Source: Chloroflexota bacterium (GTDB taxonomy: Bacteria; Chloroflexota; Limnocylindria; Limnocylindrales; CSP1-4). From it: 37,135 bases of DNA. Position 1 is the first letter of the stretch. Each line of letters starts with the position of its first letter. This document shows, piece by piece, positions 1 to 37,135 of this stretch. The DNA lies in contig VEOW01000138.1 of assembly GCA_012026785.1 (NCBI GenBank), forward strand, positions 1 to 37,135, in the 5' to 3' direction. The notes beneath the pieces were generated by a model. It worked only from the letters and a program-made list of their open reading frames with translations, ran no database searches and was not told the origin of the DNA. Made by a program: the position numbers and the translations under genes.

Positions 1-1
1 C

Positions 2-661
2 CACTTCGACGAGCTGGCGTTTCGAACCGTCCAGCACTTCGTCCTCGCGGCGATCGCGGTCGGCGTCGGGTTCGCCATCACGCTGGCCGTCTCGCTGTGG
101 GTCGCCCGGCGCCGGCGACTCCGCGGCCTGCTGGTCGGCAGCTCGAGCGTCCTGTACACGATCCCCAGCCTGGCCCTGTTCGCGGCGCTCGTCCCGGTCA
201 CCGGCCTGTCGATCCTGACCGCGGAGATCCCGCTCGTGCTGTACACGCTGCTCATCTTCATGCGCAACATCCTCGCCGGCCTGGACGGCGTCCCAGCCGA
301 CGTCCTCGAGACGGCCGATGCGATGGGCTATTCGAGGCGCGAGCGGCTGCTGCGCGTCGAGCTGCCGCTGGCACTGCCGCTCATCGTCGGCGGGCTGCGC
401 CTCGCGAGCGTCTCGACAATCGGCCTTGTGACGGTCTCGGGCATCCTCGGCGACCGCTTCGGCGGGCTCGGTTTCTTCATCTTCGAGGGCTATCGGCGAA
501 GCTTCCCGACCGAGATCTGGTTCGGCGGGGTGCCGGCAATCCTGCTGGCGATCGCGGTCGATCTCGTGCTCGTCCGGCTGCAGCGACGTCTCACGCCGTG
601 GGCCGAGGCGGCGACGGCCGGGGGCTCGGCCGGGGCGACGCGACCGGTGGCCGCGGCGTGA
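2..661 (+). CDS. Osmoprotectant ABC transporter permease, 5' truncated
   Basis: Inner-membrane permease of an OpuC/ProW-type importer for glycine betaine, choline or similar compatible solutes. The window opens inside the gene, so 219 codons are visible and the true start lies upstream. Several hydrophobic segments are seen. A canonical EAA loop (ETADAMGYSRRERLL followed by RVELPLALP) begins near visible residue 103; it is the contact for the ATPase. The frame ends at TGA 659-661, which overlaps the GTG start of a second permease (GTGA), so the two are translationally coupled. The ATPase gene is not in the window and may lie just upstream. The family assignment is firm; the exact substrate is inferred from the binding protein downstream. 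Confidence 0.88.
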   Translation, partial: HFDELAFRTVQHFVLAAIAVGVGFAITLAVSLWVARRRRLRGLLVGSSSVLYTIPSLALFAALVPVTGLSILTAEIPLVLYTLLIFMRNILAGLDGVPADVLETADAMGYSRRERLLRVELPLALPLIVGGLRLASVSTIGLVTVSGILGDRFGGLGFFIFEGYRRSFPTEIWFGGVPAILLAIAVDLVLVRLQRRLTPWAEAATAGGSAGATRPVAAA

Positions 662-1377
662 GCCTCGTCGAGGCGACCTTGGCGTGGCTGGGCGACCCGG
701 CGCACTGGGCAGGCCCGGCCGGCATCCCGACGCGGCTGCTCGAGCACGTCGCGCTCTCGGGCGCCGCACTGCTCGTCGCGATGGCCATCGCGATCCCGGC
801 CGGGGTCGTCATCGGCCACACCGGGCGCGGCCTTGCACTCGGGGCGAATCTCGCCAACGTGGGCCGCGCCCTGCCCTCCCTCGCCGTCATCGGCATCGTC
901 CTGCCGATCACCGCGGCGATCGACCCCCAGGCAGGCTTCAAGGTCTATCCCACCCTCGTCGCGATGGTCGTGCTGGCGATCCCGCCGATCCTCGTCAACA
1001 CCCAGACGGGCCTTCGGAGCGTGGACCGCGAGATCGTCGAGGCCGCCCGGGCCATGGGCATGCGACCTCGCCAGGTCATCGGTCGGGTGGAGCTGCCGCT
1101 GGCCCTGCCGGCGATCGTCGCCGGGCTCCGGTCGGCGGCGGTCCAGGTCGTCGCCACGGCGACCCTCGGGGCGATCTTCGGCGGCGGTGGTCTCGGCCGC
1201 TACCTCGTCGAGGGCATCGCCCAGCGCAACGAGGGCATGATCTTCGGCGGCGTCGTCCTGGTCGCCGGGCTGGCCCTCGCGGTCGAGGGGGTCTTCGTCG
1301 GCGGCGAACGGGCCCTGCGGTCACCCGGCCTGCGTGAATCGACGACGGTGCGAACGGTTCGAGCCACGAATCCGTAA
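658..1377 (+). CDS. Osmoprotectant ABC transporter permease (OpuC/ProW type)
   Basis: Second membrane subunit of the osmoprotectant importer, 239 aa, with about five hydrophobic segments. The EAA loop EAARAMGMRPRQVIG then RVELPLALPAIV begins near residue 128 and closely resembles that of the first permease, as expected for a heterodimeric channel. The start is GTG at 658 inside the stop of the preceding gene; a longer open frame upstream is only a shadow of the first permease. The C-terminal tail after about residue 220 is hydrophilic and Arg/Thr rich. The binding lipoprotein starts 69 nt downstream on the same strand, so the three form an operon. Confidence 0.9.
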   Translation: MSLVEATLAWLGDPAHWAGPAGIPTRLLEHVALSGAALLVAMAIAIPAGVVIGHTGRGLALGANLANVGRALPSLAVIGIVLPITAAIDPQAGFKVYPTLVAMVVLAIPPILVNTQTGLRSVDREIVEAARAMGMRPRQVIGRVELPLALPAIVAGLRSAAVQVVATATLGAIFGGGGLGRYLVEGIAQRNEGMIFGGVVLVAGLALAVEGVFVGGERALRSPGLRESTTVRTVRATNP

Positions 1378-1446
1378 CCGGCTGCAAGGCCTGCTATGGT
1401 TGCGCAGCCGTCGGACGGACCGACGCGAATGAAGGAGGCACGACCC

Positions 1447-2343
1447 ATGCGGTTCCCCCGCAGGCTGGCCCTCGGGGCGTCCCTGCTGGTGCTGTTGAGC
1501 GCCTGCACGACGGGAGGGGGCAGCACGACCATCAAGATCGGCTCCGACGGGTTCGACGAAGCCCGCGTCGTCGCCGAGGTCTACGCCCAGGCGCTCGAAG
1601 CCAACGGCTTCACGGTCGACCGGGCGGGCATCGGGCTCGGTACGCGCCAGGTCACGGCCGCCGCGCTCGACAGCGGCGACATCCAGCTCAAGCCCGAGTA
1701 CATCGGCTCGGGCCTGAAGTACTACGGCGGCACGTCGACGCGCTCCACCGAGGAGAACCGCAACGCCCTGCAGCAGGCGCTCGAACCGAAGGGCATCACG
1801 GTCCTGAACCCGAGCCCGGCCCAGGACACCAATGCCTTCGTCGTCCGGCGCGAAACGGCCGAGCAGTACGACCTGGCCAAGATGAGCGACGTCGCGCCGG
1901 TCCAGGACGAGCTCAAGTGGGCGCTCGCGACGGACTGCCCGACCAATCCGCTGTGCGCCCAGGCGCTCAAGGACGAGTACGGGCTCGAACCCGCGGACGT
2001 GACCCTGCTCGATGCTTGCAGCGGCCCGATGGCCGAGGCCCTGAAGAACGAGACAGTCGACGTCGCCGAGCTCTGCTCCACCAGCCCGGAGATCAAGATC
2101 TACGACTGGGTCGTCCTCGACGACGACAGGCAGACCCAGCCGGCCGACAACATCGCCCCGATCGTTCGAACCGACCTCCTCGACAAGATCGATCGTTCGA
2201 AGTTCGAAGGGGTCCTCAATGACGTGTCGGCCAGGATCGACACCGCCACCCTGGCGCAGCTCTACTACGACGTCGCGATCGAGCACAAGGACATCGCCGA
2301 CGTCGCCCGTGACTGGCTGCGCTCGGAGGGTATCGGGGGCTGA
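1447..2343 (+). CDS. Glycine betaine/choline-type ABC substrate-binding lipoprotein
   Basis: Extracytoplasmic receptor of the osmoprotectant importer, OpuAC/OpuBC family, 298 aa. The start is ATG 1447, with GGAGG about 8 nt upstream; an in-frame upstream ATG at 1396 is less likely because it would place a charged stretch before the signal peptide. Residues 1-19 form a lipoprotein signal with lipobox LSAC and Cys20 as the lipidation site. The mature protein opens with TIKIGSDGFDEARVVAEVYAQ and has the family signature LKPEYIGSGL (usually YPEYTGT). It is the last gene of the transporter operon. Betaine, choline, carnitine and proline betaine cannot be told apart from sequence alone. Confidence 0.9.
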   Translation: MRFPRRLALGASLLVLLSACTTGGGSTTIKIGSDGFDEARVVAEVYAQALEANGFTVDRAGIGLGTRQVTAAALDSGDIQLKPEYIGSGLKYYGGTSTRSTEENRNALQQALEPKGITVLNPSPAQDTNAFVVRRETAEQYDLAKMSDVAPVQDELKWALATDCPTNPLCAQALKDEYGLEPADVTLLDACSGPMAEALKNETVDVAELCSTSPEIKIYDWVVLDDDRQTQPADNIAPIVRTDLLDKIDRSKFEGVLNDVSARIDTATLAQLYYDVAIEHKDIADVARDWLRSEGIGG

Positions 2344-2362
2344 CCTTCCGCGTTCCCACGGA

Positions 2363-2379
2363 TGCTCGTCGGGCGAGCA
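2363..2379 (+). terminator. Short hairpin after the osmoprotectant operon
   Basis: A perfect 6-bp stem (TGCTCG/CGAGCA) with a 5-nt loop lies 20 nt after the binding-protein stop. It has no T-run, so intrinsic termination is only a possibility. The rest of 2344-2592 holds no gene I can support; a short segment near 2461-2491 resembles one near 36973-37003. Confidence 0.3.
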
Positions 2380-2592
2380 GCACGCCGCCCGGCGAGTCCC
2401 ATCTTGTCTCGATTGCCCGCCGGCGCGACAGATGCGCGAAAAGACCACCCTGCGGCCGTCGCGCTGCTCCGCGGGCGGGCAAAGGATGGAATGCGCCTTG
2501 GTGCGGCCGGGCCGTAGCGTCGGCCAGCGCTGCAAGCACCCGCCCGCCACCGGGGATGCCGATTCGGCCGCGCGAGGCGCATCGTATCGGCG

Positions 2593-3348
2593 ATGAGCCT
2601 CTGGATCGGCACATCCGGCTGGCAGTACCAGCACTGGCGTGGTGACTTCTACCCGCCCGGGCTGCCGACTGACCGATGGTTCGACCGCTACGCGGAGGCC
2701 TTCGCGACGGTCGAGCTGAACGTCACGTTCTACCGCCAGCCACGGCCGGCGGTGTTCGAAGGCTGGGCCCGCCGGGCGCCCGACGGCTTCCTTTTTGCGG
2801 TCAAGGCCAGCCGCTTCCTGACCCACGTTCGCCGCCTTCGCGAGCCCCGCGATTCGGTGGACCGGCTCCTCGAGGGGGCGACCCGGCTCGGCCCGCACCT
2901 CGGGCCGGTGCTGCTCCAGCTGCCGCCCGACATGGCGCCCGAGCCCGACCGGCTGGACGAGACGCTGGCCGCCTTCCCGCCGGCGATCCGCGTCGCCGTC
3001 GAGGCCCGCCAGGCCGCGTGGTTCACGCCCCGGATCCGGGCGATCCTCGAGCGCCACCGCGCGGCGCTCTGCCTGGCGGACCGCCGCGGCCTGCTGACTC
3101 CGCCTTGGGCGACCGCACCCTGGGGCTACGTCCGTTTCCACGCCGGTCGGGCCGCGACGCCGGGCTGCTACGGCCGGACCAGCCTGGATTCGTGGGCCCG
3201 CCGCATCGCCCAGCTCTGGCCGCGCCACGCGGACGTCTACGCCTATTTCAACAACGACGGCTTCGGCTGCGCGGTCCGCGACGCCGCCACCTTGGCCCGG
3301 CTCGCCGCGCGGCGAGGGCTGCGGCCGACCCGGACCACGGTCGATTGA
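2593..3348 (+). CDS. DUF72 family protein (YecE-like)
   Basis: A 251-aa soluble protein of the DUF72 family, which adopts a TIM-barrel-like fold and has no settled biochemical role. The N-terminus is diagnostic: WIGTSGWQYQHWRGDFYP, followed by FATVELNVTFYRQP, FLFAVKASRFLTH and LGPVLLQLPPDM. The C-terminal half has VRFHAGR and the conserved DVYAYFNNDGFG segment. Length matches the family. It stands alone on the plus strand, 249 nt after the osmoprotectant operon and 178 nt before the sugar operon. No signal peptide is visible. Family call is confident; function is not known. Confidence 0.9.
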   Translation: MSLWIGTSGWQYQHWRGDFYPPGLPTDRWFDRYAEAFATVELNVTFYRQPRPAVFEGWARRAPDGFLFAVKASRFLTHVRRLREPRDSVDRLLEGATRLGPHLGPVLLQLPPDMAPEPDRLDETLAAFPPAIRVAVEARQAAWFTPRIRAILERHRAALCLADRRGLLTPPWATAPWGYVRFHAGRAATPGCYGRTSLDSWARRIAQLWPRHADVYAYFNNDGFGCAVRDAATLARLAARRGLRPTRTTVD

Positions 3349-3354
3349 CTGGCC

Positions 3355-3438
3355 CTGCAACCTGGCCGCGAGCCCTCCCTGCAACGCAATTGCCCATCTC
3401 GTAACGGTCTCACGCTCGTGCGCTAACGGGGCTGCAAC
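3355..3438 (+). promoter_or_regulatory. Repeated short motifs upstream of the sugar ABC operon
   Basis: CTGCAAC occurs three times (3355, 3379, 3432) and TAACGG twice (3402, 3424). The two TAACGG copies are 22 bp apart, about two helical turns, so a dimeric regulator could bind them on one DNA face. No convincing -35/-10 pair was identified, and the regulator is unknown. Confidence 0.3.
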
Positions 3439-3526
3439 ACCGCATTCGCCATCCTCCCGAACCACAGCAACGAGCCGATGGGCGGCTTCCGCGCGCCGCC
3501 CCCGGCGCACTCGGGAGGCCACACGC

Positions 3527-4819
3527 ATGCGTCAGCGACTTCTGATCCTCGGCGCCGCGATGGCGCTCGCCTTCGCCGCCTGCACCGGCGACGGCGGCGG
3601 CAGCCCCGGACCTGGCGAGACCGAGCCCGGTGGGCAGACCACCGCCCCGCAGACACCGGCCGGCACGGCCTTCGATCCCAGCGCGATCAGCGGCGAGGTC
3701 ACGCTCGGCCAGTGGGAGTCATCCCCGGCCGAACGCGATGCCCTGACCGAGGCCCTCGACGCGTTCGCCCAGGCGTATCCCAATGTCACCGTCAACCAGG
3801 AGACGATCGCCGGCGACTACCGGGCCCAGATGATCACCCGGTTCGGCGCCCAGGACGCGCCGGATCTGTTCTATGTCAACGCCGAGTACGCGCCCGAGTG
3901 GATCCGCGAGGGCTTCCTCGAGCCGCTCGACGACTACATCGCCGCGCAAGGCTTCGACACCAGCACCTTCTACGAGGGCTATGCAAACATCTTCAAGGGC
4001 GAGGACGGCACGACCTACGGCCTGCCGAAGGACGGCAACACGATCGCCATGGCCTACAACACCGACCTCGTTCCGAACCCACCGGCAACCCTCGACGAGC
4101 TGGTGAGCCTCGCCGACAGCCTGAAGGGCCAAGGCGATCTCAAGGCGCCCCTGTGCCTGAGCCCAGGTCTCGACCGCGGCCTGGCGTTCCTCTACGCCCA
4201 GGGCGGGTCCCTCCTGACCGACGACAACAGCGCCTCCGCCATCGACTCGGCCGAGTCGACAGCCGCAGTGCAGTGGTACCTCGACCTGTTCAAGAATGGC
4301 CAGGGCATGGCGCCCGGCGACATGGGCGACGGCTGGTGCGGCGAGGCGCTCGGCAAGGGCGATGCCGCGATCGTGTTCGAGGGCGGCTGGCTCCTCGGCT
4401 ACATGGACACCGAGTTCCCCGACACGCCGTGGGCCTTCGCCGAGATGCCCACCGGCAGCAGCGGTGAGAAGGTCACGATCACCTACACCGCGGCCTACTC
4501 GATCGGCGTCGACAGCCAGAACAAGGATGCGGCCTGGGTCGTCCTCCAGTACCTCACGGGGCCCGACGGTATGGGGGTCTGGACCCAGGGCGGCATCGCC
4601 GTCCCGTCCCGGAGCGACGTGCCCGTGCCGGAAGGCTTCGACGTCATCGTTGCCGGCGCCGACTACGCGCGGCCCGGATCGGGCTTCATGCCCGGCTACA
4701 ACGACGTCCAGAAGGCCTTCCAGGACGCGATGGTCGCGGAGATCACGGGCGGCAGCTACAGCGCCGATCCGGTCGTCAGCGCGACGGCCGACAAGATCAA
4801 CGAGGTGCTGAACCAGTGA
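3527..4819 (+). CDS. Sugar ABC transporter substrate-binding lipoprotein (family 1)
   Basis: Extracellular solute-binding protein family 1, 430 aa, receptor of a carbohydrate importer. The ATG at 3527 is preceded by GGGAGG 8 nt upstream. Residues 1-18 form a lipoprotein signal ending in FAAC with Cys19. A Gly/Pro/Thr-rich tether of about 35 residues follows, then the binding fold: FAQAYPNVTVNQ, APDLFYVNAEYAPEWIREGFLEPL, YGLPKDGNTIAMAYNTDL and AAWVVLQYLTGPDG are typical of maltose/oligosaccharide receptors. Two permease genes follow directly. The downstream glucosidase gene suggests an alpha-glucan oligosaccharide or disaccharide ligand, which is inference. Confidence 0.92.
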   Translation: MRQRLLILGAAMALAFAACTGDGGGSPGPGETEPGGQTTAPQTPAGTAFDPSAISGEVTLGQWESSPAERDALTEALDAFAQAYPNVTVNQETIAGDYRAQMITRFGAQDAPDLFYVNAEYAPEWIREGFLEPLDDYIAAQGFDTSTFYEGYANIFKGEDGTTYGLPKDGNTIAMAYNTDLVPNPPATLDELVSLADSLKGQGDLKAPLCLSPGLDRGLAFLYAQGGSLLTDDNSASAIDSAESTAAVQWYLDLFKNGQGMAPGDMGDGWCGEALGKGDAAIVFEGGWLLGYMDTEFPDTPWAFAEMPTGSSGEKVTITYTAAYSIGVDSQNKDAAWVVLQYLTGPDGMGVWTQGGIAVPSRSDVPVPEGFDVIVAGADYARPGSGFMPGYNDVQKAFQDAMVAEITGGSYSADPVVSATADKINEVLNQ

Positions 4820-4866
4820 CCCCGCGGCCGCGGTCCTGACGGGTCGGGCACGATGGCCGCCGTGCC

Positions 4867-5817
4867 ATGACCGCCGCGACGCAGCCTCAGCGGACTGGAC
4901 GGGTGAGGCGAGTCGGCGAGCGCCAGGAGGCGCTCGCCGGCTACGCGTTCATCGCCGTCCCGATGGCCCTGTTCCTCGTCCTGAACATCGGGACGACGCT
5001 CTACGCCTTCTTCATCAGCGTCTGGGACTGGAACGTCAGGACCGGGCCGCGGAGCTTCCTCGGCCTCGGCAACTTCGAGCGGCTCCTCAACGACGACATC
5101 TTCCTGATCGCCGTGAAGAACTCGCTCTACTACACGGTCATCTGGGTGCCCCTGACGATGGCCATCGGGCTGTTCCTGGCGGTCATCGTCAACCAGAAGA
5201 TCCGCGGCCGGACGTTCTTCCGGGCGGCCTTCTACTTCCCGGCGATCGCGAGCTCCGCGGCGATCACGATCCTGTGGATCTTCCTCGTTCAGCCGGGCGG
5301 GCTTTTCGACGAGATCCGGGGTGCCCTGGGGCTGAACCCGCTGTTCGCAGCGATGGGCTATGGCCCGACCCACAACTGGATGGGCGACCCGGCGACGGCG
5401 ATGAACTCGATCATCATCCTGAACGCCTGGACGACCTCGGGGACGTTCATGCTGTTCTACCTCGCCGCGCTGCAGTCGATCAGCAACGACGTCTACGAGG
5501 CCGCCGCGATCGATGGCGCCGGCGCCTGGCAGACGTTCTGGCGGGTCACCTTCCCGCTGCTCCGGCCGGGTCACTTCTTCGTGGCGACGGTCGGCGTCAT
5601 CGGCGCCCTGCAGCTGTTCGACCAGGTTCGAATCGGCGGGGGTCCCAATGGCGATCCGAACAACGCCCTGATGTCGGTCGTGCTGTACCTGTACAACGCC
5701 GCGTTCATCCAGGTGAACCTCGACTACGCCGCGGCCGTCGGGGTCGTCCTGTTCCTCGTGATCTTCGCCGCGCCGCTCGTCCAGCGGCGGATCTTCGGCT
5801 CCGGCCCGGCATGGTGA
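4867..5817 (+). CDS. Sugar ABC transporter permease, MalF type
   Basis: First membrane subunit of the carbohydrate importer, 316 aa, with six likely membrane segments. The first is near residues 25-50 (YAFIAVPMALFLVLNIG). The EAA loop starts near residue 211 (EAAAIDGAGAWQTFWRVTF), the cytoplasmic docking site for the ATPase. The start is taken at ATG 4867, 47 nt after the binding-protein stop; another in-frame ATG at 4852 cannot be excluded. The next permease begins 7 nt after its stop, so the two are surely co-transcribed. Substrate is inferred from context only. Confidence 0.92.
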   Translation: MTAATQPQRTGRVRRVGERQEALAGYAFIAVPMALFLVLNIGTTLYAFFISVWDWNVRTGPRSFLGLGNFERLLNDDIFLIAVKNSLYYTVIWVPLTMAIGLFLAVIVNQKIRGRTFFRAAFYFPAIASSAAITILWIFLVQPGGLFDEIRGALGLNPLFAAMGYGPTHNWMGDPATAMNSIIILNAWTTSGTFMLFYLAALQSISNDVYEAAAIDGAGAWQTFWRVTFPLLRPGHFFVATVGVIGALQLFDQVRIGGGPNGDPNNALMSVVLYLYNAAFIQVNLDYAAAVGVVLFLVIFAAPLVQRRIFGSGPAW

Positions 5818-5824
5818 GAACCCC

Positions 5825-6775
5825 ATGAGCACCGACCCTCCGGCCGCCGCGCAGCGTCCGCCTCGGGCCGCCGTCGATCAGCTCGCGGGCCGCATCCCGT
5901 CCCTTGCCGAGACCGAGGACGTCGGGCCCGTCGGCGACCGCAGCCGAGCCTGGCGGAAGCGCATCGCCTACGCCCTGATGATCGGCTATGCGCTGTTGAT
6001 GTTCGTACCCTTCGCGTGGACGGTGATCACCTCGTTCAAGACCCGTGCCGACGCGCTCCGGCTGGAGGTCATCCCCGACCCCTTCACCCTGCAGGGCTGG
6101 GAGTACACCTTCGCCCGGCTCGACCCGAGCATCGTGACCCTCTTCATCAACAGCGCCCTGATCGCCACGGCCGTGACCGTCACCAACCTCGTCCTGGGCT
6201 CGCTCGGCGGCTATGCGTTCGCGCGCCTTCGCTTCCCGGGCAGGGAGGTGCTGTTCGTCGTCGTCCTGGCGACGCTGATGATCCCCGACCAGCTGCGCCT
6301 CGTGCCAGTCTACGTCCTGTTCAACAACTTCGGCCTGACGCGCGACGTCGGACAGTACATCGGGGTGATCCTGGTCCTCGCGATCTCGGCGACGAGCATC
6401 TTCCTGCTGCGACAGTACTTCCTGTCGATCCCGAAGGACCTCGAGGAGGCGGCCCGGATCGACGGTGCGGGATTCTTCACGACCTTCTATCGGGTGATGC
6501 TGCCGCTGGCCACGCCGGCACTGGCAGCGGTGACGATCCTCCAGTTCCAGGGCACCTGGAACGGGTTCTTCTGGCCGGTGATCCTGCTGCGCGACCGGGA
6601 CCACTACACGATCCCGATCGGGCTGCTGTTCTTCCGGGAATCGGGCGGCTTCTCGACGAACTGGCCGCCGCTGATGGCCGTCGTCGTCATCGCCACGATT
6701 CCGATCCTGATCCTGTACATCTTCTTCCAGCGCTACTTCGTCGAGGGCGTCGCGGCGTCTGGCGTCAAGGGCTGA
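5825..6775 (+). CDS. Sugar ABC transporter permease, MalG type
   Basis: Second membrane subunit of the importer, 316 aa. A hydrophilic N-terminal arm of about 45 residues precedes the first membrane segment (AYALMIGYALLMFVPFAWTVI). The family signature TSFKTRADAL and the EAA loop near residue 207 (EEAARIDGAGFFTTFYRVMLP) are clear. It ends in RYFVEGVAASGVKG, the usual MalG-type C-terminus. It starts 7 nt after the MalF-type gene and is followed after 3 nt by a small membrane-protein gene. No ATP-binding subunit is encoded in this operon, so a shared MsmK/UgpC-type ATPase located elsewhere is likely. Confidence 0.92.
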   Translation: MSTDPPAAAQRPPRAAVDQLAGRIPSLAETEDVGPVGDRSRAWRKRIAYALMIGYALLMFVPFAWTVITSFKTRADALRLEVIPDPFTLQGWEYTFARLDPSIVTLFINSALIATAVTVTNLVLGSLGGYAFARLRFPGREVLFVVVLATLMIPDQLRLVPVYVLFNNFGLTRDVGQYIGVILVLAISATSIFLLRQYFLSIPKDLEEAARIDGAGFFTTFYRVMLPLATPALAAVTILQFQGTWNGFFWPVILLRDRDHYTIPIGLLFFRESGGFSTNWPPLMAVVVIATIPILILYIFFQRYFVEGVAASGVKG

Positions 6776-6778
6776 CCG

Positions 6779-7489
6779 GTGGCCCCGAATCCGCCGGCCC
6801 GTTCGGCGAGCCCACCGAGCGTGGGGGCCGCCCTCCGACAAGGGCTCATCGACCTCTACTACAACTCGTGGCGCCTCGTGCCCGCGAACGCGACCTGGGC
6901 CGGGTTGCTGGTGCTCGTCCTCGCCGCCACGCTGGCCTGGCTGCCACTGGTGGCGCTGGCGGCCCTGCTCGCGGTGCCGGTTGCCGGCATCCACCGCATG
7001 GCGGCGCTGATCGCCCGCGGCGAGAGCGTGGCCTTCGCCGACTTCATCGACGGCTCGCGGCGCTTCCTCACCCCGGCATTGGCCACCGGGTTGGCGAGTC
7101 TCGCGCTGGCCGGGGTGTTCACGACGAACGTCGTGGTCGGGCTCCAGATGGGCGGCCCCGTCGGCTGGTCGCTCAGCGCCCTCGCGCTGTACGGCGACAT
7201 CGGCCTGGCCGTGCTCCTGGTGGCCTGGTGGCCGCTGCTGGTCGATCCGCGGCGCGAGGAGCAGCCACTCCGAGAGCGGCTCAAGCTCGCGGCCCTCGTC
7301 GTGCTGCGCTGGCCGGGACGGATGACCGCCCTGACCCTTACGATCGGGGTCATGCTCATCATCTCGACTGCGCTGCTCGCCGTCCTGCTCACCGTCGCGA
7401 TCGCCTATGGGGCCCTCGTCGGAAGCCGGTTCGTCCTGCCGGTCGCCGATCGACTGGAGCGCCAGCTCGCCGACCGCCGGCCGGCCTGA
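6779..7489 (+). CDS. DUF624/YesL-like membrane protein
   Basis: A 236-aa protein with four to five hydrophobic segments (about residues 40-65, 95-125, 130-155 and 185-220). The N-terminal GLIDLYYNSWRLVPANATW and the central loop MAALIARGESVAFADFIDGSRRFL resemble DUF624 (YesL) proteins, which often sit beside carbohydrate ABC importers. The start is GTG 6779, 3 nt after the MalG-type stop. The next gene begins 2 nt after its own stop. Its job is unknown; tight coupling suggests a role in assembly or function of this importer. The family call is by pattern, without a profile search. Confidence 0.6.
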   Translation: MAPNPPARSASPPSVGAALRQGLIDLYYNSWRLVPANATWAGLLVLVLAATLAWLPLVALAALLAVPVAGIHRMAALIARGESVAFADFIDGSRRFLTPALATGLASLALAGVFTTNVVVGLQMGGPVGWSLSALALYGDIGLAVLLVAWWPLLVDPRREEQPLRERLKLAALVVLRWPGRMTALTLTIGVMLIISTALLAVLLTVAIAYGALVGSRFVLPVADRLERQLADRRPA

Positions 7490-7491
7490 GC

Positions 7492-9711
7492 GTGGAGCGC
7501 GCCACCGGCGGACCCGCGACCGTCACGATCAACCGCAACGCCCGCTTCGTCGTCGCCGCGCCGGACGGCACGATCGACAACGAGGGCAGTCACGGCTTCT
7601 TCGCGGCCGACACGCGCTTCGTGTCGGGCTATCGCCTCCTGATCAACGGCCGTCGGCCGACGCTGCTGGCCTCGGCCACCACCCACTTCTTCGCGTCGCG
7701 GTTCGAGTTCGACAACCCCGAGCTGTTCGACCCCGACGGCGTGATCCCGGCCAACAGCCTGTCGATCAAGCTCGACCGAACGATCTCCGAGGGCGTCCAC
7801 GAGGACCTCGACATCGTCAGCTATGCCCGCCGGCCGATCGCCCTCGCCCTCGACGTCGAGATCGAGTCCGACTTCGCCGACATCTTCGACGTCGTCGAGC
7901 CGCGGCTCGTCCGCCGGGGCGAGATCCAGAGCCGCTGGTTCAGCAGCCGTCGGGAGCTTCGAACGACCTACGTCAACCGGGAGTTCCGGCGCTCGCTCGT
8001 CGTCGACGTCGAACGGGCCGGCAGCCACCCCCAGTGGGCCAACGGCCGGCTGTCGTTCGCGATCCACCTCCAGCCCCGCGAGCGTTGGCACGTCTGCCTT
8101 CGCTGGCTGCCGCTCATGGGCGCCCGCCGCCGGCCGACCACGCTCGGCTGCAGCGCGATCACCGAGGGTCGGGCCGGCTTCCATCCGCCGCGGCTGCCGA
8201 GGGTCGGGATTCACACGCCCAATCGGACCGTCGAAGACGCCTGGCGCCAGGCGGTCTTCGACATGGAGGCGCTGCGGCTCGAGGACGAGACCCCCGGGCG
8301 AGCCTCGATCGTCCCCGCCGCCGGCATCCCGTGGTTCGCGACGCTCTTCGGTCGGGACCCGCTGGTCGTCTCGATGCAGACCATCTCGGGCTACCCGGAG
8401 TTCGCCGCGGGCGCACTCCTGCGCCTGTCCGAGCTGCAGGCGACCCGCGACGACCCGACTCGCGACATGGAGCCGGGCAAGATCCCGCACGAGATCCGCC
8501 ATGGTGAGCTGGCGACGCTCGGCATCCTCCCGCACCAGCCGTACTACGGCACCCACGACGCGACGAGCCTGTTCGTGATCGTGCTGTCGTACCTCTACCA
8601 CTGGAGTGGCGACGTCCGGCTGCTCGAGCGCTTCCTGCCCTACGCCGAGGCCGCGATGACGTGGATCGATCGCTACGGCGACCGCGACGGCGACGACTTC
8701 CAAGAGTACGGCCGCCGCTCTCCCCGGGGCTACTACAACCAGGGCTGGAAGGACGCCGGCGACGCGATCATCGACGCGACGGGCGAGCTGGCCCCGCTGC
8801 CGATCGCGACGTGCGAGCTGCAGGGCTACGTCTACGATGCCCGCCTCCGCATGGCCGAGATGTACGAGGCGCTCGGCAACGCCGAGCGCGCCGGCGAGCT
8901 GCGGGCGGCCGCGCTGCGGCTCTACGAGCGCTTCAACGACGCCTTCTGGTGGGAGGCCGAGGGCACCTACGCGCTGGCCCTCGACGGCCGCAAGCGCCAG
9001 GTCCGGAGCGTCGCCTCGAACCCCGGCCACTGCCTCTCGAGCGGCATCGTCCCGCCCGATCGGGCTCGCCGGGTCGCCGAGCGCCTGCTCGCCGATGACA
9101 TGTGGTCGGGCTGGGGCATTCGAACCCTGTCGGCGGCTCACCCCTACTACAACCCGTTCAGTTACCACACCGGCTCGGTCTGGCCGCACGACAACTCGAT
9201 CATCGCCGGCGGCTTTCGACGCTACGGCCTCGACGCCGAGGCATCGCGCGTCGCCCGGGCGATCTTCGATGCCGCGGGCCGGTTCCCGCAGCACCGCCTG
9301 CCGGAGCTGTACTCCGGGCTGCCGCGCGACGAGGGCGCCTTCCCGGTGCCGTACCTGCGAGCCAGCGTGCCCCAGGCCTGGGCCGCCGCGTCGGTCTTCC
9401 GACTCGTGGCGGTCCTGTGCGGCATCCACGCCCGGGCCCTGCCGGACGGCAGCCGCGAGCTGTTCGTGAACCCGGCCCTGCCGGCCTGGCTGCCGGAGCT
9501 GACGATCACGAACCTGCGCGCCGGCAAGGGCTCGATGAACCTATGGTTCCGCGAGGGGACCGTCCAGGCGCTGGAGAACTCGACCGGCTACGACGTCGTC
9601 CACGCCCCCGCGCCGCGACCCGAGCCACCGCCGCTCCGATCCGGTCGACGCGACGGACGCGACGGGCGTGGTCAACGGGCCCGCCGCAAGGAGCCCGCCG
9701 CCGCCCCCTGA
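7492..9711 (+). CDS. Glycogen-debranching-type alpha-glucosidase
   Basis: A 739-aa predicted cytoplasmic glycosidase of the amylo-alpha-1,6-glucosidase group. Residues 1 to about 220 match the N-terminal beta domain (DNEGSHGFFAADTRF then SGYRLLINGRRPTLL). From about residue 275 an (alpha/alpha)6 catalytic domain follows: GIPWFATLFGRDPL at about 280, YYNQGWKDAGDAII around Asp421, HTGSVWPHDNS at about 560 and LPELYSGLPRDEGAFP. The start is taken as GTG 7492, 2 nt after the previous stop; the much longer open frame upstream is a shadow. The last 40 residues are low-complexity Pro/Arg. It probably hydrolyses glucosides brought in by the importer encoded just upstream. There is no signal peptide. 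Confidence 0.88.
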   Translation: MERATGGPATVTINRNARFVVAAPDGTIDNEGSHGFFAADTRFVSGYRLLINGRRPTLLASATTHFFASRFEFDNPELFDPDGVIPANSLSIKLDRTISEGVHEDLDIVSYARRPIALALDVEIESDFADIFDVVEPRLVRRGEIQSRWFSSRRELRTTYVNREFRRSLVVDVERAGSHPQWANGRLSFAIHLQPRERWHVCLRWLPLMGARRRPTTLGCSAITEGRAGFHPPRLPRVGIHTPNRTVEDAWRQAVFDMEALRLEDETPGRASIVPAAGIPWFATLFGRDPLVVSMQTISGYPEFAAGALLRLSELQATRDDPTRDMEPGKIPHEIRHGELATLGILPHQPYYGTHDATSLFVIVLSYLYHWSGDVRLLERFLPYAEAAMTWIDRYGDRDGDDFQEYGRRSPRGYYNQGWKDAGDAIIDATGELAPLPIATCELQGYVYDARLRMAEMYEALGNAERAGELRAAALRLYERFNDAFWWEAEGTYALALDGRKRQVRSVASNPGHCLSSGIVPPDRARRVAERLLADDMWSGWGIRTLSAAHPYYNPFSYHTGSVWPHDNSIIAGGFRRYGLDAEASRVARAIFDAAGRFPQHRLPELYSGLPRDEGAFPVPYLRASVPQAWAAASVFRLVAVLCGIHARALPDGSRELFVNPALPAWLPELTITNLRAGKGSMNLWFREGTVQALENSTGYDVVHAPAPRPEPPPLRSGRRDGRDGRGQRARRKEPAAAP

Positions 9712-9718
9712 TCCCCTC

Positions 9719-10495
9719 CTACCGAGGGCTCGCCGTCCGCTCGAGATCGAGATCCGCGAGCAGCTCCTGGCCGGCCGACCAGGCACCGCGATCCTCCGCC
9801 CGGAGGCGCTCGCGCTCGGCGTGGATCCAGCCCGCGCCGCTCCGCTGCAGCCCGAGGCGCCGCGCGATCTGCTCGCGCCGGGGGTCCTCGTGGGCCAGGA
9901 ACGCCGCGTACAGGACGGCCGGGGGCGTGGCGGCCAGGCGCGACTCCGCGCCCTTCCGGAAGTCGACCGCCAGGATGAGCCGGCCGAAGAAGGCGCCGAT
10001 CGCGGCGGCCAGCCAATCGGTGCCCTGGCTGTGGCCGCCCCAGCGCACGATCGGGCCGGGCGAGGTGAAATCGAGGGCGGTCAGCGTCGGGTCGAGCCGG
10101 GCAATCCGCAGCCGGCAGCCGAACGATAGGAAACGGTTCTCGACCCGCAGCCGGTCGACCACGTGGAGATGGCCCCACAGAACGTCGCGGCCCGTGATGC
10201 CGAGCTCGCCGATGACCGCCCTGTCGAGAGTCACGACCTCGACCTTGCCCTCCCGCGTCTGACCGTAGAAGGCGATGGTCTCGGGATCGAAATGCTCGAG
10301 GGTCGGCACGTCCCGGAGGGCGACGAGCAGGTGGCTCCCGGCCGGGGCTCCCGGGTCGCCGGCGTTGATCAGGACGAAGCCCAGCGGACGCAGCAGCTCC
10401 GCCGCACCGGCGGCCCAGCGAGCCGGGTCCGCGAGCGCATCGATCGCTCGCTCTTCCGTGGACACGTCGATGAACGAGTCCGATCTCTGGTTCAT
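9719..10495 (-). CDS. Hypothetical protein, 258 aa
   Basis: I do not recognise this family. The protein is soluble, with no signal peptide or membrane segment. It contains [64 protein letters not shown] and [29 protein letters not shown], then an Arg-rich C-terminus. Coding is supported by its length, third-position GC bias and neighbours that leave this strand free. Its stop lies only 7 nt from that of the convergent glucosidase. It diverges from the molybdopterin protein over a 93-nt gap. ATG 10495 has TGGAG close upstream; GTG 10465 is an alternative start. Confidence 0.7.
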
Positions 10496-10588
10496 GGCTC
10501 CAGCGTACGGACGCGGCGCCGCGCGGGCGTCGGCCGAACGGCCCGTTTGACAGGACCGCGCGCATCATCACCATTCAGGGGACCCACC

Positions 10589-11212
10589 ATGCGACCCGAG
10601 GCCCAAGCCATGTACGAGCGCCTGTTCGGCGGTAAGGAACGCGATCCCGCGCTGGCCGAGCGCATCCCGCCCGGCCAGTACCGGACCGAGAAGTTCCCGG
10701 TCCTGCATTACGGCTCGGTCCCGAAGACCGACCTCTCGACCTGGGACTTCAAGGTCTTCGGGCTCGTGGACAGTCCGTTCACCCTCACCTGGGAACAGTT
10801 CAAGGCCCTGCCTCGCAAGACGGTCGCGACCGACATCCACTGCGTGACCCGCTGGTCGAAGCTCGACACGACCTGGGAGGGCGTGCCGTTCGGTGAGATC
10901 CTGTCGCTGGCCCAGCTGCGACCGACGGTCTCCCACGTCGTGGCCCACAGCGAGCAGGGCTACACCGCCAACCTGCCGCTTGAGGTCCTCGACGACGACG
11001 ACGTCCTGCTGGCCGACACCTTCGATGGAGCGCCGCTGGAGCCCGAGCACGGCTACCCGCTCCGGCTCCTGGTCCCCAAGCGCTACTTCTGGAAGAGCGC
11101 CAAATGGCTGCGCGGCCTCGAGTTCCTCGACCACGACCAGCTCGGTTTCTGGGAGCGCTACGGCTACAACAACAACGCCGATCCGTGGAAGGAGGAGCGC
11201 TACTCCGAGTAG
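10589..11212 (+). CDS. Sulfite-oxidase-like molybdopterin-binding protein
   Basis: A 207-aa protein of the oxidoreductase molybdopterin-binding domain family (PF00174, YuiH-like). The core has the Moco-ligating cysteine in [20 protein letters not shown] (Cys85), followed by [29 protein letters not shown] and [12 protein letters not shown], all typical. It has no Tat signal and no C-terminal dimerisation domain, so it is a short, probably cytoplasmic member. ATG 10589 was chosen because the family fold starts just after it ([20 protein letters not shown]) and a GGGGACC stretch precedes it; the frame open upstream is antisense to the hypothetical gene. Physiological substrate unknown. Confidence 0.88.
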
Positions 11213-11257
11213 AAGCGCTCCTCCACGCCCGACCGAGCCCCCGAGGCGGCGCGGTGT

Positions 11258-11442
11258 CACGTACGCGGCCTTGCGTCGTATCGGGCCGAGGACCGAGTGC
11301 CCGTGTCGCCTACGCAAGGCCTGCGTGCAATCCAGCGATTCGGTGCCTTGTACGCGGTGAGCGAGTAGGTGCGAAATCGCCGAGCGTGGCCGCCAGGAGC
11401 GGCGGTGACAATCGCTTGATACGACGCAGCCAGTGCGTCAGT
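11258..11442. repeat. Hairpin-repeat element, copy 1
   Basis: The 332 nt between the convergent genes ending at 11212 and 11545 hold no gene. Forward units have a CAC-TACGC arm, a 6-7 nt loop and GCGT(CGTATC). Their ACGC cores are at 11263, 11312 and, degenerate, 11352. An inverted unit at 11417-11442 reads GATACGACGC-N7-GCGTCAGTG and closes the element. The same layout recurs at 34248-34445. It looks like a REP- or MITE-like intergenic element, but no family is recognised. Confidence 0.6.
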
Positions 11443-11470
11443 GACGACCCGCGTGCGGCGACTGCCCGCC

Positions 11471-11534
11471 AGCCGCGACTGCGCACGAGCCGCGACTGCG
11501 CACGAGCCCGACCGAGCCGGGAGCCGCGACTGCC
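11471..11534. repeat. 17-bp tandem repeat
   Basis: AGCCGCGACTGCGCACG occurs twice in direct tandem (11471-11487, 11488-11504), with a third partial copy AGCCGCGACTGC at 11523-11534. It lies between the hairpin element and the stop of the GNAT gene at 11545. No role is evident. Confidence 0.7.
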
Positions 11535-11544
11535 GGGCTGGCCC

Positions 11545-12423
11545 TCACATCAAGCCGTAGCTCGAGATGGCGAGGGAGCGTGGCGCTTCGACCTCGTCGG
11601 ACACCAGCAGCAGACCCGGCGGGGCCTCCAGCCGGAGGCCGGCATCGAACGCCACGCGCACGAGCACCCGCGAGGTGCCCGGGATCTCGACGTAGCCGTC
11701 GGCGCGGCGCGTGAGCTCGGCGACCAGGGCCGCCGCCGCCCAGCGCGGCTCGAGCCCGGCGATGGGTCCGATCCGGCCGCTCGGCCAGCGGTACGAATAC
11801 GCGACCGGCGCGCCCCCGTTGAGCCAGAGGGTCCCGGCCGCCTGCGTGGCCCAGAAGGCGTGGTCAATCGCCCGATCGAACCCGTAGGCGGCGGCGTCGA
11901 TCGTGGCCAACGCGCGAGCCTCGGGCTCGGCCGCCTCGACCTCCGGCGCAGGCACCCGGGTCGCCTGCCCGCCGAAGCCGAGGATCGGCGTCACGGGCAG
12001 CATCCCCCATCGAGCGTAGATGGCGTTGGAGACCGGCTGGATGGCGTCGCTGATCGTGAGCCGCCGCGAGGGCGTCCCGGTCAGCACGCGCTCCAGGAGG
12101 CCCTGGCCGACACCGCGACCCTGGACCAGCGGATCGATGAACAGGGCCGCGAGGAAGGTCGTCCCGCCGCGCACGAACGCGGCCCCATAGCCCACCACGC
12201 GCCCGTCGGCCTCGGCCACGAAGCACCGCTCGGCGTCGTGGGCCAGGAGATGGCGGAGGGTCGACGCGATCCGATCTGGCGGCGGTGGCGTGGCCCAGCC
12301 GAAGCCATGACGCTGGAGCAGCTCGCCCTCGGCGGCAAGGAAGACCTGGTGCTCGGCGCTCGCGTCCGTCTCCCCGGCGCGCCGGAACGAGACGGCGAGG
12401 GCAGGATGGCCAGGGCCAGCCAT
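11545..12423 (-). CDS. GNAT family N-acetyltransferase
   Basis: A 292-aa predicted acetyltransferase. The N-terminal half carries the GNAT core: CFVAEADGRVVGYGAAFV (beta strands 2-3), FLAALFIDPLVQ (strand 4) and the acetyl-CoA pyrophosphate loop QGRGVG at residues 101-106. The C-terminal half (AVAYSYRWPSGRIGPIAGLEP onward) looks like a second, degenerate GNAT-like fold, as in tandem-GNAT proteins. ATG 12423 is 13 nt after the stop of the HMA-fusion gene, so the two are probably co-transcribed; the longer open frame upstream runs antisense-frame through that gene. Acceptor substrate is unknown. Confidence 0.82.
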   Translation of the reverse strand: MAGPGHPALAVSFRRAGETDASAEHQVFLAAEGELLQRHGFGWATPPPPDRIASTLRHLLAHDAERCFVAEADGRVVGYGAAFVRGGTTFLAALFIDPLVQGRGVGQGLLERVLTGTPSRRLTISDAIQPVSNAIYARWGMLPVTPILGFGGQATRVPAPEVEAAEPEARALATIDAAAYGFDRAIDHAFWATQAAGTLWLNGGAPVAYSYRWPSGRIGPIAGLEPRWAAAALVAELTRRADGYVEIPGTSRVLVRVAFDAGLRLEAPPGLLLVSDEVEAPRSLAISSYGLM

Positions 12424-12436
12424 CGAGCGTCGAGCC

Positions 12437-13873
12437 TCAGCCTGGCGTGTCGCCGGGCGTGAAGCCCGAAGGCGGATCGACGATCGTGATCGAGCCGCCG
12501 TACATGCCCATCGTGCACATGTAGTCGAACCGACCGGCCGGCATGGCCGCCAGGTCGAAGACGTTCGGTCCGAGATCGAGCCGCGCCTGGACCCCGAACT
12601 TCGGGAAGACGATGAAGGCCGCGCACGACGCGGTGGTGCGCGATTCGATCGTCCAGCGGGTCGGGTAGCCGGCGTAGATCGCGACGTTGGCGGGGCTGTA
12701 GCCGTCGGCGTTCTGGTAGGTCGTGAGGAGCTGCGTTCCATCCTCGGTGAACGTCACCTCGGGCGTGACACCCGCCACGCCGCCGATCGCTGGCAGGGCG
12801 AAGCCGGCGAGTCGAACGCCGGACGAGACGTTCACCACGGCGAACGCGAGGACGACTACGCCGACGAGCCGCAGCAGCGTCGGCCGGGCCGAGCCGGGCA
12901 CGAGGATGGGCAGGCCCGCGAGGGCCAGGAGCCCGGGTGCGGTGCCCAGGGCGAACGTCGCCAGCAGCGCTCCGCCGAGCGGCGGCGAGCCGGTCGACAG
13001 GGCGAAGATCTGGACGGCCTGGGTGAAGCCGCAGGGCAGGAAGAACGAGGCGGCGCCGAAGATCGCCGCACGGCGATCGGAGTAGGTGGCGACCGTCCCG
13101 TCGGCGAACCCGAGGCGCCGGCCAAGGCCCATCGGCAGCGTCGGCGACCAGCCGGCGAGGCGCGGCGACAGGCCGGTCAGGCGCGTGCCCAGGAGGGCCA
13201 TCACGACGCCGACGCCAACCATGAGCGCCGCGGTGACGAGCGGCGGCATCTCGAGGCCGGCGCCGAGCGCCCCGAGGGCCGCCCCGAACAAGCCGTACCC
13301 AACGATCCGGCCGGCGGTGAACACGAGCGCCGGGCGCAGCTGGCCGACCACGGTCAGCGCCAGCTCGTCGCGAACGCGCGCCGCCTGGAAGGCCGCCGAC
13401 AACGCGAGGACGAGGCCGCCGACCATGGCCATGCACGTCGAGACGCCGGCAGCCAGGCCGAGCAGCAAGGCGATCGCGATCCCGCCCGTCGCGAGGTCGC
13501 CGACGCCGGCGGCGAGATCTCCGATCCCCGTGATCCGGGCGATCGTGGCGAGCCCGATGACCAGCGCGAGGCCCAGTCCGGCCGTCACCCAGACGGTCCC
13601 GTCGCGGGTCAGCCAGGGGTTCTCGCCGATCTCGTAGCCGGCCGCCTCGATCGCGCGGTCGAGGGCCTTGATCCGGAGCGGCCCCCGGCTCTCGATCTCG
13701 ACTCGCCCGCGCGCGGCCGAGGCTTTCGAGCCGATCACGCCCGGAAGCCGCGCGACGTGGCGCTCGATCCGGGCCTCGCAGGTCCGGCAGGTCATGCCGA
13801 GGATCGGGACGATCGTGGTGATCGTCGGTTCCGGATCGGCGGTCGGTCGGTGCCCCGTCGGGACGCGCGACAT
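12437..13873 (-). CDS. HMA / DsbD-TauE-like membrane / cupredoxin-like fusion protein
   Basis: A 478-aa three-part protein, probably for copper handling. Residues about 18-86 form a heavy-metal-associated domain with GMTCRTC (Cys29, Cys32). Residues about 95-370 form a polytopic domain of the UreH/DsbD_2-TauE type, with GVSTCMAMVGGLVLALSAAFQ and the DsbD-like FFLPCGFTQAVQIFAL. The final 100 residues look like a one-domain cupredoxin: SCAAFIVFPKFG and YMCTMGMY (Cys453, Met455, Met457) are plausible copper ligands. ATG 13873 is chosen because the sequence before it (to 13978) is Arg/His-rich and unlike HMA proteins; TGGAG lies 6 nt upstream. The likely route is capture of Cu by HMA, with exchange across the membrane to the cupredoxin (inference). 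Confidence 0.85.
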   Translation of the reverse strand: MSRVPTGHRPTADPEPTITTIVPILGMTCRTCEARIERHVARLPGVIGSKASAARGRVEIESRGPLRIKALDRAIEAAGYEIGENPWLTRDGTVWVTAGLGLALVIGLATIARITGIGDLAAGVGDLATGGIAIALLLGLAAGVSTCMAMVGGLVLALSAAFQAARVRDELALTVVGQLRPALVFTAGRIVGYGLFGAALGALGAGLEMPPLVTAALMVGVGVVMALLGTRLTGLSPRLAGWSPTLPMGLGRRLGFADGTVATYSDRRAAIFGAASFFLPCGFTQAVQIFALSTGSPPLGGALLATFALGTAPGLLALAGLPILVPGSARPTLLRLVGVVVLAFAVVNVSSGVRLAGFALPAIGGVAGVTPEVTFTEDGTQLLTTYQNADGYSPANVAIYAGYPTRWTIESRTTASCAAFIVFPKFGVQARLDLGPNVFDLAAMPAGRFDYMCTMGMYGGSITIVDPPSGFTPGDTPG

Positions 13874-13993
13874 CGAGGACTCCAGCGGCGGCCATCGCGG
13901 TTGATGGCTCGAATGGCGCGACTCTCGGGCCTGCCGGCGTCCCGCCCTAGGGCCGAAGGTCACCCATCGAGCCGCCACTCGGTCCCGCGCACG

Positions 13994-15205
13994 TCAGGCC
14001 GAGCGGGTCGCCCGGGCGGGCTGTCCCAGCAGGAGCTGGACGAATCGCGCGACATCGGCGAGGACGCGCGGGTCGACGCGAGCGAGCGTCTCGTCGGCTG
14101 CGTGGGCGAGCCGCTTCAGGACTTCGACGTCGCCGGCCGAGGTGATCGCGACGGTCGGGATGCCGCGCATGGCGAAGACCGCATGGTCGCTCTCGAACCA
14201 CGGTGGACCGATCTCGAGGCCCGGACACCGGGCGACAATCTGGGCGACTCGCTCCTCGAGCGCCGATGAGCCAGCCAGGGTCGAGGCCGCGGCGCGATGT
14301 CCGGCGAGCCCGGCGCCGTCGATGTTGACGACCAGCTCGATCTCGGCCAGGTCGCGAGCCGCCAGCCAGGTCTGCTCCCCGGGTGCGGCGTAGTGGTCCT
14401 CGCCGTTGAAGAACACGAGCTCCGTCGGCCCGAGCTCCGCGAACCCCGATTCGGCGAGGGCGAGCAGGACGGCCACACCGCCGCCGTTGTCGAGCAGCCC
14501 GGGCGTGGTGGCCTTCGAGTCGACATGAGCGCAGACGATGGCCCGACGGCCGGTCAAGGTGCCGCCAGAGAGGTTGACGCCTTCGCCCTCCTCGATCGAG
14601 GCCTCGACGCGGAGGCCGACCTCGGCACCGGGAGCGATCGAATCGCCGAGCGACGCCGGGATCGTCGCGTACGGGAATGCGAGGTCGGGATCCTCGAAGG
14701 TGGGCTCGCCGGCGCGAGCGGCGTCGACGACCGCGAGGACGGCGGCGGGCGCCACCGCCTCGAGCGCGGCGATGACCTCGACCTGCTCGGGGAACGAGAC
14801 GAACGGGAAGGCTTTCGGGAAGTACGGCGCCACCGCGAGCTCGTCGCGCAACAGGATCACCGCCCCGGGACCCGCCGCGAAGGCATTGAGCTCGCCCGGT
14901 GCGGCGAGCGGGACGGCCGGGCCCCGAACGGTTGCCGAGCCGCAGAACGGTGGCGGCTCGATCGGGATAGCGCGCCCGTCCAGCTCGAGCCACGCCGCGC
15001 CTGGCTGCCAGCTGTGAGCGGTGAACGGCAGGGCTTCGGTCGGTACGCCGGCGGCTCGCAGGACTCCCTCCACGTACTGGGTCGCGGCCCGGTTGGCCGC
15101 GGACCCAGGTGGGCGTCGCGGCGCGCGATCGGCCAGGGCGCCGAGGTGCGCCTCGATGCGCGAGGCAATCTCGCTGGCCGAGGCGGCAGCGTGGGTCGAG
15201 ACCAT
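13994..15205 (-). CDS. M28 family metallopeptidase
   Basis: A 403-aa zinc aminopeptidase-like protein of family M28. The two-zinc site is readable: His227 in CAHVDSK, Asp239 in GLLDNGGGVAVL (bridging), Glu269 in FFNGED (catalytic base region), Asp296 in NIDGAG and His341 in ESDHAVF. A PA-like insert occupies about residues 90-200. There is no signal peptide, so it should be cytoplasmic, unlike many secreted M28 enzymes. It is flanked by same-strand genes at 156 and 120 nt and is probably its own unit. The peptide substrate cannot be told; Ala/Gly-rich N-terminal helix aside, length is normal. Confidence 0.9.
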   Translation of the reverse strand: MVSTHAAASASEIASRIEAHLGALADRAPRRPPGSAANRAATQYVEGVLRAAGVPTEALPFTAHSWQPGAAWLELDGRAIPIEPPPFCGSATVRGPAVPLAAPGELNAFAAGPGAVILLRDELAVAPYFPKAFPFVSFPEQVEVIAALEAVAPAAVLAVVDAARAGEPTFEDPDLAFPYATIPASLGDSIAPGAEVGLRVEASIEEGEGVNLSGGTLTGRRAIVCAHVDSKATTPGLLDNGGGVAVLLALAESGFAELGPTELVFFNGEDHYAAPGEQTWLAARDLAEIELVVNIDGAGLAGHRAAASTLAGSSALEERVAQIVARCPGLEIGPPWFESDHAVFAMRGIPTVAITSAGDVEVLKRLAHAADETLARVDPRVLADVARFVQLLLGQPARATRSA

Positions 15206-15361
15206 CGTCAGTCCTCCCGAGGCGATTCCCCGCGAGGATGCCGGGCCTGGGCGAGCCCGGGCGAGGGCCGAACGGCCCGTCCAACGACTCGCAACCTGCC
15301 GTCAGATCGGCACCGTGAGCGGCGCGGGCATGAGGCCCAACCGCAGCGGATCGGCCATCGG

Positions 15362-18300
15362 TCAACCCGCCCTGATCGCCGCGGGGGCCTCGGCGGAGCC
15401 CGACGGCTTTCCGCGGTTCCGCATCCCGTCGACGAGCGAGTACACGACCGGCACGACGACGAGCGTCAGGAACGTCGAGCTGAACAGGCCGCCGATGACG
15501 ACGGTGCCGAGCTCGGCGGCGATGATCGAGCCCTCGTTGAAGCCCGCCGCGAGCGGGATCAGGGCCAGGATCGTCGCGATCGCCGTCATCAGGATCGGCC
15601 GGACGCGGGTTCGACCGCCCTCGATGAGCGCGTCATGGGCGGACAGCCCGCGCGCCCGCAAGCGTTCGACGAGGTCGAGCAGCACGATGGCGTTCGTCAC
15701 CACGATCCCGATCAGCATCAGCAGGCCGATCATCGCGCTGACCCCGAGCGGCCGGCCGGTGACGTACAGCGCGACGAACGCGCCGATCGTGGCCAGCGGC
15801 AGGCTGAACAGGATGATGAACGGCGTGATCAGCGAGTTGAACGTCAGGACCATCGCGACGTAGACGACGAGGACGGCGACGGCCATCGAGACAAACAGGC
15901 CGCTGAACGCCTCCTCCATCTGCTGGGTCACCCCGGCGAGGCTGACGCTGACGCCGTCGGGGATCCCGCCGGCCGCGACCAGCCGGTCGATCTCGGCCTG
16001 CACGTCGGCGCTGACGGCGCCGGTGTCGACGTCGGCGATCTCGGCCGAGATCGAGGCGGCGGGCGAGCCGTCGATCCGGGTGATCGAGCCCTGGGCGTCG
16101 ACCTGCTCGACCGTCGCGATCTGTCGCAGCGGCACCTTCATGACCGTTCCGACCGGCAGGTCGCGCAGCTCGTCGAGGGTAGCGACGGCGTCCGGGTCGA
16201 GCTGGACGAAGACGTCGACGGTCGCCTCGGAGTCCTCGACCGCGATTCGCGTGACCGAGCTCCCGACGAGGGCGTTGCGGACCTCCTGGGCCACCTGGGC
16301 GGCGGTCAAGCCGACCCCGAAGGCCGCCTCGGGGTTCGGCTGGACCACGATCTCGGGCGTGCCCTTCGAGAGGTCGGACTTGAGGTTGAGGAGGCTGGCG
16401 TTGTCGGCCAGGGCCGCCATGACCGCGTCGTTCGCCTCGGCGACGGCGCCGGCATTCTCGCCCGACACGATGACGTTGAGGTTGTTGGAGGTGAACCCGG
16501 CCGTCTGCGACACGGCGACGTCGTAGCCGTCGGCCTTGACCGGAGCAAGCGCTTCGGACAGCCGGTTCGTGGCCGCCGCCAGGTCAGCCGAATCCTCGAG
16601 TCGAACGGTCAGCCGGGCGCTGTTGGCGGGCCGGCCGCTGAAGGCCGCGACGAGCGCCTGGAACCCGGCCTCGCCCTCGCCCGGGATGGAGGTCTCGACG
16701 AGCTCGACCTCGTCGACCCCGATCAGGATCGCCTCGGCCTCCTGGGCTCGCTCGCGAACGGCCGTCGAGCTGGCGCCGGCGGGCGGCGCGACCGTCACCT
16801 GGAGGATCTTTTCGGCGCCGGCATTGATGAAGGCCGTCGGCAGCAGCGGCGCGATGGCGCCGGAGCCGACGAACAGGACGAGCGCGATGGCGAGCGTGGC
16901 CAGCTTCGTCCAGCGGTTGCGCAGGGCCAGCTTGATCGTCGGGGTGTAGGCCCGCAGCCAGAACGAGTTGCGAGGCTCACTGTCCTCGTCGACGTTGAGC
17001 TTGACGCGGTCGATCAGCAGGTACGCCAGGACCGGCACGACCGTCAGGGCACAAACGAGCGAGGCGAGCAGCGCGAAGGTCACGGTCAGCGCGAACGGCA
17101 GGAAGAACTGCGACACGAAGCCGCCGACGAAGCCGATCGGCAGGAACACCCCGACCGTTGTGATCGTCGCCGAGGTGATCGCAGCGGCGACCTCCCGTGG
17201 GCCGGCCAGGACGGCGGTCAGCTTGTCCTCGCCGAGGGCCCGGTGGCGGTAGATGTTCTCGAGGACGACGATCGCGTCGTCGACCACCCGCCCGACCGCG
17301 ACGGCCAGGCCGCCGAGGGTCATGACGTTGAGCGTGATCCCGGTGGCCTGCATGATCACGAGCGCCGTCAGCAGCGACAGCGGGATGCTGACGGCGGCCA
17401 CGACCGTCGAGCGGATGCTGAACAGGAACAGGAAGATCGTCAGGATCGCGAACACGGCACCGAGGCCGCCCTCCTTGAGGAGGCCGTTGCGCGACTCCTT
17501 GATGAAGGCCGACAGGTCGCTGACGATCTCGACGTTGATGGCGTCGCCGTGCTGCGCGTCCATCTCCTCGAGGACCTCGGATACCGCCTCGGCGACCTGG
17601 ACGGTGTTGGCGGTCGAGGTCTTCGAAACCGAGATCGAGAGCGATGGCTGGCCGTTCGTCCGGGCGTAGCCGGTCGTCGCGACATCCTCGAGCTCGACCG
17701 TGCCGAGGTCGCCGATCGTGATCGGGGTCGGCGGCACGGGCGGCTGGTCGGGAGCCGGCGTCTGGCCGGGTACCCCGGGCGCCACCTGCTGGAAGCCGAC
17801 CGGCAGGTTTCGAATCTCGTCGATCGACTCGAGGCTGCCGACGGTCGAAACGGGGATCCGCGTCCCGTCCGACGACAGCGTGCCCGACGGGATCGTGAGG
17901 TTGCTGGCGGCGAGGACGCCGTTGACCTGCGACACGCTGACGCCGGCCTGGGCGAGCCTGGCCGGGTCGAGGGTGATCGTGACCCGTGCCTCCTCGCCGC
18001 CGGTCACGTCGACGCTGGCGACGCCGTCGCGCCCGAGCAGCGCCGGTCGAATGGTGTCGCGGGCGATCGCCGCGGCCGCGGCGAAGCCATCCTCCGACGT
18101 TGCCGCGACCGAGGCGATGATCACCGGCGCGGCGTTGATATCGAGGGCGGTGACGTCGGGCGAGACGCCGTCGGGCAGGTTCGCCCCCTGGAGCCCCTGC
18201 TCGATGGTCGCGCGCGTCTCCTTGACGTCGGTCCCGAACGAGAACTCGGCGATGACCAGGGCGATCGAGTTGGCCGAGACCGACTGCATCAGCTCCAGCC

Positions 18301-18529
18301 GCGGGACACCCGAGACGATCTGCTCGATCGGCTTGGCGACCTGCTCGGCGACGTCGGCCGCGCCGGCGCCGGGCAGCGGCGCGACGATCGTGATGACCGG
18401 CAGCTGGACGTCGGGCAGCAGCTCCTGCTTCAGGTCGCCCCAGGCCACGATCCCCGACACGAACAGGGCCGTGGCGAGGAGCAGGGTGACGCTGCGCCGG
18501 GCGACGGCGAACTCGGACAGGCGGCTCAC
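15362..18529 (-). CDS. RND family efflux transporter
   Basis: A 1,055-aa AcrB/SwrC-type resistance-nodulation-division pump. An N-terminal membrane helix (SVTLLLATALFVSGIVAW) is followed by a porter domain with FSFGTDVKETRATIEQ and PRLELMQSVSANS. The TM4 proton-relay motif GRVVDDAIVVLENIYRHRA is intact, and the C-terminal helices end in GGLFSSTFLTLVVVPVVYSL. The GTG start overlaps the stop of a MarR-type regulator by 4 nt (GTGA), so the pump is probably controlled by that regulator. No periplasmic adaptor or outer-membrane channel gene is adjacent, which fits SwrC-like single-component RND pumps. Substrates are likely hydrophobic drugs or lipids (inference). Confidence 0.93.
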   Translation of the reverse strand: MSRLSEFAVARRSVTLLLATALFVSGIVAWGDLKQELLPDVQLPVITIVAPLPGAGAADVAEQVAKPIEQIVSGVPRLELMQSVSANSIALVIAEFSFGTDVKETRATIEQGLQGANLPDGVSPDVTALDINAAPVIIASVAATSEDGFAAAAAIARDTIRPALLGRDGVASVDVTGGEEARVTITLDPARLAQAGVSVSQVNGVLAASNLTIPSGTLSSDGTRIPVSTVGSLESIDEIRNLPVGFQQVAPGVPGQTPAPDQPPVPPTPITIGDLGTVELEDVATTGYARTNGQPSLSISVSKTSTANTVQVAEAVSEVLEEMDAQHGDAINVEIVSDLSAFIKESRNGLLKEGGLGAVFAILTIFLFLFSIRSTVVAAVSIPLSLLTALVIMQATGITLNVMTLGGLAVAVGRVVDDAIVVLENIYRHRALGEDKLTAVLAGPREVAAAITSATITTVGVFLPIGFVGGFVSQFFLPFALTVTFALLASLVCALTVVPVLAYLLIDRVKLNVDEDSEPRNSFWLRAYTPTIKLALRNRWTKLATLAIALVLFVGSGAIAPLLPTAFINAGAEKILQVTVAPPAGASSTAVRERAQEAEAILIGVDEVELVETSIPGEGEAGFQALVAAFSGRPANSARLTVRLEDSADLAAATNRLSEALAPVKADGYDVAVSQTAGFTSNNLNVIVSGENAGAVAEANDAVMAALADNASLLNLKSDLSKGTPEIVVQPNPEAAFGVGLTAAQVAQEVRNALVGSSVTRIAVEDSEATVDVFVQLDPDAVATLDELRDLPVGTVMKVPLRQIATVEQVDAQGSITRIDGSPAASISAEIADVDTGAVSADVQAEIDRLVAAGGIPDGVSVSLAGVTQQMEEAFSGLFVSMAVAVLVVYVAMVLTFNSLITPFIILFSLPLATIGAFVALYVTGRPLGVSAMIGLLMLIGIVVTNAIVLLDLVERLRARGLSAHDALIEGGRTRVRPILMTAIATILALIPLAAGFNEGSIIAAELGTVVIGGLFSSTFLTLVVVPVVYSLVDGMRNRGKPSGSAEAPAAIRAG

Positions 18530-19008
18530 GGGTTGATCTCCTCGGTGGGTTGCACGGGTCGGCTCGCGAGGCGGGCGATCCCGCGCTCGAGGACGCCAAG
18601 GAAGGTTTGGACATGCTCCAGATCCCCGTCATCGAGGACCTCGAGGAGCTCCCGCATCTGGCGAGCGCTGAGCTCCCGGAAGCGATCGAGCAGGGTTGCG
18701 CCGGCAGGCGTGATGGCGATGACGACCAGGCGGCGGTCCGCCGGGTCGTCGCGCCGCGTGGCGAGGCCGGCCTCGACCAGGCGATCGACCAGGCCGCTGA
18801 CGGTCGGAAGCGAGACGCCGAGGCGGCCCGACAGCTCCGACATACGCAGCTCGCCGAGGACGCCCAGCAGGTACAGGACCTTGGCGCGCGGCATCGTCAG
18901 GTCGATCTCCACGAACTCCGGCGCGTGGACGTCGGCCAAGCGCAGCAGGACGGCCTCGTAGCCGGCGATCAGCTCGTCGATGAGGACAGAACGATTGGCG
19001 GTGTCGAT
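18526..19008 (-). CDS. MarR family transcriptional regulator, non-canonical start proposed
   Basis: A winged-helix regulator, 160 aa as drawn. The DNA-binding region MSELSGRLGVSLPTVSGLVDRLVEAGLATR and the wing DPADRRLVVIAITPAG are typical MarR. The first in-frame ATG/GTG/TTG is TTG 18939, which would remove the dimerisation helix. The frame stays open to 19051, and DTANRSVLIDELIAGYEAVLLRL reads as a normal MarR N-terminus. ATC at 19006-19008, with GGAG at 19018-19021 nine nt upstream, is my proposed start; TTG 18939 is the conservative alternative. It overlaps the RND gene by 4 nt and likely represses it through the repeats at 19031-19063. Confidence 0.85.
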   Translation of the reverse strand: MDTANRSVLIDELIAGYEAVLLRLADVHAPEFVEIDLTMPRAKVLYLLGVLGELRMSELSGRLGVSLPTVSGLVDRLVEAGLATRRDDPADRRLVVIAITPAGATLLDRFRELSARQMRELLEVLDDGDLEHVQTFLGVLERGIARLASRPVQPTEEINP

Positions 19009-19030
19009 CGGACGGATCTCCGTGCAGGCA

Positions 19031-19063
19031 CATCGCCTAATGGTTTGGCATCACCTAACCATT
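19031..19063. promoter_or_regulatory. Putative MarR operator
   Basis: A 7-bp inverted repeat AATGGTT (19039-19045) / AACCATT (19057-19063) is interleaved with a 10-bp direct repeat CATCRCCTAA (19031-19040 and 19049-19058, period 18 bp). It lies immediately upstream of the MarR-RND operon and is AT-richer than its surroundings. Autoregulatory binding by the MarR protein is inferred from position. Confidence 0.55.
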
Positions 19064-19122
19064 CGCCGCGAACGATACGTCCTCGCGTCCAATCCTGCTC
19101 GCGACGCGGATGGAACCTGCGG

Positions 19123-20943
19123 TTACTCCAGGTCGATGGACGACAGCCGAACCGGCAGCAGGCCGACGGACGACAGGGCGCCCGCGTCGGGATCCCATTC
19201 GAGGGCCAGCTCGACGCGGCCGAGGTCGCCGAGCAGGCGATACGTGGCCGATCGAACCCCGTCGCCGCCGATCGTCGGCCCGAGTCGGAGCGTGCCGAAT
19301 CTCGCCTCGGTGGCACGGAGCGCGCGTCCCACGGCAGCCCGGGCCACGCCGGGGCCCAGCGGCAGGTCGGCCGGGATGGCAGCCGCGGTTCCATCGGCCG
19401 GCGAGAGGGCGGCGACGATGCGCGCGGCCGCGTCAGCAAGGGGGGGCGAGGGGTCGGGCACGGAGGTGAGATTCAGCATCTGGACCCGTGGCGGGAGCTC
19501 CGGCGACAGGAGGATCTCGACCCGGGCCCGGCCTCGCTCGCCGCGCATCCACCACTCGAGGTGGAGCGGCGACTCGGAGCGAGTCGGCTCGTCCGGGTCG
19601 GGCGTGAGGCGCCCATGCGCGGCCCCGAGTCCCTCGCTCGCCTGCCGCCGCCGCTCGATCGACTCGTCGAGCTCGACGTTCATCGCGAACAGCGCCGCGG
19701 CCGCCGCGTCGTCCCAGCGCTCCAGCAGGCCCTCGACGGCGGCGCGCGCCGCGACCGTCGGCTCGGCCGGCCGGATGCGACGCGATGGCACGGCCTCCGC
19801 GGCCACCAGCTCGCTGAGAATCTCGCGCAGCAGCGGCGTGACCGGCGCGTAGCGGCCATTGGCCATGCCGATGACCGCCAGGCCCGAGGCGGGATGCCAG
19901 CGCATCTGCGACCCGAACCCCGGGTAGCCGCCGCCGTGGCTGATCGTCCGGCCGATCCGGAAGTCCTCGACGATGAACAGGCCGTATCCGTAATGGATGC
20001 TCTCGACCGTCGGCACCTCGGCCGAGGTGCGGAGCGTGGCCAGGGCGAACGGCACGATCGGCTGTTGCATCTCGCGCCGGACCGCTCGCGACAACGGGTG
20101 GCCGTCGTCCGTGTCGTCGCGCGGCGGCCACGCGTCCACGAAGCCGGCGACCCAGCGCGCGAGGTCCGGCACCGTCGTGAACACGCCACCCATCGACGCC
20201 AGGGCGCCGTACGGATCGATCGGCTCCTCTTCGAACCCGCCGTCGTCCCGCCAGACGTAGCCCTGGGCAAGATGCTCGGGCGCCACCTCCTCGGCGAGAT
20301 AGCCGGTCGCGTCCATCCCGAGCGGCGCCAGGAAGCGCTCCCGCACCACCTCGCGGTACTCCTTCCCGGCGACGTTGGTGATCACTCGCCCGAGGATCCC
20401 GTAGCCGAGGTTCGAGTACTCGAACCGGGTCCCCGGGACGAAGGCGAACGTCAACCCACCCCCCAGCAGCGCCGCGAACGATTCGAGGTCGAGGCCCTGT
20501 TGCCGATCGCCCCACGGGTCGTCGGTCGGCAGGCCGGCGGTCATCGTCAGCAGGTGGCGGATCGTCATGCGCGGCGAATCGGCGGTCGGGTACCGCAGCG
20601 ACGCGAGCTCGGGCACGTGGCGCTCGGCGAGATCGTCGAGCGAGAGGCGGCCCTCGTCACGCAGCGACAGGACGGTCGCCGCGGTGAAGCTCTTGGTCAT
20701 CGAGGCGATCCGGAAGCGCGATTCGAGCGTCGGCGGCGCCTCCTCGCCGACCCGCAGCGTCCCGAGGCTTCGAGCATGGACGAGCCGCCCGTCGACCAGG
20801 ACGCCGTAGACCAGTCCCGGCGCCTTTCGGCCATCGAACCACCGATCAACCCGGACGTCGGCCTCGTGCAGCAGCCGCTCCAGCGCGGCGGGAACGACTT
20901 CGCTGACGAGGGGCCGCGGACCGGCGGTGGCGGGTGCGGTCAC
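19123..20943 (-). CDS. Serine hydrolase, beta-lactamase/PBP4* family
   Basis: A 606-aa serine hydrolase of the class C beta-lactamase/DD-peptidase/esterase superfamily (PF00144). All three active-site elements are present: SMTK at 81-84 (nucleophile Ser81, Lys84), YSN at 176-178 and HGG at 336-338. There is no signal peptide, so it is probably cytoplasmic, favouring an esterase or amidase over a cell-wall role. Residues from about 390 to the end form an extra C-terminal region of about 215 aa, rich in charged residues, that I do not recognise; similar PF00144 proteins carry lipocalin-like or DUF tails. The start is GTG 20943. Real substrate unknown. Confidence 0.87.
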   Translation of the reverse strand: MTAPATAGPRPLVSEVVPAALERLLHEADVRVDRWFDGRKAPGLVYGVLVDGRLVHARSLGTLRVGEEAPPTLESRFRIASMTKSFTAATVLSLRDEGRLSLDDLAERHVPELASLRYPTADSPRMTIRHLLTMTAGLPTDDPWGDRQQGLDLESFAALLGGGLTFAFVPGTRFEYSNLGYGILGRVITNVAGKEYREVVRERFLAPLGMDATGYLAEEVAPEHLAQGYVWRDDGGFEEEPIDPYGALASMGGVFTTVPDLARWVAGFVDAWPPRDDTDDGHPLSRAVRREMQQPIVPFALATLRTSAEVPTVESIHYGYGLFIVEDFRIGRTISHGGGYPGFGSQMRWHPASGLAVIGMANGRYAPVTPLLREILSELVAAEAVPSRRIRPAEPTVAARAAVEGLLERWDDAAAAALFAMNVELDESIERRRQASEGLGAAHGRLTPDPDEPTRSESPLHLEWWMRGERGRARVEILLSPELPPRVQMLNLTSVPDPSPPLADAAARIVAALSPADGTAAAIPADLPLGPGVARAAVGRALRATEARFGTLRLGPTIGGDGVRSATYRLLGDLGRVELALEWDPDAGALSSVGLLPVRLSSIDLE

Positions 20944-20959
20944 CGGTAGGGCTGAATCA

Positions 20960-20987
20960 CGAAGCCGCCGGTGACCCGGCGGCTTCG
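20960..20987 (-). terminator. Strong hairpin downstream of the Fe-S carrier gene
   Basis: A perfect 11-bp stem (CGAAGCCGCCG / CGGCGGCTTCG) with a 6-nt loop lies 26 nt past the IscA-type stop and just before the serine hydrolase start. There is no T-run. It probably separates the two minus-strand units. Confidence 0.65.
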
Positions 20988-21012
20988 GACGGGACGCCCG
21001 ATCGAGTGGCTG

Positions 21013-21393
21013 TCAGTGCGCGCAGCTGCGAGCCTGGCCGGCGCTCTCGGCGGTCCGGAAGCTCGAGCCGCAGCCGCAGGCCGCCACGGCGTTGGGGTTA
21101 TTGACGGTAAACCCGGCGCCCATGAGGGTGTCGACGTAGTCGATCTCCGAGCCCGTGAGCAGGTCGATGCTCTGCGGGTCGACGTAGACCTTGACGCCGT
21201 TCGCCTCGAGGACGTTGTCGTCGGGCGTCGGCTGGTCCTCGAGCATCATCCCGTAGCGGAAGCCCGAGCAGCCACCCGAGTAGACATACACGCGCAGCCC
21301 GATGTTCGGGTTGGCCTCCTCCTTCGTCAGCTCGTGCAGCTTGGTCGCCGCAGCATCGCTGAGGGAGAGCACCGTCGGCTGCTGTTCGATCAT
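21013..21393 (-). CDS. IscA/ErpA-type iron-sulfur cluster carrier
   Basis: A 126-aa A-type carrier (HesB/IscA family) that receives and delivers Fe-S clusters. The three ligand cysteines are present: Cys42 in SGGCSGFRYGM and Cys106/Cys108 in ACGCGSSF. The rest is standard: LSDAAATKLHEL, NIGLRVYVYSG, VDPQSIDLLTGSEIDYVD and GFTVNNPNA. ATG 21393 is chosen over upstream in-frame starts because it gives the normal N-terminus (MIEQQPTVLSLS), with AAGGG about 9 nt upstream. It appears monocistronic, bounded by the hairpin at 20960-20987. It could mature cluster-containing enzymes; none is adjacent. Confidence 0.93.
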   Translation of the reverse strand: MIEQQPTVLSLSDAAATKLHELTKEEANPNIGLRVYVYSGGCSGFRYGMMLEDQPTPDDNVLEANGVKVYVDPQSIDLLTGSEIDYVDTLMGAGFTVNNPNAVAACGCGSSFRTAESAGQARSCAH

Positions 21394-21578
21394 CAGGGCG
21401 GTTCCCTTCTCCGTTCCGGTTTCGCGCTCGCCGCCGGTTCGGCGACCCGTCAATCGTACGCAGCGCAACCGATTCCGACAACCACCCTCGTCGAAATCGG
21501 CTTGCGTCGGCCTCGCAGCCGACGAGATCCGGTGGCTGGGCTATCGTTGGCGGGTCCCGTCACCGCCGCCGGAGCCCG

Positions 21579-22235
21579 ATGGCCAGTCCAGAGCGCAGCC
21601 GAGCCCGCCGCTTCGCCCTTCCAGAGCTCGCCGACGAGCGCGCCGGGCACGTGATCGAGGCCTTCCTCGACGGCCGGCATGCCCGCCGCAACCGGCCCAC
21701 CCCGATCGACGAGCCCGCACCCGCTCCGGCCAATCCGCTGTCGGCCCTCGCCTCCCGGCTCGATTGGAACGAGGCGCTCCGGCGCGAGGCCGCCCGGGGC
21801 CGACGCTATCGCCGCCACGCGGCCATCGTCGTGCTCGCGGTGCAGCCGACCGTCGGGACCGCCAACGGAACCGAGCCGCCCGAGCACGTCGGCGACTGGA
21901 TGCGCCGCGTCGCGGGCCCCATCGCCCACGTCCTCCGCCGCGGCGTGCGCTCGACCGATCTCGTGACCCGGATCGGCGAGGCCCGCTTCCAGATCCTGCT
22001 ACCCGAGTCCGGGGAGCGCGCCGCGGCCGCGCTCGCCGAGCGCCTGATCGCCGACTGCGAGGTCTGGCTGCGCGTGATGGGTGCACCGATCACGCTCGAG
22101 GCGGCGGTGACCCCGCTGACTCGCGACGGCCCGCCCGAGGAGTCCGTGGCGCGCGCCTGGGAGGCGTTGGAGCGCGTCGAGCATGGCCCCGCAGAGGACG
22201 ATGGGGCCTCGGTCGCGGTGGACGAAGAAGGCTAG
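21579..22235 (+). CDS. Degenerate GGDEF-domain protein
   Basis: A 218-aa soluble protein. Residues about 60-200 resemble a diguanylate cyclase fold: ALASRLDWNEALRREAARGRRY, AAIVVLAVQP, LRRGVRSTDLVTRIG and FQILLPESGERAAAALAERL. At the position of the signature the sequence reads GEARF (133-137) rather than GGDEF, so catalysis is unlikely. The allosteric RxxD site is also not evident. It may serve as a scaffold or a c-di-GMP/GTP sensor. It diverges from the Fe-S carrier gene over 185 nt and converges on the thiolase gene. There is no membrane segment or attached sensor domain. Confidence 0.72.
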   Translation: MASPERSRARRFALPELADERAGHVIEAFLDGRHARRNRPTPIDEPAPAPANPLSALASRLDWNEALRREAARGRRYRRHAAIVVLAVQPTVGTANGTEPPEHVGDWMRRVAGPIAHVLRRGVRSTDLVTRIGEARFQILLPESGERAAAALAERLIADCEVWLRVMGAPITLEAAVTPLTRDGPPEESVARAWEALERVEHGPAEDDGASVAVDEEG

Positions 22236-22239
22236 CTCC

Positions 22240-22274
22240 GGCGGGCGCTTCGGTTCAGGCGGGCGCTTCGGTTC
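22240..22274. repeat. 17-bp direct repeat
   Basis: GGCGGGCGCTTCGGTTC occurs twice (22240-22256 and 22258-22274), separated by a single A, four bases after the GGDEF-like gene stop. It belongs to the repeat-rich convergent gap 22236-22454. Confidence 0.75.
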
Positions 22275-22302
22275 GGCCGCCGTACGTCATATTTCGTCCA
22301 CG

Positions 22303-22334
22303 ATGCGGGTGGATGCATAAGGGCCGGCCCGCAT
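22303..22334. repeat. Inverted repeat in the convergent gap
   Basis: ATGCGGG (22303-22309) pairs with CCCGCAT (22328-22334) across 18 nt; the loop side contains the palindrome GGGCCGGCCC (22321-22330). It could be a terminator for the plus-strand gene, but it lacks a T-run. Confidence 0.45.
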
Positions 22335-22389
22335 GCAACCACAGGCATGGCCGGGGAAATAGAAGTCTTGGCCGAAGCACGAATCCAGG

Positions 22390-22438
22390 GGCGGGGCCGG
22401 CGCGGGGCGGGGCCGGCGCGGCGGCGGTGCGCCGGCCC
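22390..22438. terminator. Tandem repeat and GC hairpin between convergent genes
   Basis: A 16-bp unit GGCGGGGCCGGCGCGG is repeated in tandem (22390-22405, 22406-22421). Overlapping its end is a perfect 10-bp stem GGGCCGGCGC / GCGCCGGCCC (22410-22419, 22429-22438) with a 9-nt loop, 16 nt from the thiolase stop. It may act as a bidirectional terminator. Confidence 0.6.
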
Positions 22439-22454
22439 GGTTGCGAGGAAGCCC

Positions 22455-23696
<1,242 letters not shown>

Positions 23697-23753
23697 GTGT
23701 TCGATTGTAGGAGCGGGCGCTGACGGTCCGGGGCGTGGCGGCCCGGGGAGGCG

Positions 23754-24944
23754 TTAGTGGCCGCGAACCTCGCGGAGCAGAGCGAGCGCCGGGCGGAAGG
23801 TGTCGGCGTCCTCCGCGGCGAGGGTGTCGAGCATCAGGGCGACCTCGTCGAGGCCCGTACCCCGGGCCCATTCGAAGGGTCCGAACGGGTGGCTGGCGCC
23901 GAGCCGCATCGCCCGATCGATGTCGTCGGCCGTGGCGATGCCGTCGCCGAGCGCGCGGTAGGCCTCGTTGACGATCGCGAGGACGAGCCGATCGGTGATG
24001 CCGATGCCGTCATGGCCTTGTGGCGGGTGGGCGGAGGGGGGAGTGGCGAATCTCGCGCTGAGCCCGGTGCGCTGCCCGCGCTCGTAGCGGTAGAACCCCT
24101 CGCCGGTCTTCCGCCCCAGCCGACCAGCCGCGACGAGCTCCTCCTGGATCGGCGACGGTCGGAAGCGCGGCGGTCGGCCGAATGCCTCGAACAGCGATCG
24201 CGCCGCGGCGAGGTTGACGTCGATGCCGATGAGGTCCATCAGGGTGAACGGGCCCATCGGGAAGCCGGCCTCCACGACCGCCGTGTCGATCGCCTCGACC
24301 GTGGCCGCGCCCGAGTGGAGCAGCCGCAGCGCCTCGAGGGTGAACGGGCGGTTGACGCGGTTCACGATGAAGCCCGGCGAATCGGCGCACCGAATCGGGG
24401 TCTTGCCCCAGCCCTCGACGAACGCCGCGGCCCGTTCGAGAGCCCAGTCCGCGGTTCGAGCCGCGCGCACGACCTCGACCAGCGGCAGCAGCGGCGCGGG
24501 ATTGAAGAAGTGCAGCCCGAGCACCCGCTCCGGGGCGATTCTCACGCCGTGCCCGATGTCCGACACCGACAGCGCGCTCGTGTTGGTCGCCAGGATCGTG
24601 CCCTGGTCCGCCGCCTCATCGAGCTCGGCGAAGAGCGCCCGCTTCGCGTCGAGGTCCTCGACCACCGCCTCGATCACGAGGGCGGCCTCGGCCGCCGCCT
24701 CGGCCGGGCTCGGGGCGTCGCGCAGGTGCGCGAGGTAGCCGGCGACGAAGCCGTCGCGCTGGGCCGGATCGGGCACGGCGCGCGACGCGCGTCTCGTCAG
24801 CCCGTCTCGAATGCGCTCGCGGGCTCGTTCGACCGCACCCGGCGTCACGTCCTGCAGCCGGACCTCCCAGCCCGCCTCGAGCGCCACCTGGGCAATGCCC
24901 GCGCCCATCGTCCCGGCCCCGATCACCGCCAGCGTTGCCGCCAC
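23754..24944 (-). CDS. paaH: 3-hydroxyacyl-CoA dehydrogenase, PaaH-like
   Basis: A 396-aa NAD-dependent dehydrogenase. The Rossmann motif VIGAGTMGAGIAQVALEAGW is at residues 7-26, the substrate-site TNTSALSVSDI at 120-130 and the catalytic His145 in LGLHFFNP. The C-terminal domain begins with SPGFIVNRVNRPF and carries a second copy of the helical 3HCDH module at about residues 305-390, as in PaaH and FadB2-type enzymes. It should oxidise 3-hydroxyadipyl-CoA to 3-oxoadipyl-CoA ahead of the thiolase encoded 57 nt downstream. The start is GTG 24944. It is divergent from an exported-protein gene with a 49-nt gap, so it is not on the same transcript as the epoxidase genes. Confidence 0.88.
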   Translation of the reverse strand: MAATLAVIGAGTMGAGIAQVALEAGWEVRLQDVTPGAVERARERIRDGLTRRASRAVPDPAQRDGFVAGYLAHLRDAPSPAEAAAEAALVIEAVVEDLDAKRALFAELDEAADQGTILATNTSALSVSDIGHGVRIAPERVLGLHFFNPAPLLPLVEVVRAARTADWALERAAAFVEGWGKTPIRCADSPGFIVNRVNRPFTLEALRLLHSGAATVEAIDTAVVEAGFPMGPFTLMDLIGIDVNLAAARSLFEAFGRPPRFRPSPIQEELVAAGRLGRKTGEGFYRYERGQRTGLSARFATPPSAHPPQGHDGIGITDRLVLAIVNEAYRALGDGIATADDIDRAMRLGASHPFGPFEWARGTGLDEVALMLDTLAAEDADTFRPALALLREVRGH

Positions 24945-24993
24945 GACAGCGAGGGTAGCCGAGGGCCGCCTAGCCTAGGCCCGAGGGAGCCCT

Positions 24994-26001
24994 GTGAGGA
25001 ATCTGCAACGTTCGCCGCTCCTTGCCGCGCTGCTCATGCTGCCAGTCATTGCAGGCGTCTTGCTGCTCGCGCCGACGTCTCGCGCCGCCGCCGCGGCTCG
25101 CGAAGCGGCCCGGGACGAGCTGCGTGGCTACCTGGAGGACATCACCGGCGCGTCCCTCGCCCGCTACGGCGTGCGCGACGATCTCGGCCGGCCGATGCAA
25201 CCCGGGTCGATCATCGCCCGGCCCGGCGGTGGCTACGCGGCCGTCTACTTCGTCTGGGCGGACGACGGTCGAACCCCATCGGTCGAATTGGCCACCTCGC
25301 CGGATCTCGTCGAGTGGCGATGGCGAACGCGACTGGCCTACAGCGCCTCGCAGCCGACGATCGAACCCGGTGAGGACGGCGGCTTCGTCGTTGGCTGGGA
25401 GAAGGAGCCGCCGAACCACGTCCAGTTCGCCTGGTATCCGACCTGGCGAGCGCTCGTCCGCGCGGAACCGGACAAGCTCCTCGACGCACCGATGACCCTC
25501 TCGCCCTGCGCCGAGGGCACGCCGAGCCTGTATCGCGCCAGCAGCACCCACCTCGACGTCGGCCTCCACTACTACGACGGCTGCCGGATCGACCGGCTCG
25601 CCCGGGCTCGGACCGACTGGCAGCGCTGGACGGCCAAGCCCGCGGTCGAGCGGGAGGCCGCCGTCCGCCGCTACGGCGTCAAGGCCGGCGTCGGGGACCG
25701 CGACACCATCAACTTCCGGGGCTTCAACTTCACGCTCCAGGAGGGCATGACGATCGAGGACCGCTGGGACACCTGGCGGATCTACCTCCACGACGAGGCG
25801 ACCGGCACGGCCGCGCCGCTCGACCTTCGAACGCCCGCCGGCTGCGTCGGCTTCGCCAACCCCTCGGTCGAGCTGGCGACCTACGACGGGCTGCCGGCCA
25901 TCATCGCCTCGATGTTCGTCACCGCCGAGGGCGGCCGCGCCTGCGAGGCCGGGACCCTCATCTACGCCCGGACGCTCGATGCGCCGATCAGACCGTCTTG
26001 A
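24994..26001 (+). CDS. Exported protein, possibly a GH43-like beta-propeller
   Basis: A 335-aa secreted protein of uncertain family. Residues 1 to about 32 form a signal peptide (LLAALLMLPVIAGVLLLAP then TSRA-A). The repeats YAAVYFVWADDGR..VELATSPDLVEWRWR, QPTIEPGEDGGFVVGWE, GTPSLYRASSTHLDVGLHYY and FANPSVELATYDG look like propeller blades such as those of GH43 or sialidase-type proteins. I see no sure catalytic triad. The start is GTG 24994 with GAGGGAG upstream. It is the only plus-strand gene inside the phenylacetate region, and its 3' end overlaps the paaD-like gene by 14 nt. A link to the pathway is not implied. Confidence 0.75.
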   Translation: MRNLQRSPLLAALLMLPVIAGVLLLAPTSRAAAAAREAARDELRGYLEDITGASLARYGVRDDLGRPMQPGSIIARPGGGYAAVYFVWADDGRTPSVELATSPDLVEWRWRTRLAYSASQPTIEPGEDGGFVVGWEKEPPNHVQFAWYPTWRALVRAEPDKLLDAPMTLSPCAEGTPSLYRASSTHLDVGLHYYDGCRIDRLARARTDWQRWTAKPAVEREAAVRRYGVKAGVGDRDTINFRGFNFTLQEGMTIEDRWDTWRIYLHDEATGTAAPLDLRTPAGCVGFANPSVELATYDGLPAIIASMFVTAEGGRACEAGTLIYARTLDAPIRPS

Positions 26002-26452
26002 ACGACTCGAAGGGCTGGCGACAGGCGCGGCAGTAGCGGAGCGATCGGCACTGCGTCGGCCCGAACAGGTTGTCGAGGACGACGTCGGCCGAGCCGCAGA
26101 ACGGGCAGGTGGCCTCGTCGGGTGGCGCGAACCCGGAGGCCCGAAGACGCTCCCGCCCCTTCGGCGTGATGCGATCGGTCGTCCACGGCACGCGGAAGCC
26201 GAACTCGACCTCCACGGGACGATCGAAGGCAGCCAGCTTCTCCTCGACCGCCAACTGGATCGCGTCGAGCGCCGGGCAGCCGACGAACGTCGGCAGGAGC
26301 TCGATTCGAATGGCATCGTCATCGACCCGGACGTCCTCGACCATGCCGAGGTCGACGATCGAGACCGCCGGGATCTCGGGATCCGCCACCGCGGCAAGCG
26401 CCTCGAGAACGGCTTGGCGGTTCGGTTCGGTCGCCACCTCCCGGGCGGTCAC
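25988..26452 (-). CDS. paaD: 1,2-phenylacetyl-CoA epoxidase subunit PaaD
   Basis: A 154-aa protein with a DUF59/MIP18-like domain followed by a zinc ribbon. DPEIPAVSIVDLGMVEDV (about 24-41) and LLPTFVGCPALDAI (Cys59) are typical of PaaD; the ribbon has CPFCG (Cys116, Cys119) and YCRACRQPFESFK (Cys141, Cys144). PaaD probably helps mature the Fe-S cluster of the epoxidase reductase. I choose GTG 26452, which overlaps the paaC stop by 4 nt (GTGA) and gives a normal N-terminus; ATG 26500 would extend the protein 16 residues into paaC. It is the last gene of the paaR-A-B-C-D group and converges on the exported-protein gene. Confidence 0.9.
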   Translation of the reverse strand: MTAREVATEPNRQAVLEALAAVADPEIPAVSIVDLGMVEDVRVDDDAIRIELLPTFVGCPALDAIQLAVEEKLAAFDRPVEVEFGFRVPWTTDRITPKGRERLRASGFAPPDEATCPFCGSADVVLDNLFGPTQCRSLRYCRACRQPFESFKTV

Positions 26453-27258
26453 CACGCTGCGCCGACCTCCGAGCGGCGAACGCTCGTGAACTCGCGCCAA
26501 AGCCAGCGGAACGCGTCCGAATGGCCGGCGCGACCCTCCGGACCGTGTTCGATCGTCGGCGGCAGCGCGAGCTCCAGCGGCACCAGGATTCGCGTCAGGT
26601 CAACCCGCCAGGCCGCATCTGCGGCGGCGAGGGGGCGGGACAGGATGCCGGCGCGGAGCAGCTCGGGCTCGCCGTCGAGGCGCGTGAAGACCGTCGGGGC
26701 GACCGCCGCAGCCACCGCGAGCGCGGCCTCGAGACGGCCACGCGCGATGCGGCCGCCATTCGCCAGGCGCTCGACCCAGGCGACGACGTGCATCCGGTGG
26801 TAGCGCTCTTCGCGTCGGAGCTTCGCCACGAGGTCGGCGAGCGGCCCGTAGCCCGTGCCGATGGAGGCCAGTCGCGCCTCGTCGGCGAGCTCGTAGAGGA
26901 AGCGGCGGGCGATCGTGTCGGCCCAATCGCCCCGTGGCAGGTCGAGGAGCCGCGCGTGGCGGTACGCCTCGGGCTCGCGGTCATAGGCGATGGCGTCGGC
27001 GTCGCGGCCGTCATCGAGGACCTCGGCCAGCAGCTCGTACAGCGCCTTCGCGTGTCCGAGCTCGTCCTGGGCGATCGAGGACATCGCCACGTCCTCCTCG
27101 AGGATCGGCGCGATGCCGGTCCATTCGGAGTCCATGAACCCCCCGACGAACTCGTCGTCGGCCATCGTGAGCAGCAGCTCGGCGAGCGCGTCACGCCGCG
27201 GCGCGTCCAACTTCGCGGCGGCCTCTCGCGCCGCGCTCGGCACCTTCGACAGCGTCAT
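26449..27258 (-). CDS. paaC: 1,2-phenylacetyl-CoA epoxidase subunit PaaC
   Basis: A 269-aa ferritin-like helical protein, the non-catalytic partner that forms the PaaAC core. Conserved stretches include LLTMADDEFVGGFMDSEW, EEDVAMSSIAQDELGHAKAL, GDWADTIARRFLYELADEAR and REERYHRMHVVAWVERLA. PaaC keeps some metal-ligand-like residues (DELGHA) but in known systems does not hold the diiron centre. ATG 27258 overlaps the paaB stop by 4 nt (ATGA) and its own stop overlaps paaD by 4 nt, so B, C and D are translationally coupled. Length matches the family. Confidence 0.93.
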   Translation of the reverse strand: MTLSKVPSAAREAAAKLDAPRRDALAELLLTMADDEFVGGFMDSEWTGIAPILEEDVAMSSIAQDELGHAKALYELLAEVLDDGRDADAIAYDREPEAYRHARLLDLPRGDWADTIARRFLYELADEARLASIGTGYGPLADLVAKLRREERYHRMHVVAWVERLANGGRIARGRLEAALAVAAAVAPTVFTRLDGEPELLRAGILSRPLAAADAAWRVDLTRILVPLELALPPTIEHGPEGRAGHSDAFRWLWREFTSVRRSEVGAAW

Positions 27259-27653
27259 GCCTCGCCTCCGGTTCGCCGCCCTGTCGTGTCGTGCGCGGCG
27301 GCTCGCGCCCCCGGCTTCGACGTCCCGGCCTTGCCGCGGGCCGCGGCCAGCTTGTCGCGCATGACGTAGCCGCCCGGCTTCTTGAACGACCGATCGAGGG
27401 GCGGATCGAGCAGGTCCGGGTCATCGAGGACGTGGACGTCCGCCCGTCGAACGACCCACAGGCGGGTGCTCTCGTTTCGACGCCCGAACATCTCCCGGGC
27501 GTAGTGGACCGCCAGGACCGCATCGGGCGCCAGGACGTTGCCGCCGTGGATCATCGGCCCGCCCTCCTTCTCCTGGCGGAAGACCTCGTACGGTTCGAGC
27601 GTCCCGGCGGGACCGCCTTCGAGCGCCCGGTCGGCCGGCGGCTGGTCGGTCAT
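27255..27653 (-). CDS. paaB: 1,2-phenylacetyl-CoA epoxidase subunit PaaB
   Basis: A 132-aa PaaB protein, longer than the roughly 95-aa Escherichia coli form because of a C-terminal basic tail (about residues 100-132, AAARGKAGTSKPGARAA). The core is standard: YEVFRQEKEGGPMIHGGNV, APDAVLAVHYAREMFGRRNE and STRLWVVRRADV. PaaB bridges PaaAC heterodimers. ATG 27653 is preferred over 27683 because the shorter form begins with the acidic N-terminus common in the family. The gap of 181 nt to paaA is large for this operon and contains an AT-rich inverted repeat (27711-27764), hinting at a second promoter. Confidence 0.92.
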   Translation of the reverse strand: MTDQPPADRALEGGPAGTLEPYEVFRQEKEGGPMIHGGNVLAPDAVLAVHYAREMFGRRNESTRLWVVRRADVHVLDDPDLLDPPLDRSFKKPGGYVMRDKLAAARGKAGTSKPGARAAAHDTTGRRTGGEA

Positions 27654-27710
27654 CGAGCGGCTGCTCCACCGAACGCCGACCACACCCCCGCTCGGCTATG
27701 ACTGTCGCAC

Positions 27711-27764
27711 GAATATTCATTCCCGATCTGGCGGGGTCGGGGCGTGCGCCGATCATGAATATTC
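27711..27764. promoter_or_regulatory. AT-rich inverted repeat between paaA and paaB
   Basis: A perfect 10-bp inverted repeat, GAATATTCAT (27711-27720) and ATGAATATTC (27755-27764), spans 34 nt. Each arm contains the 8-bp palindrome GAATATTC; the two palindrome centres are 46 bp apart. It stands out sharply in GC-rich DNA, 58 nt upstream of paaB. It may be a pair of operator sites or an RNA stem. It is unlike the PaaR-type palindrome at 29465-29478, so another factor is implied. Confidence 0.55.
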
Positions 27765-27834
27765 CGGCGACGCTCATACGGGAGAGCCATGGCGTTCACC
27801 GACGAGCTCCCGGGCTCGGGTCCGGACGACACCG

Positions 27835-28824
27835 TCACGCGGCAACCGCCGGCGCCGCCAGGATCGTGTCGCGAACCCAGCGGGTCTCGTCGCGGTTGAG
27901 CCGCCGGAACTCCAACCGATCCTGGGACTTCGGGCCGTGGCCGGTGACGACGCTGCGCAGCTCGTCCCAGTCGGGCTCGGTGTAGCGCCACTCCCCCGCC
28001 GTTTCGTCGAACCGCAGGTCCGGGTCGGGAATCAAAAGCCCCAGCTCCCGGATCCGCGGCACGTAGATCGTCAGGAACTCCTGGCGCAGCTCCTCGGAGG
28101 TCTTGGCCTTGATCCGCCAGTGGAGGTCGCGGTCCTTCGAACGATCGCTCCGTGGGCCGTGCATCTGCATCAGCGGGCCCCACCACCGATCGAGCGCCTC
28201 CTGGACCAGCGCACGCTGCGAAGCCGTCCCGGAGACGAGCGTCACCACGACGTCCCGGCCGTGCATGATGTGGACCGACTCCTCCCAGCAGATCTTCTGC
28301 ATCGTCCGCGCATACGGCGCGTAGCTGCTGTCGCGCAGCGCCTGCTGAGCCACGATCGCCGCGGCGTCCACGAGCCAGGCGATGATCCCGATGTCGCCCC
28401 ACGATCGAGTCGGGTAGTGGAAGACGTTGTGGAACTTCGTCTTGCCGGCGAGGAGGTCCTCGAGCATCGCCTCGCGCGGCTTCCCGAGGTCCTCGGCGAC
28501 CCGGTACAGCAGCTGGGCGTGGCCGACCTCGTCCTGGACCTTCGCGGTGAGGGCCAGCTTCCGGCGCAGCGTCGGCGCGCGCATGATCCACTCGCGCTCG
28601 GGCAGGACGCCCATCAGCTCGCTGTTGGCGTGCATCTCGACGAAGCGCAGGACGGCGGTGCGGTACTCGTCGGGCATCCAGTCGGTCGCCTCGATCTTGC
28701 CGCCGGCGGTGACGTGGGCCTCGAAGTGGGCAAACCGCTCGTCATGCGGCAGGTCGAGGTTCCAGGGCCGCTCGCTGCGCTCGCGAACGGGGAGGACCGG
28801 GTCGAGGGCGAGAGGATCGGTCAT
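27835..28824 (-). CDS. paaA: 1,2-phenylacetyl-CoA epoxidase catalytic subunit PaaA
   Basis: A 329-aa diiron monooxygenase subunit that epoxidises the ring of phenylacetyl-CoA. Likely iron ligands are Glu69 (MHANSELMG), Glu99 and His102 (KVQDEVGHAQLLYR), and Glu182/His185 (ICWEESVHIMHG). FHNVFHYPTRSWGDIGIIAWLVDAA and LHWRIKAKTSEELRQEFL are family signatures. ATG 28824 has GGAGGCG 5 nt upstream; the longer frame is a shadow of the regulator gene. It follows the TetR gene by 29 nt, so the regulator and epoxidase are co-transcribed. The reductase PaaE, which feeds electrons to this subunit, is not encoded in the window. Confidence 0.95.
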   Translation of the reverse strand: MTDPLALDPVLPVRERSERPWNLDLPHDERFAHFEAHVTAGGKIEATDWMPDEYRTAVLRFVEMHANSELMGVLPEREWIMRAPTLRRKLALTAKVQDEVGHAQLLYRVAEDLGKPREAMLEDLLAGKTKFHNVFHYPTRSWGDIGIIAWLVDAAAIVAQQALRDSSYAPYARTMQKICWEESVHIMHGRDVVVTLVSGTASQRALVQEALDRWWGPLMQMHGPRSDRSKDRDLHWRIKAKTSEELRQEFLTIYVPRIRELGLLIPDPDLRFDETAGEWRYTEPDWDELRSVVTGHGPKSQDRLEFRRLNRDETRWVRDTILAAPAVAA

Positions 28825-28853
28825 CGGGACGCCTCCATGGGGCTCGCGGGGGC

Positions 28854-29450
28854 CTAGGGCCCCCCGAGCATTCGAAGGGACAGGTCGACGAGGTGGTCGG
28901 CGACGCGATCGGCCGGCAGGCGGCCGGCGGGATCGAACCAGGTCGCGACGCCGTTCAGGGCAGACAAGAGGGTCGTCGAGGCGATCGCCGGGTCGGTGAG
29001 CGCGAACGCGCCGATGGCGATGCCGTCCGCGATCCGGCGCCGGAAGCGCGCCTCGTAGGCATCGCGGCGGGCCAGGATCTCGGCACGCCGCTCGGGACCG
29101 AGGGCCCGCCACTCGTGGACGAACACGCTGGCCTCGTCGACGTCGCTCGTCAGGACCTCGACATGGGCCCGGGTCAGGGCCGCAAGGGCCTCGACAGGAT
29201 CGCCCGGTCGACGGGCCTCGGCGTCAACCTCGGCCGCATCGGCCGCCGCCTCGAAGCGCGACGCCGCGCGATCGACGATCGACCACAGCACGTCCTCCTT
29301 CGAGGCCACGTGGGCGTACAGGCTCGCGCCCTTGACCGACAGGGCCGCCGCGATGTCGCGGATGCTCGTCCCGGCGTAGCCGCGCTCGCGGAACAGGTCG
29401 CTCGCGACCTCCTCGATGGCCCGGCGGCGGGACAGCGCTGCAGTGCTCGT
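28854..29450 (-). CDS. paaR: TetR family regulator, PaaR-like, non-canonical start proposed
   Basis: A 198-aa TetR regulator as drawn. The helix-turn-helix reads RRRAIEEVASDLFRERGYAG, TSIRDIAAALSVKGASLYAHV and ASKEDVLWSIVDRA, typical of the family. The first in-frame GTG/ATG/TTG is GTG 29309, which would delete the whole DNA-binding domain. The frame is open further upstream but has only near-cognate starts. ACG 29448-29450, 7 nt after GGAG (29458-29461), gives a natural N-terminus (M-STAALSRRRAI). CTG at 29433-29435 is an alternative. It heads the paaA-D genes and has a PaaR-type palindrome in its own promoter. The ligand is probably phenylacetyl-CoA, by analogy. Confidence 0.85.
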   Translation of the reverse strand, partial: TSTAALSRRRAIEEVASDLFRERGYAGTSIRDIAAALSVKGASLYAHVASKEDVLWSIVDRAASRFEAAADAAEVDAEARRPGDPVEALAALTRAHVEVLTSDVDEASVFVHEWRALGPERRAEILARRDAYEARFRRRIADGIAIGAFALTDPAIASTTLLSALNGVATWFDPAGRLPADRVADHLVDLSLRMLGGP

Positions 29451-29464
29451 TGGGACGCTCCTAA

Positions 29465-29478
29465 CTAACGATCGTTAG
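29465..29478. promoter_or_regulatory. PaaR-type operator palindrome
   Basis: CTAACGATCGTTAG is a perfect 14-bp palindrome and fits CNAACGNNCGTTNG, the site I recall for Thermus thermophilus PaaR (TetR family). It begins 3 nt downstream of the predicted -10 box, covering the start of transcription, as expected for repression of the paaR-paaABCD operon. Confidence 0.75.
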
Positions 29479-29481
29479 GCG

Positions 29482-29511
29482 AGGGTAGCCAGTAGAGTCC
29501 GCGGCCGTCAA
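29482..29511 (-). promoter_or_regulatory. Predicted promoter of the paaR-paaABCD operon
   Basis: Read on the minus strand: -35 TTGACG (29511-29506), 18-nt spacer, -10 TACCCT (29487-29482). Transcription would start near 29475, inside the palindrome, leaving a leader of about 25 nt with the GGAG at 29458-29461. Confidence 0.5.
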
Positions 29512-29545
29512 CCTCAGCGATCCGTTCATCCGCACAGGCTGTCGG

Positions 29546-30175
29546 TCAGGGACCGAGGTCGTCCGGACAGGCGCTCGAGCAGAGCCAGATTCCATATGGA
29601 AGGACCGAAGTCCGTTCGACACCCTCAACGCTGTAGGTCACGTCCAGACCCCTGCCACCGGCCAGCTCGCCAGCCGACCAGGACACCTGCACGGCGAACT
29701 CGTCGAGTGGCTCCGCGGAGCCATCGGCCATCTGCGTTTCGGTCGGGCACATGGCACCGACCTGTTGGGTCGAGCCGGGATCGAAGCCACCGCCGATCTC
29801 GACCAGGGACTTGTGGATCAGACCCACGCCATCAAGACCGCGGACGAAGGGGTTGGGCCGAAGCGCGAACGCCTCGATGCGGATGTCGCCAGAGACTTCA
29901 TGGATGCCCACGGCGGTGATCGTTACTGTTCCTTCGCCCGTTAGACACAGTGGCATCCCGCCGAAGCTGATCGGGTGATCGTATGGCGCATTGTCCTGCG
30001 CGACGACCACGGAGTTCCCTTCGGGCATCGGCAGACGCAGCACCGGAAGGGCTTCGCCACAACCCCCACCAGCGATGACGAGCGCCACAAGGGTGAGGCC
30101 CCGAAAGCCACCGTTCGTGATTCGTCGCCGGCTTCCATGGGATCCCACTACCTGCCCGTATTCACGCACCCGCAT
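29546..30175 (-). CDS. Hypothetical lipoprotein
   Basis: A 209-aa predicted lipoprotein of no family I recognise. After a basic N-terminus, LTLVALVIAGGGC forms a signal with a Gly-rich lipobox and Cys39 as lipidation site. The mature part contains MPEGNSVVVAQDNAPY, CLTGEGTVTITAVGIHEVSGDIRIEAFALRPNP, VQVSWSAGELAGGRGLDVTY and WLCSSACPDDLGP, consistent with a small all-beta domain. Several cysteines (CLTG, MCPT, LCSSAC) could pair. Base composition of 29520-30260 looks less GC-rich than the rest, and the gene sits next to a toxin-antitoxin pair, so recent acquisition is possible. Confidence 0.65.
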   Translation of the reverse strand: MRVREYGQVVGSHGSRRRITNGGFRGLTLVALVIAGGGCGEALPVLRLPMPEGNSVVVAQDNAPYDHPISFGGMPLCLTGEGTVTITAVGIHEVSGDIRIEAFALRPNPFVRGLDGVGLIHKSLVEIGGGFDPGSTQQVGAMCPTETQMADGSAEPLDEFAVQVSWSAGELAGGRGLDVTYSVEGVERTSVLPYGIWLCSSACPDDLGP

Positions 30176-30258
30176 GAGTCAATCGTTCGTGGAGTCAGCG
30201 AACCCGCAAGTGCCGTTAGGCCCGCGAGCTCGAATAGGGTCGCCGATCGCGACGTGTG

Positions 30259-30284
30259 TATACTCGTGCGCATGAACGTGCGCA
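30259..30284 (+). promoter_or_regulatory. vapBC promoter, possibly leaderless, with TGCGCA repeats
   Basis: A -10 box TATACT (30259-30264) lies 7 nt before ATG 30272, so transcription may start at or next to the initiation codon. No ribosome-binding site is seen. TGCGCA occurs at 30267-30272 and 30279-30284 around the start codon and could be the VapBC autoregulatory site. A clear -35 box is absent. Confidence 0.45.
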
Positions 30285-30532
30285 CAAATCTCCTGCTGCC
30301 GAAGGATCTCGTCGAGGAGGTGGACCGGTTCGCGGGGCCGCGCGGCCGGAGCCGGTATGTCGCCGAGGCGCTCGAGGCGCGACTGGAGCGCGATCGCCGA
30401 TGGGAGGCGTTCCACGAGGCGGCCGGTGCCTGGAAGGATCACCCGCTCTTCCCGACGTCGGAGGCCGTGCAGGAATGGGTCAGGGCCGGACGGGCAGAGC
30501 GCACCTCGTTCGAGCGGGACGACCAGTCCTGA
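30272..30532 (+). CDS. vapB: VapB-type antitoxin (ribbon-helix-helix)
   Basis: An 86-aa antitoxin. The N-terminus NVRTNLLLPKDLVEEVDRFAG followed by RGRSRYVAEALEARLERDRR is a ribbon-helix-helix DNA-binding domain (about residues 1-45). The C-terminal half (WEAFHEAAGAWKDHPLFP, EAVQEWVRAGR) is the likely toxin-binding arm. ATG 30272 gives this domain at the very N-terminus; the longer upstream frame has no RHH features. The toxin gene starts 6 nt after its stop, so the two are co-translated. It is expected to neutralise the toxin and repress its own promoter. Confidence 0.87.
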   Translation: MNVRTNLLLPKDLVEEVDRFAGPRGRSRYVAEALEARLERDRRWEAFHEAAGAWKDHPLFPTSEAVQEWVRAGRAERTSFERDDQS

Positions 30533-30538
30533 CACGCG

Positions 30539-30916
30539 ATGCGGTACCTGCTCGACGCCACGTTCGCGATCGACTTCCTGCGCGGGCTCCCGGAAGCACA
30601 GGCCCGCCTCGAAGACATGCTGGAAGCAGGCGATGTCCCATGCATCAACGAGGTCGTCGCCTGCGAGGTGGCGACCGGGGTACCTGAGACCGATCGAGGC
30701 TTCATCGCCTTCCTGCGTCTCGTCGAGTTCGTCCAGCCGGGCCCGAATGCTGCGGTCACGGCAGGCCGGTGGCGGGGCGAGCTCCGCCGTCGAGGCATCA
30801 CCCTCAGCGTTCCGGATGCCCTGATCGCGGCCGCCGCGGACACGCTCGAGGCCCCACTCCTGACCCGCAACGTCAAGGACTTCGACCAACTCCCGATCAA
30901 GGTCGAGACGTATTGA
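30539..30916 (+). CDS. vapC: VapC-type toxin (PIN domain ribonuclease)
   Basis: A 125-aa PIN-domain protein. Expected metal-binding acidic residues are present: Asp6 in YLLDATFAIDFLRG, the Glu in INEVVACEVATG and the Asp in VPDALIAAAA; LLTRNVKDFDQLP is the usual C-terminal motif with the last acidic position. VapC toxins are Mg-dependent RNases cleaving tRNA or rRNA. ATG 30539 is 6 nt after the vapB stop. No frameshift or missing catalytic residue is seen, so the pair looks functional. A palindrome GGCCTCG-T-CGAGGCC lies at 30991-31005 downstream. Confidence 0.9.
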   Translation: MRYLLDATFAIDFLRGLPEAQARLEDMLEAGDVPCINEVVACEVATGVPETDRGFIAFLRLVEFVQPGPNAAVTAGRWRGELRRRGITLSVPDALIAAAADTLEAPLLTRNVKDFDQLPIKVETY

Positions 30917-31056
30917 CCGGCGGTACGTAGGACGACTTTCTCCCGGCGCTACCTGTAATCCCCGGCACTCCTCGCCCGTTTTGGGTCCACGGCCTCGTCG
31001 AGGCCATCGGTCTCATCCGGCCGTCGTCGCGGCGGCCACGACAGGGGGAGTGCCCA

Positions 31057-32265
31057 ATGACACGACAGGCGCGCCGAACGGGCGCCACCACGAAGCGGGC
31101 GAGCCAGATGGACGCCGCCACGCTCGCCGACACGCAGCTCACCGACACGATGGCCGTGCCGCAGGCCGAGCTGCTCGACGATCGAACCAGGGCGATCGGC
31201 AGCGCCACGGCCGCTTCGCACGGCCGTGGCCTGAGCCTCGGCCGCTCGCTGCCCGGCGCGCTCGTCGGGACGTTTCTCGTCGCCGGACTCGCCTTCGGCG
31301 CCGCCCTCGGGCCGAATGGGCTGCTGAGCGCCGGCGGGCCGAAGGGCGATGGCCACCACAGCGACAGCCCGAAGACCTACCAGGGCGGCGACGAGACCGT
31401 CGAGAAGACGCCCGCTCCGGACGCGGTGGTCATCAGCGACCCGACGATCAAGCCGGATCTCGACGTCGAGGCGACCGAGAAGCCCGTCATCGAAGCGACG
31501 GCCAAGCCGGAGCCCGAGAAGACCGCCAAGCCCGAGCCTCAGCCCGAGAAGACACCGAAGCCGGAACCCAAGCCCGAGCCGAAGGCAACGCCGAAGCCGG
31601 AACCCAAGCCCGAGCCGAAGCCCGAACCCGAGACGATCGGCATCTGGGCCGAGCTCGTCGAGGGCTACCCGGTCGTCGGCTGGGAGGCCTGTGACGGTGG
31701 GTTCGACTACTACAAGGTCGTCCGTTCGAAGGATTCGACGGTGTCCTGGCCGGCCGGCGATAACGACGAGGTCATTGCCGCGGTCGAGCCTGGCGGCAAG
31801 CGCAAGGCCTGGGACAAGCACTCGCCCGACGGGCGGAAGCTGTGGTACCGCGTCTTCTGCGTCGACAAGCGCGATGGTGCCTACAAGGTCATCGGGTCCT
31901 CGAACGCCAAGGGCATCGAGGTTCCCGAGCGACCCGACCCGACCCCGCCGCCCGACCCGATCGGACTCGCCCTCGAGGCGGACCTCACGGCCGAGGGCAA
32001 GGTCGAGCTGGGCTGGAGCGCCTGCAACGTGGACGGCTTCGTCTACTACAAGCTCGTCCGGGCGAATCACGACAACCCGTCGTACTTCCCATGGACCGAC
32101 GGGACGACCCTGCTCGCCGCGATCGGCGAGGTGAACAGCGTCGGCTGGCTGGACAAGCCGGCAGCCGGCCAGACCGTCTACTACCGGGTGCAGTGCCTCG
32201 GCTACTACGGCGACAGCAAGGTCCTCCTGGGCCAGAGCGATGTCGTCGCAGTGACGATCCCGTAG
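31057..32265 (+). CDS. Membrane-anchored protein with two Cys-paired FN3-like domains
   Basis: A 402-aa protein of no named family. Residues 1-60 are polar and presumably cytoplasmic; one membrane helix lies near 66-90 (LPGALVGTFLVAGLAFGAAL). A linker with Pro-Glu-Pro-Lys repeats spans about 145-192. Two homologous beta-rich domains follow (about 195-290 and 300-402); each has a YYK-VVR/LVR strand and a W/Y-YRV strand, plus a Cys pair (212/268 and 323/380). AGGGGGAG at 31043-31050 precedes ATG 31057. The same domain type occurs in the anti-sigma-like protein at 32966-34198. It may be an extracellular sensor or surface partner of that sigma system (inference). Confidence 0.72.
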   Translation: MTRQARRTGATTKRASQMDAATLADTQLTDTMAVPQAELLDDRTRAIGSATAASHGRGLSLGRSLPGALVGTFLVAGLAFGAALGPNGLLSAGGPKGDGHHSDSPKTYQGGDETVEKTPAPDAVVISDPTIKPDLDVEATEKPVIEATAKPEPEKTAKPEPQPEKTPKPEPKPEPKATPKPEPKPEPKPEPETIGIWAELVEGYPVVGWEACDGGFDYYKVVRSKDSTVSWPAGDNDEVIAAVEPGGKRKAWDKHSPDGRKLWYRVFCVDKRDGAYKVIGSSNAKGIEVPERPDPTPPPDPIGLALEADLTAEGKVELGWSACNVDGFVYYKLVRANHDNPSYFPWTDGTTLLAAIGEVNSVGWLDKPAAGQTVYYRVQCLGYYGDSKVLLGQSDVVAVTIP

Positions 32266-32370
32266 CCCGGAGCCCCACGTGATGCGCGGATGGGTTCACC
32301 CGGTGGGACCGGCGGGAGTACCGCTGGGCCATGGCCGGGTGGCCCGTCCGTCCGCAGCATCGGCTCGCCG

Positions 32371-32976
32371 ATGGGACTCAATGCCTCCACGCGCATGGAC
32401 CCGACCCGGGAGCAGGCCCTCGTGGCTCGCGCCCGGGTCGATCCTGCCGCCTTCGGCGAGCTGTACGACTTCTACCTGCCACGCATCTACAGCTACGTGG
32501 CGCGGCGTGTCGAGGACCGAGCCGTGGCCGAAGACCTGACGTCGACGACGTTCGAACGGGCCCTCGCGGCGGTTCGCCGCGAGGACTTCCGGAATGCCTC
32601 GTTCGGCGGCTTCCTGTACCGGGTGGCCTCGAACGCGGTGATCGACCACGCGCGGCGGGCACGGCGCGACGTGCCGCTCTGGGCCCGGGCGTCCGACGGG
32701 GACGATGAGGAGGGCTCGCTCGCGGCGACGCTCGGCGACGAGACCGCGGCCGCGGCGTTCACCGCCGCTCTGGATCGCGACGTCCTGCGGCGGGCCCTCG
32801 AGCGGCTGCCCGAGAGCCACCGCCGCGTGATCCTCCTTCGGTATTTCGACGGGCTTGCACCCGACGAGCTTGGCGCCGCCCTGGGCTGCTCGCGGGCGAC
32901 CGTCGCCGTCAAGGTCCACCGGGCCCTTCGAAGCCTTCGAGGGGCGCTCGAAGGGGAGGCCATCGATGCGGCCTGA
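32371..32976 (+). CDS. ECF RNA polymerase sigma factor
   Basis: A 201-aa extracytoplasmic-function sigma factor. Region 2 is at about residues 26-98 (FGELYDFYLPRIYSYVARRV, EDLTSTTFERAL and FLYRVASNAVIDHARR). Region 4 is at about 140-190 (LERLPESHRRVILLRYFDGL and GCSRATVAVKVHRALRSLR). ATG 32371 is used; ATG 32395 (MDPTREQ) is equally possible, and the open frame back to 32290 is Gly/Pro-rich and unlikely. Its stop lies inside the start of the next gene (11-nt overlap), the usual sigma/anti-sigma arrangement. The promoter it recognises is unknown. Confidence 0.92.
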   Translation: MGLNASTRMDPTREQALVARARVDPAAFGELYDFYLPRIYSYVARRVEDRAVAEDLTSTTFERALAAVRREDFRNASFGGFLYRVASNAVIDHARRARRDVPLWARASDGDDEEGSLAATLGDETAAAAFTAALDRDVLRRALERLPESHRRVILLRYFDGLAPDELGAALGCSRATVAVKVHRALRSLRGALEGEAIDAA

Positions 32977-34198
32977 CGATCGCTTCGAGCTCGAAGGTGG
33001 GGCGTTCGATGCCCTCGACGCCGACCTGATGGACCTCGACGCCGCCCTGTCGGACGCGGGTCGAACCGCCCGCCGGCGGACCTCGGCGCAGGTTCGGCCT
33101 GATCCGCAGTTCGCTGCGGGCCTTCGGTCGCGGTTGATGGCGGCTGCCGCCGCACCGGCCGTGCCGGTCGCGATGGGACCCTGGGACCGCGAACCGGGTC
33201 GCGAGTGGGCGCCGGAGCGCGTCACGCCACGGGTCGCCCCGCGCGTCCCGGCCGCGGCCACTCGACCCCGTTGGGCATTCCTCGCCGCGGCTGCCGCGCT
33301 CGTCACCGTCGTGGCCGGCGGGGCGACGAGCGTCCGCTTCGACTGGCTCCTGCCGCCACCGTCGTCCGCCGAGCCGAGCCTGAGCGTGCTCGCCTCGCCG
33401 TCGCCGTCGACGCCAGCGGTGACCGAGGAGCCCGCCGCCACGCTGGCGCCGCCGATCGCGACGATCGCACCCCTGGTGCCGACGGCTGAGCCCGCGCCTG
33501 TGCCGACGCCCACGCCCACGCCGAAACCGACGCCGAAGCCGACGCCGAAACCCACGCCGAAGCCAACGCCCAAGCCAACCGCGAAGCCCACGCCCGAGCC
33601 GACCGTCGGGGCACTCTCGCTCTCGGTCAAGGGCTGCCCTGGCGCAAACCTCCTGATCTGGTCGAGCGCCGCGGACGCCTACAAGTACCGGGTCTATCGC
33701 AGCACCTCGGGCGAGGTCGGGGCCCTCTACCCGCCGGAGGGCGCGACGCTGGTCGCCAAGATCCCGGGCATCGACGGGTTCGACATCGTCGGTGGTGGTT
33801 CGACCGCCTGGTACCGCGTCTTCGCCGTCGACGCCGAGAACAACCTCTTGGCGGTCAGCCCCTCGAAGTCGATGACCGGGGTGGGCGCGATCTCGCTCGG
33901 CGGCTTCGATGCCTGGCCCAGCGGCCCGGGTTCCATCGACTCCTCGTGGACGCCCGCCTCGGTGCCGTCCGCCTGCTTTAGCTACGGAAAGTTCGTCGCG
34001 TCCGAGACGGACCCCGACCCGAGCTACGTGAAGGGCAACCGGTACCTCGCCGTCCTGGAGAGCCCCGAGATCGCCAGCGTGCAGATCACCGGCCTGGACC
34101 CGGCCACCCTGTGGGTCCGCTACGAGTACATCCGCTCCACGAGCATGGGCAGCTTCGTCGTCGCCCGAACGAGCGTGACCCAGGTCACCGTGGAGTAG
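32966..34198 (+). CDS. Anti-sigma-like membrane protein with Pro/Thr/Lys linker
   Basis: A 410-aa protein. Residues 1-100 are cytoplasmic (acidic N-terminus, then VRPDPQFAAGLRSRLMAA), where an anti-sigma helix bundle would sit. A membrane helix is near 103-123 (RWAFLAAAAALVTVVAGGA). A linker with repeated Thr-Pro-Lys-Pro spans about 180-212. The C-terminal 195 residues hold a beta domain (YKYRVYRSTSGEVG, WYRVFAVDAENNLLAV) like those of the 31057-32265 protein, then a second, less similar one. AAGGGGAGG at 32951-32959 precedes ATG 32966. The anti-sigma role is inferred from coupling and topology; no zinc HxxxCxxC motif is present. Confidence 0.75.
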   Translation: MRPDDRFELEGGAFDALDADLMDLDAALSDAGRTARRRTSAQVRPDPQFAAGLRSRLMAAAAAPAVPVAMGPWDREPGREWAPERVTPRVAPRVPAAATRPRWAFLAAAAALVTVVAGGATSVRFDWLLPPPSSAEPSLSVLASPSPSTPAVTEEPAATLAPPIATIAPLVPTAEPAPVPTPTPTPKPTPKPTPKPTPKPTPKPTAKPTPEPTVGALSLSVKGCPGANLLIWSSAADAYKYRVYRSTSGEVGALYPPEGATLVAKIPGIDGFDIVGGGSTAWYRVFAVDAENNLLAVSPSKSMTGVGAISLGGFDAWPSGPGSIDSSWTPASVPSACFSYGKFVASETDPDPSYVKGNRYLAVLESPEIASVQITGLDPATLWVRYEYIRSTSMGSFVVARTSVTQVTVE

Positions 34199-34247
34199 GC
34201 TCCACCCGCCGGCCCAGCCGAGCCGCCCCGCCCAACCGAGCCGCGGC

Positions 34248-34445
34248 CACCTACGCGTCAGCTGCGTCGTATCGGCTGGTTTGCCCCGATCCGCGATCAC
34301 CCACGCGATGGGTGCGTCGTATCCACTGCCCGGCCGCGATCCGCGCCCACCTACGCGCCAGACGGGGAATCCGACACCGCCCCGAGCGTGGCCTCCCACC
34401 CGCGCCTTGACAATCGGTGGATATGACGCGGCTCTTGCGCAGGTG
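34248..34445. repeat. Hairpin-repeat element, copy 2, with 50-bp period
   Basis: Units of the form CACCTACGC-N7-GCGTCGTATC start at 34248, 34298 and 34348, exactly 50 bp apart; the third is degenerate on its 3' arm. An inverted unit at 34420-34445 (GATATGACGC-N7-GCGCAGGTG) closes the element, giving imperfect 26-bp terminal inverted repeats. Each unit can form an ACGC/GCGT hairpin. TGACAATCG precedes the inverted unit here and at copy 1. The whole gap 34199-34475 between convergent genes has no coding sequence. Confidence 0.65.
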
Positions 34446-34475
34446 ACAACGGCGCCGAGCTCACTCGCGGTGATC

Positions 34476-35276
34476 TCACTCGCCGGTGAAGCGGGGCGGG
34501 CGCTTCTCGAGGAAGGCGGCCATGCCCTCGGCGTGGTCGGCAGTTCGGCCGGCCAGGTCCTGGAGCTGCGCCTCGTAGTCGAGCGCCTCGTCGAGGGTTC
34601 GATCCCAGGTCGTGTCGAGGGCTCGCTTCGTGAGCGCCACGGCGCGCGGAGCCGAGGCGGCGAGCCGGGCCGCGATGTCGCGAGCAGCGCCCAAGAGCTC
34701 GTCGGCCGCAACGACCCGCGACACGAGGCCGATCCGTAGCGCCTCGTCGGTCGCCACGGGATCGCCGATCAGCGCCATCTCCGCCGCCCGCGCCGCGCCG
34801 ACGAGTCGCGGCAGGAACCACGTCGCGCCGCTGTCCGGCACCAGCCCGACGCGCCCGAAGCCCAGCACGAACGTCGCTCCCTCAGAAGCGATGCGGAGAT
34901 CGCAGGCGAAGGCGAGCGAGGCCCCGGCGCCAGCGGCCACGCCGTTGATCGCGCCGACGCTCGGCTTCGGCAGCGAGCGCATGGCGCGAATGATCGGGTT
35001 GTAGCGCTCGCGAACCTCTTCGCCGAGCGGTGCGGCATCGGGCTCCTGGCGCTCCCGCAGGTCTTGCCCGGCGCAGAATGCGCGCCCCGCACCGGTCAGG
35101 ATCACGGCACGGACGGAGGCATCGCGCTCCAGGCGCCGGAACACACCCAACAGCTCCTGCTTCATCGGCACGGTCAGCGAGTTCAGCGCATCCGGCCGGT
35201 TGAGCGTGACGGTCGCGACCCCGTCCTCCGCCGCGACGAGGACCGTCGCCCCCGCGGACCCCTCGCCCGACGTCAT
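34476..35276 (-). CDS. paaG: Enoyl-CoA hydratase/isomerase, PaaG-like
   Basis: A 266-aa crotonase-fold enzyme. GAGRAFCAGQDLRE (about 63-75) and INGVAAGAGASLAFACDLRIA (110-130) form the oxyanion hole. GLVPDSGATWFLPRLVG contains Asp148, the catalytic acid typical of PaaG isomerases. The Glu found in hydratases at GGGCE is absent here (GAGAS). PaaG turns the ring epoxide into the oxepin-CoA and later shifts double bonds. Its ATG overlaps the stop of the upstream DUF1444-like gene by 4 nt. The cluster 34476-36788 thus complements the epoxidase operon 5 kb away. Confidence 0.9.
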   Translation of the reverse strand: MTSGEGSAGATVLVAAEDGVATVTLNRPDALNSLTVPMKQELLGVFRRLERDASVRAVILTGAGRAFCAGQDLRERQEPDAAPLGEEVRERYNPIIRAMRSLPKPSVGAINGVAAGAGASLAFACDLRIASEGATFVLGFGRVGLVPDSGATWFLPRLVGAARAAEMALIGDPVATDEALRIGLVSRVVAADELLGAARDIAARLAASAPRAVALTKRALDTTWDRTLDEALDYEAQLQDLAGRTADHAEGMAAFLEKRPPRFTGE

Positions 35277-35944
35277 GCCGGCGCCAGCTCCATCGGGACG
35301 AGCTCGCCCCCCGCCAGTTCGAACGTCCGAGGGTCGATCGGCTGATCGGCATCCGCCGCGTCGGCGACGAAGGCCGTGAACTGGCCCAGGAACTCAGGGT
35401 CCTCGGGTCGAAGCGCCGCGGCGACGAGTAGATCCCGATGCGGCACGCCGACCAGCACGCGTGCACCCTCGTTGAGCTCCGCGGAAAGATATGCGCGGAC
35501 CTCGGGCAACAGGATTCGAGCCGCATCGCCGCCGGCACCGCTGTCCGACGCCAGCAGCCGTCGTCCGCCGGACAGCTCGTCGGTCCACGGCGCATCCTTC
35601 GACCAGGTTCGAAGGTTCTCGAACGCCGTTGTTCGAATGACGTCCGGCTCGATGTTCCAGCCCAAGAGGTGGTCGGCGTTGACGAGGATGTCGAAGCCGC
35701 TGGTTCGAAGGACGTAGGCGACCGTGAGGCCGGCCGGTCCGGGATCGGTGAGCGGCTCGGCGTGCGTGTGGTCCGCCTCGAGAGCTAGCTGCTCACGATC
35801 GATCGAGGCCATCGGGGTGCCGGACGCCCCCGCGGGTCGAAGGACGACGTGGAGGATCGATGCCGCGGCCGACCAGTCGTGCTCGGGCGCCGACGAGGCC
35901 AGGTGCGGGTCGTAGCCGGTTCCCGTGTCGCGCTCGTCGGTCAT
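35273..35944 (-). CDS. DUF1444 (YtpQ-like) family protein
   Basis: A 223-aa soluble protein. It resembles DUF1444 (Bacillus YtpQ) in order and motif: DILVNADHLLGWNIEPDVIRTTAFENLRTW, GGDAARILLPEVRAYLSAEL and ARVLVGVPHRDLLVAAAL, followed by QFTAFVADAA. Biochemical function of the family is unknown to me. Its stop overlaps the paaG start by 4 nt, and it begins 31 nt after the paaF stop, so it is embedded in a phenylacetate sub-operon. A role tied to CoA-ester handling would be speculation. The family call is by motif recall, without a profile search. Confidence 0.6.
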   Translation of the reverse strand: MTDERDTGTGYDPHLASSAPEHDWSAAASILHVVLRPAGASGTPMASIDREQLALEADHTHAEPLTDPGPAGLTVAYVLRTSGFDILVNADHLLGWNIEPDVIRTTAFENLRTWSKDAPWTDELSGGRRLLASDSGAGGDAARILLPEVRAYLSAELNEGARVLVGVPHRDLLVAAALRPEDPEFLGQFTAFVADAADADQPIDPRTFELAGGELVPMELAPA

Positions 35945-35975
35945 CGGTTCCTCCCCGGCGCTGCGCCAGCTTCGG

Positions 35976-36788
35976 TCAGCGGCCCTTCCAGTTGGGCGGC
36001 CGCTTCTCGGTGAACGCGGCCATCCCCTCGCGCTGGTCGTCGGTGTCGAACAGCAGGTAGAAGCTGCGGCGCTCGAACTCCAGGCCGGCCTCGAGCGGCA
36101 GCTCCTCGGCTCGATTGACGGCCGCCTTGGCTGCCAGGACGGCGACCGGCGGCATAGCCGCGATGCGCGCGGCGAGGGCGAGGGCTTCGGGCACCGTCGC
36201 TTCCGCCGCGACGACCTTGCTGACGAGGCCGTGGGCCTCGGCCTCGCGGGCGCCCATGCTTCGACCGGTCAGGACGAGCTCCATCGCCTTGGCCTTGCCG
36301 ATCGCGCGGGTCAGGCGCTGGGTGCCGCCCGCCCCGGGCATGACCCCGAGCTTGATCTCCGGCTGGGCGAATTGGGCATCTTCGCCGGCCACGATCATGT
36401 CGCAGAGCATCGCCAGCTCGCAGCCGCCGCCGAGGGCGAAGCCTCTCACCGCCGCGATCAGGGGCTTTCGAATCCGCTTGATCTGCTCCCAGCGGTGAAA
36501 GTGGTCGTCGACGGTCAGGGTCGTCGGCGTCTGGGCCGCCAGCTCCTTGATGTCCGCCCCGGCCGCAAACGCCCGATCGCCGGCCCCAGTGATGACGATC
36601 GCTCGGCAGGCCGGGTCGCGGTCGAGGGTTTCGAGCGCGTCGGTCAGCTCTTCGATGAGGGCGAAGTCGAGGGCGTTGAGGACCTCGGGCCGGTTGAGCG
36701 TGACGAGCGCGACTCCATCGAGCGGCCCGTCGGGGCCGTGGGCCGGCAACGTGACCTGCACGAGCGCGCGGTCGGGCTGGTCCGGCAT
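35976..36788 (-). CDS. paaF: Enoyl-CoA hydratase, PaaF-like
   Basis: A 270-aa crotonase with both catalytic glutamates: Glu124 in ALGGGCELAMLCD and Glu144 in QPEIKLGVMPGAGGTQRL. The oxyanion segment GDRAFAAGADIKELA is at 70-84. This is the pattern of true hydratases, and PaaF hydrates 2,3-dehydroadipyl-CoA. ATG 36788 (MPDQPDRALVQV) is chosen; the longer frame to 36887 adds only a basic, Gly/Arg-rich stretch. It is first in the paaF-DUF1444-paaG unit. A general short-chain hydratase (crotonase) remains possible. Confidence 0.88.
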   Translation of the reverse strand: MPDQPDRALVQVTLPAHGPDGPLDGVALVTLNRPEVLNALDFALIEELTDALETLDRDPACRAIVITGAGDRAFAAGADIKELAAQTPTTLTVDDHFHRWEQIKRIRKPLIAAVRGFALGGGCELAMLCDMIVAGEDAQFAQPEIKLGVMPGAGGTQRLTRAIGKAKAMELVLTGRSMGAREAEAHGLVSKVVAAEATVPEALALAARIAAMPPVAVLAAKAAVNRAEELPLEAGLEFERRSFYLLFDTDDQREGMAAFTEKRPPNWKGR

Positions 36789-37135
36789 GCGGGAAGTATC
36801 CACGCCGCGGCCTCGCCCGGCCAGCCGCGTTGGCGGCGCTCCTCCGCGCTGATCACCGGTCAGGTTCCCTCGAATGCTCGCGGGCAAGGCACGATTCGCG
36901 ACGGCCAGGCTCGCCTTCCCTCAGGTGCTCGCCTGGGAGGCATCCGATTGGAAGCAGCTCTCGGCTGATGGAGCGCTGCTTCGTGGGCGAGCAAACGATG
37001 CGAGATGTGAACCTCCAGCGAGCTGCGGCGATCCTGGGCGCCCACAGGCGCTCCCCGATACGTCTATCGGTTCAGATTCGGCGTGACCGAGCGTGGCCGG
37101 CAACGCAGACGACCGATTCGGGCTGCGTGGCGAGC
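36789..37135. other. Right-end non-coding stretch
   Basis: No gene can be supported in these 347 nt; open frames here (for example 36874-37086) lack family features and any ribosome-binding site. A segment at about 36973-37003 resembles one at 2461-2491. The promoter for the paaF unit should lie near 36789-36890, but no clear boxes or PaaR-type palindrome were found. Confidence 0.5.

Follow-up and report, generated by a model that had tools for sequence, protein, structure and literature searches.

Integron attC sites and Xer dif sites are organized as dyad arms around a short centre that is fixed in length and variable in sequence. REPINs are short intergenic palindromes that occur in inverted pairs, tandem arrays and genome-specific families (PMC3116915), and GTAG/CGTC REPs have been described with like features (PMC3733652). 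BOX elements of Streptococcus pneumoniae are modular and intergenic, combining end modules with variable tandem inner modules, and mobility has been inferred for them (PMC3049150). The BrickBuilt MITE of Porphyromonas gingivalis, present in 19 copies that are always intergenic and species-limited, consists of tandem modules between a leader and a tail carrying inverted repeats (PMC4596501). Small interspersed repeats are poorly known beyond a few well-studied phyla, and open-access papers yielded no description of elements such as those reported here in this lineage.

The present elements belong to a family first noticed as an array in the window, meaning the whole 37,135-nucleotide stretch of DNA analysed. 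In their modular, intergenic build they recall BOX and BrickBuilt, and in their short palindromic units, inverted pairs, tandem arrays, extragenic position and genome specificity they recall REPIN/REP (PMC3116915, PMC3733652). Unlike those of BOX, the modules here are dyads that keep a constant 7-bp spacer and follow one another at a 50-bp pitch; the copies number about 20, with no known IS carrying related ends. BrickBuilt repeats measure 23 bp and have no spacers, whereas here a 50-bp pitch includes variable gaps of about 20 bp and the terminal units are inverted. BOX and BrickBuilt are analogous in build but differ in module size, and we claim no membership in either by sequence.

The array at 34247-34446 comprises two forward units, the second starting exactly 50 bp after the first, and closes with an inverted unit; all three are of the CACCTACGC-N7-GCGT type, with TCACCTACGC-N7-GCGTCGTATCCAC as the consensus in the window (Table 1). 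When up to 3 mismatches were allowed, a 27-base pattern matched four times in the window and not once in 100 dinucleotide shuffles, so shuffled DNA yields no units of this kind. That description had counted three forward units at 50-bp steps. The first two stand; the third, at 34348, falls below threshold and has sister counterparts that are inverted. In an 11-copy alignment, this degenerate unit (u3) lines up with TCAGATAACG-N7-GCGTGGTAGG, which is the inverted inner unit in the 109-bp class, so the layout is one of two forward and two inverted units, one of which is degenerate here. The closing reverse unit was recovered as described, as was the position between convergent genes, namely 32966-34198 (+) and an enoyl-CoA hydratase gene at 34476-35276 (-). 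Short GC-rich repeats of the CCGGCCCAGCCGAGCCGC type flank the array at 34209-34244. The same layout recurs at 11257-11444, and GCCCGACCGAGCC is present on either side of this second element (11227-11239 and 11505-11517).

Table 1. Units and central heptamers of the two elements in the window.
Feature	Position	Strand	Remarks
Array, unit u1, left terminal, CCACCTACGC-GTCAGCT-GCGTCGTATCGGC	34247..34276	+	model R1 E=2.9e-6
Array, unit u2, TCACCCACGC-GATGGGT-GCGTCGTATCCAC	34297..34326	+	50 bp past u1; R1 E=4.5e-6
Array, degenerate internal unit u3	34347..34374	-	below weight-matrix threshold; placed by 11-copy alignment
Array, central heptamer GAGCGTG	34384..34390	+	33 bp (start to start) ahead of terminal inverted unit
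Array, terminal inverted unit u4, TCACCTGCGC-AAGAGCC-GCGTCATATCCAC	34417..34446	-	R1 E=2.5e-7
Second element, unit u1	11257..11285	+	spacer 6, one base short
Second element, unit u2	11306..11335	+	weight-matrix and R1 model matches
Second element, weak internal inverted unit u3, GCACCTACTC-N7-GCGTACAAGGCAC	11343..11372	-	weight matrix, 11-copy alignment
Second element, central heptamer GAGCGTG	11382..11388	+	
Second element, terminal inverted unit u4	11415..11444	-	27-base pattern, R1 model

Searches by DNA sequence, by pattern and with a 37-position sequence model of 51 units located 20 elements on 19 contigs of the source genome, two of them in the window, with about 60 units. The genome-wide pattern search gave 19 matches, compared with none for a reversed-pattern control. 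A profile search of this kind had been proposed at the outset, and with 20 elements found, matches are therefore not confined to two loci. The elements are scattered singly at about one per 190 kb, mostly measure 188-252 bp and have no coding capacity. All 20 are intergenic, with no overlap with genes as predicted by a simple codon-usage script rather than a full annotation. Their build consists of forward TCACCTACGC-N7-GCGTCGTATCC dyads at 50-bp pitch, internal and terminal inverted dyads and, usually, a central GAGCGTG. Full-length copies have a u1-u2 pitch of 50 bp, and the same value holds in other genera; loss of a spacer base reduces it to 49 bp. From u2, the terminal inverted unit lies 109, 120, 121-122 or 144 bp away. 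In six genera, almost every unit has a 7-bp spacer. Counting both orientations, GAGCGTG occurs within 27 of 41 elements versus 9 of 77 flank segments, and AGCGTG is invariant in the 11-copy alignment.

Both neighbouring genes could be called for about 31 copies in the source and sister genomes, and these divide into roughly 12 convergent, 15 co-directional and 4 divergent settings. Where flanking genes match Pfam, they have ordinary roles in metabolism, regulation or housekeeping and are unrelated among copies. The Pfam-scanned proteins flanking the copies examined include no transposase or recombinase. Strong model matches all fall in short elements, with no autonomous copy among them, a result that is not final as the assembly is 89% complete. 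One copy (C114) adjoins a gene (L028:716-1483) whose product matches a TetR N-terminal domain and a resolvase helix-turn-helix (HTH_7).

Each unit had initially been drawn as an ACGC/GCGT hairpin. Among 51-53 units, the arms scarcely vary and all spacers but one (6 bp) measure 7 bp; the first (R) and last (Y) spacer bases combine at random (G..T 13, A..T 13, G..C 12, A..C 10). A five-pair ACGCR/YGCGT stem has 91.0% paired cells versus 90.9% after shuffling, which leaves the hairpin unsupported. Spacers are no more palindromic than expected in the source genome or in other genomes. Arm pairing between u2 and u4 amounts to 0.801 within an element versus 0.803 between elements, and compensatory base changes are absent both inside units and between u2 and u4. 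This lack of compensatory pairing therefore disfavours two functions suggested in the preliminary description, a transcribed structured RNA and a bidirectional terminator. Such a role is very improbable, even though folding of the long inverted repeats is somewhat more stable than that of shuffled sequence (z -2.2 and -1.6) and a good third of the copies, the roughly 12 of 31 noted above, lie between convergent genes. Many copies lie elsewhere, no T-run or terminator-like site was found at the elements, and Rfam returned no match for them. On sequence grounds, we favour the view of the units as putative protein-recognised DNA dyads rather than RNA or single-strand hairpins.

The unsupported stem also bears on the REP/REPIN comparison, in which a RAYT (Y1) transposase would mobilise the elements through single-stranded hairpins. 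Short intergenic palindromes, inverted pairs, tandem arrays and genome-specific families agree with that account (PMC3116915, PMC3733652), yet the stem measures 4-5 bp and does not covary, two dyads stand on each side, and 20 copies (about 60 units) contrast with the usual >100 per genome. Moreover, none of 17 genomes of the family, six unit carriers included, has a Y1_Tnp match in the assemblies as they stand, whereas control genomes matched. Mobilisation by RAYT thus appears highly implausible, and strict REP membership, judged by RAYT transposase and stem-loop, was set aside. The best-understood bacterial counterpart is defined by its transposase; as the present elements lack it, the evidence points to a different mover.

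Comparison between copies gave identities of 78-94% for unit arms, 31-67% for N7 spacers, 41-74% for inter-unit DNA and 32-38% outside, which indicates that conservation ends at the outer units and that the units are constrained. Terminal inverted repeats are formed by the first and last units, u1 and u4, which are copies of each other in opposite orientation at the element ends. Since u2 is closer to its counterparts in other elements (0.83) than to the units beside it in the same element (0.74), whole elements have been copied. The outer 30-40 bp are not conserved, though partly gained along with the element, and the exact insertion boundary is therefore uncertain. The units may be in use where they stand, or spread may have been restricted to copies that kept their units intact; the data fit both alike. 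Conserved arms amid drifting interleaved DNA would suit a host function as well, with the dyads acting as chromosomal sites for a nucleoid-associated, regulatory or segregation protein and selected at chosen intergenic places. The strict 7-bp spacer and 50-bp pitch are consistent with such a role, as are the few copies between divergent genes and the heptamer-to-terminal-unit distances in classes about one helical turn apart. Flanking genes that are unrelated among copies speak against it, as do the history and distribution of the elements, and we regard it as fairly unlikely and clearly less probable than mobility.

At the locus C148, the flanking genes abut or nearly do so in nine congeners, and a 314-bp gap holds the element in the source genome; the DNA holding the element was therefore gained there. 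An empty site has thus clearly been filled at least once, a pattern that fits poorly with selected host sites. At another locus (C258), three congeners have a shorter gap, and that of a fourth, G013, is longer and unrelated. On both sides of the C258 copy lies a 34-bp stretch from the end of a neighbouring gene, directly repeated there but single in relatives. It is the one copy of 37 tested with a clear flanking duplication, the other 36 having none, and a target-site duplication is therefore not established; flanking duplication was discarded as a general target-site signal. For the window's own two sites, synteny with the nearest congener, G013, is lost on one side, so that neither offers a clean empty site.

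Two further congeners, G004 and G012, carry a different insert in the C148 gap. At its ends, the G004 insert (G004:C117, L161:451-620) has GATACCAA-N5-TTGGTAT dyads in mutually inverted orientation, and GAGCGTG lies between them. This dyad occurs at several G004 loci (also L171, L174 and L176) and has no exact match in the 14 other genus members searched, source genome included. The G012 insert (G012:C242, L162:480-720) has an ATACCA..TGGTAT-like dyad at one end. Orthology between the source genome's C148 insert and these two was considered and rejected for lack of a convincing alignment.

The unit model identified multi-copy carriers in five other genera of the family (G043, G054, G094, G023 and G062), each with its own unit consensus. 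The spread is patchy and involves single species of these genera. Among 177 genomes of the class, the unit model at E 0.003 matched none that lies outside the family. The 14 congeneric genomes contain only two single units at chance level, as weak matches in G007 and G010, a near-absence that weighs against sites maintained for a host protein. A search of a genome collection returned one exact pattern match, a lone unit judged to be chance. A viral origin was also considered and dropped, as no viral contig contained the exact pattern. In G023, 2.9 identical tandem copies of the 50-bp module stand at a contig start (G023:C8, L138:1-144), and duplicated modules are also found in G043 and G054. 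Variable copy number and tandem amplification likewise count against host-protein arrays. The G023 contig begins inside this perfect tandem array, and such arrays may exceed the assembly and break contigs.

The family probably consists of non-autonomous miniature mobile elements, MITE-like in a broad sense and roughly 190-250 bp long, whose dyads would be bound in trans by a putative recombinase or transposase. As read from sequence comparison, mobility is supported by the dispersed copies, the copying of whole elements, the gain at C148, the patchy spread and the tandem duplication of 50-bp modules. The "MITE/REP-like mobile element" of the preliminary description was thus borne out in kind: the elements are dispersed, copied whole, gained at an abutting gene pair and patchy. 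In the proposed mechanism, a recombinase or transposase, as a dimer or pair, would bind each dyad in trans, and neighbouring dyad-bound complexes would interact at the 50-bp pitch. The inverted element ends would then meet in a synaptic complex and the element would be inserted, with inserted copies retained in intergenic DNA. Three main length classes, in which the heptamer-to-terminal-unit distance steps by about one helical turn in a small sample, are as expected if bound complexes touch.

A rival reading would make each unit a dif/attC-like core site of a tyrosine recombinase of the Xer or integron type, with two arms around a 7-bp overlap. The two inverted inner arms, the asymmetric outer arms and a centre that is variable in sequence and fixed in length resemble such sites, and three terminal units carry CCTAAC/GTTAGG or similar, comparable to the attC R box. 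However, that box fits few copies only, the copies are scattered singly at about one per 190 kb rather than arranged as cassette arrays, and no recombinase gene lies beside the copies examined. We consider this identification distinctly unlikely. Somewhat more credible, if still tentative, is an undescribed enzyme system that would read several dyads per end at 50-bp pitch, with the dyad cores of a genome switching together between species (ACGC-N7-GCGT here, CCAA-N5-TTGG in the congener) and the inverted layout and GAGCGTG kept constant.

As probable miniature mobile elements of simple and strict geometry, these copies span several genera of a family known here from fragmentary genomes only. 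Their genome-specific dyad core offers a comparative route to the mover, as a factor whose binding residues change with the site. Elsewhere in the window, at 30272-30916, a PIN-domain protein (30539-30916) is preceded by a small predicted ORF (30272-30532), and the two may form a VapBC-type toxin-antitoxin pair.
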